A DNA stretch of 64,000 bases from Trifolium pratense (Eukaryota > Streptophyta > Magnoliopsida > Fabales > Fabaceae). The stretch lies in assembly GCF_020283565.1 (NCBI RefSeq), contig NC_060059.1:52147157-52211156 (forward strand). Reading direction: 5' to 3'. Below, piece by piece: positions 1 to 64,000 of this stretch (its first letter is position 1; each line of letters begins with the position of its first letter). The position numbers were made by a program, and so were the translations under genes. The notes beneath the pieces are model-generated. The model was not told the DNA's origin, ran no database searches, and worked only from the letters and a program-made list of their open reading frames with translations.

Positions 1-2
1 CT

Positions 3-779
3 TGCGACGGTATCATTTGTTTCGCAATTAATCAAAATCTTGCTGTTCTTTGGAATCCTTCAATTGGAAAATTCAAGACATTACCTACTTTATATACTCC
101 TAAAGATGGAGATGATGATGGTCACACTGTATATGGTTTCGGTTACGATCCTTTCATTGATAATTACAAAGTTGTTTCGCTTTTTTACTATAATGTCTAT
201 GCTTGTAAAACTGAAGTTAGTGTTTATAGTTTGGGTAATGATTGTTGGAGAAGGATTGAGGATTTTCCGCCGTTGATTCCGTATAGTCAACAGGGAGTAT
301 TCGTTTGTGGTACGGTTAATTGGTTGGCGTATTATGATTTGGACAACAATGATTATTATAGGTCGTATGCTATTGTTTCTCTTGATTTGGAGAATGAAAC
401 TTATCATGAGATTTCACAGCCTGACTATGGTGGAGTAATTGACAAGTTAACATTGACTTTAATGAGGGATTGCTTGTGTGTATTTTCTCATTCGGACTCA
501 TTTGATGATGTTTGGATTATGAAAGAATTTGGAAATGTTGAGTCGTGGGTTAAATTGGTCCGGATTCCTCGCTTTTCTAATCGTTGTTTGTATTTTGACA
601 ATACAAAGATATTATATGTTTTTGAGGATGACAATCATGTGCTGCTCTTGATGGAAGAGAAATTTAAATTGAAGTGGGTGGTTTATGATTCCAAAAATGA
701 TACTGTGAAGTGTACCAAGTTGCAAGACTTCTGTTGGGTTGAATCAAAAGTCTACGTTGAGAGTTTGCTATCACCGTGA
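3..779 (+). CDS. F-box-associated (FBA/kelch-type) protein, 3' part
   Basis: An uninterrupted frame enters from the left window edge and stops at TGA 777-779, giving the last 258 residues. The start codon and F-box domain lie outside the window. The visible part has hallmarks of the plant F-box-associated interaction domain: CDGIICF near the edge, then LWNPSIGKFKTLP, GFGYDP and YKVV, VYSLGNDCWRRIEDFP, a GTVNWLAYYD segment, and a C-terminal WVVYDSKND strand. In this family the N-terminal F-box binds SKP1 in SCF ubiquitin ligases, and the C-terminal domain selects substrates. No frameshift is seen, so the gene may be functional. The family is huge in legumes, so no symbol is given and the target is unknown. 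Confidence 0.85.
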   Translation, partial: CDGIICFAINQNLAVLWNPSIGKFKTLPTLYTPKDGDDDGHTVYGFGYDPFIDNYKVVSLFYYNVYACKTEVSVYSLGNDCWRRIEDFPPLIPYSQQGVFVCGTVNWLAYYDLDNNDYYRSYAIVSLDLENETYHEISQPDYGGVIDKLTLTLMRDCLCVFSHSDSFDDVWIMKEFGNVESWVKLVRIPRFSNRCLYFDNTKILYVFEDDNHVLLLMEEKFKLKWVVYDSKNDTVKCTKLQDFCWVESKVYVESLLSP

Positions 780-3257
780 TTTTTATACCAAGACTTGGAA
801 GTAGATGCTCTGCAATGTTATTTGAGTATGAGATTCAATCCCAACTTCTATGTTAGTTTTTGTTATGTTATCATCAAATTTACACTTTGAGAAATTGCTG
901 CATTATTTTCATTTGTTTGTTGGTTCGGTTTCTTGGTTCCTAATTGTGCATTACATTTTTATGATGTTCACATTCACACATTGCATTAGATCGTGCTGGT
1001 TTGTTAATATTCATTCATTCACACTAAGAGAAAAAATCATGAAAATTTGTTTATAATTTATCATTCAAGTAAACCCTTATATATAGTCTAATACAATGAA
1101 GAGTACTAACTAGGCCACTCAATGGCTCTCCTAGATTTAGTGGAAATATGCTAACAGATTTAACATGTTAACAGAATGGAAAAATTATTTGACTGCAATG
1201 CATAGAATAGCTTGTTACTTAGTCAGAATTCTCTTAGGATGGTACAGCTTACAAACTTTATTAACATCCCTTCATTACATGCTTTATTTGTGGGGAAACT
1301 CCTTTGTGTAGTGTATTAGTATCTTATCAGATTTTAATCTGTTAACCCTGACATAATGCATATGAATTGGAGCTTACCATTATCTATTTTCCTACTTATG
1401 ATGAAATGGTTTTATTGAGGTGAAAATATACATATAATATATGAATATATGCAGGACAATGGGACATCACTATGTAACAATGTTAGGGGGCTTGTTCTTC
1501 CTTCTATTCTGTTCTTGGTCACAAAAATTCGTTCAGTTCTTCCTACTTTTGTACTTTAGGTTTTATTACTCAAACAATTCCTCAGTTCTGTTCCGTGCTC
1601 TGTTTAAGTTCTTCTTACTCTGTATTTTAGGTTCTGTTTGTGTTCTTGTTGCTCTGTTCTGTTGGATGTTTTGTGAGAACAATGAAATCATCCTCAGGTT
1701 TTGATGGGATATCGTACATTTAAAACTTATATTGATGGAAAATGACAAAGTTGATTATAGTTATTAAGTATAATTGTCCCTTTAAGTTCATTATCTCGTC
1801 GGAATTGATGTTTACATTGTACATTGTTTTTGTCTTGACAACAGCGGCTATCTGCTATAGCTAGCATACTTGCCGCTATCTGGAATTAACAACATAGTAT
1901 TTAACTTAAATATTATATATCAGTCAGTTTCGATATGCCAAATTCAGTAGGCACTCTAGGAGGGCAATATATATTCATACATGAGGATTAAATTAAATCA
2001 ACAAAGGCAATGATGCATGTATGTATATGCAATAAGTAATGCATATTGGAACTTTCCTTTTCTGCATGGAGCTTGCATTCTCAATGATACCTGACAGACT
2101 TTAATATAATTCTGCATAGTTCATACTACATCAAAAGTAATCTAATTATTTGAGTTATTTTTTCAGCTAAGGTGGCGGAGAAAGTCATAAACGATCTCTT
2201 GGTGGTAGACTCATCTTCAGCAGCCAAAGGACTTGTTAAAGAGGCTTTGTTCATTCATAAAGTTCTGTTCATTGATTGATTCATTCAGTCTATTGTGTTT
2301 TGCACTTAACATTTTGGTGATGTCGAATTTTCCTTGAGTTTATGGCTAAACTTTCAACGCCTGAATCCTGATTATGTTACAGCTAAACTAGCACTCTTAC
2401 GAGAACCCTTAATAAAACCAATTTACATTCAACAATTTGGAAATTCAGTTCTTTGATTGTGGCACACTAAGCATTTACAGTAGTACAATACTCTGCCCAT
2501 TTTTAGCACTCTCTTTCTGGCATATACAGACGCTATCAATCTGTAGATATTTTAGTACAAGTTAACAAGAGATCCAATAGCATGCATCAATTTTCCAATT
2601 GGATTATATTTTAGTTTAATCATTTACTGTTCCTAATGAGAACACATCTCATCCCTTAACACACTGATTTTAAATAGAATCTTAGAGTGTTTCTTTGCAT
2701 GGTAAACAACCTACCAAATCCATTTAAACAGTCAACTGAACAAAATTCTCTCTAGAATTTATCATACTGCGAAGATAAGAGAAGCTTAACTTGAAACTTG
2801 AAGTCTAAACAAACAATCTTCTATGGTCTCAACTGTTTTCAAACAAAATCCTTTTTTTTTATTACATTGTTGTGTCTGAGTCTTTCTGCTTCTTTTTTTT
2901 TTTTATAATTGCAATAAGATTTTAATCTAATTAAATTTCAAACATAAACAAGCAATAAATCTGGAATGAGAGTGGAATAATTATATGTTACATTACACCA
3001 AATGAACTGTTGATTCTGGGCTCCCCCCACTAATCCAGAGTGGAGTATTGTTTGGTTCTTAACCTTCTTTATTTTGCATTTATAATAATTGTAAATACAT
3101 ATACTTGTAAAAATACTATGGAAGTAACAATGTTACGCAGATCACTCATTTTTAGAACACATGACATAATATAAAAACATCAAGTTACACTAAGCATGGA
3201 AGTGAGTAATAATGTATTATAAAAAAATAAAAAATAAAAAACTGAGTAATAATGCAC
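780..3257. other. 3' flank and intergenic stretch, no clear gene
   Basis: AT-rich DNA downstream of the F-box gene. It includes a T-rich stretch with repeated TCTGTTC words (about 1490-1660), poly-T runs near 2850-2905 and an A-rich tract near 3220. Apart from the exon-like segment at 2167-2279, I see no coding signal or structured repeat. Confidence 0.5.
2167..2279 (+). other. isolated exon-like segment of unknown origin
   Basis: A T-rich tract ending in TTTTTCAG resembles a splice acceptor. It is followed by a short frame beginning KVAEKVINDLLVVD, with SSSAAKGLVKEALF later, ending at TGA 2277-2279. Its composition is more protein-like than its surroundings. No upstream exon was found and I do not recognise the family. 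It could be a relic terminal exon or chance. Confidence 0.2.
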
Positions 3258-3260
3258 TAA

Positions 3261-4583
3261 GAGCATCTCCAATAAGGGTATCTAAGAGAGTTTTATAGAC
3301 TAATGATACGGTACCTTATTTTCTTTATCAACGGAGTTCCATGACGTGGCACATAGGGTATCAAAATTGATGATACTGATTCCTTAAATAAGGTACCGTA
3401 TCATCAATATAATGTTATTATTAGCTTCCATATATGTCAAAATATTACTGTTGACATTCAATGACCAGATCTTCTTTTTCTTTTTTTACTATAGGAAGGT
3501 TTTATTTCTTTGTTGTCTTTCATTTCATAAGTTTTCTTCGTGAAAAAACAAATCATCGACAACTCCAAGCAGATCTCGTGGAACACATTTGGATAGGGAT
3601 GACAATGGGTAGGGTATGGGTAGGGTACTATAGTACACATCCCCATACCCGCAGATTGGAAAAATACTCGTACTCATCCCCATACCCGCGTGGGTAACAA
3701 CTTTTCCCCCGTCCTCATACCCTATGGGTACCTATGTACCTATACCCGTACCTGTTACCCGCATTTTTACTAAAAATAAATTGATTAATTATAAAATATT
3801 TAATTTTAATTGAATTAAAAAAATTTCAAAGATTTTATTATTGACTCATGAAAATTATAAACAAAATTATTACTAACCTTATGTTAAAGTTCATATTTAT
3901 GTTAAATATTCACATTATTTTTGTATTATGTTATAAATAAATATTTTTATTAAAAATATGTAATAGTTTAATATAGTTGTATTGTTTAAAACTGATTTAC
4001 ATATATTATTATATAATAATATAAATAAAATAAATAAATATATATTATGTGGGTATGGGGCGGGGTGGGTACTAAGGTACCCGTACCCGCACCCATACCC
4101 GTTCATTTTTGCGGGTAATTATCCATACCCGTGCCCGTACCCAAAATGCGGGTTTTTACCCTACCCGTTGTGGGTAATTTTTGTGGGTACCCTCTGGGTA
4201 TGGGTCAAATTGCCATCTCTACATTTGGAAGTGTTTCGGACAAGAGAATAATCAAAATTAATTATTATATTTTTCATTATATATTTCCCGTCATATTTAT
4301 GCATTTTTCACTATTTTTTATTTATTGCATGTATTTCTCATTATATTTAATTATTAATTTATTTATCTACGTATTTTTTAAATTAAAAAAAATTTATTTT
4401 TATTTAGACAAAATAAAAAAATAAATATAGAAGGGACCACTTGTTATTAATGTATGATACTCAAAAAGTGGTGTCATCATTGGAGCAAAATATGTATGAG
4501 TTGCATAAATATTACATGGCATTGTAGGAACCACTTGTTAGTAATGTATGATACCCAAAGTGGTATCACCATTGAAGATGTTC
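3261..4583. mobile_element. PIF/Harbinger-like MITE (outer element of a nest)
   Basis: The left end GAGCATCTCCAATAAGGGTATC matches, imperfectly, the inverse of the right end (GTATCACCATTGAAGATGTTC). The element is flanked on both sides by TAA (3258-3260 and 4584-4586), the 3-bp target duplication typical of PIF/Harbinger. The interior is AT-rich with no transposase, so it is non-autonomous. It is interrupted by the hAT-like element at 3594-4221. Confidence 0.7.
3594..4221. mobile_element. hAT-like MITE nested inside the Harbinger-like MITE
   Basis: The termini TAGGGATGACAAT and (inverted) TAGAGATGGCAAT are flanked by a perfect 8-bp target duplication, CATTTGGA, at 3586-3593 and 4222-4229. 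Both subterminal regions are packed with GGGTA/TACCC words in both orientations (about 3600-3770 and 4050-4205), a typical hAT subterminal pattern. There is no transposase. The 8-bp duplication strongly supports the boundaries. Confidence 0.85.
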
Positions 4584-4586
4584 TAA

Positions 4587-5320
4587 TACAAAAAAAATTA
4601 ATTTATTTGCAGCAGAAAGTCACCATCATGCCAAATTTATGATTGCTTTGACAACGAATTACAAGTAGTTTTGATAACTGTCAAGGAAACAACATTACTG
4701 CTGTTATGATCTTCCCTTTTCATTTCTGGTGTTGAATTCACTGTTTCAATTTTCACTGAAATCTTGTTTGTGGTCCATCACTATTATTATATTCATGATT
4801 CACAAATCTTGTGGACCACTGTCCTAAAATATTGCTGCTGTCGTTATCAAACTTGTTGCCTCATAGGACTAACATTCACTCCTAATCTTTATGTCAATTT
4901 TTTTTTTGTCAAGTAGTCTATTTACTATAAATTCCATCTATAAGGCGGATAAATTGGGTGTCCAGAATTCGAAAACCGACCCCTGCATATATAATGCAAT
5001 GTATTTATCAACTGCTCGCTAGAACATATAAACTTTGTCATTTTAAATAATGTTACAATTATGATTCCGTTGTAAGGTACTATTAAATAATTCAGACAAC
5101 AACTATTCTAAGAATTAGTATATGATTTTCGCAAAACTAGGGTGACATAAAATTTTGTCAAAACTTTGAAGTGTATATTTTGTCAAAATCACGATGATAT
5201 AATGTAGTGGCACTAAATTCACGCCGCTTCTTTCCTCTTAAATTACACCGCATGTTAATTTGGAACTTAGGTTATGAGGTTTGCTCGCTACTCTTTTGCC
5301 GAACTCGCCTTTATTTGAAA
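4587..5320. other. intergenic, no gene seen
   Basis: AT-rich sequence between the nested MITEs and the first duplicated block. No coding frame, tRNA or terminal repeats were recognised. Confidence 0.5.
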
Positions 5321-6532
5321 GAAACACTTATTTTTATGATTTTATTTTTTACCAATGTACTTGCTTTTTCTAGGAAATAAGCTAAGTCAAATATGTAGAT
5401 AACATGTAAATAGAAAAGGATCATACACATTGAGCAATCACAATTATGTTAGAGCCACATGAATATAATTAGTGTAGACTGAAAAAAATTGATTTGCTTG
5501 AGAGGAAGAGAAGGGGGTGAAGAATAAAAACAGGACCACTATTGTATCAAATAAATAAAGTAATTTTGGACCACTAGAGAAAGACAAAGTATTAGTGAAC
5601 TAAGGCCTAATAACATGTTATGAGGGATCCATGATCCATCCATCCATCCATGTTGAAAGTATATGTACTAAGGTCTGTCTAGGGACAAGTTGTAAGGTCC
5701 TATTCTAACCCAAACTGATGAAATCACTGACTCATCTGAAGCTTCTGCTATGTTTTAATACTACTAATAATTAACTATAGCCTATAGGGTAGTTTTGATT
5801 AGCAAGTGAAGTTTAACTATATTTTCTGTACTATGTTTCAGTTCAACTATAAAGATAATATTCAAAGTATATGTGTAAAGGAGTTAAAAATGTCATTGTC
5901 AGAAAATGAATCTTAAAAATGTCTGTGATCTTGAACCATAATTGGTGTACATAACTACATGCTTGACCACAATGCAAGTGACCACAATTTTAAAATTGAT
6001 TTTGTCTGATTGATCAAATGCATCACATGCATATTCCTAAAACTTTGCATGCTAAGGTACTATGAAGTTAAAAAGTTTACACAGTTGGCAACAACAATTC
6101 TTAATTCTTTGTTCTTCATGCAATAATATTGAAATTGAAATTTGTTAGTGCAGTGATTTAGAATACTGACACAACAGAGCTATCACAAAATAAAAGTATG
6201 GTTTCATAAAAAAAACAAACTACGTCTCTTTTCTTCATTATTATATCTGTGTTGGATCAGTCCATACAGAGCGAAACTATGGCTTTAAATGAGCCCACCG
6301 GTAGTGGTTGGTGGAATTGGTGGCCCTCGAATTAGTGGGTCCGGTGTGAAGGAGATGAAAATAACAACGCACCTATAATGGTAAGAGTCGCTTAATCATG
6401 TTACTGATTCGCATCTCTTTCCATTCTTAATACTCATCACATGAAAAATGCAATGTAGGTTTAGTCCCCCCCGCCTACTTGAAGTGACAAAATTCCTTTT
6501 ATCCATTGTTATCTCATGATACAAACATGGAA
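5321..6532 (+). repeat. diverged direct duplication, copy A
   Basis: This block is repeated in the same order and orientation at 6877-8564. Shared landmarks are AAATAGAAAAGGATCATA, ATGTTAGAGCCACAT, GCAGGACCACTATT or CAGGACCACTATT, CTAGGGACAAGTTG, AGAAAATGAATCTTAAAA, and CATCACATGAAAAAT followed by GTTTAGTCC or CTTTAGTCC. No coding frame is visible in either copy. The many small indels suggest an old segmental duplication of noncoding DNA. Confidence 0.7.
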
Positions 6533-6876
6533 CTTAAATTGCGACACACAACCACAATTGCAACCGCGCAACATAAAGGAATTTAAAGTGTCTGCAACAG
6601 CATCACAACCACAAATTCGATCGCATCAACTGCATTTTCACATATAGTTCACAATTTTTTAAACCGCTTATAATACCATGGCTGAGATATATTTATAAAC
6701 TGTAGGTGTGGTTGCAACTAGTAATGTAGTAAAATAAGGTAAACTTGGCACATCCTGCCGCAAATCGCAATTGCATTGAAATTATAATACAGTGACAAAA
6801 ATTTCTAAAACTTTTATAATGTTATAGCTATTGCAATTGCAGATTGTACTTTAGAACACTTATTTTGTTATAAAAA

Positions 6877-8564
6877 AGAAACCCTTATTTTTATGATTCC
6901 TTTTTGATCAATGAACTTAAATTTTCTTCTGGTAGTAAATGAGCAAATCAAATAGTTAACATATAAATAGAAAAGGATCATAGGCATTGAGCAACTACAA
7001 CTATGTTAGAGCCACATACATTTAATCACTGTGGACAGAAAAAATTGAATTGCTTGAGAGAAAGAGAATAGGATGAAAAATAAAAGCAGGACCACTATTC
7101 TGTCAAATAAATAGTTAAATAAATACATAAATAAATAGAGGACCACTAGAGAAAGACAAAGTATTGGTATTAAGGAAAACATGTTATGAGGTATCTATCC
7201 ATGTCTAGGGACAAGTTGAAAGGTCCTATTCTCACTCAAACTGTTAAGATATATCTGACTCAACTGAAGCATTCTGTTCTGTTTTGTAATAATACTAACA
7301 ACTAAATTAAATGGCTAGCTTTGATTAGCAAATGAACTGCAATTATATTTCTGGACAATGAAAATTCAACCATAAGGATAGCATTCAAAGTATGTGTAAC
7401 AGAATTCAACTATATTGTCAGAAAATGAATCTTAAAAGTGTTTGTGAATTGTGATCTCTTAAATTACAAGAGATGTCCATAACCACATTCAGGTTTGACA
7501 ACAGTGCAAGTCTCCAAAAATTTCTGATAGATCATGTGCACTACTACGTGTATATTCCCAAAACATTGCATTAGAAAGTTTACACAGTGGACACAAAAAT
7601 ACCTTTGAAATTCTTAATATTTATCCTTCAGGCAATAAAATTGTGTTGGGAGAAATAATTCCGCTTTTTAAAGAGACTTTTAAACGTGAGGGAATCTATA
7701 AACCTAATGCTTTTAAGGTTTGGTATTCGACTCCTTTGTATGGTTGTTCTTAAGCTCAATGTGGAGCACATTGAAATTGAAATTTGTTAGATTACTACTT
7801 AATTTAGAATGTACGTTGAAGCCAAACCGGAGGTTAAAACTAAAATCCCAAAAGAATACCAACAATGAATTGGTCCAAGTGGTAAGGGTCTTGGTTTTCC
7901 TTAAGCATGTGGTCAGGGGTTCGATTCCCGACTCATGTGTATGGAGAAATTTCGGTTGGAAGGGGAGAACTCATCTTGTGTGCTCCACAAGTTCCCCGAC
8001 AAACATTAGTCGTTAACGGTGATAGAAACTTCATGCCAATATCACGGTAACAAAAAAACCAGAAGAATGCCTTTCATCAATAATAAAAAACCAGAAGAAT
8101 GCATTTCTTTCCTTACATTTTATTTAATTTACATCTAATCTAATTTGTCTCAATTTATTTTCCACTACTTCACTAATCCCTAATCTATTTCCAGTGTGCT
8201 GAAGGAGATGAAAAATAACCACACAAACACACCCCTATATTGATTAGAGTCATTTAATCCATTTATTTATATATATATATATATATATATCCAAAGGTCA
8301 TATATAATGGAAATGTTATAGATTCACATCTCTTTCCTTTTATACACCCTTTGTCATAAATAGTTAAGTTTTTACAAAGTAAAAACAAATCAACAACATT
8401 TATAAAGTTAATTTCATCTCAGAAGTTTCCATGTTTTCTTCCTAATTAATTAACATACATCACATGAAAAATACAATGTAGCTTTAGTCCAACCACCAAC
8501 TTAAGTTGACAAAATTCCTTCCATTCATTACTATCTCATTCGGGAAACATGATACAAACATGGA
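6877..8564 (+). repeat. diverged direct duplication, copy B
   Basis: Second copy of the block at 5321-6532. It is longer because of the SINE at 7861-8058 and an (AT)n microsatellite near 8268-8291. The order of shared words is kept throughout, which indicates duplication rather than independent repeats. It lies upstream of the small gene at 9035-9619, which is transcribed toward it. No conserved regulatory function can be inferred. Confidence 0.7.
7861..8058 (+). mobile_element. tRNA-derived SINE (family 1)
   Basis: An A-box-like TGGTCCAAGTGG at 7871-7882 and a canonical B-box GGTTCGATTCC at 7918-7928 form a pol III promoter. The tail is ATATCACGGTAAC plus an A-run. Flanking copies of CCAAAAGAATACC (7848-7860) and CCAGAAGAATGCC (8059-8071) form a 13-bp target duplication with two mismatches. 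A second copy of the family lies at 24422-24612. It cannot fold as a functional tRNA. Confidence 0.8.
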
Positions 8565-9034
8565 AACATAAGCAGTCACAGTTATAGAGACCTCGAAAAG
8601 TTTTATATTGCGACAGCGATACCAATTGCAGTTGCGAATCATAATTTAGAATCTCAAATTGATGAAAGAATCATTTTGTTAATTTCTTTTGTTATGAAAC
8701 AGTAATTAATCGATGTATCTCTTCAAAAGAAGACCACATGTTGTATCAGATTCTCTTGAAGATCCATTAGACTACCTATTAAGGTTTCCACTATCAGCCA
8801 CCCGGTGTTGGGCCTCAGGATATGTTTATAAATGGAGGCAATTCGGCGATTTCATAGGATTGAGTTAGGTCAAACATAAAATTCAAACATATACAAATTC
8901 CAAATTAACTCTGCAAAAACATTGTTATATATTTGTGAAAAGAAAACATACACAAATTTAACAAATATTTCACTAGAAATATTGATTTCTTTAGTCAAAA
9001 AGAAATACTGATTTCACTTCATTTTTTTATTTGA

Positions 9035-9619
9035 TTACAAGGCTGGTAATGGTACGGTAAGAACCTGAAAATTCTGAGGAGAAAAATTAACACTCAACAT
9101 CCTTGGAGATGAAGAAGATGAAAAAGATGAAGAAGAATCTTTATTTCTTTGAGAAGAACTTCTCCAAAATCCAGTACCATAAAAAGTTTCCCACATCTCT
9201 TTCTCCAATTCCATAACATCTTTATCTTCTTCTACACCCACACTTTCACTTTTCACACCTCCATCTAAATCCATCTCATCATCACTACAAGTCGGATGAA
9301 CAAGTACTCCAACTTCATCACAACATCCACACGTGCAACGACGTTTCGCCGGATACATCACATCTCCTGCCGATTTAACACGTCGGTGACGACGCTGCTT
9401 ACTCTTTTTCAATACTCTCTGACAAATCGTAGCCGGAACTTTGTAGATGGTTAAGTAAACAACATTTGCCAAAGCAAATGGACAACAGCAACACACTGCG
9501 GCGGTTCCTCCAACAGCTTCACCGAGATGTGTGCTTGCTTTGGCAGAACTTTTGCTTTGTAGAAGCGCTTGTCGCCGGATCGATGATCCGGCTGGTCGAA
9601 GAATAACCTTAGTCGACAT
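9035..9619 (-). CDS. plant-specific small Cys-rich protein ('pollen preferential protein'-like)
   Basis: A 194-residue single-exon frame. The first true ATG is at 9619-9617; the frame extends four codons further upstream but only to a TTG. Features in order: a basic N-terminus (STKVILRPAG), Gly/Ala-rich residues 33-42, a CCCC run at 43-46 leading into a hydrophobic stretch (PFALANVVYLTIYKVPATI), a strongly basic segment 69-84 (KKSKQRRHRR), a second Cys cluster (RCTCGCC, 94-100), an acidic middle, and a Ser-rich tail. The hydrophobic stretch could be a membrane or lipid-modified segment, though no enzyme motif is visible. The family name is from memory of plant annotations and the molecular role is unknown. 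There are no lesions and the upstream DNA is AT-rich. Confidence 0.7.
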   Translation of the reverse strand: MSTKVILRPAGSSIRRQALLQSKSSAKASTHLGEAVGGTAAVCCCCPFALANVVYLTIYKVPATICQRVLKKSKQRRHRRVKSAGDVMYPAKRRCTCGCCDEVGVLVHPTCSDDEMDLDGGVKSESVGVEEDKDVMELEKEMWETFYGTGFWRSSSQRNKDSSSSFSSSSSPRMLSVNFSPQNFQVLTVPLPAL

Positions 9620-10838
9620 AATAACTAACAATTTGAATCAGAGAGAAAATTAATTTCTTCTACGTGTAACTGCAGAGACTAATGTAATATATCTCAGATA
9701 AAATATTAAAAAATATCTGAGTGTTGTTGTTATTGTTGAAAGAAACGGAAGATAAAGTAGCTCTGAATTTTTTATTGTTTTGTTAGAGCTAAGCCTTATC
9801 TTCCGTCGGTACCATAACGGTACCTTGTAACGGAAATGAATAAGATGAGGAAAAGTTTGTTATAACAGAAAGAGAATGAAAATAACCGAAAAATGAGGGT
9901 TTTTTTTTTTTAATGGTAAAGTTTTGTTGGTGATCCGAGAATAGTGGAATAGAAGATTAAATTTGAGATGTTATATTTATCTGGTTTGGATTTGGGGAAC
10001 TCTATGGTTTGCTCCACCCTATAATTGGAGGAAATGAAGGAGAGAAGGTTGGTTTAATTGATGTTATACATTCAGAGACTTTGTTTATTTTGGGTTTATT
10101 TAGGGGGAGTGGAATTTGGGGTGATGTGATGTAAATAGGTGTAGGGGTCTAGAATTGGAAATTAGGAATGGTTGACTATGATATTTTGGATGTGTAAATG
10201 GTTTTTTTATTTTAATTATTTCAATTTTAATATTATTAAAATTTTAAATATTTTTGATGTATAAAAGTAATTTAATCTTATTTAATATCACATTTTTACA
10301 TTTATATTTTTAAAATTATATAGGGTCGGTCCAACAGTTAAGTAACTCAAATAAAAATTTTAGACCCTAAAATTTTGAGCTAAAAAAAGGCAACAAAAAT
10401 TTCATATAGTTGTAAATAAATATATAATTTAATATGGATGTTAAATTTCATGTAATCATTTAGTTGAATTGTTAAAAGCCTCAAATCCTTGTACACATAA
10501 ATATGGAGTAATCTTTTACTGATATTTATAGTTTTTGTTTATTTTTCATAAAATCGTATCTAATTTGTTTGTTATGTAACTCATAATAAAAATTGTTTTA
10601 TCTCTACAAAAAAATTGTTTTACGCCTCTAATTATGTTGGGCCGACATTAAAACCATTTTTTTTATAGAGACTGACATTAAAACTAAATAGTAATAAAAA
10701 AATGAAAAATAATTAAAAATGTAGAAGATTTCAACTTAAGTATCTATTTAAGAGAGATTGTTAGAAGAAACCAGATTCGAATTCTAAATATTCTACTTCT
10801 TATTTCTTCACATTGTGTTAAAGTTTAGTCAATTAAAT
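9620..10838. other. 5' flank of the small gene and intergenic DNA
   Basis: Contains the promoter side of the minus-strand gene ending at 9619, with GT-rich and A-rich tracts, followed by AT-rich DNA. No further gene was recognised. Confidence 0.5.
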
Positions 10839-10996
10839 ATATCAATGTTAGATGGGTTCAGTGGTGATTGGTGCTGAATTTGTTAGGGATGATCTCCGTT
10901 CGATTTACAGCAACTGCGATTTAGAGGAGGTTGAAACCACTTGATGTCATAACTGACTCCGAACCAGATTAAACTTGCGGTGAAAGAAAATAAAAA
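10839..10996 (+). mobile_element. SINE-like retroposon (family 2)
   Basis: Starts with an A-box-like GGGTTCAGTGGTGATTGG and a B-box-like CGTTCGATTTA, and ends in an A-rich tail. Flanks TTTAGTCAATTAAAT and TTTAGTCATTAAAT look like an imperfect target duplication. A shortened relative in opposite orientation is at 43124-43201, sharing the CAGTGGTGATTG and GAACCAGATTAAA words. Confidence 0.6.
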
Positions 10997-11940
10997 TTTA
11001 GTCATTAAATTGTTAAAAAATCAAAAGAAATGGTGAAATTAAAAAGTGATGAAAAAGTGCATTACGCAATGGCAGCTAATAAAATGGTTGTGGATGGATT
11101 TGAGTTTCTAGAATGTGATAGTCAAAACGAGTGAGACATTTATTTAGATAATATAGAGAAAGGCAAATTGGCAGGGAACACACAATTGGACTATACTCGT
11201 GTGTGTAATCTATTTGCCGTATTTAATTTGACTCACCTCATGATATTGTTTATTTTTGTTTAATTAAACCAAGTGGTGATTAGGATATGATTGAAATGAT
11301 TAGGACTCGATTAAAAATAATGGTGAAGTTGCACAGTAGATCACTTTCATAATTCTAGAATATCTTTATTTTATTATATACCCTACAATAAACATATTAT
11401 AATTTTAAAAAATTAAACATTTTATTCACATTTTTATTTTATGACTTTAAAATTATATACTCCATTCAAAACAAAAGAAAAGTTGACTGAGCTGCTACAG
11501 ATCGTAGAAGCAAGGAAATGAGGGAACTCCTCAATCTAGAAAGTAAACCAGCTTAAGTTTTTCTACATGATCATATAGTGTCAACCTCTCACTTCAAGTA
11601 ATAGATTGGTTGCAACGAGAAATATTTGGATGCATTAGTATTTGGTCACAATTTGATAGCACACAAATAATAATACATATCATTTAATTATATTAAAATA
11701 TATATTATTTAATTATTTCTTCCTTGTATTTTTTTTTTTTAACTATGTGTGTGACTAAATATTAATTATCCATGCAAGTATTTCCCATTCACAACATCTT
11801 CCAAGGCTCAAATGGATGTTGACCGGTCAATCATAAAGATTCCACAAACTGTGATAATTCACCGGATCAAATTGGTCACCACAATGATGAACAATTAGTT
11901 AAACAATGATGGTTATTTGGCAAATATATTAAATTTATAA
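10997..11940. other. intergenic, no gene seen
   Basis: AT-rich DNA between the SINE and the Mutator-like element. No feature was recognised. Confidence 0.5.
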
Positions 11941-11949
11941 TAATATTTA

Positions 11950-12257
11950 GGCTAAATTACACTTTTAATACCCTATGTTTCAGAAATTTGCAATTTTGGC
12001 TTCTTATGTTTCAAAATAGCAGTTTTGGCCCTCTATGTTTACCCTTTTTTGCAAAAGGTCAATTTTGACCAAATCAACGCTGATGTGGCAAGTCACTTAA
12101 GTGACTCAGCTATCACATCATCTTTTTTGTCACTTGTTATTTTTAAAAAATAATAATAAAAAAATAAAAAAGAAAAACAAGGAAGAAGTCACCTGATATG
12201 ACTTTCTCTTCCCATCTATCTTTTCTTTTTTTACAAAACCAAAAAAAAAAAAAAACA
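11950..12257 (+). repeat. MULE left terminal inverted repeat
   Basis: Carries TATGTTTCAGAAATTTGCA, GCAAAAGGTCAATTTTGACC and CACTTAAGTGACTCAGCT, all found inverted in the right end. The terminal repeat fades into a TTTTTTTACAAAACC plus poly-A segment. Confidence 0.85.
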
Positions 12258-12439
12258 CGCAAAATTATGCTTATTATGCTTCTAACTTAATGGCTTGTTA
12301 TGCATATAATTCATCATAATTTTTGTTTACCATATAAAGGCCTATTTTGCATATAATGGCTTGTTATGCATATAATTCATTAGAACCTATTTCTGTCTCT
12401 TCTACATCAGTGTCACCTATGGACTATGGTCAATAAAAT

Positions 12440-13010
12440 TTGCATTTGTGGTTTCTACATATAAATCAGCAATTGGATGTCTCTTAAACTCATTTAAGAA
12501 CCTAATGACATCTCTATCAATTCCAGCAACCTAAGATCATCACTCAAATCATTCTCTGATTTCCCATACCATAGCTTAAATTCCCCTGTTAATAGTTCTT
12601 TTACTTGTTTGCCCAAATCAATTATGTTAATCTGGTCTATGTCCAAACCCTTTTTTAACATAAAATTTCCCTTTCTTATATGTTGTTTCACAGTTAGAAA
12701 CAATTCACGTATACAAGACAAAAACTTGACCTATCAACACTTTAAAATTTTTCCACCCACCATATTTAAATCACAAAACAAAGAAATCATAGTATATAGG
12801 CAAAAGAACACTTACTTTACATATTTGTCACAAATCTTCATGTTACTTGAACCTTCACATGTTGCACCAATTACAGTCTTCATCTTTAAAATTGAAATCG
12901 AACAAGAGAGAACGAAAAGCAGCTTTTGATTTGGATATAAGATTTAAGAATGAAATTATTTGCGAAATCAAAAGAAGAATGAACGAAATCCTTTAGGGTT
13001 AGGGTTTCAC
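12440..13010 (-). other. gene-like exon fragments in the MULE interior (possible captured host sequence)
   Basis: On the minus strand a leader-like segment with a CCCTAACCCTAAA box (around 13000) precedes an ATG near 12881. This opens a short frame (MKTVIGATCEGSSNMKIC) running to a possible GTAAGT donor. A second frame follows at 12721-12494 (VKQHIRKGNF, then DLGKQVKELL and FKLWYGKSEN) ending at TAA. These pieces look like exons of one gene, but I do not recognise the family. Their position between MULE ends fits a Pack-MULE-type capture or a remnant of a MULE accessory gene. Expression and function are unknown. Confidence 0.35.
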
Positions 13011-13439
13011 GATTTGCATCTTGCCATTTGAGAAAACTAGAACTTTGACCCATGCGGTGCATGGGTCTAATTAGGTGTAATATGTAACAATAAAAAATAA
13101 AATACAAAAATTCTAAGAGCATTTTCAATAAGAGTAGTATAGGGAATTTCATGGACTAATTATTCTATATTTGTTTATGTGCTTATTTTATATTTTATAT
13201 ATTTTTTAAATAATTTTTGAACCCCATCGTTTTGTTTACTTATTAAAAAAAATTGCTGATAACTAAAGGTTAAAAAATTGATGATAATTAAAGGTTAAAA
13301 AAAAATTAAAGACGTAATCAAGAACATAAACTTAAGTAGACATCCATAAATAAATAAAAATTGTGATTAATTCCGCCGTTCAAATTTATTGAAAACAGGG
13401 TTAACATATTAGGATTCCTAAATTCTTTCATAATTGAAG

Positions 13440-13610
13440 CACATGTTTTAGCGGTTGAAAGGTTTTATTGTAAGTAAGAGATGCAGGTTCGATGACAAAT
13501 CTGTATATTTTTAATATAAAGCTGCAATAAAAAGAAAGAGAAAATGAGGGGAAAAAAATTTGGTTTAGGATTAGCTTATGTTAGCAAGCTTATAATATAA
13601 GAGATTATCG
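13440..13610 (+). repeat. dispersed repeat with pol III B-box-like word, copy 1
   Basis: Contains TGCAGGTTCGATGAC and, about 100 bp later, CAAGCTTATAATATAA. A related block with TGCAGGTTCGAATCTTAG and ACAAGCTTATAATATAA lies at about 14560-14745. The pair flanks the Emigrant-like MITE inside the MULE. It is probably a SINE-type repeat or local duplication, with no clear target duplication. Confidence 0.45.
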
Positions 13611-13746
13611 GTTTTTAATTGTTTAAATTGTGCAATGAAAATTGATGGTGCTTAATTGTCGTATGAAATCTTTCCTATGAAAGTTGATGGAGCTTAACAC
13701 TTTGTGGACATAATTTAAATCACAATTGGTCTGCTAGTGCATATTA

Positions 13747-14214
13747 CAGTAGAAACTCTTTAAATTAATACTCGATAAATTAATAAACTCTCTAAAATAA
13801 TAAATTTGTCTGGTCCCGACTTGGGCCAATGTAAAAAATTGAAAAACTCGATAAAATAATAAGATAATAATTTTTCGGGAGATCCATTTATAATTTTCGG
13901 TCCCAAGAAAATTATAAATTAATAATTCATAGAAACTGAAAAAATATATTACACTCTATTGAAATATGATTCAATAGTTGTCTGTTTTCCAATGCATATG
14001 AACACAGTAGTTATTAATTTACGTTGAGTCTCAAGGTTCGCTGCAACGTAATTCTAAGAGGCATAGACTAATTTGCCTTTTTGTTTGGTATGTACAGTAT
14101 AATTACTTAAAAATTCTTTAAATTAATAATTATTAATTTATCGATAAATTAATAACTCTCTAAATTAATAAATTTCTCCGGTCCTGACATTATTAATTTA
14201 AAGAGTTTCTACTA
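13747..14214. mobile_element. Emigrant-like (pogo/mariner-type) MITE
   Basis: The termini are CAGTAGAAACTCTTTAAATT and its inverse, AATTTAAAGAGTTTCTACTA. TA lies on both sides (13745-13746 and 14215-14216), matching the TA target duplication of Tc1/mariner elements. The ends resemble the Emigrant family of Arabidopsis (CAGTAAAACCTC type). The interior repeats CTCGATAAATTAATA-type words and has no transposase. Confidence 0.75.
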
Positions 14215-14559
14215 TATATCAATTGATCATCGGTTAATATTAAATCTGCAATATTAAAAACAAAATAATGAATGTGATTAGTGACATGACTATGGTTGTG
14301 TTTGGTTGTATTGCAAAAAAATTGATTTAGTAGAATTGAGTTTGATAATAACTTTCCAAATTACACGTGATAATAACTTTCCAAATCTCACATGATAATT
14401 ATTCTCTAAATTTATGATCCGATAGAAAAAAAATCATTGATCAGGAAAGACATAAAATTATTTCGTGATGAATAATATAGTCAACAATAATTTTGATATG
14501 ATATACTTTTAAAATTGATGGTGCTTATCAATTATTGCACATAATTTTAATCACAATTG

Positions 14560-14745
14560 GTATACTTGCCATAATGGTTGGAAATATTGCCCTGCATTGA
14601 AAGGTTGCAGGTTCGAATCTTAGTCAAGACAAAATTGTATTATTTTTTAATAAAAATTGCAAGATAAAATGGAGGGAAAATATGAAAAACAAATTAGGTT
14701 TTAGAGTTTGCTTGTGTATACAAGCTTATAATATAAAAGATAGAA
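14560..14745 (+). repeat. dispersed repeat with pol III B-box-like word, copy 2
   Basis: Related to 13440-13610. A GGTTGCAGGTTCGAATCTT box is followed by an A/T-rich tail and the shared ACAAGCTTATAATATAA word, ending just before the Copia 5' LTR. Both copies are preceded by ATAATTTAAATCACAATTGG-like DNA, which favours duplication. Confidence 0.45.
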
Positions 14746-14767
14746 TACCATAGGAAAACATTGTTTG

Positions 14768-14966
14768 TGTTATGAATAATATGTAATGAATGTCCATTAT
14801 TGTGTAGGTTTTCTTGTCCCCTAATTGTGTCCTATAAATAGGACATCTTTGTTACAATGTAATACACACCTTGAATAGAATAATACAATAGTCTATTCTC
14901 TCTTCTCTTTCTCTCCTTCATCTATTCTTCCATATTATTGTTCATGCTTAGAAATTGTTTATAACA
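14768..14966 (+). repeat. Copia 5' LTR
   Basis: 199 bp with TG...CA ends. A TATA-type promoter word, CCTATAAATAGG, lies near 14831, and CT-rich sequence follows. Differs from the 3' LTR only in GGACATC versus GAACATC just after the TATA word. Confidence 0.92.
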
Positions 14967-15114
14967 CGTTATCAGCACGATAGTCTCTCCCCTTTCAAGA
15001 AAGGTATAGCAACAAAGGGAAGTGACAATTTTATTTTATGTATGATTTTTTTTATTCTATTCTTTCAGATAATTTTTTGTCTTCTTGTTTTTTTTATATT
15101 GATTCACAAACCTT

Positions 15115-18100
15115 CGATCCAGAAGTATCGTGGTTAAATTTTTGAAATATGAATCCTGAAGATTCATAGTGTGATAAAATTTTAAAATATGAATCCTGAA
15201 GATTCATATTATGATGAAATTTTAAAATATGAATCCTGAAGATTCATGGTGTGATAAATTTTAAAATATGAATCCTGAAGATTCATAGTATGATGAAATT
15301 TTAAAATATGAATCCTGAAGATTCATAGATATAAGTAAAATGAACATCAATCCCTGAAGGATTGGATAAATAACTGATTGAATATATATTTGATCCGTTA
15401 AACAGTTCTTAAACAATTTTAAAATCAATTTGTATTACCCACGAATTCCTGAAGAATTCATTACAGATACATCTTTGAAGAATTGTACAATTAGATATAT
15501 TATAATATAACGAAGAATATGGATTATTCTTATGAGGATTGCATAAAGGATTATTCTTACATTATAACAATATTATATAGTTCCTGAAGAACTTAAAAGA
15601 AAAATCAAATTATTTCTTAAGAATTCCAGAAGAATTCAATATACATATGCATCCCTAAAGGATAGTTTTACCAATTTTTATAAAATTTTGGCAATTTACA
15701 ATTTTCAATGGATTTATTTATTTATTTCTATATTGTACAAAACATAAAAAATGTATATCATATGCCAATTTTGTTATCAATACGTTATATGCCAATTTAT
15801 TTTTATTTTTTCAATAAGTTACTAATTAATCTTATTCATAACATAGGTTACATTATAATTATTATTAAGTTACTATTTAATTTGCATTATAAATTTTCAG
15901 TACGTTACATTACATTAGTATTAATAAAAAATAATTGGAATTAATTTTTTTTATTTGACTATGTTTATTATGCTTATCTAAGTATTTGCTTAATTTTATT
16001 ATTTGATGATAGTATATATCAATGATAAATGAATGAAAAATCATTCCCAGAAGTGAATGAAGTCCAACCCATTGATGTTACTCCATTCCCGGAAGTGAAT
16101 GTAGCAACACACGATTACCATGGACAAAATTGTGGCCATCGTTGAGGTAATAGTCATGGCCGTGTTAATTTTAAAAGTTCGGCTTCTCGCTAGAATTGAA
16201 AGAAAAAAAAAAGGAAAAGTAGACAAATTAGCAAAACTAATGAAAATATATGTGATATTAGCTAGTTCCCGAAGAACTAATTAAAGAATAAAAAGGGAAA
16301 ACCTTAATATTGAAGCATCTTTGAATGATTGCTCAAAGAATAAAATTTTCTTGAAGAAATTATGAAGATTATTATGATCATTATATGAAGATCACTTGTG
16401 ATATAGTTCTTGAAAAGCTAAAGCTTTAATATTAGCGCATCTTTGATGGATTGCTCAAAGAATATGGATTTTCTTAACCAATATTATGAAAGATTGTAAA
16501 ATTGTGTTTTTCTCTAGCCATTCTGAATAGAGATTTGTTGTTGAGTTCCTGAAGAACTAATTTTTGTTTACAACATGATTAAAGTCCATATGATCTATTT
16601 GATCTTAGTATAAATTGGACCAAAATTAAAAGAACAATTATGTATGTCTCTTGAATATGCTCCTGAAGTAGCAAACTTATGAAAATAATTTCAAAAAAAA
16701 AAAAAATTTGATTAATCATATTTTAGATTGGTACAATTTCAATAATTATCAATTGAAATGTGAAAGTTTTTACATGATAATTCGACTTTATTTCTCGATG
16801 TACAACTTAGTAAGATCTCTATCTATCTATTTTATATTTTACTATGAGGTAGACGATTATTATTCCCTATGAAATATATGCCTAAGAAAAAAGTTACATT
16901 TAGCTTTTTATACATTAAACTTTGAATTTATTTTATGGTGATTATGTTTTCTTAAGCTTTGAATACAGTTATTTTCTTAATTACTTATAATTATAATTCG
17001 GTTACAGTTTGTAAATATAAACTGGTTTTTAATTATTCTGTTACTTATTTAAATCAATTTATTGATTTTAAATTATTAGATAAAAAAAAAAATTAATTGT
17101 TACTGTTTTATAATTCTGCTGAAATCCACATAAACATAATTGTTAGCATGAAAATATTCATTGATATTACTATTTATGAAAAATTAAATTTTATATATTT
17201 TTTTTGGAAGGAATTAACTTTTATATTTAGTAGTACAAAAATTATTGAAGGTTCCAGAAGAGCCAATGCATTGTTATATCGAGAAATAAAGTTACGCTTT
17301 GCCAATATATTGTATATTTTTAAGTCTTAAAGATTTTTTTATGTTTGAAGGATATTCGCATAAATAAATATCCTATTGAAACAAGAAATGGATGAGATCT
17401 TGTATCTCTATACATTACGAGACATATTATCAACATTTGCCTCTAGTTTGGGGTATATTTATATATATTTGTGCAATTGAAGCACATGTTCTTGTAAACC
17501 AGAAGTTTACAAATCATAATAAGTTTGTAATTGGCAAGATCAGTTGGGTCATCTCTGATCTATTATGATGCGAAAAGTTTCTATGGATATGTATTGAATG
17601 GCCAGAAGTTCATTCAATCTAATATTTTTTTGTGTATTACTAGCTCGCAAAGAAAATTGATAAATTAAGAAAACGAGCGTCTCTTATTTTTTAGAATATA
17701 TATAAGGTGATATTTGTAAATCAATACACCGATCATGTGGACCGATTAGATTTCTAAAATTTGAATTGATGCATCAACCAAATGGTCACATGTATGTTTG
17801 TTATAAACTCACAACCAGAAGTTTGTGAGATTATTTTTAAGAGATCATTTTATATATATTATTCAAGAAAGTATTTGATAAATATCATATGTTAATTGAA
17901 ATTTATACCAAACATCTTATGAAATATGTTCATACAAACAAAAAAATAATGGACCTGAAGATCCATTCTAAGTTATAGTTTGGAACATTCAAACATGTAT
18001 GTTGAGATATTGAATAGCATCATGCCAACAAATTATTATATACATAAGCTCTCCCCTAATTTATTTGAATTTTAGTTTATAAACATATTTTCCCATATAA

Positions 18101-19415
18101 ACATTTTTGGATGTGTTGGGTACGTTTCAATTGCTCCAATATAATGCATTTAAATGGGTAGTAAAAGAATATTGGGAAAATAATTTTTATATGAATCTCC
18201 AAAGTGAGCCAATAATTGGAGATTTTTTTTACAGCTTTATGGGCTGATTATCAATTGGTGAATTAATTTTCCCAATATTAGGGGGAGATAATAAGCAGCT
18301 AAAAATATGAACTAGAAGTTCAATTGAAATGTTTTGAAATAAATTAATAATTGTTATTTTGATCCTCTTAGAAATCAATATGAACCAGAAGTTCAAAAGA
18401 TAACTCATTTGCAAAGTTTATGAAATCAATCAACAGCTGCTAATGCTCCAATAAAAATGAATGTCCCTGTTGGACAATCTAATATTGCAAATGATTCCTA
18501 ACCACGCGTGAAGCATGGTAAGCAAATCGGTTCCAAAGATAAAAATCCTCAAATAAGAAAAGGAGCTAAAAACAAAGATGACCCGAGTGAGGATATGAAA
18601 ATAGTATTTGACATAATTAATTTTCCAGTTCCAGAAGAACTTATCAGGTACCTGTAATTTACGAAAATATAGAGATCTCGACAAACTATGTCATGAATGG
18701 AATACGATGGAACCGAGATGAAGTCAACGTTGACAATATTTTTGCACATAATAAAGCGCTATATATGTGATAAATGACAATGAGGATCATAAATCAAAGT
18801 CTATTAAGGATTATAGACAATGAAATGATTGACTAAATAAGATAGACGCAATTGATACAAAATTAAACTTGCTTTGCAAAGCGAAATGTTTTTGGACCAG
18901 TAGTCCATTTCATCTGCAGATGGAGATAAATCGATATGAATAAGTTTTCAAGAGAAAAATAATAAAAACAAAATGTTTAGAGTTTGAATTGTTATTCAAG
19001 TATATTGATAAATGTCAATCATTGATTTTCAAGAAGCATATTCACCTGAAGTGAATTCAAAAATTAATTAAGTTGAGTAGCATCTGAAATACTCAATTCA
19101 TGTGAAATATGTGTTTTAACGTATTTTACTGGCTCACTTGATAATGATGATCCCTGAAGGATTTAGTTATATTTGACAATGAATTATTTATATCCGAGGC
19201 TTATATTAATGATAAAATATCATCTAGACTCCCGAAGAGCTTATGAGATATTCTCATTTAAATTTATAATTTAAATAAGATTATATAGCAAAAGTGTTAA
19301 AACAGTTTGACATTGACAAATCTAATTTGTTGTATACTAAAAATGGTTGCAATGTCATTTGATGTGTCATGCCTCAAGAAAATGATGAACAATTTGAATT
19401 GGTCCTGAAGTACCA
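15115..19415 (+). other. series of short hairpins with a common CCWGAAG loop
   Basis: Perfect or near-perfect inverted arms of 3-8 bp enclose a loop CCTGAAG, CCAGAAG or close variants, often plus one base. Examples: 15115-15130, 15149-15167 (repeated four more times to 15326), 15348-15364, 15443-15459, 15579-15593, 15621-15637, 16041-16060, 16084-16101, 16263-16279, 16544-16558, 16658-16673, 17492-17512 (7-bp arms), 17593-17618 (8-bp arms), 17808-17829 (7-bp arms), 17948-17967, 18308-18322, 18381-18395, 18627-18641, 18893-18907, 19040-19056, 19400-19415. Arm sequences differ while the loop is kept. A few fall on codons that Copia proteins conserve (Pro-Glu), so part of the loop bias may be coding. 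The role is unknown. Confidence 0.75.
15143..15328 (+). repeat. five-fold tandem array, about 40 bp per unit
   Basis: Each unit has TTTAAAATATGAAT-CCTGAAG-ATTCAT followed by an A/T/G spacer (hairpins at 15149, 15189, 15229, 15268 and 15308). Spacing is 40, 40, 39 and 40 bp. It lies about 180 bp after the 5' LTR, where retroelements often keep leader and packaging signals. The array has no open coding frame. Confidence 0.85.
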
Positions 19416-19480
19416 TATCTTAATTCAATTAAGCTCACTAATATATTTGCTATAATTTCGTAGTATTTTATTTTTGCCTA
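17380..19480 (+). pseudogene. decayed Copia integrase/reverse transcriptase region
   Basis: Scattered frames still resemble Copia pol. Near 17540 there is a QLGH...IMMRK stretch (GAG pre-integrase). Near 17696-17790 there is an EYI-GDIC...IHRSCGPIRF block with a following WSHVC-like stretch (integrase core start). Near 18665-18760 there is a NYVMNGIRWNRDEVNVDNIFA-like stretch, cut by shifts. Near 18895 there is a relic of the GPVV motif before the RT domain, and near 19403 a GPEVPYL relic. In-frame stops and frame changes occur between all of them, so no functional protein is possible. Confidence 0.75.
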
Positions 19481-20016
19481 TTCATCCAACCCAAATATTG
19501 AAGCAAAGCAAAACATAGAATTATTTATACTTTAAAGAAACAACAATATCATCCAATCATGTGAAGATTTTAGCACTACATCAAGCAAGCTGAGAAGATG
19601 TTTTTGTTGAGGATTGTAATTCAACACATACAAGAAATTCGTTGTTTTATTACAAAATGATGGTTCCTGCAACAACTCAACATGAAGATAATATCAGACG
19701 CAGTGCTAATTTAGAGAAGAGTATAATAAAGAAGATATAACAGATTTTTCTACAGAGTCAACTTTTAGTAAAACTTTGGAGCAGCTAGTACATAAGATTA
19801 TTTGATTTTTCATCTCATGTATAATAATTGTCTTTATGAGGGGGAGATATAAATATGTTCTGCACTATTTTTCCCTTCACCGTGGTTTTGTCCCACTGGG
19901 TTTTCCTGGTAAGGTTTTTAATGAGGCAGTTCACACACAAATGATGATGTACTCTTTTTCCTTCACTAGGGTTTTTTTTAGAGAAAGAATATCCTTCATG
20001 GACATTCAAGGGGGAG

Positions 20017-20215
20017 TGTTATGAATAATATGTAATGAATGTCCATTATTGTGTAGGTTTTCTTGTCCCCTAATTGTGTCCTATAAATAGAACATCTTTG
20101 TTACAATGTAATACACACCTTGAATAGAATAATACAATAGTCTATTCTCTCTTCTCTTTCTCTCCTTCATCTATTCTTCCATATTATTGTTCATGCTTAG
20201 AAATTGTTTATAACA
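20017..20215 (+). repeat. Copia 3' LTR
   Basis: 199 bp, identical to the 5' LTR except for one substitution. Immediately preceded by the purine tract TTCAAGGGGGAG (20005-20016) used to prime plus-strand DNA. Confidence 0.92.
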
Positions 20216-20264
20216 GTTTGCTATTTTTGGGTGTTTTATGTTTTTTGTGTGTTTTTATGTTTTT

Positions 20265-20570
20265 TTTTGCTGGTTTTGTAAAAAAAAAAATAGATATATG
20301 GGAAGAGAAAGTCGTATCACGTGACTTCTTCCTTCTTTTTTTTTCTTTTTTATTTTTTTACTTTTTATTTTTTTAAAAAATAATAAGTGACAAAAAAGTT
20401 GATGTGGCAGCTGAGTCACTTAAGTGATTTGCCACATCAACGTTGACTTGGTCAAAATTGACCTTTTGCAAAAGGGGATAAATATAAGGGGTCAAAAATG
20501 CTATTTCGAAATATAGAAGGCCAAAATTGCAACTTTCTGAAACATAGAGGGTCAAAAGTGCAATTTAACC
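20265..20570 (-). repeat. MULE right terminal inverted repeat
   Basis: Inverted copy of 11950-12257. Matching words include AAGAGAAAGTC, GTGACTTCTTCC, GAGTCACTTAAGTGA and TCTGAAACATAGAGGGTC. The two ends differ by scattered substitutions and small gaps, so the element is not very young. Confidence 0.85.
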
Positions 20571-20579
20571 TAATATTTA

Positions 20580-21012
20580 TAAAGCTGTATTATCAAAAAA
20601 TAATATTTATAAAGCTGTTTTCATATAGATTATGAATTTCAATAAAACAATTAAAATTAGCTTAGCAATAAAACAATAGATTAAGAGTTTTCATATTGAT
20701 TGTGTAAAACAAGAATTAACGATGAGAATTATTAGGAATTGTTTTGAATTCTCTTTTTGTCCATATATGATTCTCTAGGTTCTAGTCTCAATAATAAAGT
20801 GTTAATACTTTAACAAAATAAACCGAGTTCAATTTATTAGCTCATCAATCCCGTTTATTTAATATGATACACTAATTTCTCACATTTTTCAGAGAGAATA
20901 ACAACAATTAACCAAAATACAAGCAGATCAATTCAAAATGTTGAACAGGACATACACATATTGATCAACATAAGATCCAAATTAAAAAGGATTGAAGTAC
21001 TAATTTAGTGGA
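20580..21012. other. intergenic, 3' flank of the 118-aa gene
   Basis: AT-rich. TAATATTTATAAAGCTGT recurs twice at about 20571-20620, partly overlapping the MULE target duplication. No gene was seen. Confidence 0.5.
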
Positions 21013-21808
21013 TCAAGAATCATGCATGTCACTCCTTGTGAAAGACCTATATTTCAAAATGCCCTTATATAGAGCTTCCTTATTAGGAGGCATATTATCC
21101 TTCTCCCACTTTGCCATTGCAATGTCAATTTTACCCTTCTCCTTGGGAAGTTCCAAAACATGTTCTGCGAACCTCACCTTCTTTGTTGGATTTTTCCATA
21201 AACCTTATAAGAAACACAAAATAGTATTTGATTTTCATTTTTTCCTCATCACAATAAAATATTGAATAATTTTTTTATCAAATAAATGAATAAAATAAGA
21301 CTAAAAACTCATTTTTATCTCTCGCAAACTTTTTAAAACTCAATTTAGTGTATGATAAAAAATAATACAAAATTAGTGTATGATGTTTTCAGACAAACAA
21401 CATATTAGTCCATCTATTATAAAGAGTCAAAATTTGAATTTGATCCATTAAAGGACTAATTTGCGTATTATATTTTGTTAGAGACTGAATTTTATTTTAA
21501 TCTTAAAGTGTTGGATTAAATTGCACGTAAATATAAGCCACTAATTTTAGTCTAGTGGTAAAGAATTTGGGTAGTATGCATAAAGTCTTAGGTTCGATCC
21601 TCATTTAAACCAAAAATTGCATGTAAATATGTAATTATGTACCATTCAAATGTTTTGGATGATGTGGATACAAGACACCCCAAATTTCATACACAAATTT
21701 CTTCATGAAGTTATTGAAAAAATGCTTATGGAGCAATTGAACCAAAAGGAACATGCCTCCTGATACAAAAAAGATAACCATACATTCAAGTCCCATTGAA
21801 TTCTCCAT
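21013..21808 (-). CDS. small membrane-anchored protein, two exons, 118 aa
   Basis: Exon 1 is 21643-21808 and exon 2 is 21013-21203 (minus). The intron has GT...AG ends, and the phase joins HLN-G-LWKN without a shift, giving 357 coding bases. The start chosen is the ATG of MENSMGLE; an earlier in-frame ATG exists at 21862 in AT-rich leader-like DNA. Residues 9-27 are hydrophobic (ECMVIFFVSGGMFLLVQLL), a likely membrane anchor, followed by a basic Lys/His patch. The C-terminal part is soluble and charged, with KKVRFAEHVLELPKEKGK and an ending YRSFTRSDMHDS. KKVRF resembles an RVxF-type protein-phosphatase-1 docking motif (inference). The family is not named. The clean splice phase and coding composition argue it is real. 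Confidence 0.7.
21535..21613 (+). mobile_element. very short tRNA-like SINE in the intron of the 118-aa gene
   Basis: A 79-bp insert with A-box-like TTAGTCTAGTGGTAAAG and B-box GGTTCGATCC. It is flanked by 17-bp direct repeats differing at one base, AAATTGCACGTAAATAT (21518-21534) and AAATTGCATGTAAATAT (21614-21630). Inserted antisense to the gene. Confidence 0.8.
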
Positions 21809-21862
21809 ATTCTTTCTCTTAATTAAATCGTTAGACTTGATTAACTTAATTAATTGGATCAT

Positions 21863-22377
21863 ATGGATCAGCCTCTCTATGTAAGTGTTTATGCATCATA
21901 ATTCGATAAGAATAACATGTATGTATATTGAATCAAATACTCAATGTAAGGAAAGAAAAGAAGAGCCATGTTTCTAGCTAGAAGCAAAATGATGAAACAA
22001 AAAATAATTAGAAGAATTAATATATGAATATAATTGAGGTTGCGGTTATGTAAGAGTAAAGATATTCAACAATTTTTCCAATTAAGAGATGTTATTGTTT
22101 TGCTATTTTATTTTAATTTTAACCATAACGAAGGAGCCAGCAATTTGACAGCATGCATGCAGTTGAAATGAATTAAAGCTGGATTTTTGAAGGATCTTTC
22201 TGTCTCTTGAATCAATGAATAATATTTCACCCATATTTGTGGTTTGTTCATATTATAGCTTTTTGGGCAGATACCTTTTCACATCGGTCATATTTGAATG
22301 GTTGAAAATTAATATAATAAATAAAATATATTATTCATTTGGTAGAATAAATCAAAAACAACACAAATACAATGTTG
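21863..22377. other. 5' flank of the 118-aa gene, no further gene
   Basis: AT-rich DNA expected to contain the promoter of the minus-strand gene. No specific motif can be assigned. Confidence 0.45.
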
Positions 22378-24400
22378 TTAAATCGGAATGCAGTTTTGTG
22401 CCCTTGTTTTGATTAAATCGGAATTTTACCCTCGCTGTTTTAAAATGCGGACTTTTATCTCCCTGTTTTATAATTTTTTTGATTTTGACCCCCCTAAAAT
22501 TCTACTTTCGAGTCACAACTTCAAAGCTTCGCACACAACTCAATTTGGATCAATAATTCACCAAATGGATATCGAAATGAACGTAATCGAGTTATCTTTC
22601 CGCAGAATCAAACCCCACTAAATTTGGAGTTACAAAGAGAGATTAATTACCGTTTTAGTGAAGGTATGTCCCCCAAAAATTCTGCACAAAATCTGCTTTC
22701 GAGTCACAACTTCAAAACTTCGCACAGAATTCCATTTGGATCCATAATTTATCAAACGGATATCAAAATGACCGTAATCGAGTTATCTTTCCACAGAATC
22801 AAACTCCACTAAATTTGGAGTTACATAAAGAGATTAATTATCATTTTAGTGAAGGTCTGTCCAAATCAATTATTGTATGGAACTACTACTGGTATTTTTG
22901 TCATGTCTCTCACCTTGTAGCTCATTTTTCAATAGTATTCATAGGCGATTATGCCGCCGGGCATGCCTTGCACATGCCCGGGCTACCTTTTTTTTTTTTG
23001 TAATAATAAGAAATAGAAAAAAAATAAAAGAAAGAAACGCATCTCGTAAAGGTACCGTACGAAACATATTTAGTCTCTTATGTTCATTTTAGTTTTCAAT
23101 TTGGTCTCTTATCTTTTAAAAGTTTCAAGTTGGTTCCTTATGTTATTGATCTCAATATAAGTTGGTTGTTTTCGTTAAATTTTGAGTTAAATTTTTCTAA
23201 CTTTTTGTTATATTTGGAGTTAATTTTTCTAAAACTTTCACATAATACTCTCCTAAGTGGTCTACGTACGCAAATTCATTAGAAAAGTCGACGATTTAAA
23301 CTAAAATTTGAGGAAAAGGACCAACTTGAAACTTTTAAAATATAAGGGACCAAATTGAAACCTAAAATAAACATAAGAGACCAAATATGCAATTAATTCT
23401 AATTTTTAACAACCTAAAACCTTCTCAATCTAGAATCTTTGTTTGATGACTTGATGTTGTTTTGAATTTTAAAATTTGTTAAACTGTTTTGATTGTTAAG
23501 TGATTATATAAATAAACTGTTTTGATTGTATAAATAAGTAGTTTAATATAATTATATACATTGATGTGGATTCAGTTTTGATTGTAACCTCTTATTTAGT
23601 CGAGCCTTAATTATATTGGAAACCTGGCTATACTCTTGCTTGTTGTTTCTTGTTTAAAAATTCATTCCAAAATTAAATATTGAAAAACAGGGTTTAAATA
23701 TTTCTATATTCGAAATTTGGGTTGATAAAATTCCCTCAAAAAATTTGTTTGGGCTCCCTAACAATCCTGGAGTCGCCACTGATAGTATTTACATGTCCGG
23801 AAAGCTAACGAAATTAATCTTGTTGTCATTTAAATTTCTTCAAATTTGGAGTTACGATGTGTTTGGTAGACGATGTTGAATTTGAAGGTCATAAGTAGAT
23901 TTCTGCAAAATTAGTAATTGGACAGACCTTCACTAAAACTGTAATTAATCTCTCTTTGTAACTCCAAATTTAGTGGGGTTTGATTCTGTGGAAAGCTAAC
24001 TCGATTATGGTCATTTCGGTATCCGTTTGGTGAATTATTGATCCAAATTGAGTTGTGTGAGAAGCTTTGAAGTTGTGACTCAAAAGCAGAATTTTGCAGA
24101 ATTTTGGGGGACATACCTTCACTAAAACGGTAATTAATCTCTCTTTGTAACTCCAAATTTAGTGGGGTTTGATTCTGTGGAAAGATAACTCGATTACGGT
24201 CATTTCGATATCCGTTTGGTGAATTATTGATCCAAATTAAGTTGTGTACGAAGCTTTAAAGTTGTGACTCGAAAGCAGAATATTAGGGGGGGCAAAATCC
24301 AAAAAATTATAAAATAGGGGGGGTAAAAGTCCGCGTTTTAAAATAGGGGGGGTAAAATTCCGATTTAATCAAAACAGGGGGGCAAAACTGCATTTAAGCC
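22378..24400. mobile_element. long-TIR non-autonomous DNA transposon (MULE-like)
   Basis: The left arm 22378-22870 is repeated inverted at about 23917-24400. Outer ends read AATGCAGTTTTGTGCCC and, inverted, AAATGCAGTTTTGCCCCCC. Each arm contains two tandem copies of a roughly 190-bp unit carrying TTCGAGTCACAACTTCAAA and CTAAATTTGGAGTTAC. The target duplication is not resolved; TGTTAAA occurs at both borders. No transposase was found. The middle holds a nested palindromic MITE and unrecognised AT-rich DNA with a GTCGCCACTGATAG word near 23770. Confidence 0.7.
23065..23389. mobile_element. palindromic MITE nested in the long-TIR element
   Basis: Its left half (CATATTTAGTCTCTTATG, TTTCAATTTGGTCTCTTAT, AAAAGTTTCAAGTTGGT) reappears inverted in the right half (ACCAACTTGAAACTTTTAAA, AAGGGACCAAATTGAAACC, CATAAGAGACCAAATATG). 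No target duplication is obvious. Confidence 0.65.
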
Positions 24401-24421
24401 TGTTAAAATTAAAAGGATGAA

Positions 24422-24612
24422 TCATCAATGAATTGATCTAAGTGGTAAGGGTCGTGTGTCCCTCTTAAATATGTGGTCAGAGGTTTGATTCATGGCTCAT
24501 GCATATAAAAAAATTTGGTTGGGGAGAGAGATCTCACCTTTTGTGCCCCACAAATTCTCTAACGAATATTAATCATTGCAACTTCGTATCAATATCATTA
24601 TAACAAAAAAAA
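24422..24612 (+). mobile_element. tRNA-derived SINE (family 1, second copy)
   Basis: Aligns along its length with the SINE at 7861-8058. It has an A-box TGATCTAAGTGG (24434-24445), a decayed B-box AGGTTTGATTC, a GTGCCCCACAA block and the terminal ATATCATTATAACAAAAAAA. A perfect 12-bp target duplication, TAAAAGGATGAA, flanks it (24410-24421 and 24613-24624). Confidence 0.85.
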
Positions 24613-24624
24613 TAAAAGGATGAA

Positions 24625-24971
24625 ATATGTGAATAAACACATAACACTCATGTTAAAACATAAAACGACAAGTGTAACAAAATTAAATTGACTGTAATAT
24701 TCATGCATGTCTTTAAATCTACAACGTTCACGCCCAAATTTTTGATTGAATATACAACATCAAAACGACAAACAAAACATCATACTCAAACGAAAAAACA
24801 AAACATCATATTCAAACGAAAAAATTATGGAAAAGAATGGATGGATATTGTTTGAACTATATGAGGTATATGTAATAAAATTTATTCATATTTACTTGAA
24901 TAAACCGATCGGATAACCCTAAAAAACGACTTGACATTTTCTATTTAAAAAATAACATGGCTAACTTGAGC
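24625..24971. other. intergenic, no gene seen
   Basis: AT-rich sequence between the SINE and the CACTA element, with a local repeat of AAACATCATA-TTCAAACGAAAAA words near 24775-24825. Confidence 0.5.
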
Positions 24972-24974
24972 ACG

Positions 24975-26206
24975 CACTACAAGAATACTTGAATTTCTTG
25001 ACGGATTTAATTAACATTTATTGGCGGTTTTAGCACCCAATAAGTTATTGGCGGTTTAAGCCTCCAATAAGTGAGAAAAACCCTCACAAAATTTTAAAAA
25101 TATTTTTTTTAAAAAGACATATAACTTAGTGGCGGCCTAAACCGCCAGTAAATTAGCTATATTGTTCCATAAAATGACAGCCTAAGCGGCCAATATATGA
25201 CCTATAACTTAGTGGCGGTCTTGACCCACGCAAAATTCATAAAACTTCAAAATCAAAATCCTGGAATTGACCCCTACACAGGGAGCTACCCACACCAAAA
25301 CAAATACAATAAAAACAACCCTTACGAGAGCTTATGGTAAGACCGATTTCAATCACTCTCCTCTTCCTTGTCTTCTCAGCCGAAGCACCACTTCCCTTAT
25401 TCAATCTTCATTTTTTGTCTTTGGAGCTTTTTTTAGAACACTAAAATTTTGCATGTTGAGTTTCCAATCAAAATCCTTTATTCTAAGCCATCAAACTCAA
25501 ACATAAAGCAAAGAAAGAAGAAACCCATTCACTCTCTTTGGACGTGACCCTCTCTCTCTCTCAATGTTCATAATTCAATCCTTTCCCAAGTTTGCATGTT
25601 TGAAATTATTAATTCAAACCAATAAGTTATGTTATCAAACTGTTGGCACCTTCTTGAAGAGTTTTGGGACTATAGAAAATCAAAAGGGCTTAACGATTTC
25701 CAACAGAAAAAAAAGGTAGATCTGAGAAGCATTTTATGGGTTGTATAATGAGAATGATGATTAGAGTTGAATTTTCTGGTGGCAAGTAATTTCTTATTAA
25801 GAGATAGGAACAGAAAAAATGGGATTGAATTTGGGGTTATGTTTAATCTTTTTTATATAAATTAATTAATAAACAAGACAATCAAGAAAAGTTAAAAATT
25901 ACTAATATTTAAGCTAGTGGCGGCTTTGGCCGCCAGTAAGCATAAAGTTGGCAATGCTATTATTTTGTGGTGGTCTGGGCAGCCAATAAGTTTGAAAGGA
26001 CAATTGTTGATTTGTGGCGGCTCTAGCCGCCAGTAAATTCCGTCTTTCTCGTTTCTGACGGTTTTGGCTGCCGCAAAACTTACCAACGACCTATTTATTG
26101 GCTTTTTTGGCCGCCAGTAGGCCGCCAATAAATTTAAAATTGTTGGCGGTTTTTAGGCACTTTTAGAGAATTTTTGGCCGCCAATAAAAGCTATTTTTTT
26201 GTAGTG
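24975..26206. mobile_element. non-autonomous CACTA (En/Spm) transposon
   Basis: Ends are CACTACAAGAATA and, inverted, CACTACAAAAAAATA. They are flanked by the 3-bp duplication ACG (24972-24974 and 26207-26209). Both subterminal regions (24990-25230 and 25915-26190) contain many copies of TGGCGG or CCGCCA words in both orientations, a typical transposase-binding arrangement. No TNPA/TNPD coding region is present. The middle (about 25250-25860) is unrelated AT-rich DNA with a CT-rich segment. Confidence 0.88.
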
Positions 26207-26209
26207 ACG

Positions 26210-28208
26210 AGGGATGGATTGAGGGTGAGGGCAGCCCACTTACCTATTTTTCTTTTTTGTTAAAATTTATATATTTATACAATGTGACTTCACTTATAAA
26301 GCATTATTATCTCTAAAAAATTATCATATGCAGATAATTCAAAATATTTACATGCAGATAATTAAAAATAGAGTAAATAAATTTCAAGATATTTATTTCT
26401 CTTATAGTTTTGGTGTACAACTAAATAGAGATTATAAAGAGACAATCATTCTTGTGGTTCAGCAAATTGATAAGTGATATTTTAGAGTATATGTCGAATT
26501 TGTCTTATGATATTTTTACACTAATGTTTTCTTAAAATAATCATTCTTGTAATGATCCTCTTAGATATGTCAATTAAAAAATCTATTCGGCTGATGAAAA
26601 CATGAAAACAAAGTAATGAAAAGAAAAAAAATTAATGAAACTTAATTAAAAACAACTTATAACAATTTTTATAAAAAAAATAATTTAACTTATTTTTGTA
26701 AGTTGTTCGATATAACTTATAAAAATATCCAATGGTTAACATTTTCTTATGTTATACAGTAATAAGTATTAATTGAATATGGCTGCGCAAGAAATTTAAT
26801 TTGATCCAATATGTTGTGGTTGTGATTTCACGAAGAAAAGTACTTATGTATATATCTTTATCAAATGATTGAAGAAAAGTATTATGGAATCAAGAGATAT
26901 TCTTAATTGGTTCCTGGACCAAAAAATCATATTTGGTAACACCCAATTAAAAGTTTACACCACATAAATATTTAAAGCAAATACAGGGTAAGAGACAAAA
27001 AGAAAATATTGTCAATGAAAAACAGACATGGAATTGTGCTGCCCTCAGAAAACTATCTTTATTACTTTGGTTTAATACTCGATGAATTATGAGGGGTTGT
27101 GCCTATCTAAGACTTTATCATGATGTATATTAAATATCATTGGATTTTATTTTTTAAACTTGCTCAAAGGATGAAGATGTTCTCGTATATTTATACATTC
27201 AACAGCTAAGGAATTTAAGCAATGTGAAAATTCAAACAAACTCCAAACGAGACAACTACATATTCAACAATGTAGATCCATTCGTGTACATGTAAATTAG
27301 AATGAGATACAATCTTATCCAGACATATCATATTTATGTCGACAATTTCGTCTCACTATTTTTGTGTGTCTACTTTAACAACAGAAACAGTGGCTACAAG
27401 AATAAAGCAATCATAATTCAGAGTAAGTCTTGGATAGGCACAACCACAAATAAAATTTATTTTGACACACATATAAAAGAAGAAGAAATAAAATGAACTA
27501 ATTTAGTCACATAACTTACTATTAACCCATCATTTTATCTTTAAATTTTTTGAATTTATGTGTGTGCGCCCAACATATGTCATTTAGTGTTGTGACTAGG
27601 TAAGTCTTGCTCCTACATCATCAAGTCGCATTCCATTGAAAGAGAATTAAGACATTGAATTCAAGTGGTTAAAGAGATTTCCCTATGACGAATTGTTCGG
27701 GAGAATCCAAGCAATTCTTGGTAGAAAAAATTATTGACTAGGTTTTATTTACCTCGCATCCAAATTCTAGATTATCAGACCCGTTTTTCCTTGAGAACCA
27801 AAGAGTTAATACAAAAAAAAGTAAAATTTTTAAAAAGAGACTAAAACTGAGTGATTTAAAAATAGAAAACCAATTTCGTGACACAGTGAAAATAGGGGAT
27901 CAAAATTGTAATTAAGCTTAAAAAAAATATTATAAGAAAATAAATTGGCTGATATTTAAATGTGATATATATAACAAGAGTTTTTCTAACATGTACAACA
28001 CATGTTAAAATAGTAAGTTTATATTAAAACTTGTGCATTTTATATTGCACATGTTAGACAATAAAAATTGTTATTTTTCAATAAAAAATTATTACTTTTA
28101 GTTGTTTTAACATATACAATATTGCATATGGTAGACAAACTCATATAATATAGAACATAGTAATTATATTTACTTAATTAATACTAAAAGAAAGAAATGT
28201 ATCAACAA
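26210..28208. other. intergenic, no clear gene
   Basis: About 2 kb of AT-rich DNA. A segment near 27650-27780 (TTCAAGTGGTTAAAGAG, then GTTCGGGAGAATCC) could be another decayed SINE, but no target duplication was confirmed. Confidence 0.45.
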
Positions 28209-28280
28209 GGGTCCATAGCTCAGTGGTAGAGCATTTGACTGCAGATCAAGAGGTCACCGGTTCGAACCCGGTTGGGCCCT
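28209..28280 (+). tRNA. tRNA-Cys (anticodon GCA)
   Basis: A 72-nt cloverleaf. Acceptor arm GGGTCCA pairs with TGGGCCC (one G-T pair). The D-arm is TAGCTCAGTGGTAGAGC, the anticodon loop is CTGCAGA with GCA, and the T-arm is CCGGTTCGAACCCGG. The discriminator is T, as in cysteine tRNAs. Intact A and B boxes, a CAA word just upstream and a T-run from 28280 acting as pol III terminator all support an active nuclear gene. No intron and no encoded CCA. Confidence 0.97.
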
Positions 28281-28540
28281 TTTTCAATTTATCATTTTAT
28301 TTTATTAAATTTCTTTGTATTTATTAGTACGTTTTTGCTCGTTGACACCGCATTTCTTCCCTTAATTATTTCTTAGTTAAACCACACGACACGAGTCTCC
28401 ATAATGGAATTTGTTTAATCACCATCATGGATAACAAAAGTTTGTATAGAAAAGAAAAAATAAAATCATAGATATTTTTTTGGTGAAACATAAAATCTTA
28501 GATATACACCGTTAAGTTAACAATGTTCAGACAGTATAAA

Positions 28541-28664
28541 ATTTTTAGAGTAAAAATCATCAAAAATAAAAATCTTGAGCAATGACTAGTTTTAGTTTTA
28601 ATATTTTTAGAGTAAAAATTATCAAAAATAAAAAATTTGAGTAATGACTAGTTTTAGTTTTAAT
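28541..28664 (+). repeat. two-fold 62-bp tandem duplication
   Basis: ATTTTTAGAGTAAAAAT and TGACTAGTTTTAGTTTTAAT recur 62 bp apart with a few substitutions. Noncoding. Confidence 0.75.
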
Positions 28665-29329
28665 CCTTGAACATTAATTTGCTACAAAAATTTAAACACT
28701 AAAAATAGTTTGAACTTCATTTGTATGCATCAATTTCATGCAACATTTTTGAATTTGTTTAGAGGATCAATTCCATGCAATATTTTTGAATTAGTTCCTA
28801 AACAAATATATATTTAATATGATTTAATTAAATGTATCTGTATATTGTTGGTGAATAGAAATGAATTTTAAATATTTTATTGCAAAAGAATTAATATGTT
28901 TTTGATTTTGTAATTCTTTTTGACGCATTGATTTTGTAATTCTAAGAGCCTATTTTTTTTTTTTTTGATAATCACCTATTTTTGTTGTTAATCCTCCAAT
29001 TCTAAGAAGAGATTCTTGATAATTTGAAGTTTAGTTGATAGGTAATTAAGGTATAATCGTAGTAATTTTAATAGTCTATTTGTATATTTTTCACGTCAAA
29101 ATGTATATGTGTATTAGCTAACTTGTGGTACTAGAAAGTTGACTCCATGCTCATTACGAACGAAATTGCAAACATAGAATATTATGAAAAAATTCTTAAT
29201 TTATAAAAAAAATTATATCAAAATAATATTTAAGATAATTAAAATTATAAGTATATAATAAGTGAAATAGAACAACAGTGGAAAGGGGGAGTTCGAGCGA
29301 GGAAAGGGGAATGTCACATTGTACATATA
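28665..29329. other. intergenic, no gene seen
   Basis: AT-rich DNA with poly-T and poly-A runs. Nothing recognised. Confidence 0.5.
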
Positions 29330-30169
29330 GTGACACGTACATTTTTTTTATAAAAAGAAATTACAAACCACTGGGGGGACATCAACCAAAACTCAGTCAC
29401 AACCACATTTCAGCCCAATTGGGTATACAAACAATTCAAACAACAAAAGTGGTTTAAAAGAGCAGAAGTAAAAACACTCACAACACAGGTACTATCCAGC
29501 GAACCCGTATACAGGCGCGAAACCAAATAGCAAAAAATCGTGTTGTGTGAGCCTTACAACTCACAAAGGCGTATGAGCCAACCGTCAACACTAACCGGAT
29601 CAAGAATCAACAACCCCCTGCGATAAAACATAGCAGGTATCAGAGACTCTTTCGAGTCGAACCGTCCAAACAGAGCAACATATCCAGCACAAGGCAAAGC
29701 GTGATAACCTGAAAGCAAACTCAAACTGCAAAACGCAACGCAACAGGGCGAAGATCCGGCAACACCAACCCAATGGCGAACCGAAACCAAACAAACCTAC
29801 AAACTGGATCTATTGGGATGAAGGATACAGAGCCACCAGAACCAAATCCAGACATGAACCGAACCAAGCAACACTGTCAAGACACAAGGGAACCAAATCT
29901 GCTGAGTTAATCACGGCGGATCTGAGTAGCAAACGCGGAGATGAAACTCCACCCATCGCCGACGGCGCAGGTTTTAGACAACCTTGAAGGGCCTCAAGCC
30001 CAACTGGGTAAAAGGTGGTGCCGCAGAGAAGCTACGGGAGAACCACCAAAGTAGCTGAAGCTACATCTTGCAGGCGGGACGTTGGATTTTAGGGAGAAAG
30101 AGATGGTGGTTGTTTGGTGTAGAGAGAAGGCAGAGAAAAGTGTTAGAGAGAAAAAACTCTTTTTTTTTT
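29330..30169 (-). mobile_element. candidate non-autonomous retroposon or LINE-derived unit (minus orientation)
   Basis: On the minus strand this GC-richer block begins with a leader-like CT-rich stretch and ends GTTTGTAATTTCTTTTTATA plus an A-run (plus strand 29342-29360), as in a polyadenylated retroposed transcript. Neither strand has a long coding frame or recognisable reverse transcriptase, and no convincing target duplication is visible. It could equally be a noncoding transcribed host sequence. Confidence 0.35.
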
Positions 30170-30181
30170 TACATAGAATGT

Positions 30182-30346
30182 TCTTTTTTTTAAAAAAAAA
30201 AAAAAACTCGTTATCCGCCCAATGACCGATTAATCGAGGGGACCAATTCCACCGCCTACTTGAGAGGAGCATACTCCAAGGATCTAAGCCAACACCACTA
30301 AGCCAACACCACTAAGCCAACCAAAGTTGATTTTTTTTTTTTTTTT
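30182..30346 (-). mobile_element. SINE-like insertion with CTTAGTGGTGTTGG repeats
   Basis: Flanked by perfect 12-bp direct repeats TACATAGAATGT (30170-30181 and 30347-30358). Read on the minus strand it carries an A-box-like TGGCTTAGTGGTGTTGG, partly triplicated in 15-bp steps (30290-30326 on plus), and ends in homopolymer runs. No clear B-box. Confidence 0.65.
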
Positions 30347-30358
30347 TACATAGAATGT

Positions 30359-31351
30359 GCTGTTTTGCTTGACAAAAAAAATAAAAGAAAAAGAATATGA
30401 TGTTTTGTATCTAATAATTATTTAAAACATAATTATTTTATTTAAAATTAAAATAAATTATAAATACTTACCAAAAAAAAATTATAGGGTAAAAATGAAT
30501 TTTAGTTAAAATAATAAAGATAAAAGTTAAAGAAAAAAAATGATAAGCTCCCCTATCTTGTAAAAATAAATAAAAAAATTGGTACAAATCATAAACCTAT
30601 TTTAACACAGAAATTAATAAATGTAGAAGCTAAATCAAACAGGGCAAAATATGAATATAACTAATGATCAGTCTCAAAGTCATTTTTAGCTTTATTAACC
30701 GCGGATAGAAACAACATATTCAAGGTTTACGCAAAAATTAACCTCACTCTCTTAAAGAGTAGAAACATAAACCTCACCCTAAATTTTTTTGCTTAACAAA
30801 AAGAAATAAACATAAACATAAACTCATGTCAGAAAAGTTTATTGAATTAATACTTAGTTCAACTTAACAGCTCCCCAATCTAAAGTGGAAGCTGAAAACA
30901 AAGTACCAGCCAGACTACATTAGATACAAATTCTACTACGATCTGCATAAGTTTCTGATATTGGCAAAAATATACAAAAACACAACTTTTCCAACTCAAT
31001 AGGAAACTAAATGTTATGATGTTTTTTCCTTTCATTCTACTTTATGCAAATGATGAATAATTCTCCACACATATATGAGGGGTAAAAGGGATAAGACTCA
31101 AACATAACAAATAATAACACTACAAAACGATCTATCTCAAGCCGAGATATTAAGAAATTGATTATCAAGAAAGCGACGCAACCAGAAAATTAACAGTAAA
31201 TTTAAAATACATATGCATGACTCATGAGTCACCTTCACATGAAGGAAGGTCTTCATAATATTCAAATGCAGAAATTGGTTTGTCATGGCTTACATTACAT
31301 TTATTGCAAAAGGGATCACAAGACAGAACTTGGATAAGCCCTAGGAACGGT
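30359..31351. other. 3' flank of sucrose-phosphatase, AT-rich
   Basis: Contains A/T tracts and presumably the gene's 3' UTR next to 31351. No other gene was found. Confidence 0.5.
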
Positions 31352-34300
31352 TTAAAATATCCATTCATTTTGGCCAGATTGCTCCAACCACGTCTGGTGC
31401 ACATGCATCAACGTGAACCAATTGGTATCCTGAAACCCAAAATTTCATTGTTATCGAAAATCAAAACAACACATAAGATTATAAGAATACTTGATTCATT
31501 ACAACATACCTTTCTTAGAATGGAAGATATCACACATCCATGCCGCTCTTCACCTGCAAGTTGGCAAATTCAATGGGTAAAGTCAATATGCAAAGCAAAA
31601 ATTGTTCCAACCAATATTTTTAAAATCCGGACAGCCAGTTCAATCGGTTGAACAGGGAACCGACCAGTTCGCCGGTTGGTTTAACCTCGGCTGTACCTTA
31701 GTATGGTTGAACCGGATCTTTTTTTTCATTTATTTATTGATTTGTTATCCAGTTCAATCATGGTTGAATCCATTGAACCATGATCAAAAGGTCTCACTAG
31801 TTGGATCTTGATTCGATTTTCAAAGCATTGGTTGCCAATCCACATGCCAACATAACAAGAGGATACGAATTAAGATATCCAACTGCTTAATTTGAGAGAT
31901 ATAAAGGAGAGGGAAATGAAATGAAATAAAAAACAATAAAAAGCAAAGCAAACTCGTACCGTTTAACTCCCATTTATCAAATTTCACTAGCCATGTATCT
32001 GAACTTATCTGTGTAGCCAATACATTGTCCACCCATGTCCTAAACTGTTTCCCCTTTTTGTCACCATACAACTTTCTCCAAATATTTATATACTCCTTAA
32101 TATTATGGTCAGCACCAGAAGGGTGGATAAAAACAGCAGATGGATGCTGCATATTAAAACAAAACAGTTTAGCATTTCTCAAGAAGTAAACTCTTACATA
32201 AAGACTTGAAAATGAAAACAAGAAGGGAAACACCAACTAATCATGGTGGGAAGTTCACAAAAATTTAGCTTTTAGGAAAATTTTAATAAACTTGGGTGCA
32301 GATTAACAATGGAAATGTCTATTCGAAATTGTTGTAATGGTTGAACAGTTTAGCAAGAATGTCAAATATATAACAAAATGTAGATTAGCCAAATAGCCAT
32401 GTATACTGATGATAAAACTTAATATCTGTTGATGGAAGATGTTCTAGAAAAGAGAAGTATATGCTAAAACTATATATTATTCATCAAAAACTTACCAAAG
32501 CAAAGTGAACAATGTACCTAAAGCCTTAATCATGGTATGTAAAAATTGCACAAATTCAGTGCTTCCAGAGATATAGATAAAAAAAAAAAAAAAAAACTAA
32601 TATCAGATTTTGCTTTTCAATTTTCTGTTTGTAAATGCAGAACTTGCTTGTCCATAAAATTCAAAAATAGAACGTTAGAAACAATGCACCAAAAAGGAAT
32701 GATTCAGTAAAAAGTATTTTGGACTAAATTTCAAATACCCAGCAGTTTGCCAACACATATAGAATAGAACACACAACAGGTAATCTGTAAAAGTAAGGGA
32801 TATCAATCATACAGTGGCTGCCTGTAGACCGGCAATAAGCAGCTCTGAGTTCTCAATTTCTGCACGCCTCCACTTTTCATTTAATATAGAAAACCTCACT
32901 ATTTCATGTCCCGGAGATGCATTTTCATCATTTTGTTCACGTACAATGTCTGAAACATCTCTTGGGGACAGGTTTGGGCCCAATTTAAAATGACCTATGG
33001 CTTGTATAATCCCAGAAGCACAGCGCTCTGATGCATGCAGAATCTTAGGGTTATCTTTTGCATTTTCTGCATGCCACTGCAACAATTCCTCTTGGGCGTT
33101 GCTCACCTACATAATGAACAGAAACAGATGCAGCATGCAAACAATCTCAGTTTTAGACTAATATATAGGCCAAATATGGTGATAAACAAGTTAAATTACC
33201 AACCATGACACCATAAACTCCTGGAATGCTGAATAGCTCGGCATCATTTCCGGAGTCACCACAAACAAGAGTATTACCAGGTAGCTTTCCCTCGGTCTCA
33301 AACTTTTTAAGCAAATAGGCAAGAGCTTGACCTTTGCCAGCACCTTGTGCTAATATATCCAAATCAACTCCTCCACTATATATTATTTTAACATCCAACT
33401 GGCCAAAAATTAGGCAATGTTATGGAACTACATACAATATTTTACATTCAAAGTAAGACGTCAGAAAATCCAACATACATACACACGAAATCATTTCTGA
33501 GTAAAACGGTGACTATTCGTGCATTATAGCTTACCCCACGCTGTTCCAAAATCTTAGAAAGAGCCTCTGTCACTTGCTTAGCCTTGTCTTTCTTTACATA
33601 AAAGCTAACCTTGTGTGCCCGTTGTTCTGTTTCTGCCTGCACTACCAATCATTCAAAATATGAATCAAACCACTTTATTGAAGCCGTTGCTACCTAAAAC
33701 TAATTTTGTAACAATCAAATAAGTCATAGTTAATGTCTCGGTAAGTTCCTGAACCATGATTCTTTTTTTTTTTGAAGAAAACCATGAAAAAGAAAATCAC
33801 AGTGATCACCTACTCATAATACCTGAGGAGTAAGTTCGGGAAACTTGCTTGCTTCCTCAATGACTATGTTCTTGTCCCATTTCTGGTTCAAAACCTGAAC
33901 CCACCCATCATCAGGAACCATCGATTTCCCATAAGTAATCTCAGTTCCAACAGACATGATAGTTATATCCGGAGTTATCATAGGCTTCTCTTTCCTCAGT
34001 TGTTTGTACAGTGTAGGCGATCTTCCAGTTGAAAACACCAACAAAGAATCATGTCGATAAGAAGCTTCCCAAAGGGCATTGAACCTCAAAAGGGAACTAT
34101 TCTCTGTGTCATGGTGATCAACCTGCAATCAGAAACAAACATATCAACCACTCAAATCACATGTTCACTAATAATCTTTGTAACACCGACACTTCAGATT
34201 GAATGTGTGTCTGACGTCCGACACTTGTCGGTGTCAACTTGCCAGTTTGTGCCTGTGTTTCATAGCTAACAACGGCCATAACAACAACAACAAGAAAAAC

Positions 34301-34405
34301 ATCATAACCAGGATAATAAAAAGACGAGAAACAACAAAAACACACCATTGTGTGATCGAGATCCGAAACAATCATGAGCCGCGCAGAAGATTGTAGTCGA
34401 TCCAT
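31352..34405 (-). CDS. SPP: sucrose-6F-phosphate phosphohydrolase (sucrose-phosphatase)
   Basis: Eight exons (minus): 34346-34405, 33823-34122, 33535-33636, 33204-33398, 32813-33106, 31960-32146, 31510-31553, 31352-31429. They total 1260 coding bases (419 aa), the usual family length, with all introns GT...AG and phases consistent. The enzyme removes phosphate from sucrose-6-phosphate in the cytosol, the last step of sucrose synthesis after sucrose-phosphate synthase. HAD motifs are complete: SDLDHTM with D15 and D17, FSTGR at 50-54, the GKGQAL lysine near 176, and GDSGND at 201-206. The C-terminal SPP domain follows ([33 protein letters not shown]) and the protein ends EWIF. The start is the ATG of [10 protein letters not shown]. 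The exon 4 donor (ATG-GTTGGT) is weak, with a better GGTAAT four bases downstream that would break the frame. No lesions. Confidence 0.95.
31612..31830. mobile_element. hAT-like MITE in an SPP intron
   Basis: Imperfect inverted ends (CAATATTTTTAAAATC and, inverted, CAATGCTTTGAAAATC) enclose GGTTGAAC and AACCGG words, the style of a common plant MITE group. Possible 8-bp flanks GTTCCAAC/GTTGCCAA match only partly. Lies in the intron between exons 6 and 7. Confidence 0.5.
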
Positions 34406-35345
34406 GATGTTCAATCCCTAACTTGACCCTGTGATTAGAAATTCAACACACCAAGAAAGAAAAAAAATGAAATATTAATTTATCATTTTATATACTGTAT
34501 CCCTCTCTTCCTGAACAGAAATTAAACCAACAAATATATCATCATTTGATCCAAATAAAACATAAAAATAATAACAACTAACCTCTTAAGTATATGAGAT
34601 CTATCAATTTAATCCTAAAGTATACGAAAATCAATCATATTTGCCTCTAACATCTTAATAGTAGTGACTAAATTGACGAATTTCATATACTTTAGGGACT
34701 ACTATACTACTTATTACATTAATATACTTTAGCGACTAAATTGGAGAGAGCAATGCTTTAGAGATTAAATTGAAGGTTTATTGACAAACAAATTAATCAA
34801 AATGGAAAACAAACAAATAACTAGGTGTACTTGTGTTATGTTCATGAATTCAATTTAACACAGATTCTTATGATGATAATTAAAATTAGTTATATGCAGT
34901 GAGAATTATGTAACTCATAGTTTCACCCTAACATTCTTTAAGTAGTAAAAATGATTTTTGTTTTCAAATAAAAAAAATCACCTTCAACAAGTGAAATGGA
35001 AATTGACGTGGTTTGATTATGTTGATTTGGATGAAAACACAATAATACAACTCATGATTTGAAGAAAAAAATAAAAAATTAATAGTTGGAAAGTGTAAGC
35101 AACAAAATTGGGAAAAGCGAGATGAAAGGGAATTGAGATGATGAATACCTGTAATAATAGTGATAGAAATGGTGGTGATGATGAAGTGGAAGCAATGTTA
35201 GAATAGAAGAAGAAGAAGAAGAGTGAGTGATGAAAAAGATGCGAAACGAATGAGAATAATACCTGAAGAATGAGCTGAATTCGATCCTAATTGCCGCTTC
35301 TTCTCTGTTTCTGTGTCTCTGATGATGATGATGGAAGGAAGCTTG
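34406..35345 (-). other. SPP 5' UTR with a probable leader intron
   Basis: Read on the minus strand, a leader-like segment ending CATTCTTCAG is followed by GTATTATTC (a donor near 35263). A matching acceptor, TCTAATCACAG, lies just 5' of the start codon (about 34428). A first noncoding exon around 35264-35345 with an 830-bp leader intron fits. A second possible donor lies near 35147. The intron holds a MITE-like stretch of GACTAAATTGA or TTTAGGGACTA words (about 34575-34790) and a (GAA)n tract near 35205. Confidence 0.45.
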
Positions 35346-35627
35346 GCAACTGTACAAAATTATTTTGCACAAATTAAAAATAAATTAATTTAATTTTAAT
35401 ATTTTTAGTAAAAAAAATATTTTTAATATTTATATTTCATATTTTTGACAATATTTCAAAAGTATTAATTAAGAAAATTTTTAAAGTCAGTATAATTTTC
35501 TTTTTCGTATTAATCCTCTAATTTTTAGAGAATAAAATTTAGTAATTCATAGTTCAATCACAAGGTAAGTAAAATGTAGTAAATAATTATTCCGATGCAA
35601 ATTTGAGTTTAAAGTTGGGTAAGAGTG

Positions 35628-35759
35628 GTCTCGTAAGTGTAGTTTAAATGGTAACTACCAGAGACATTATTGGAGTGACCGGAGTTCAAACTCTGAATTC
35701 CACATTTCTCCACATTTAAATGTCCGAGTCTAACCACTAGGCTAATTGACAAAAAAAAA
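35628..35759 (+). mobile_element. tRNA-like SINE
   Basis: A 132-bp insert with an A-box-like TGTAGTTTAAATGGTAA and a B-box-like GGAGTTCAAACTC, ending in an A-run. Flanked by 13-bp direct repeats with one mismatch, TTGGGTAAGAGTG (35615-35627) and TTGGGTAAAAGTG (35760-35772). Confidence 0.8.
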
Positions 35760-36068
35760 TTGGGTAAAAGTGTCTATTTTTCTTTGTAGATAAACAAAAT
35801 GATAATAGTCGTTGATAATTCACATAGACAAATGGAGAAATTGTGGTTCGAAAGTGGATGAGTTGAGCGAACCTAGATGGAGAAGTAAGGATTCAAAAGT
35901 GAAAGAATCAATATTCGAACTCGATTATGATGTCCAATCTAATAATTTTTGCCAATTAAACTAAGATTATAGAGTAACTATAACTACTGCTATGAAATAT
36001 TAATGTCTATAACCAATTATGTAATGCACAAGTTGTTAGCTTATAGTGTTGTATTATGAACAAATTTA

Positions 36069-36952
36069 TGGTTCGTTTGGCATGCCAAAAAAGCTAGTTT
36101 ATAGCTTATGTCTTATGACTTATAAGCTAAAAGATCTGTTTGGTAACAATCTTTTCGGAAAGAGTTTATAGCTTATTTTACTGACTTATTATAGCTTATT
36201 TTCCAGAAGCTATTTCATGTAGCTTCTGAGCTTATAGCTTCTATCTTATCATTTTTTCTTCCAATTTTACCCTTATAATTTTAACTTAAATCCAATTTTA
36301 TCCTTTTTAATTTATTATAGTATTACTATAATATAAAATAAAATAAATATGTTAGTCATGTTCCTATTCCTTTCACCTTTACAATTTATCTCTATTTCTA
36401 TTTCAATTTCAATTTATATACTTATACTATTCATTGTTCAATCAGAACGATCATTTTTTAATCTAATGAATGTAAAACAATTGTCAATGCTTGCATTTCA
36501 AAGATAATATTTACCGGTAAACATAAAAATATACATTTATATACAATATTATTTATATATAATGAAACTAAATATCCTACATACAAATAATGAAGATAAT
36601 TATACAAAAAAAAAATGAAGATAAATATTGATTTGATATGAAATAAAATTAAAATACTATATAAATGGATATAAATATTTAAAAGTTAATTATAAATAAA
36701 TAATCAAAATAAATAAATAATTATAAATAATTAAATTATCTCAAATATTAAATTAATATCAATTTTATTATGAGTTAAGAATGTCCTTTTATGTCATTTT
36801 ACATTATCAGCTAGTTGAACCGCTAATTTTACCAAACAGTTCAATTAGCTTATCAGCTATCAGTCATTAGTCATCAGCTATAAGCTAAAAGCTATCAGCT
36901 ATCAGTAATCACCTAACTTATCATCCAACCGTTATTTTTACCAAATTAAGCC
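36069..36952. mobile_element. Tourist/Harbinger-like non-autonomous element
   Basis: Ends TGGTTCGTTTGG and (inverted) GGCTTAATTTGG lie inside TTA on both sides (36066-36068, 36953-36955). Both subterminal zones repeat AGCTTATAGC, TAGCTTATCAG and TAAGCTA words in both orientations (36095-36250, 36810-36910). AT-rich interior, no transposase. Confidence 0.65.
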
Positions 36953-36955
36953 TTA

Positions 36956-37706
36956 GTTTCTCCAATTTTTCCTTTATAAGACTCGATTTAAGATCTTGCT
37001 TAAATTAAATAATGTGTTCACTTACACTAGATGAATGTGTTGCCAAAAAGAATCTCCTTCACACACATGGTTAGGCATGAGATAATGAAATGAGGGGCCA
37101 GCGTTCCATTTGGATTACCAAGTGTTGGATTGGGTTTCATCAATTATCAAAGTGGAGCATTTGTCTTCTCAAGCACCAAAACTATAGTAAAAATTTATAA
37201 TTAGTGATTTATAGGTTAAATTAATCAATAAAAAACATATTCAATAATTAAATAACTATTTAAAAATATATTTAATGACTAAAATGACTAATAAAAGAAA
37301 TATTTATAGATATATTTATAATTTTGATATATTTATAGACTAATGTGAAAGTCAGTTGCACTTTTAAGTCCAAAACCTATAATAAAAAGTACAACCCTCT
37401 TGCATCTTTCTTTTAGCATTTCAGTTAAAGAGAATAAAGGAAATTAAATATACCACAAAAAAAAAGAATAAAGGAAAATTGGATGAATATCAGTTAACAT
37501 ATTCCATGGTATAAGTATTTAGAGAATAAATAACAGGCATGCATAAATCAAGTATCATATCATAATATGTTTTATATGATGAAATATCATTAGATTCCTA
37601 TGAAAATTTATTTACATAGCCACTCCATAGTAATTAATTATATTTAAACAATTAATACATAGAAGAAAAATAGAAAAATGAGACAGATGTATATTTATTT
37701 TACTAT
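36956..37706. other. intergenic, no gene seen
   Basis: AT-rich DNA up to the retrotransposon fragment, with nothing recognised. Confidence 0.5.
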
Positions 37707-38232
37707 GATATAGCACCAGAAGATCAAGAAAATACCACTTTCATGTGCCTTTTTGCACATTTGCTTACCGGAGGATGCCCTTCGGCCTATGCAATGCACC
37801 TGGAACTTTCCAAAGATGTTTGGTTAGTATTTTTTCTGACTTTATTGAAAATTGTATAGAGGTTTTTATGGATGATTTCACTATTTATGGATCTTCTTTT
37901 GATGACTGTCTGAAAAATTTGGACAAAGTCCTGCAGAGATGCATTGATTCTAACTTTGTTTTGAATTATGAAAAATGTCATTTTATGATTGAACAAGGCA
38001 CACTGCTAGGACATATAATCTCTCAAAAAGGGATGGAAGTGGATCCTGCAATGATTGATGGTATTTCAATAATTTACCTTACCCATCTTGCGTTCGCGAG
38101 ATTCGTTCTTTTCTTAGCCTTGCAAAATTCTATAGGAGTTTTATTAAGGATTTCAGCAAGATAGCCCTTCCATGGTCTAATTTGCTTCAAAAAGATGTCA
38201 ATTTCACTTTTGATGACAAATGCAATAGGGCG
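37707..38232 (+). pseudogene. Ty3/Gypsy (Athila/Tat-type) reverse transcriptase fragment
   Basis: Begins at APEDQEN and continues through [20 protein letters not shown], the catalytic-site block VFMDDF, and FVLNYEKCHFM...LLGHIIS. It then slips frame near 38070, with RSFLSLAKFY and DFSKIA visible in another frame, and ends at [10 protein letters not shown] one-base insertion in the T-run near 37752 breaks the start. It corresponds to the same RT region as residues about 1060-1230 of the element at 48,797 but is a different, older family member. No LTR or other domain is present. The right edge is fused to the CHLH fragment. Confidence 0.85.
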
Positions 38233-40785
38233 TTTGATTGGAGGACCTGCTAGGCAAGATCATCCAAGGGCTATTGAAGCTTTGATGAAGCTTGATGTTC
38301 CTTATATTGTTGCATTTCCACTGGTTTTCCAAACAACTGAAGAATGGCTGAACAGTACTTTGGGTTTGCATCCAATTCAGGTTGCTCTTCAAGTTGCATT
38401 GCCTGAGCTAGATGGTGGCATGGAGCCAATAGTTTTCGCCAGTCGAGATCCCAAAACTGGTAAAATATTCTCACTATCACGTCCTTTAACCGTTTACTTG
38501 TAAGAACAATTCAGTGATGTTTATTGATTACTGGCTATGTTTTCAGGAAAATCTCATGCTTTCACAAGAGAGTGGAGCAGCTATGCACCAGGGCAATCAG
38601 ATGGGCTGAATTGAAGAGAAAAACAAAGGTACTTAACATTTTCAAAATCTTTGTCGCATATTTGGTTCAAGGAAAATCATAAAATTGCCTGCAAGATTAT
38701 TTCATAAGGTTGTGTAGGGAAATAATATAACGAAGATTGAAGTTGATATCCAATATGAATTTTCTCTGTTTGTTCCTATTGTCTTATTAAGAGTTAATTT
38801 CAATGAATTAGAAATCGAAAATAATCTGCGAGTTTCTATATTTGATATTTACTCAAACTGTAAATGATATAGAAATAATCTGTAGTGATAAATTCTGTTA
38901 CTTTGAACCATATTTCATACTCTTTTTTGCATAGCTGCAAAATGAAAGTTAAAAGAGTCCAATAAGTGCAGCTGAGATGGTAAAAGGCTGTGGTGAATTC
39001 TCCACACTTAGTGTGTGAGTTTCACGACTAGGCTCTTTGGGAAGAAAAAGTTAAAAGAAGTTAATAGTATCAGTGAAATTTTGATATTTACTTTTGTTAG
39101 ATTTGGCCTAAATGAAAACATGTTAGTTAGAAGTCGCCTTTTGTTAACAGAAAGAGTAGCCTCATGTCTTGGCATTTTATATTGTGGGACAATATAAATG
39201 TTCATTGCATTCTTGATCTTTTATTCATTTCCTATAGGAATTTATTCGAACTTCATCTTTCATGTAAATTCATAATTTTGTCTCACCAATATCTAAAAAT
39301 CATATTGATCTCAATTTCTCATCATACAGTGTTGCCAGTATCATAAGTGTGTCTCACTAATATCATATGCATTTGCAATGCAGTAAAACCTTCATTTTGA
39401 ATTTACTGCATATTCTCATTTGATTTATGAGAAGTTTGACTTATATTGTTGAAATTCTATTGATGTGTACGCGTACAGGAAGATAAGAAACTAGCAATTA
39501 CTGTCTTCAGTTTCCCACCAGACAAAGGAAATGTAGGAACTGCTGCATACCTAAAGGTGATGGCTACAATGTTGAGGTCTTCCAGAGACTTCAGAAGCAT
39601 TGATAGAAGATATATTGCACGACAAAGAAGCGCAATTCAGCAGCCCAAATCTCAACATTGCTTACAAAATGAATGTTCGCGAATACAAAGCTCTCACTCC
39701 CTATTCAACAGCATTAGAAGAAAATTGGGGAAAACCTCCCGGGAATCTGAATGCAGACGGAGAGAATCTATTGGTATACGGGAAACAATACGGTAATGTA
39801 TTCACCGGTGTTCAACCTACATTTGGTTATGAAGGCGATCCTATGCGGTTTCTTTTCTCCAAATCTGCTAGCCCTCATCATTGTTTTGCAGCATATTACT
39901 CTTTTGTCGAGAAAATTTTCAAAGCTGATGTTGTTCTTAATTTCAGGACACACGGTTCCCTTGAATTCATGCCTGGAAAGCAGGTAGGGATGAGTGATGT
40001 ATGTTACCCTGACAGTCTGATCGGGAATATTCCAAACGTCTATTACTATGCTGCAAACAACCCTTCCGAGGCTACCATAGCCAAACGCAGGAGCTACGCA
40101 AATACCATAAGCTATCTGACTCCTCCAGCCGAAAATGCAGGACTGTACAAGGGTCTTAAGCAGTTAAGTGAACTCATCTCGTCGTATCAGTCCCTCAAGG
40201 ACACTGGCTGCGGTCAACAAATTGTGAGTTCAATTATTAGCACGGCCAAACAATGTAATCTCGACAAGGATGTGGATTTTCCAGAAGAGTGTGTTGAGCT
40301 TCCAACTAAAGAGCGTGATCTTTTTGTTGGGAAGGTGTATAATAAGATCATGGAGATTGAGTCCCGTCTGTTGCCTTGTGGACTCCATGTCATTAGTGAG
40401 CCACCAACAGCCATGGAAGCAGTTGCTACATTGGTGAACATAGCTGTACTTGATCGTGTGGAAGAAGGTATTTCCTCCCTCCCTTCTATACTAGCTGAGA
40501 GTGTAGGAAGAAACATAGAGGAAATTTATAGAAGCAGTGACAAAGGAGTATTAAAGGATGTAGAGCTTCTTCGCCAAATAACCGAAGTATCACGAGGAGC
40601 AATTACTTCCTTTGTGGAGAGAACTACTAATAGCAAGGGTCAAGTTGTTGATGTATCTAACAAACTTACCTCAATCCTTGGATTCGGCATAAACGAACCA
40701 TGGATTCAGTACTTGTCAGACACCAAATTTTATCGAGGTGATAGAGAAAAACTCAGAGTTTTGTTTGAGTACCTGGGAATTTTAC
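38233..40785 (+). pseudogene. CHLH: magnesium-chelatase subunit H fragment, truncated at both ends and frameshifted
   Basis: CHLH binds protoporphyrin IX in the chloroplast Mg-chelatase of chlorophyll synthesis. Exon-like pieces are 38233-38459 ([18 protein letters not shown] onward), 38547-38628, and 39479 to the end, with GT...AG introns retained. The piece is therefore a DNA-level copy rather than a retrocopy. Lesions: a one-base loss near 38562; a missing stretch of about 14 codons with frame change at about 39556 (after GTAAYL); a one-base loss near 39577; and replacement of the conserved sequence after FEYLG by ILPR and a stop at 40793. The N-terminal half and the C-terminal part (several hundred residues) are absent. 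The 397-codon frame from 39600 looks intact but has altered conserved residues (FRTHGSLEF where HFGTHGSLEF is usual). Confidence 0.9.
38957..39046 (+). mobile_element. short SINE-like insert in a CHLH-fragment intron
   Basis: A 90-bp insert between direct repeats AAAGTTAAAAGA (38945-38956 and 39047-39058, the left copy reading GAAAGTTAAAAGA). It has an A-box-like GCAGCTGAGATGGTAAAAGG and a degenerate second box. CACTTAGTGTGTGAG resembles a word in the SINE at 47105-47240. Confidence 0.5.
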
Positions 40786-40793
40786 CGAGGTGA

Positions 40794-41443
40794 ATGAGAA
40801 TTTTCTGATGCTAATAACCATTTCCACAAGATAACATTAATACTATCCAGAACAATAAAATTACTAATAATATTTGTCCACGAATCAGAAGTTCCATCGA
40901 CACGGTTTGAACATTACTAGAACTTCTCATTGACAATAACAAATAAGAAACTCAAACATAAGTACAACTTTCTCCTTTACCTGAACCTAACAATACAATA
41001 ACAAGTTAATGCATATAATCCTCCAAAACGAAGCCCTGATTTTCAGGGCATACTTAGTAAATAAGAAAACAATCATAACTGTTTTTGTAACCTCAAACAC
41101 AGAAAATGTCACTTATTCATTTATATAATATAACTGCAATACTTAAACTTCATTCAAGTTGTGCACAAATAATACAGGATTCAACATATGTTCTCAATTG
41201 ATGAAAAACCAATTGGACAACAAAATTTGTATGAAGATAAACAAATTAATAGTATTTAACAAATCATGAACCTATCAAACAGAGGGTTTGTGCTAGCTAT
41301 ACTCTAAAATTAACAATGATGTAGAGAGTAGAGACAACTCATGATATTGTTAACTAAATACTAATGTTGGTCTCCTTTGATCATCCTAATTTTGATACAG
41401 ACCCAACATCATAATGAATAATAACTACCCACAATCATAACTA
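40794..41443. other. intergenic, no gene seen
   Basis: AT-rich DNA between the CHLH fragment and the convergent B3 pseudogene. Nothing recognised. Confidence 0.5.
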
Positions 41444-42179
41444 CTAATGTTGATCTCCTCTGACTTGATGACGACAATAGGCACGGAGAACCGAGAAAAC
41501 AAACTGACGGTTGTATTGATCCCAAAGGAATCCGATTTCATCTCCAATCTTTAAGTTCCTTCGAAGTACGAAATCTCTGATCCGCGTGTCTTTAAAGACA
41601 TGGCTTTGATTCGAAGGGCGAATGGTGAAAACGAGAGAATGGACAGAGTTTGTGTCGAAATCCCATACCGGAACACGGACGGCTCTATTCTCACAAATTT
41701 AACGACCACCCAAGACCGGAACAATTAAATCTTTGGCCAATTCACTCTTGATCAAGATATTACAATTTACAATTACTACCAAGATCAGTTTGTTTCAACA
41801 CTTTCTTGATTTTCCATGGATCATCAAAAAGTACCAACCCAGTTGAACAATTCCAGTTTCTTGGTCTTCTTGCAACAGGAAGAGGAACATGAACAATAGC
41901 AGGAGAAGCATTGCATACGTTGTTCTTTTTTGTTCCTTGCAGGGAAAGTTTTCGTTTCTTTGCCAAATGAGTTTCATCATCGCTGGTCTCACAATGGAAT
42001 GAAAAACGGCACGAGGCACTATCAGCAGCGGCTAAAGATAGACAGAGACATACAGAGTTGTTGATGATGTTCTTGGTAAAAACATCATCTTGCAAATGAC
42101 GAGAACCACCACAACCACCTAGTGAGAGACGGACACCAAAAACAACAACATCATCATCATCGATGTTCTTGCGTTTCAT
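41444..42179 (-). pseudogene. B3-domain (DUF313-type) protein gene with a 7-bp duplication and an internal stop
   Basis: Starts MKRKNIDDDD at 42179. An N-terminal low-complexity region is followed by RRPRNWNCSTG and PWKIKKVLKQTDLGSN, the lead into a plant B3 DNA-binding domain. At 41761-41774 TACAATT is duplicated in tandem and shifts the frame into a stop. Removing seven bases would restore continuity. Beyond it the B3 domain reads on (ILIKSELAKDLIVPVLGGR), hits TAA at 41699-41701, then continues through VRVPVWDFD, FVLRRNLKIGDEIGFLWD and QFVFSVLRAYCR to TAG at 41444-41446. Intact members are nuclear DNA-binding regulators. Two lesions point to a recent pseudogene, unless a truncated form is made. 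Confidence 0.8.
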
Positions 42180-42282
42180 GATTGTTTGTGGATTTTTCTG
42201 TTTTCTTCTTGGCAGCAACAGAGAAAGAGAAAGAAAGATTAGGGCGCGCAAGTAATAAGAAAGAAACAAAGAAAGAAAGATT

Positions 42283-42437
<155 letters not shown>

Positions 42438-42467
42438 GAGTACTGTTGTGAACTGAAGTGTTATTAG

Positions 42468-42504
<37 letters not shown>
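42468..42504. repeat. (ATT)n microsatellite, left half
   Basis: ATT repeats end abruptly at 42504 where the Helitron begins. ATT repeats resume at 46823, so the two were one tract before insertion. Confidence 0.9.
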
Positions 42505-42505
<1 letters not shown>

Positions 42506-43123
42506 CTATTATTTATATGTTTGAGAGTTTCTCTCTCATGATCAATTTATTAGGTGGCATCCTCTCAAGAAATTTAATCTCACGTGGCATTCTCTCATAT
42601 CATTTTGTTGACGTGTCATCATTCTGTGCTTTCTTCTTAGAAGATTTAGTCATTAATCCTCAATAATAAATATAGAAATTTCCTATGCTCAATTTTTTTT
42701 TTTACGTAATTAAATCAATCAATTAATATTAGAAGATTTCATGAAAATTGAATAGCCAAGCAATTAGAAAAAAATTAAAAAGAAACAAATTCTTTTGTTC
42801 GTAATTAAAAGGAAATAATTTAATACAAGATTACAAGACTATTGTTCGAAAAATTACTGTTTCAGTATTAATTATTGATATTGATTCATGAAAAGAATCG
42901 GTTTATTTTACACATTATTAGCATTCAATATATTCCAATTTTACGAGATTCTTAGCTTATTTAAAAAAATTAATTATTAATTATTGTCTTACTATATAAG
43001 TTTTTGCATTAGCTAGATCAAAATGGTTAAAATAAAAAATAATAATAATTATAGATTATAATATATTATTTCAAAAAAAAAACAATTTTTTATGAATTTC
43101 GAAAAATTACTAATTTCTATATT

Positions 43124-43201
43124 TTTTTTGTTTTCACCACCAATTTAATCTGGTTCGGGACAAGTTCAACGTCAATCACCACTGACCAACTAACTATTAG
43201 T
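43124..43201 (-). mobile_element. short SINE (family 2, minus orientation)
   Basis: A 78-bp insert whose inverse contains GGTCAGTGGTGATTG and CCGAACCAGATTAAA, shared with 10839-10996. Flanked by perfect 14-bp repeats CTAATTTCTATATT (43110-43123 and 43202-43215). Confidence 0.8.
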
Positions 43202-44913
43202 CTAATTTCTATATTAATTAGTTATGCAAATTTAATATTTTTTTTTATTCATGTACGTCCAAATAATTCATTTGTGTGAAATTTTTATTTTTATTTTGTG
43301 TAAAACATTGATATATTCCAAAAAAGGAATCAATATATTTTTAATTAATTTTTAGTAATGGTTTTAACTACACATTTTGGGCAAATTACTTATATACCCA
43401 TGTTTATTATTCTATATAAGAGGTCTTTTGATGAACATTACAATCACATTTCAGGTATGTCTCTTTGTTATTCTATAAGAGGTCTTTGGATGAACATTAC
43501 ACAAGTTTATAATTTTCGTGACTCTTCATTGTTTTATTTGTAGTAGTGAAGTCGACGATCCAAATTGCAATGTGTTGGTATATATCTTTAATTTACATCT
43601 TTCTACTACATTTTTTTGTTGATATAAGTTTTGTACTTAAATGATGTTTATAAATAATTATAATCGTACTAATTTTGAGATATAATTTTTTATTTGCAGA
43701 TCCATGTAGAAGAATGACAATATTCCTTATACAAATTAGAATTTAGCAGTATCAACTATTGTTATTGTTCTATTAATATAAGCAAAATAAATCTGTCTAT
43801 TTTATTTTTATATGCAAAATAAACCTGTTTATTATTCACATAGAAAAAACTTGATAAAAAAGAACATCGAAAAATGGCACGCTATGAGTCATCTATGGTT
43901 CTGAATTATTATTTATTTTGACTTTATGGTTCTGAAATTTTAAATTCAAAGTTAATGGAAAGAATGTTTTTTTGTTACAAGAATGAAAATTTTCAATTAA
44001 TTAGAAAACATATTAATACCAATTTTGAAACACATACACTTAAATGAATTCAAATTAAATACCATAATGATTAAATATATTAATTATAAAACGTATCAAT
44101 CTAATATTAACAGGGTCCATGATTTATTTCCTATTAGGTTTTTTCTTGGGTACAATGACTATAAAAAATAAAATACGTTGAAGACATAACCAAAATGAAT
44201 CATGATTATATGTGATGTGATAATAATAATATTCTATGATTTTGAAATTTAATTTTAAATTCAAAATAAATTGAGAGAATATTTTATTTTAATAAAAAAT
44301 ATATTAGAGAATATTTTATTTTAATAAAAAATATATTAATGGCAATTTTGAAATATTTCTACTTAAATGAATTCAATTCTTTAGAAAATATAACATAATT
44401 TTTTTTGGAAAAGCAATTTTTTTAATTAAATAGAGAAAAGAGCACAAGAAGTGCTAAAACACAATACAAGCAAAGTCTGGTATATAAGAGCCTCAAAAAA
44501 ACCAAAGTTCAACTTTAAGCATGGAGCTCATAAGCTCAGTCCTGTCCTTATATGATAACAGAACATCAAAGAGATACAATATGTCCAGAATAAAACTAAA
44601 AAACACCAAAAAAACAATCTAGAAAAGATAACATTTTCGTTAATATTCATATTGTGTCAATAAAACATTAGTCAAAGCAAATATGAATTCACATAAAAGG
44701 AAAAAAAAAGAATGAAATAATTATCATTAAAATTATTGCACAAAATAATTAAGAGATCATTAAGATGGTCAATGAAAATTTGAATCCATCCAGAAAAATT
44801 CTTAGGTGAGTACTCACCCAACAATTAATGGTTAGGCACATTCAATAAGATAATTACATGTAATAAAACCATAATAATAAACAAATATGTTAAAACTAAA
44901 AAGACAATAGACA

Positions 44914-45010
44914 TCTATTATTTATATGTTTAGGAGTTTCTCTCTCATAGTCTTATTCCTATGTGACACCATTTCATTGATCCATGTCTTATGTGACATT
45001 CTAATATGAA
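44914..45010 (+). repeat. second Helitron 5' terminus inside the Helitron
   Basis: TCTATTATTTATATGTTTAG, then GAGTTTCTCTCTCAT, closely repeats the terminus at 42505 (TCTATTATTTATATGTTTGA, then GAGTTTCTCTCTCAT). It is also preceded by A, and similarity continues for about 100 bp. No matching 3' hairpin plus CTRR lies between it and 46822. Confidence 0.75.
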
Positions 45011-46822
45011 GGCCTTTGCAATTTCAATTTCACTATGTGGCTAACTATGAAGGCCTTTGCAATTTCACTAATACATGATGATATCATTTTACTTAGAATC
45101 TTTGGCTAATTTGGAAATTCAATCATTTCTCAATTATTGTTTATAAATCGTATTTAATGCACCTATTAAAAATAATTTTAAAAGGAAATAACTCAAATTC
45201 AAATATAAATAATTATATCTCATTAATATATATATATATATATATTAATATAATACATAATATTATACATGAATTTTTTTTTTGTTAAAGTATTATATAT
45301 GAAATTTTATATATACCAAACACTGGAGTTTTTTTACGTAATATTTTTTTTATATATATATATCACAAGAGTTTTTTCTCAAGGAAACAAATCTACGTGG
45401 ACAATCCATTTAAATAGAGCATCTTTGTTGGGTTAATTGTGATGATGATAAACAAAAGGATCGGTGGGGAATGAGTCCAAAAATTGACTATTTTTTTTTG
45501 AACGAATTAATCACTCCGCTGATTTAATGGGTTTGATAATGCTATATATAATCCTTTCAAGCTAAGTTTATTGGTTGAGACTTTGGTGGTTTCTTTTCAA
45601 ACTTAGCAGATACATGCATGATACACAAATGTATACTAGCTTTCATTTTTCATGTGATATTTAACAAATATACTGATAAAATAATATAAACTCCTCGAAG
45701 GACTATACTATAGAACGAATTGCTTATAAAAAAAATTATATAGAACGAATTGGCCAAATGTGGAACTGAGAAATTGAAGGCTTAATATGTTTCAAAACAA
45801 AATTGAAGGCTTAAGAATCTCTGAACAAAAATACTCACCTTAAAAGGAATATAAAAAAAAAATAGTAATTTAATTGTTCACAAAAAAAATTATTCTTAAA
45901 CTTCATACTTATCGAACAGAGAAAATGGTGTGATTATCTGAAATATAAAAGGAATAAAGTAATTGACTTCATAGATTATTTTTCTATTTTATTTTATTAT
46001 TTTATTAATTTTATTAATAAAAAAAAGTTACATAGTGATTTATACCAAACATAATATTACAATAGGGGGTATTGATAAAAAAATAATCTACATGGAGGTA
46101 TTAAGCAAAAAATAACTTACACGGGGTGAGACATACATTTGTAGATTTTATTATATAAAAAATACGATAAATATCAATTGAAAGTAAGGAAAGTAACAAT
46201 GATTTTATATATAAAAAAAGAAAGAATTAAAAGTAATAATATCATGTATTACTTTGTTTTTATTTTTCAAATATCACTGTAAGATAAACAAATAGATAAA
46301 TTTTTTAAAATTTGCACCATTAACAAATGAGATATGCATAAAAAAATGATATAATTTTTTTTTGTGTCAAGCAAATGACAAATAATTCTACTGTTCATTA
46401 CACTTACACAAATGTGAAATTTTTTCACACGGGGACATGGGCTAAAATACTCCAGAAGACAACAAATGTCTAAAGGAGAGAGATGACGATTAAGAACTAA
46501 TATATATTAACCGTTAGATTAGTTTTTGCTTAATGACCTTTTTTATGAAAATAAAAGAACAAATATACAAACATGTGGGTTGGGAACGGGGAGTGGAGTA
46601 TCACTCTCCGTTCTACCATTTCTCATTAAAATCTCCAAAATTTGGATAATTTATCATATTTAAATAAATTATTACATTAAATATAAAATTAATTTTACAA
46701 ATAATTAAAAAAACCCACAAAATATTGAAAATTTAATAATCCATATTTTTCATATGTCAAAAAAATATCTATATTTTTCATTGAACATTAACCCGTGCAT
46801 TTGCACGGGTAAGTTATACTAG

Positions 46823-47104
46823 TTATTATTATTATGTATTTATATGAATCTGATATTAGGTTATTTGCAAAATCTTTGAAAGATTAGATTACGTTTCAAT
46901 CGGGGTCCAAATAAAAAGATATTATTATTTTGTTTTGGTGATAAAAAATATATTATAAAACGGCTAGTTTTTTTATTTTTTTATTAGGAATCACGCATCA
47001 AATCTTTTATCTTTGTACCCAAAAAAAATATACATCACCAAATCCTTTATCTAGTTTGGAATTTATTTTGCGTGAAAAAAAAATTGAAATTTTTTTATAA
47101 TTTT
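46823..47104. other. ATT microsatellite right half and AT-rich DNA
   Basis: Resumed ATT repeats (46823-46836) followed by AT-rich sequence. No gene. Confidence 0.6.
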
Positions 47105-47240
47105 TTTTAATAGACGACATGACAACGTTTCTATAAACTCACACACATAAGTGAGGGAGTCGGGGTTAGAACCCCAGTCGTGACATCTGACCTAAAAATT
47201 TTGGCATTTTTTGCCGGTTGAACTAGAACTTATAGACCAA
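47105..47240 (-). mobile_element. tRNA-like SINE, minus orientation
   Basis: Inverse reading: GTTCTAGTTCAACCGGCAAA (A-box region), GGGGTTCTAACCCCGACTCC (B-box), then CACTTATGTGTGTGAG and an A-rich end. Flanked by TTTTATAATTTT on both sides (about 47093-47104 and 47241-47252). Confidence 0.7.
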
Positions 47241-47252
47241 TTTTATAATTTT

Positions 47253-47594
47253 ATGGTAAATTATCAGTTACTTGTCCAACAATACATATACAATGATTGT
47301 GGTACCGGTTTTGGGGTTCCTTACCTAGTGGCCAAGGTTCGAAATCATCATTAGATGACAATAAAAACTTCATACATAATTTCTCAAAAAAATAAAATAG
47401 AAACTTCATACATAATATCAATTATTTGTTATCTTTATAATTATAATCTAATCAAATGATATAAGCGGTGAGACACTAAAAAATGTGCTTAGAGATTCAA
47501 TTTATGACTTCTCTGCATATTAAAAATAAAAATAAAAAAGTAAGTCAGGAGTAAAGAACTTACTTTTCAATGGTACTAATAAATAAATATTACT
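47253..47594. other. intergenic with a decayed pol III-like repeat
   Basis: Near 47320-47365, TTACCTAGTGGCCAAGGTTCGAAATC resembles another short SINE head. ACTTCATACATAAT recurs nearby (47370 and 47404). No gene. Confidence 0.4.
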
Positions 47595-47845
47595 TTTCAA
47601 TGTTAATTAAATTAAAGGAAATATGAATGATATTCTCTATTAATTACATGTAATTCTTTTTAATAAGCTAATGTAGTGAACTGTACAACCGTAAATTGTA
47701 TGTAGTGAAACTGTATGTAGTGAAGCCTTTGCTTAATTGATTATATGTTTACTATTTCTATTTTTCAGGAGGAGCATCAGCTTTGGCCACTGCAGCTGTT
47801 GATGATGATGCTGCCACTGCAGCTGTTGATGATGATGCTGCATAG
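47595..47845 (+). pseudogene. orphan last intron and last exon of a SWEET-type gene
   Basis: GTTAATTAAATTAAAGGAAATATG at the left matches the intron after exon 6 of the SWEET copy (around 60738-60763). A TTTTTCAG acceptor then leads into a short exon (47769-47845) encoding GASALATAAVDDDAA, with a nearly exact second copy of TAAVDDDAA (27-bp tandem), ending at TAG. Its phase fits the donor of SWEET exon 6 (VEVA-G). The other exons are not found upstream, so this is a displaced tail. Confidence 0.6.
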
Positions 47846-48361
47846 AGTTTAGTTTTTGATAGTTGTAGTAGCTTGTGAACATTTAAGTTAATCTTACCTT
47901 TAGTGTTTCTATTTTAGTATGTAATTGGAACCTCATAATTGTTAATTTGTTAATTGAGTATTATAAGTTGGTCGTAATTTGTTAATTGTTAATTGTTAAT
48001 TTGTTAATTGAGTGTTTCTATTTTAGTATGTGATTGGTGAAGATTACTTAAGTATCAAGTATCTGCCAATTTCTCTTTAAACCAATGGTTGACAGATCCA
48101 AAATCTTGTCTAGGTTGTGTTTAGATCTTCATAAGTCTGTTACCTTGGGTTTTGGTTTTGGTTATGCATCAGAACGGTTGGTTCTATAATGCTATTCCTC
48201 ACTATTCTCAGATTCAGCTTTTTGGGATTGTATCTCTGTGCTTTTTTATGCAGGTGGGGCGCTTATTTTCTATGTATCAGGTGCTATGACCACATTCTGT
48301 AGCACAGTTGTTTCTGTTTAGCTTTGGGTGTCATTGGTGCAGTTCTCGACTATTTAGTAGT
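47846..48361. other. 3' flank-like DNA, no clear gene
   Basis: TTGTTAATTG words are tandemly repeated near 47940-48015. GTGTTTCTATTTTAGTATGT occurs twice about 109 bp apart (about 47902 and 48011). No coding signal. Confidence 0.45.
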
Positions 48362-48550
48362 GATGGCTGAAGCTTCGAATGAGACTTCACATCCGAAACG
48401 CAAGAACGATCCGACTAGAAAATCATTCAAAACTTGATAGAAGAACCAGCTTTTATTGAAGAAGTTATAGAGTCGATTACAAAAAGTACTTGTTTGAAAG
48501 CCTTTCTGTGTGCAACTGGTAATCAAAATATGCAGGGTCTTGAAACTGGG
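48362..48550 (+). pseudogene. unrecognised gene fragment with a frameshift
   Basis: An ATG-led frame ([20 protein letters not shown]) runs into a stop at 48436-48438. A second frame overlapping this point continues in protein-like style ([18 protein letters not shown], then [19 protein letters not shown]). A one-base loss near 48432 would explain both. I do not recognise the family. It is followed directly by a SWEET exon fragment. Confidence 0.4.
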
Positions 48551-48589
48551 AATGTAATAATAGTATATATTTTATCTTGCTGGTTAGGT

Positions 48590-48730
48590 AGATTTAGTAA
48601 TGTGTTTTTATTTGTTTACATCGTATATGCCCCTGCACCTGTTCAGGTATATACACATTTATATTTATAAATTCTAGTTTATTTAAAAATTATTTGTACA
48701 TTCTAAGTTTGTTACATTTGGTAAAAGGAA
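48590..48730 (+). pseudogene. SWEET exon 3 tail and following intron, fragment
   Basis: Encodes VYIVYAPAPVQ up to a CAG-GTATAT donor. The next 80 bases (ATTCTAGTTTATTTAAAAAT) match the intron after exon 3 of the SWEET copy at 59903 onward. It retains the base missing from that copy (GCCCCTGCACC here, GCCCCGCACC there). The Athila-type element inserted 67 bp further right. Confidence 0.65.
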
Positions 48731-48978
48731 AGTGAAAGAAACCAACCAACCAAAAATAACTAGAGATTACATTTGGTGAGTAGAAAAAGTAGCCACTGAT
48801 GACAAATCGTCACACTCTCTATTCCATGCCTATTTTAGCAACATTAGATACATTTTAGTAGGTTTTTAGCAATAAATATGAGAGAAATCTAACCATTAGC
48901 TTGATTACTTGATTTGCAAGAAAACAGGAAAAACTGCAGGAAATAAAGGATTTTCACTACGCTGGGGGCGTAGCCCAT

Positions 48979-49260
48979 CACGCGCCGCGTGATGCAGCTC
49001 ACAGGGAGCCAGGATTTTTACTCTGATCACGCGCGGCGTGAAGCTTGACCACGCGCGGCGTAAAGCTTGGTGCAGGAACTGGATTGCTCTCTGACTTGCC
49101 CACGCGCGGCGTGATACCTGACCACGCGCGGCGTGAAGTCTTGATTGAAGATGAAGATTGCCTCTGACTTGATCACGCGCCGCGTGATTCTGTTACCACG
49201 CGCGGCGCAGTTGATGGATTTGCAACCACGCGCGGCGTGATGGATCTGGCGCGCGGCGTG
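48979..49260 (+). promoter_or_regulatory. array of nine CACGC-N3-GCGTG dyads in U3
   Basis: Units start at 48979, 49028, 49050, 49101, 49123, 49174, 49197, 49227 and 49248. Arms are CACGC and GCGTG, with centre GCG or GCC and a few arm variants. Members lie 21-23 bp apart within pairs, and pairs recur every 73 bp (49028, 49101, 49174) with a shared CTCTGACTT word. Each unit contains CGCG words like the CGCG box bound by plant CAMTA factors (family knowledge; binding here is inference). A related imperfect dyad, CTACGC-N5-GCGTAG, lies just upstream (48958-48974). Confidence 0.85.
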
Positions 49261-49270
49261 GTTGCCTTCT

Positions 49271-49280
49271 GTATATATAT
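49271..49280 (+). promoter_or_regulatory. probable TATA box of the Athila-type LTR
   Basis: GTATATATAT directly follows the dyad array. The same sequence is at 58379-58388 in the 3' LTR. Placement between array and the rest of the LTR fits the U3 core promoter. Confidence 0.6.
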
Positions 49281-50098
49281 TTTCTGCATAATTCTGTTTT
49301 CGGGTTGGAAAATTCTGCATCTTTTCACTACATTCTGGTCTTGGAACTTGAAGATCGTGATTCACACTCCAGCGGAGAGCTCCAAGCGCATCAGATCATG
49401 GATTCACAAGCCGTGGCGATGAAGCGAGGAAGCGTACGAAGAACGATGAGGAGCTAAACTCCCTCGGAGGTAGAATCTAGGTAGTTTAGGATGTAGTTCA
49501 TCTGAATGTAACCTGCAATTGTGTAAGATCATACTCTCTTTATAGTATTCATTCAATTCAAGTCTGTTTCTAATGCTTTACAATCCTTCATTAGTGTTGT
49601 AATGATTTTGAGTTAAGTCACGTGCGAGAGTATTGATTTAATGTCTGAACTGAATTGAATTGAGCGCTCGAGTGTCTCCGGTCGAGAGATTGAGGCATAG
49701 AGTGTAGCAAACGATTGACGTGCGTTAATATCATTCGTTGTAGGTAGCTTCCGCCCGAGAGATCGGGGGAGTATCGACAACGAATAGAGTGGATTTTGAC
49801 AAGAGATTGCGATTCACTATTTTGTCGATCTAGTTGTGAATACTTGAGTAGTTCTTATACATTGTAGGTTGCATGCGGTTAGCTATAGCCTAGATGATTC
49901 CGATGATTCTACCTCGCTTTTCCATATTATCAAGCACATTTTCTAGCAATTCATTACTCAACATACCCCCAATTCATGTGTATTTTTTGTATAATGTCTA
50001 TGAACACCGTTCGACTAGTTTGATCACACAATCCCTGTGGATCGATATTTTATTACTACGTGATTTTCGTACACTTGCGAAATTTATCATCAAGTTTT

Positions 50099-50116
50099 TG
50101 GCGCCGTTGCCGGGGA
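50099..50116 (+). other. primer-binding site
   Basis: TGGCGCCGTTGCCGGGGA lies just after the 5' LTR. It is the site typical of Athila-lineage elements, usually described as complementary to the 3' end of tRNA-Asp (recalled, not checked). Confidence 0.85.
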
Positions 50117-50224
50117 TTGTGATTGATTCAACTAGGCAATAGTGTTCAGATTTTCTGTGTTTGTTCTGTATTTTCTGTTTTATATTTTTCTCCCGGAGCG
50201 TTCTACTTGTGTGTTTCATTGTGC

Positions 50225-53200
50225 ATGCGGAGAACAGGTCCTCAAGAGCTGCAATTTGATCCGGAGATTGAAAAGACAGCTCGCGCAATTCGAAAGGCAA
50301 CAAGGGAAGCTCAAGCTTCAAGGGGAACAGCTTTGCTAAGGGATACACCGGACTGTCAAGGACAGAATTCAGCAACAATGGAGGAAGAACAGGTTCCACC
50401 GGTTCCTCAACCGCCAAGGCGCACCCTTGGTGATTATGGAAGGAGAGACAATGACGCGTTGGCAAATCAAGGCTTTCAGCCGGCGAATCCTGTTTCATTC
50501 GACATCAAGAACACGGTCCTTTCCGCCTTAAAAGAGAATCCGTATTCAGGTTCGGAAGCTCAATGCCCGAATTTACACTTGTCTCACTTCTATGAAGCCT
50601 GCGACTATACCGATCCACCGGGGGTGAGCGAATCGGACAAAAGACTTAGGTTATTCAAGCATTCTCTCACCGGCCGTGCTAAAGATTGGTTAGACACGAT
50701 ACCCGCCGGAACGATTGAGACTTGGAGACAGCTGGAGCGGAAGTTCTTAGATCGTTACTTTCCTATTCATAAGTTTCTAGAAAGAAGGGCTGAAATTAGC
50801 AACTTCGAACAAGCGGATGGTGAGACGTTGTATGATGCTTGGGAAAGGTTCAAAGTCTGTCTTAAAAGGTGCCCGAATCACGGTTTCGATGGCCACAATC
50901 AGATGCAAATGTTTACCCAAGGTTTGAGGGCTCAAACGCGAATGATACTTGACGCATCAGCCGGTGGTTCGTTGAAGAACCGTGACGAAACTGAAGCAAG
51001 AGAATTGGTGGAAAGCATGGCTCAAAACGAGTATAGAGCTACTAATGATAGAGGAGCCAAAAAGAAAGGCGGAGTGTTGGAATTAGATACTCAATCAGCA
51101 CTATTGGCGCAGCAAAAGCTCATGACTAGCCAAATGGAAGCAATGATGAAGCTGCTGTCCAATCCACAAGTTCAATCTTCTCCAATAGGTAAAATTGACA
51201 ATGTGCGCTGTGATTTTTGTTTGCAGGACCACCCTAATGGCGGATGCTTCCCGGAGGGTTCAGAGGAGGCTCGCTACTTGGCCAATTTTCGGAAGCCGTA
51301 CAACAATAATAACAACGGTTCCGGATGGGGGAATGGTATGCAAGGTCAAGGTACATCGCAGCAGCAGCAGAGGCCTCCATCAAGGATGGAAGAGACTCTA
51401 AATCAGTTCATGCTCATGACTCAAAGCAACTTTGAAGCGATGAAATCGAGTCAAGCAACTTCTAACAAGAATCATGAAGCTTCTATAAAGAATCTTGAGG
51501 TGCAAATGGGTCAGCTGTCAAGACAGTTTTCTATGTTGCAAAACCAAGGAGGTTTCGGTGGAAACACTCATGATAATCCGAAAAATGAAACTTGCAATGG
51601 AATCACTTTGAGGAGTAGAGAGATACCGGAAAGGCCAGTTGTGGAGAAACCCTTGAAAAAGAAGGTCATTGAGGGAGAAGTTGAAAATGAGCAAGAGGTC
51701 GTAGTTGAAAATGAGAGATATGAGGGTGAAGTAGAAAAGGAGACTATGACCAAGGAAGTTGAGATTAGTGAGGATGAGAAAGAAGAAGTTGAAAAACAGA
51801 GGGAGATAAAAGAAAAAGAGAGTAAGAAGGTTGAGAAAGGTAAAGGGATTGATGAATCACCATATGCTAGGATGCCTTTTCCTAGGAGAAAGAAAGTGAA
51901 GAATCTTGAGCGGGAGAAGGAGTTCAAGAAGTTCATGAAAGTGTTGAACAAGCTTGAGATGGCTATACCTTTAGTTGAGGCTTTGGAGCAAATGCCGAGT
52001 TATGCTAAGTTTTTGAAGGAGCTGCTCACAAAGAAAAGGAAACCATTGGATGATGAAATGGTAAGTATGACGGAAGAGTGCAGCGCCCTCATTCAACGGA
52101 AGCTACCTCAGAAAAAGAAAGATCCGGGGAGCTTTACAATCCCTTGTTCCATTGGGGATCTTACTATTGGAAAGGCTTTGTGTGACTTGGGTGCTAGTGT
52201 AAATTTGATGCCGTTATCAATGATGAAGAAGATACCGGGAGCTGTAGCGAAGCCGACAAAGATGAGTCTCTCTTTGGCGGATAGATCCATCGTGTATCCG
52301 GAAGGTATCTTACATGATGTTCTGGTGCGAGTCGGCGGATTTGTGTTTCCAGCTGATTTTGTTGTCTTAGACATGGAAGAAGATAAGAATTGGGAACCCT
52401 TACTGTTAGGAAGACCATTCTTAGCTACCGGACGCGCCCTTATTGATGTGGAGTTGGGAGAACTAATGTTCCGGACTGACGGTGAACAAATCCTCTTTAA
52501 TGTGTTTGAAGCTATGAAACAACACGACGATGACACTCAATGTTTCAGAATTGAATTGGTTGACGAGGTCATTGAAGATATCTTTAAGGTTCAACACTCT
52601 TCCTCTACTCTTGAAAAGGTGTTAGTTAACTCATTGGATAATGTGGAAGACGAATGGGAGCGAGAAATTGAGTTATGTCTTAGCAATTTGAATGCTAATC
52701 GGATAGATGAAAGTCCTAAGTTTGACAACCTCCTTGAAGTGAATGATAAGGATCAAACGGAAGAAGAAAGGAAAGCTCCCGAACTGAAGCAACTCCCTTC
52801 ACATCTAAAGTATGTGTTCTTAAGTGATGATGCTTCGTTTCCAGCCATCATTAGCAGCAAACTCACTCATTTGGAAGAAGAGAAACTGTTGAGAGTTTTG
52901 AAGTCCAACAAAGCCGCAATGGGGTGGACTATCTCCGATCTGAAAGGAATAAGTCCCACTTTTTGCATGCATAAAATCAAGTTGGAAGCTGAGTTTAAAC
53001 CAGTTGTGCAACCTCAACGAAGACTTAATCCTACCATGAAGGAAGTTGTGAAGAAAGAGGTGCTGAAACTATTGGAGGCCGGCATGATATACCCTATCTC
53101 CGATAGTGCTTGGGTATCGCCGGTGCATGTGGTGCCGAAAAAAGGGGGAATGACGGTGGTGAAAAACGATAAGAATGAGTTTATTCCATCTCGGACTGTC

Positions 53201-55675
53201 ACGGGATGGCGTATGTGCATTGACTACCGTCGACTCAACACCGCTACTAGGAAGGATCACTTTCCCCTGCCATTCATGGATCAGATGTTGGAACGGTTAG
53301 CGGGGCAAGAGTTCTACTGTTTCCTTGATGGTTACTCAGGTTACAATCAGATCACCGTCGATCCGGAAGATCAAGAGAAAACGGCGTTTACTTGTCCTTT
53401 TGGGGTGTTTGCATATCGAAGAATGCCGTTTGGATTATGTAATGCCCCAGCGACGTTTCAAAGATGTATGCTGGCCATCTTCTCCGATATGATGGAGGAC
53501 ACAATGGAGGTATTTATGGATGACTTTTCGGTTTTCGGTAAGTCTTTCGATTTTTGCCTTTCTAATTTGAATGATGTGCTGAAAAGGTGTATAAGTACCA
53601 ATTTGGTTTTAAATTGGGAAAAATGTCACTTCATGGTAAGAGAAGGGATTGTTCTCGGTCACAAAATTTCCTCAAGGGGGATTGAAGTAGACCAAGCCAA
53701 AATTGAGGTAATCAAAGAGCTACCTCCACCGTTGAATGTAAAGGGGGTAAGGAGTTTTCTCGGACATGCCGGGTTCTACCGGCGGTTCATTAAGGATTTT
53801 TCAAAAATTGCAAAACCCTTATCATCCTTACTAGTCAAGGATACGGTGTTTCTTTTTGATGAGGCTTGTGTGACTGCGTTTAATTGTCTTAAAACTAAGT
53901 TGGTGACTGCCCCCGTGATCGTTGCGCCACAATGGGATCTCCCTTTTGAATTGATGTGCGATGCAAGTGATTACGCGGTTGGTGCAGTCCTAGGCCAACA
54001 CCATAACAAACTTTTCCATGTGATATACTACTCTAGCAAGGTCCTTAATGAGAATCAAATTAACTACACCACAACGGAGAAGGAATTGCTAGCGGTGGTA
54101 TTCGCTTTGGAAAAGTTTCGTTCCTATCTAATTGGGTCAAAAGTGATTGTTTTTACAGATCATTCAGCTTTGAAGTATTTGTTGACAAAGGGCGATTCCA
54201 AGCCGCGGTTGTTGCGATGGATGTTGCTTTTACAGGAGTTTGATTTGGAAATCCGAGACAAGAAGGGGGTAGAGAATGTGGTGGCTGACCACCTCTCAAG
54301 GCTGAGCAATCCGGATATTACTAATAAGGAAGAAGCTATTAAGTGTGAATTCCCGGATGAAAATTTGCTTGCCGTATCTGAGTTTCCATGGTTCGGTGAC
54401 ATTGCTAACCTCAAAGCTAGTGGATTCATTCCGGAAGAAATGACGGCACAACAAAAGAAGAAGCTCTTCGCGGATTCGCGACATTATTTCTGGGATGATC
54501 CATTTTTGTTCAAGATGAGTAATGATGGCATGATTCGTCGATGTGTGGCCGATAGTGAGATCCGAGGTATTATGTGGCATTGTCACAACTCGCCTTGTGG
54601 CGGGCATCATAGTGGCCCAAGAACAGCTGCGAAGGTTTTACAATGTGGATTCTTTTGGCCAACGATCTTTCAAGATTGCATGGAGTTTGTAAAGGCTTGT
54701 GATGCGTGTCAACGATCGGGGGGTGTGTCTAAGAGAGATGAGATGCCGCAGCATGGCCTAACTGAAGTCGAACCATTTGATGTATGGGGGATTGATTTTA
54801 TGGGACCATTTCCTTCGTCCCAATCTAATGTGCACATTTTGGTTTGTGTGGATTATGTTACAAAGTGGGTCGAAGCTATAGCCTGTCCAGCCAACGATTC
54901 AGCCACTGTGGTGCGGTTTCTCAAAAAGAACATATTTACAAGATTCGGGGTGCCGAGGATCTTAATCAGCGATGGTGGGAAGCACTTCATTAATCAGCAT
55001 CTTGAAAATTTGTTGAGGAAGTATAATGTTAAGCACAAGGTTGCTACTCCCTATCATCCTCAAACTTCCGGACTAGTTGAAGTGTCCAATCGCCAATTGA
55101 AACAGATTCTTGAGAAGACAGTTTCCTCTTCTAGGAAGGATTGGTCACTCAAACTCGATGACGCGTTATGGGCATACCGTACTGCGTTTAAAACCCACCT
55201 CGGTTTTTCCCCGTATCAGTTGGTTTATGGAAAAGCATGTCATTTACCCGTGGAGCTTGAGCACAAGGCATACTGGGCTGTTAAGCAACTGAACATGGAT
55301 GCCACACTCGCCGGTAGAGCTCGGTTGTTGAAGCTCAATGAGTTAGAGGAATGGCGCGAAAGGGCATATGAAAATGCAGTGCTGTACAAGGCAAGGACTA
55401 AACGCTATCATGATGCGCAATTAGTTCCGAAGAAGTTTCACGAAGGACAGTTGGTGCTTCTATTTAACTCTCGATTCAAGTTATTCCCCGGAAAACTCAA
55501 GTCCAAGTGGTCTGGTCCTTTTGTAGTTAAGGAGGTGTTTCCACATGGGGCTGTGGAAATCTTCAAATCAGGGGAGGAGAATCAGAGTTTTAAGGTGAAT
55601 GGTCAAAGATTGAAAGTTTATCGTGGTGGAGAGCTCGTTCGGCACAATGTGGCTCTTTTCTTCCAAGACCCTTAG
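50225..55675 (+). CDS. Gag-Pol polyprotein of the Athila-type element
   Basis: 1816 codons, unbroken. The start is the ATG of [14 protein letters not shown]; the frame is open upstream but without a better ATG. Approximate domains: Gag 125-260 ([20 protein letters not shown]); a knuckle-like C-x2-C-x3-H-x4-C near 327; a charged Glu/Lys-rich linker 500-570; aspartic protease DLGAS near 653; reverse transcriptase about 930-1150 with FMDD near 1096 in place of the usual YxDD; RNase H about 1240-1330 ([23 protein letters not shown]); integrase with an H-H-C-C finger about 1449-1493; and a D-D-E core ([23 protein letters not shown]) to about 1616. A GPF-containing C-terminal module lies near 1760. 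No stop or shift, so it could support transposition. Confidence 0.95.
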
Positions 55676-55683
55676 GGGCATGG

Positions 55684-55730
55684 AACGTCAAGCATCGGGA
55701 CGTTAAACAAGCGCTGGTTGGGAGGCAACC
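55684..55730 (+). other. two consecutive hairpins after the pol stop
   Basis: The first is AACGTC...GACGTT (55684-55689 with 55699-55704, 9-nt loop). The second is GGTTG-GGAGG-CAACC (55716-55730). They start 8 bases after the gag-pol stop. They may act in RNA termination, recoding or packaging (inference). Confidence 0.6.
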
Positions 55731-55852
55731 CAACGGGTTCTAATGATTAGTTGTTTTGTTTTGTAAGATGCAGGTAGGTGCGCAGCTTTCAGCAGCAAAC
55801 AGAGCAAAAACAGGGGACTGTGAAGTGAACTACGCTGGAGGCGTGGTGACGT

Positions 55853-56189
55853 CACGCGCGGCGTCGTGTAAGTGAAGGAAAGAGGTGCCTCTGGAATATC
55901 GATCACGCGCGGCGTGAAGGCTTCCTACGCGCGGCGTAATGATGGAAGTGGATAAGTGAGCCCTCTGACTTGTGATCACGCGCGGCATGGCATCCATCAC
56001 GCGCCGCGTGATCAAGGCAGAGAGGAAAGTGGTTTTTGCTAAAGTGATCACGCGCCGCGTAAGGGGAGCTACGCGCGGCGTGAACAACTTGACTGTTTGA
56101 ATTTGGTCAACATGACCGTTGGATTTAGGGGCTGGAGAGAAATTTTGAATTGGATCACGCGCGGCGTGGAGTAAGTCACGCGCGGCGTC
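55853..56189 (+). promoter_or_regulatory. second array of nine CACGC-N3-GCGTG dyads, in the internal spacer
   Basis: Units start at 55853, 55904, 55926, 55977, 55998, 56049, 56070, 56156 and 56177. Spacing alternates 51 and 21-22 bp (72-73-bp period), as in the LTR array, and CCTCTGACTT also recurs. It is preceded by TACGCTGGAGGCGT (55831-55844), the counterpart of the imperfect dyad before the LTR array. A TATTTAAA word follows at 56211-56218, mirroring the LTR layout. Two arms carry single changes (GCATG, GCGTC). Confidence 0.85.
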
Positions 56190-56210
56190 ATCAAGTGACT
56201 CTGTTCTGAT

Positions 56211-56218
56211 TATTTAAA
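56211..56218 (+). promoter_or_regulatory. TATA-like word after the spacer array
   Basis: TATTTAAA lies 22 bp past the last dyad. It could be the core of an internal promoter, but no downstream coding frame supports this. Confidence 0.3.
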
Positions 56219-57890
56219 CTCTCAAATTCTAGCTAAAGACTCACCATTCATCAAGGTTCAGATTCATCTGCTTGGTTTTAGGCTTCAGATCTATCAATTT
56301 CACTAAGTTCTCAAGTGCGATGTGAAGCCTAAAATCAGTGCAAGTGAATCCAGTAACCTTCATCTCATTAATTCAATCTCATGAGGGTTCTTGCAGGTAG
56401 TAAGGTATACAGTCTGGTGTTTGGTTTTAGGCCTCAGATCCACCCATCTATCTCGATTTTGCACTTTTGTTGGTAAGAAGTTGCATAAAAATCTGTGAAG
56501 TAAGGGCCTTGCTGTTGTTACTGCTGCTACTGCTCTCCTACTCTATCTCTATCTTTACTTAATTGTCTTTTAATTGCTTGGTTTGTAATAATATTTGATG
56601 ATTGCTTGGATATTGGCTGGATACTTTTATCTTGTACTTGAATTTGAATCTCCTTTGTTTAATTGTGGAATGATGTTTACTTCTAGAGTTGGTTTCAACA
56701 TTTTGGCATGTTCTTTCTAGTCACTTGAGTATCAATTACTTGATTTTCTCCGTGTGTGATATGTGAAACTTGCAGTGCAATAGCTTGTTGCACTCATGTG
56801 ACCAAGAGGCAAAGGAAGGGAACGCACACTTTTTGACCGGTTCTTTGGTTCGACCCAACCGTGAGGTATTGAGCCAAACACTTCTCATTCTTTCTATGTG
56901 TGATATCCACTCGTGTATTGTCTCTCGATTTTGCGTGTCGTCTTTGTATTTGATTGGTACTTTTGTAGCACACACGAGGCATGTTTCTTGGTACCTTTGA
57001 GCCTTTCTATCCACCCTTACTTATAATTATCCTTTGCTTAACCAATTTGAGCTGAAAAAGAAAATGTTTTTGCAAAACCTTAAGAAATTTTTGATGAAAA
57101 AAAAAGGAATGACTTTCTTGGAGGTTAGGCACCTAATTAGTGGTTGATGCACATTGCTCACCACTAAGTTTGGGGTTGCTCTTTGGAATTAGCAACAAAT
57201 AAAGTTTGGGGTGAGGGTACTAGAGAACTTACAAAAAGTTTTGATTTGAAAAATTGAGAAAAATTTCAAATTTTGCAAGGCAAAGGAAAAAAAAACAAAA
57301 GTGAAAATGAAAGAAGAGATGTATGTGAAAGAAAAATAGAAAAGAAGTACAAAAAGAAGTGATAGCCTTGAATTCAAAGAATTGCAAAACTTTGTTTGTT
57401 GATATGAAAAAGTTCTCTAGTCCACTATGGTTCAAAAGGGGTTTGGTTTATGAAATATTTTGACTAATAGGGGGATCTAACTCCAAGTTTTTCTACTACT
57501 CATCCCAAAATGTCACCATCCACCCTAGCCAAGCCACGTTATAACCCTAAAAGTCCTCTAATGTGTGTGCACAAAGTGAACCGAATGAATTCTTAGATTA
57601 CTTGCAAAATTATTGTTGACTTGCATTGATGTGTTGATTTGAGTGTATTACCAAAATTGAAGAGTGCATGTGAGTAGTGTGATGAAATCATAGAGCTTTG
57701 GTCAAAAAGTGTGAACTACTTGAAAATGTCTTGCGGGAACGATTGTGCAATTGAGCATTGTTTGCAGGTGGATCATTGATCATCAGGTGAGTCTCACGTA
57801 TGTATGATTCGAGTGAATTTAAGGAAAATGCCAAGGTCTTGACACAAAAGCTTGAGGTAAAAGTTGTTTCCTTGAGGACAAGGAAAGGTT

Positions 57891-57904
57891 CAAGTTTGGG
57901 GTTG
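57891..57904 (+). other. polypurine tract region of the 3' LTR
   Basis: CAAGTTTGGGGTTG abuts the 3' LTR and is the expected plus-strand primer region. Similar motifs AAGTTTGGGGTTG (57166-57178) and AAAGTTTGGGGTGAGGG (57201-57217) lie about 700 bp upstream. Confidence 0.65.
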
Positions 57905-59200
57905 TGATGACAAATCGTCACACTCTCTATTCCATGCCTATTTTAGCAACATTAGATACATTTTAGTAGGTTTTTAGCAATAAATATGAGAGAAATCTAA
58001 CCATTAGCTTGATTACTTGATTTGCAAGAAAACAGGAAAAACTGCAGGAAATAAAGGATTTTCACTACGCTGGGGGCGTAGCCCATCACGCGCCGCGTGA
58101 TGCAGCTCACAGGGAGCCAGGATTTTTACTCTGATCACGCGCGGCGTGAAGCTTGACCACGCGCGGCGTAAAGCTTGGTGCAGGAACTGGATTGCTCTCT
58201 GACTTGCCCACGCGCGGCGTGATACCTGACCACGCGCGGCGTGAAGTCTTGATTGAAGATGAAGATTGCCTCTGACTTGATCACGCGCCGCGTGATTCTG
58301 TTACCACGCGCGGCGCAGTTGATGGATTTGCAACCACGCGCGGCGTGATGGATCTGGCGCGCGGCGTGGTTGCCTTCTGTATATATATTTTCTGCATAAT
58401 TCTGTTTTCGGGTTGGAAAATTCTGCATCTTTTCACTACATTCTGGTCTTGGAACTTGAAGATCGTGATTCACACTCCAGCGGAGAGCTCCAAGCGCATC
58501 AGATCATGGATTCACAAGCCGTGGCGATGAAGCGAGGAAGCGTACGAAGAACGATGAGGAGCTAAACTCCCTCGGAGGTAGAATCTAGGTAGTTTAGGAT
58601 GTAGTTCATCTGAATGTAACCTGCAATTGTGTAAGATCATACTCTCTTTATAGTATTCATTCAATTCAAGTCTGTTTCTAATGCTTTACAATCCTTCATT
58701 AGTGTTGTAATGATTTTGAGTTAAGTCACGTGCGAGAGTATTGATTTAATGTCTGAACTGAATTGAATTGAGCGCTCGAGTGTCTCCGGTCGAGAGATTG
58801 AGGCATAGAGTGTAGCAAACGATTGACGTGCGTTAATATCATTCGTTGTAGGTAGCTTCCGCCCGAGAGATCGGGGGAGTATCGACAACGAATAGAGTGG
58901 ATTTTGACAAGAGATTGCGATTCACTATTTTGTCGATCTAGTTGTGAATACTTGAGTAGTTCTTATACATTGTAGGTTGCATGCGGTTAGCTATAGCCTA
59001 GATGATTCCGATGATTCTACCTCGCTTTTCCATATTATCAAGCACATTTTCTAGCAATTCATTACTCAACATACCCCCAATTCATGTGTATTTTTTGTAT
59101 AATGTCTATGAACACCGTTCGACTAGTTTGATCACACAATCCCTGTGGATCGATATTTTATTACTACGTGATTTTCGTACACTTGCGAAATTTATCATCA
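57905..59200 (+). repeat. Athila-type 3' LTR
   Basis: Offset from the 5' LTR by exactly 9,108 bp over its whole length, with no gap and no substitution noticed. Carries a third copy of the dyad array (58087-58368). Confidence 0.95.
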
Positions 59201-59205
59201 GCCAC

Positions 59206-59563
59206 TATTAGAGCAAATAAGATATAATTATTTACTTTATTTATTTTAACACACGCGCACGCGAGTGCACGCACGCACGCGCACACACACGTGAGTAGCC
59301 AAATTAACAATAGAATAGAATCTCTATTTCATTCCGCCCCGTTCCACTCCATTCTGTTATATTTCGCTCCGCTCCATTTTGTTCCATCAATCCAAACGGA
59401 GCCTTAAAATTTAGGAATGTAGTCAGACTAGATTAGATAGAAAACTCAAACTCTATTTTTTAAGTTTATATCTTATAATAGTCCCTATTCTTTTGTCCTT
59501 CTTTTGTCATGTTTTCGTTTATGTTACTAAATACTGTATTAATATACTACTTTTATTGTGCAG
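59206..59563. other. flank of the SWEET copy, with CA/CG repeat
   Basis: A mixed (CA)/(CG) tract (about 59250-59292) and a MITE-like CCGCCCCGTTCCACTCC or CGCTCCGCTCC region ending AACGGAGCC (59330-59404). The short first SWEET exon was not found here. Confidence 0.5.
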
Positions 59564-60183
59564 CGAATCTCATTTCTTTTTCCATATTCCTGGCTCCGGC
59601 GTAAGTAACAACGACATTTTTTGTTAATAAACTGTTTTTATTAATAATAGTTCCATTAGTAATTTTATCTTGACGTGAATAAATTATTGCAGTGCCACTT
59701 TTCTCCGTATTCATAGGAGGAGGAGTGCCGCGAACATCCCGTCACTACCATACTTGGTAGGACTGTTCGGATGTATCTTATGGCTTTATTATGGATTTCA
59801 GCAGCCATATGACATGCTGATTATATCCATAAATGTCGCTGGAGCCGTTATAGAGACTATTTACATAGTCATCTATATTATATATGCCCCGCACCTGCTC
59901 GGGTAATACACCTTTATATCTATCAATTCTAGTTTATTTAAAAATTATTTGTACTTCTAAGTTTGTTTCTATTTTTTTTTTTAATTACAGCGATTCACAA
60001 TCATATTGCTCATCCCAATGATCGTTGGATTATTTGCACCGATCTTCTTAGCTATACAATTTTTTGTAGCTAAGAAGAATCATGTCACCGTACTCGGATG
60101 GATCCTTACATCCGTTTCGATTGCTGTTTTCGCGGCACCTCTTAGCGCCGTGGTAAGTTAATAATTTAATATCCAAAATTTCC

Positions 60184-60220
<37 letters not shown>

Positions 60221-60671
60221 GTCATTATTATTTAAATCGTTAATTTGTTGTATGTTTTATCAATATTATGTGTGTAGATACATGTAGTTCGTACGAGGAG
60301 AGTGGAGTCCATACCGATAGCTCTTATGGGCTGTCTCATTGTCAGTGCCGGAGCGTGGCTTATCTATGGTTTTCTCTTGAAGAATATTTACATTTATGTA
60401 AGTAATAAATCAATTAAATTAATCATTTAAATTTTTTTTGACACATTTATTTATTTATTAATTCTTTATTTTTTTTGTCAGCACCCCAATGTGATTGGAC
60501 TCGCATTGGGAGCCATTCAGCTATCCATATATGGTCACTATTCTCGTACTGGTCGGCGGCAGCCAGATATTGAAGTTGTCGAGGATGTCGAGGAGATCGT
60601 GGAGATTGCTCCAGAATCAGATGTTGTGGTTGAATTAGTGGAGCAACATGGCCGCCTGGTAGAGGTGGCAG
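59564..60671 (+). pseudogene. SWEET-family sugar transporter, exons 2-6, with a one-base deletion
   Basis: SWEETs are uniport sugar carriers of seven membrane helices (two MtN3/saliva repeats). Exons: 59564-59600 (37 bp, the usual SWEET exon 2: ANLISFSIFLAP), 59693-59902 (LRIHRRRSAANIPSLPYLVG...IYAPH), 59991-60152 (RFTIILLIPMIVG...VFAAPLSAV), 60278-60397 (RVESIPIALMGC...LIYGFLLKN), 60482-60671 (GLALGAIQLSIYG plus an acidic tail DIEVVEDVEEIVEIAPE). Exons 4-6 join in frame. In exon 3, GCCCCGCACC lacks a T present in the fragment at 48590 (GCCCCTGCACC), so exon 3 cannot join exon 4 in frame. Exon 1 is missing to the left. The last exon is not seen to the right, where a SIRE-like LTR begins in the intron. 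Probably nonfunctional. Confidence 0.8.
60187..60222. repeat. (ATT)n microsatellite in a SWEET intron
   Basis: About 12 ATT units between exons 4 and 5. A second (AT)n tract lies at 60704-60735 after exon 6. Confidence 0.9.
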
Positions 60672-60700
60672 GTAATAAACTGTCCCTAACTCACCATCTG

Positions 60701-60737
<37 letters not shown>

Positions 60738-60818
60738 TATGTTAATTAAATTAAAGGAAATATGTGTTGTATATTTGTGTGTTGGCCTCATTTTGCTAAA
60801 ACAAATATACAAGCAAGA

Positions 60819-62082
60819 TGTTGGACCAAATGTTTCAACATGTTAGGTACAAAAGATGTTGGACCAAATGTTGTAACATGTTTGGGTACGACAGTCAGAT
60901 TGCCCAAATCTCGCGCATTTATTACACGTATCTGCTATATATGGAAATCCACTCTACAAACGTGTATATCAAGATTTGATCTGATCAAGACATTATTAGT
61001 GCAGATATGTTCTTATCAAGACTTAATAGAATGATTCAACACATTGTTTATTTCCTAAAGAGGATAAACTATTTTAGGAAAGTTTTTATTAAGGTCTGAT
61101 TTGCTTAGCTGGACGTGACTCAAAGACCAGCTGTGTTCTGAAGCTTATCTTGGAAGATCAGGAGCGTGCTAGCTCTGTCTATATAAAGAAGACTCAAGAC
61201 CAAGATTTTAATAAAACCGAAACCATTGTTCATCAAAGATGTAGTCTTTAGGGTTTCGTGTCTTTAAGCCACTCTCTATGAGAGTTGGTGTAAGTGAACC
61301 ACTCGGGTTGTGAGATGGTCACTATGTCCTCACTCAGAAACCTTTAGGTAATGAGTAGAGTATTTAATATCTCCGAAGCTTTTAAGCAAGGAGATAGTGT
61401 TTGTGAGCCTCTCACGTATTGATTTAATACTTGAGTAGGACTGTGTTTTATTGAGTTGTAATGTTTTAAGGTTACTCCTAAGCTTTGAAGTACGGAGTTA
61501 ACTGTGTGTGATTTACTCGAAGCTTTTAAGCAAGAGTAAAATATGTCACGGTGATTGTCGCCACATTTTATTCAACATTATATGAACAACACAGGTTGTG
61601 TTGGCTGTGTGGAAGTGAGATGGGATCTCATGTCTAGGAGTTCCTAGGCAGAAGTTGCATGAGTAGTGTCGAGGTCATAAGGCGTAAACCTAGGATTTGC
61701 TGGAGGTCTTAGTGTAAGACGTAAACCGAGGGTTTGCTGGAGGTCTTAGTGTAAGACGTAAATTCAAAGGGTTTGCTGGAGGTCTTAGTGACTAGATCTA
61801 TTAGTGGATTTCCTTCCTGGATTGGTATCCCCCAGAGTAGGCAGGTTGGTGAACTGGGTTAACAATTTCCTGTGCAGTTTATTTACTTGTTGATTTTATT
61901 ATGTTTCGTAAGATGTTCCAACATTAAGTATGACATTCTCTTTAAATTGAATGTTGGAACATCTGATAAAACATTATTTCTCAGTATCCGTTTTAATGTT
62001 ATATGCCTTGCCGTGTTATTCATGTCAGACCAGATGTCTCGACATTCTATACAACATCTGGTTCTGCTATACCAGAATTTCA
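60819..62082 (+). repeat. LTR of a SIRE-like Copia element (5' LTR)
   Basis: The 3' edge is firm: ...AATTTCA is followed two bases later by TGGTATCAGAGC (62085-62096), the classic initiator-Met tRNA primer site. The 5' edge is placed at TGTTGGACCAAATG, which is less certain because that word recurs at 60859. Length about 1.26 kb suits the SIRE/Maximus lineage. A TATA box, TATATAAA, lies at 61180-61187. Repeats of GTTTGCTGGAGGTCTTAGTG fill 61700-61790. The LTR sits in the intron after SWEET exon 6. Confidence 0.7.
61695..61793 (+). repeat. three-fold tandem repeat within the SIRE-like LTR
   Basis: TTTGCTGGAGGTCTTAGTG recurs three times at about 40-44-bp spacing, with a GTAAGACGTAAA spacer. 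It lies in the LTR's transcribed part. Confidence 0.8.
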
Positions 62083-62084
62083 AT

Positions 62085-62096
62085 TGGTATCAGAGC
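62085..62096 (+). other. primer-binding site of the SIRE-like element
   Basis: TGGTATCAGAGC matches the 12-nt site complementary to the 3' end of initiator methionine tRNA. Confidence 0.9.
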
Positions 62097-64000
62097 AGGC
62101 ATCCTGTTCTGTTTTCTGGATGAGATCTTAGGGAAGATACTTTCTGGTTATGGGCAAGTAAGGAATACTGAAAATTTGTTTGAACTTGGAGAAGTTCACA
62201 TTGATTGAATGGTCCCTAGAAGTGGAGGATGGACTATTCATGATAGGGTGTGTATTATACCTATCTTTTGTTGTTCAGGCGTGTAGATCTTGAGTGAGTT
62301 GCTGTATGGTTTGATTTATTTTCAAACATGTGTCATTGTAGTGTGCCTGAGGTTTGTTGAGGAGTTTTGTGGTTTGAATTCCGCTGCATATATATCTGAT
62401 GGAAAACTCCTGGTGGTTTTGTTTGTTGAGGATGCACCACTCTGTTCTATGATGTAAGCCCTGGTGTGGTGATGCTCGAGGAGAGTTTGTTTAATTAACT
62501 TGTTAGAGATGACAAAGATACTTGGGGGTGATCTTAAGTCCACTCATAAAGGCACTCATGTATGAGTTTGTTGAAAAGGGATCTGAAGAAAGTTATGAGC
62601 AATTTATTTTTGCTTCCAACTCTAAAAAGCTAACCTCCATTGGATTTGATAAAGGATTTCTTGGTGTGTTCCGTTAAAAGGGAACTGATGTCTTACCAGA
62701 TGTTGGAACATCTGACGGAACATCTGACGAGCAGATTCTGCAGAATCTTGTTGGATGACAGTAGGGCATGGCAGATGCTTGGGTGCTAAACAAATGTGTG
62801 TGTTGGTTACATATGTTTGGAACCTTCTCCTGACCTGGAAGAGGAGGCATCTGTGTCTGAGATGGTTTCTACGCTAGAAACATGTCTTAGATAAGTTTGT
62901 TGGGACACAATCAACATATGGTTGACCTCTTGGGTTAGTTCATGTCTGATCCAAGTAAGTGGTAGTTGAAGTTGTGCGCAGTGTTGATGTGTTATATGAT
63001 GTTTTAACCATGCATGTTATATTCTTGTGATAATATCTAGTTGTATGAATGCATGATTAAACAAGGAGGATTTATTTTTTTGGGACCAAAGGATTATGGT
63101 TCTCTGGTATTTTTGGTGAAGTTAATTCTTTACCTTGTGCGTTAAAGATATCTTTTGAATTAAGATTGATGAAGTTTTTACTTCCCTTCAAGATATGTGT
63201 TTGTGTTGAAGAGAAAGGAAGTATATGTTGCATCCCTCTCTCCATTGTCTGGTGCACACTAATCAAGGGAAATCCATCTGATGTATTTAATGCTTCCACT
63301 AAGGTCACAAGTGAGTTTGTTGATCTGTCTCTGAAAATGATGTTGCGTCGAATGTTGGTACATCTTTGGCACCTAAGACTGATGTTGTGCTAAGTACTGT
63401 CACATCTGTAGTACCTGATATTATGTTGGATCAAAGTGTTCCAGATACATGTTAGAGGGAATCTCCTCTATAGGTTCAGAAGAATGCCATCAAACAACTC
63501 AAAGTAAGACAAGGGGTTGGAACATTAGAAGAATTTTTTGAGATGTAAAATATGCACGTCCCTGCATGTGTGGATGATTTGATATTGAAGGTTGATCAAC
63601 TACTGATGGTTGATTCTCCTGTGTCCCCTTGCAAGAGTTATGGACTACTATGGTATCCTCAGACCATAGTTCAGGATGAAACCGATGGGATTGAGATTGA
63701 TGTCAGAATTAATGTTGAAACATCTTCTCCAACATCTGCTCCTTCAGCCAAGGAAGCTGGTTCTACTTAGGGTGGAGTACAAGGTCAAGCAACTGACCTA
63801 ATCTGGAATGACCTTTTTGTAAGAATAACTGTCATGAGTGGATGTTATCTGTTGGTGCCATATATGTGCAGAAGAATGATGTCAGATCTAATGTCCTACC
63901 TTGTGTGAGAAGGTGTTTTGAAAAACCTGGATGATCTGCATTGATGGTACTCTATTGGGAGCTTCTTGAAGGATGTCTATGCACAATGAGTCCTTTTGAA
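62097..64000 (+). mobile_element. internal region of the SIRE-like element, no intact gag
   Basis: Starts right after the primer site and runs off the window. Frames are short and broken, and the longest plausible stretch is near 63552-63770. Words such as GTTGGAACATCTGA recur, as in SIRE-lineage DNA. No gag or pol motif is recognisable here, so the copy looks non-autonomous or decayed. The 3' LTR and target duplication are outside the window. Confidence 0.5.

Follow-up and report, generated by a model that had tools for sequence, protein, structure and literature searches.

Hairpins with a shared loop in a gene-less Copia family of Trifolium pratense appear maintained by selection and look most like labels for packing RNA into particles

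Why should the interior of a retrotransposon carry many small hairpins whose arms differ from one to the next while the loop stays nearly the same? The question is raised by a 64,000-nucleotide stretch of the Trifolium pratense genome, called the window below, in which a first inspection of the letters (the sequence-only reading) had pointed to more than 20 such hairpins around CCWGAAG. The interval that holds them is the interior of a complete and young LTR retrotransposon, with paired LTRs, TG..CA ends and a TSD. Behind the 5' LTR stand 14 bases that could pair with the anticodon arm of tRNA-Ile(AAT), the putative primer.

14763..14767 (no strand): left TSD, GTTTG
14768..20215 (+): non-autonomous Copia-derived LTR element, 5448 bp, TG...CA ends, defined by LTR pair and TSD
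14768..14966 (+): 5' LTR, 199 bp; single mismatch with the 3' LTR at 14842 (G/A)
14967..14980 (+): putative primer-binding site (PBS) CGTTATCAGCACGA, by complementarity to the tRNA-Ile(AAT) anticodon arm, C opposite A34
15135..15341 (+): 40-bp tandem array, 5.2 copies, containing five hairpins
20007..20016 (+): purine run preceding the 3' LTR, polypurine-tract-like in sequence
20017..20215 (+): 3' LTR, 199 bp
20216..20220 (no strand): right TSD, GTTTG

This copy has no coding capacity of its own, and stop-to-stop frames in its interior reach at most 86 aa. None of seven short frames from the element matched Pfam, and a scan of the window against Rfam at gathering thresholds returned a tRNA and nothing else. 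Non-autonomous LTR elements of the LARD type have a long non-coding interior, intact LTRs and many recent copies. Our family is like them in its long interior without coding capacity, its intact LTRs and its many recent copies, but the interior of the window element retains polyprotein remnants and holds shared-loop hairpins. With exact or near-variant loops, 29 paired hairpins were found in this copy.

15115..15130 (+): hairpin, loop CCAGAAG plus one base
15148..15168 (+): hairpin, CCTGAAG, array copy 1
15186..15210 (+): hairpin, CCTGAAG, array copy 2
15229..15247 (+): hairpin, CCTGAAG, array copy 3
15267..15287 (+): hairpin, CCTGAAG, array copy 4
15307..15327 (+): hairpin, CCTGAAG, array copy 5
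15348..15364 (+): hairpin, CCTGAAG
15443..15459 (+): hairpin, CCTGAAG
15579..15593 (+): hairpin, CCTGAAG
15621..15637 (+): hairpin, CCAGAAG
15651..15663 (+): hairpin, near-variant loop CCTAAAG
16041..16060 (+): hairpin, CCAGAAG plus one base
16084..16101 (+): hairpin, near-variant CCGGAAG plus one base; CCAGAAG in L009, L014 and L017a
16263..16279 (+): hairpin, near-variant CCCGAAG
16344..16361 (+): hairpin, near-variant CTTGAAG, one extra base on the left
16544..16558 (+): hairpin, CCTGAAG
16658..16673 (+): hairpin, CCTGAAG plus one base
17250..17264 (+): hairpin, CCAGAAG, one G-U; in relatives, one two-sided change GC to AT
17492..17512 (+): hairpin, CCAGAAG; in L044, two-sided change TA to CG
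17593..17618 (+): hairpin, CCAGAAG plus one base, one G-U; in L044, two-sided changes TA to GC and GC to AT
17808..17829 (+): hairpin, CCAGAAG plus one base
17948..17967 (+): hairpin, CCTGAAG plus one base
18308..18322 (+): hairpin, near-variant CTAGAAG
18381..18395 (+): hairpin, CCAGAAG
18627..18641 (+): hairpin, CCAGAAG, where a 51-aa frame common to the family has a Pro-Glu codon pair
18893..18907 (+): hairpin, near-variant CCAGTAG
19040..19056 (+): hairpin, CCTGAAG
19150..19162 (+): hairpin, CCTGAAG, weak (3 bp)
19400..19415 (+): hairpin, CCTGAAG plus one base

In the interior (14967-20016), CCWGAAG occurs 23 times, always on the plus (sense) strand. Once G-U pairs are allowed, complementary arms of 3-9 bp are present at all 23 sites, and the 11 further occurrences in the window (nine plus, two minus) have adjusted arm scores of 0-1. 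The three hairpins singled out as best at first sight, 17492-17512, 17593-17618 and 17808-17829, were found in place. The arms had been described as perfect and 3-8 bp long: with Watson-Crick pairs only, at least 3 bp form at 21 of 23 sites, but 17254 and 17602 pair via sense-strand G-U, an A-C control giving no rescue, and arms reach 9 bp. The seven-base loop does have its occasional extra base (7/23 sites), but at 16 of 23 its first C and last G can pair, leaving a five-base loop, CWGAA. Among 11 loops with one mismatch, five have adjusted arms of at least 4, and 15654 adds a 3-bp arm. As a count of separate hairpins the figure must be lowered, since those at 15148-15327 are the 40-bp tandem repeat and the five should count as one.

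For the arm-exchange test, four of the five tandem copies at 15155-15314 were left out, giving 19 sites. Adjusted arms of at least 3 were present at 17 of these, versus 7.6% of the 342 pairings made across sites. Summed over sites, the arm score was 81, compared to a mean of 17.5 and a maximum of 44 when right arms were redealt, and none of 20,000 redeals reached 81. The pattern is real, and stronger than first stated. The hairpin excess is essentially specific to the shared loop. A shuffled-control scan admitting any loop of 3-9 bases revealed little excess for arms of at least 5 bp (82 versus 73 ± 9), but 13 hairpins versus 6.5 ± 2.5 for arms of at least 7 bp (30 shuffles, largest 11), and seven of these 13 have a CCWGAAG-type loop. 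Folding gave z values of −3.4 and −3.9. Folded singly, 6 of 19 hairpins are weak (−2.4 to −3.5 kcal/mol), and in the minimum-energy fold of 15100-15660 some array units pair with each other and not as separate hairpins.

Comparison was confined to the genome of the window, from which 17 other copies (19 pieces) were fetched. Unpaired arms in other family members, named beforehand as evidence against the proposal, were not what we observed: CCWGAAG has paired arms at 323 of 329 sites, and none lies on the opposite strand in the 17 copies. Pairing is lost in single copies, for example at 16047 in L027, 17602 in L017a and 17254 in L015, and also at 17954 and 19404 in L020. LTR divergence was 0-2 bases in 12 copies examined, of which 11 have matching 5-bp TSDs; in a larger set TSDs matched in 11 of 17, three of the six misses being pieces that end short of an LTR. 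Near-identical LTRs and matching TSDs indicate that the hairpin-bearing RNA was mobilised recently. Genome-wide, the matched-arm pattern AGTTCCNGAAGAACT occurs 1,235 times versus 4 for its reversed-pattern control, GAATCCNGAAGATTC 745 times versus 0, and a third pattern 562 times versus 1, about 2,500 occurrences together in one genome; the crossed-arm pattern AGTTCCNGAAGATTC was found twice. The interior of L042, a relative 65% alike, has no array, the internal-deletion junction of the 2.2-kb copy L011 was spanned by L011 alone (40 scored of 524 candidates), and IMG/VR scans with the 3' untranslated motif and with the PBS gave no matches.

Across five diverged relatives, the arms have changed 1.4- to 5-fold less than the rest of the element; in the closest copies, arm and flank change are equal (2.4% and 2.3%). 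As controls we took inverted repeats that arose by chance within the same element. In L043, 4 of 91 pair cells had changed versus 70 of 338 in such repeats (p=8e-5), and in L020, 6 of 90 versus 55 of 316 (p=0.012). Among distinct changes, pairing was preserved by 22/37 in hairpins and 86/283 in controls (p=0.0007), and in L044 by 9/11 and 32/99 (p=0.002). G-U and A-C states stood at 25:9 in hairpin arms versus 100:102 in controls (p=0.0097). Changes in the arms tend to keep pairing more often than in controls, but two-sided compensated changes were few (four distinct kept, one broken; 20 kept, 15 broken in a larger control set), and the covariation signal in the arms is modest.

Judging from the sequences compared, the array is common to gene-less copies and to relatives with long open frames. 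Leaders of L045, L048, L049 and the more distant L053 were located by protein search, independently of hairpins, and loops CCNGAAG, CTTGAAG or CCTAAAG were counted. Paired sites in the arrays behind the PBS numbered 11/11 in L045, 10/11 in L048 and 8/8 in L049, and 8/9 leader sites were paired in L053; L054 (14/14) and L055 (13/13) were picked for carrying the pattern. Four of seven leader-sized pieces fetched together (L047, L050, L051, L052) showed neither PBS nor array. The L048 and L049 arrays are positioned behind the PBS. Placement ahead of gag rests on L045, the sole relative with both PBS and gag located, where the array (1062-1441) follows the PBS at 941 and precedes the gag frame, which runs from 1864, so that predicted structured elements separate PBS and gag start as in a psi-type signal. 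One open-frame relative has 11 leader hairpins and 5 downstream, compared with the 29 of the window copy, the two counts resting on slightly different loop patterns. Some families have altered loops, CTAGATG for example. Hairpin sites recur in families whose leaders align elsewhere in short stretches only. In the L046 frame, scanned in pieces, Retrotran_gag_2, gag_pre-integrs, rve, SH3_retrovirus and RVT_2 follow each other in Copia gene order, Retrotran_gag_2 (22.5 bits, cut-off 27) and rve (31.9, cut-off 32.6) scoring below cut-off. A zf-CCHC domain in L044:1-525 (E 4e-6) is predicted to be the nucleic-acid-binding zinc knuckle of Gag. Codon-preserving controls that match the hairpins, the other result named in advance as counter-evidence, were not seen either: summed arm scores were 26 versus 5.2 in shuffles of L044 pol and 31 versus 6.4 in the L046 frame, reached by 0/2,000 shuffles in each case.

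Family-wide conservation, sense orientation, modest covariation and leader location support the original idea that variable arms around a fixed loop mark a structured RNA made by a mobilised derivative of Copia, and there is good support for the hairpins being a sense-strand RNA structure under selection. The array appears to be maintained by selection and looks most like labels for packing RNA into particles. For a role in packaging or dimerisation, which we infer, location suggests a psi-like dispersed packaging signal read by Gag, and we lean somewhat towards a recognition code, dispersed in the RNA of a Copia clade, that Gag would read for packaging. The sense transcript would fold many small stem-loops with a C-CWGAA-G apical loop and interchangeable stems. 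These would cluster in the leader behind the PBS, with others scattered downstream. The clade's Gag, with the CCHC zinc knuckle in its frame, would bind the loops cooperatively and thereby pick out hairpin RNA to be packaged, perhaps along with dimerisation. In the gene-less family the sites would be retained and multiplied because they give access to relatives' particles. A more tentative version has the fixed-loop, interchangeable-stem array as a multivalent packaging code of the whole clade, read by Gag, which gene-less derivatives may amplify to out-compete their helpers for particles.

Literature searches, judged by titles and abstract openings, returned no published description of a shared-loop hairpin array. 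RNA viruses, as outlined in one account, have multiple dispersed coat-protein packaging signals, stem-loops sharing a recognition motif (PMC6281560). The likeness lies in many stem-loops with a shared motif and varying surrounding sequence on one RNA, here many predicted shared-loop stem-loops on one strand; in contrast to the viral signals, the loop here hardly varies, it is carried by a clade of LTR retrotransposons and the signal is a candidate (PMC6281560). In competition tests Ty1 Gag favours psi-carrying Ty1 RNA, whose 5' region has a pseudoknot and dimerisation palindromes (PMC8396678). Ty1, also of the Copia superfamily, and retroviral psi share with our arrays a position near the 5' end of genomic RNA, but no shared-loop hairpin array is described for the Ty1 5' region in that source (PMC8396678). 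In barley BARE1/BARE2, a Gag-deficient subfamily is packaged in a relative's particles, with dimerisation and packaging signals conserved (PMC3735527). Recent mobilisation without genes, together with shared leader signals, suggests BARE2-like parasitism here, a gene-less family whose RNA may be packaged in the particles of relatives; the partner is deduced only from shared leader, PBS and LTR similarity, and no hairpin array is described for BARE1/BARE2 in that source (PMC3735527).

A selected sense RNA structure might serve gag translation control, nuclear export or stability, or act as a decoy for host RNA-binding proteins. Leader placement and sense-strand selection fit such a role equally well, but frame-less members, with no gag to regulate, keep hairpins throughout the interior, and some sites sit in coding sequence; we consider it possible, if rather doubtful. 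Template-switching footprints, which the sequence-only reading had also offered, are disfavoured. Mutation that perfects quasi-palindromes at a favoured motif, whether by template switching of reverse transcriptase or by snap-back repair, would account for arms that are mostly perfect Watson-Crick and for the few two-sided changes, and tandem duplication did build part of the array. Copying should not favour sense G-U over A-C, however, nor does it fit the slow arm change in diverged relatives, the chance inverted repeats that are not maintained likewise, or the recurrence of sites in families with different arms and little-aligned leaders, and we judge it very unlikely.

A signal at the DNA level, heat-shock-element-like transcription-factor sites or CHG methylation targets, is extremely unlikely. 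The heat-shock-element-like motif is TTCnnGAA, which arms ending TT..AA generate; the loop CWG is a CHG context, and among distinct loop changes the commonest are C>T in the second position (13) and, in the fourth, G>A (11). Several arms lack TTCnnGAA, though, such as AACCAGAAGTT and ATCCCTGAAGGAT, and a DNA site needs neither complementary variable arms, a single orientation nor G-U tolerance. Functionless Pro-Glu coding bias spread by duplication has a next to negligible probability: in a shared frame at least one site (18631) falls on a Pro-Glu codon pair, and duplication made the 40-bp array and part of the L045 leader repeats, but as a whole explanation it is contradicted by the codon-preserving shuffles, by a leader array outside coding sequence in L045, and by arms that match within sites and not across them. 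Simple repeat amplification, as first argued, does not account for the arm match.

The way in which LTR retrotransposon RNA is chosen for packaging is poorly understood, and packaged RNA outside BARE is fairly little known, at least as that source puts it (PMC3735527); the hairpins offer a candidate code legible by eye. Stem, loop, number and position all vary naturally, among gene-bearing relatives and gene-less riders alike, which makes the question testable, and the array gives a sequence handle for matching non-autonomous families to their helpers. If the packaging reading is true, this would be assembly by dispersed packaging signals in an LTR retrotransposon, with an arms race visible in the genome.

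The element that carries the hairpins has two LTRs with a single mismatch between them and is bounded by a GTTTG target-site duplication (TSD). Its features are:

14768-20215, + strand: complete LTR element with two 199-bp LTRs, TG...CA ends
14967-14980: putative primer-binding site (PBS)
behind the 5' LTR: CGTTATCAGCACGA
before the 3' LTR: purine run

The longest stop-to-stop frame of the interior (14967-20016) is at most 86 aa. A 51-aa frame within it is common to a large family in the genome (413.6 Mb in 90 contigs), with at least 150 matches (150 scored of 487 candidates), including spots within open frames of 397-1300 aa, and pieces of the 1300-aa frame match models for gag, integrase and reverse transcriptase of Copia type. 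The element is therefore a recently inserted Copia derivative without genes. Its putative PBS, like those of the related loci L045, L053, L054 and L055 described below, is complementary to the anticodon arm of tRNA-Ile(AAT) and not to a tRNA 3' end, which suggests a half-tRNA primer. A C of the PBS stands opposite A34, a position that would be inosine. The tRNA arm sequence was found at 32 genome places, 28 with A and 4 with G at position 34, and ARAGORN identified both fetched loci as tRNA-Ile(AAT).

Other repeats are present in the window. An inverted pair of ~345 bp (11934-12264 and 20243-20583, 86%) brackets the element and is apparently an older repeat unrelated to it. A 1296-bp direct repeat, 100% identical (48797-50092 and 57905-59200), flanks an 1850-aa open frame (50123-55675), Gypsy-like by sight, the whole being a very recent insertion. 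A foldback-like inverted repeat of ~480 bp (22387-22864 and 23918-24394, 91%) has arms that are each a tandem of ~190-bp units, and 42285-42434 is a perfect (GA)75 run.

The sequence-only reading had claimed more than 20 variable-arm hairpins around a CCWGAAG loop in the Copia interior, and this was borne out. All 23 interior CCWGAAG are on the sense strand, and at 21 of them the Watson-Crick arms reach 3 bp or more. The remaining two pair once G-U is allowed; neither is rescued when A-C pairs, the wobble of the other strand, are allowed instead. With a 40-bp tandem array counted once, 19 sites were scored, 17 of them with adjusted arms of at least 3. The summed score was 81, versus 17.5 ± 6.0 when right arms were redealt among the sites, and 0 of 20,000 redeals reached 81. 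Adjusted arms of at least 4 were found at 17/23 exact loops, 5/11 loops with one mismatch, 1/53 with two and 2/345 with three. The 11 CCWGAAG of the window outside the interior had arm scores of just 0-1. Hairpins with any loop numbered 82 for arms of at least 5 (72.8 ± 8.8 in 30 shuffles) and 13 for arms of at least 7 (6.5 ± 2.5, again 30 shuffles). Another repeated hairpin, with TCTTTGA/TCAAAGA arms and eight-base loops ending in ATTGC, occurs at 16318-16339 and 16440-16461, in a duplication with a spacing of 122 bases.

Twenty regions were fetched around LTR matches, from 40 scored of 732 candidates. Three (L024, L026 and L028) held little beyond an LTR end and were left out, and two interrupted copies were split, giving 17 copies in 19 pieces. 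Unpaired arms in other family members would have spoken against the hairpins; adjusted arms of at least 3 were kept at 323 of 329 CCWGAAG, sites that are not independent events because the copies share a common ancestry. In the 12 copies checked, the LTRs had 0-2 mismatches and the TSDs matched in 11. Most window hairpin sites could be traced through most copies. Site 15235 was replaced in copies L011 and L013; the arm was mostly or wholly lost at 16047 in L027, 17254 in L015, 17602 in L017a, and 17954 and 19404 in L020; at 19231 (CCCGAAG) it never exceeded 2 bp in any copy. L011 (G000:C5:55424700-55427200) is a 2.2-kb copy with an internal deletion, identical LTRs and a perfect TSD, and retains 7 leader and 3 downstream hairpins, the leader being the stretch behind the PBS. 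Its deletion junction was spanned by no other match among the 40 scored.

Genome-wide, AGTTCCNGAAGAACT, GAATCCNGAAGATTC and GAATTCCNGAAGAATTC occur 1,235, 745 and 562 times, versus 4, 0 and 1 for the reversed patterns; AGTTCCNGAAGATTC, with unmatched arms and the loop unchanged, occurs just twice. TGAATT-N7-AATTCA was found at 985 places versus 66 in the control, and among the first 50 places listed, judged by eye, the loop was CCNGAAG in 21, a near variant in 10 and another sequence in 19.

Related loci with open frames place the array. L045 and L044 are parts of one Copia copy, whose gag frame stands apart from a frame of 1180 aa. In this one relative with both PBS and gag located, the array lies between them: from the PBS (L045:941) to the gag frame (from 1864), 11/11 sites have arms, with CCNGAAG or CTTGAAG loops, partly within ~80-base repeats in which two stem kinds alternate. 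Behind the PBS, 10/11 sites are paired in L048 (adjoining a 719-aa frame), 8/8 in L049 (adjoining a 397-aa frame) and 8/9 in the more diverged L053 (PBS at L053:479). L054 and L055 (PBS at L054:550 and L055:525), whose alignment with the window is confined to short segments near the PBS and hairpins, have 14/14 and 13/13 sites paired, which is unsurprising since both were chosen from pattern matches; their contribution is different arms and spacing. Of seven leader-sized pieces, four showed neither PBS nor array (L047, L050, L051, L052). In the 65%-like L042, each strand carries a single CCNGAAG, unpaired. No array was found in the fetched piece of L046, whose leader belongs to the 1300-aa Copia frame. 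At 95-290 of its reverse complement, an LTR and the 3'-end sequence ahead of it are joined straight to the later leader part, which apparently explains why this piece lacks PBS and array.

Within polyprotein frames, 4/8 sites have arms in L044 pol and 4/8 in L046, the two frames being relatives and not independent. Codon-preserving controls, proposed beforehand, were run with 2,000 shuffles per frame. Armed sites averaged 0.8 and 0.9, respectively, and 8/2,000 shuffles reached 4 in each; the observed summed arm scores (26 versus 5.2, and 31 versus 6.4) were never reached. In a 525-base gag piece with 1/2 sites paired, shuffles reached the count in 84/2,000 and the sum in 1/2,000.

Selection was assessed on 29 hairpins (152 pairs), against 107 chance inverted repeats of the same element with arms of at least 4 and other loops, over 32 aligned rows of copies and relatives. 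A local identity filter set aside 349 hairpin-row combinations in the test set and 1,088 in the controls. Over all rows, 118/2,909 pair cells had changed in hairpins, 72 of the 118 still being paired; for controls, the figures were 675/10,572 and 279 of 675. Counting distinct changes, pairing was kept in 22/37 for hairpins versus 86/283 for controls (p=0.0007). Changed cells were rarer in hairpins in L043 (4/91 versus 70/338, p=8e-5) and L020 (6/90 versus 55/316, p=0.012), and in L044 pairing was kept in 9/11 changed hairpin cells versus 32/99 control cells (p=0.002). Two-sided compensated changes in hairpins comprised 4 distinct ones kept (17254, 17499, and 17602 twice) and 1 broken; controls had 20 kept and 15 broken. 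The chief signal is constraint with tolerated one-sided change, double change not being abundant. Pairing over rows was 98.4% in register versus 28-48% when shifted by 1-3 bases, a control that favours the structure because it was read off one of the compared sequences.

With the filter off, change in arms, 20-base flanks and the rest of the element was 4.6, 13.3 and 16.2% in L043; 6.5, 13.6 and 17.8% in L020; 1.6, 6.2 and 8.1% in L015; 4.2, 7.1 and 10.9% in L017; and 23.4, 31.5 and 33.0% in L044. The 15 rows of closest copies showed no arm-flank difference (2.4 and 2.3%; elsewhere 3.9%). Loop variation was highest at offsets 1-3 (6.2, 6.2 and 4.6%) and lowest at the outer C and AAG (1.6-2.1%). 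Over all rows, distinct loop changes were most often C>T at base 2 (13) and G>A at base 4 (11). These bases form either end of a CWG (CHG) site, and the pattern is as expected of methylation decay.

These comparisons demonstrate, at the level of sequence, selection on a predicted sense-strand RNA structure in this Copia clade. Leader pieces gave better predicted folds than their shuffled versions (100 per piece; z -3.4 and -3.9). In the window array, though, the optimal overall fold also joins some units to one another, so that units, or separate molecules, may pair. The main rival is that the hairpins control translation or export. We infer instead, by analogy, recognition by Gag, which would read a multivalent, leader-centred array as a packaging signal. 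The packaging region lies near the 5' end of genomic RNA in retroviruses and Ty1 (PMC8396678), and the array resembles it in being leader-centred; RNA viruses may rely on numerous scattered stem-loops that share a motif (PMC6281560), which the array resembles in being multivalent. Full-text searches, with little coverage of subscription journals, turned up no account of LTR retrotransposons carrying hairpins arrayed around a shared loop. Barley BARE2 cannot make Gag and is packaged by BARE1, its signals being conserved (PMC3735527), and the array, kept by gene-less riders, fits this case too. By such resemblance the array is a candidate dispersed or psi-like packaging signal, which riders without genes would keep.
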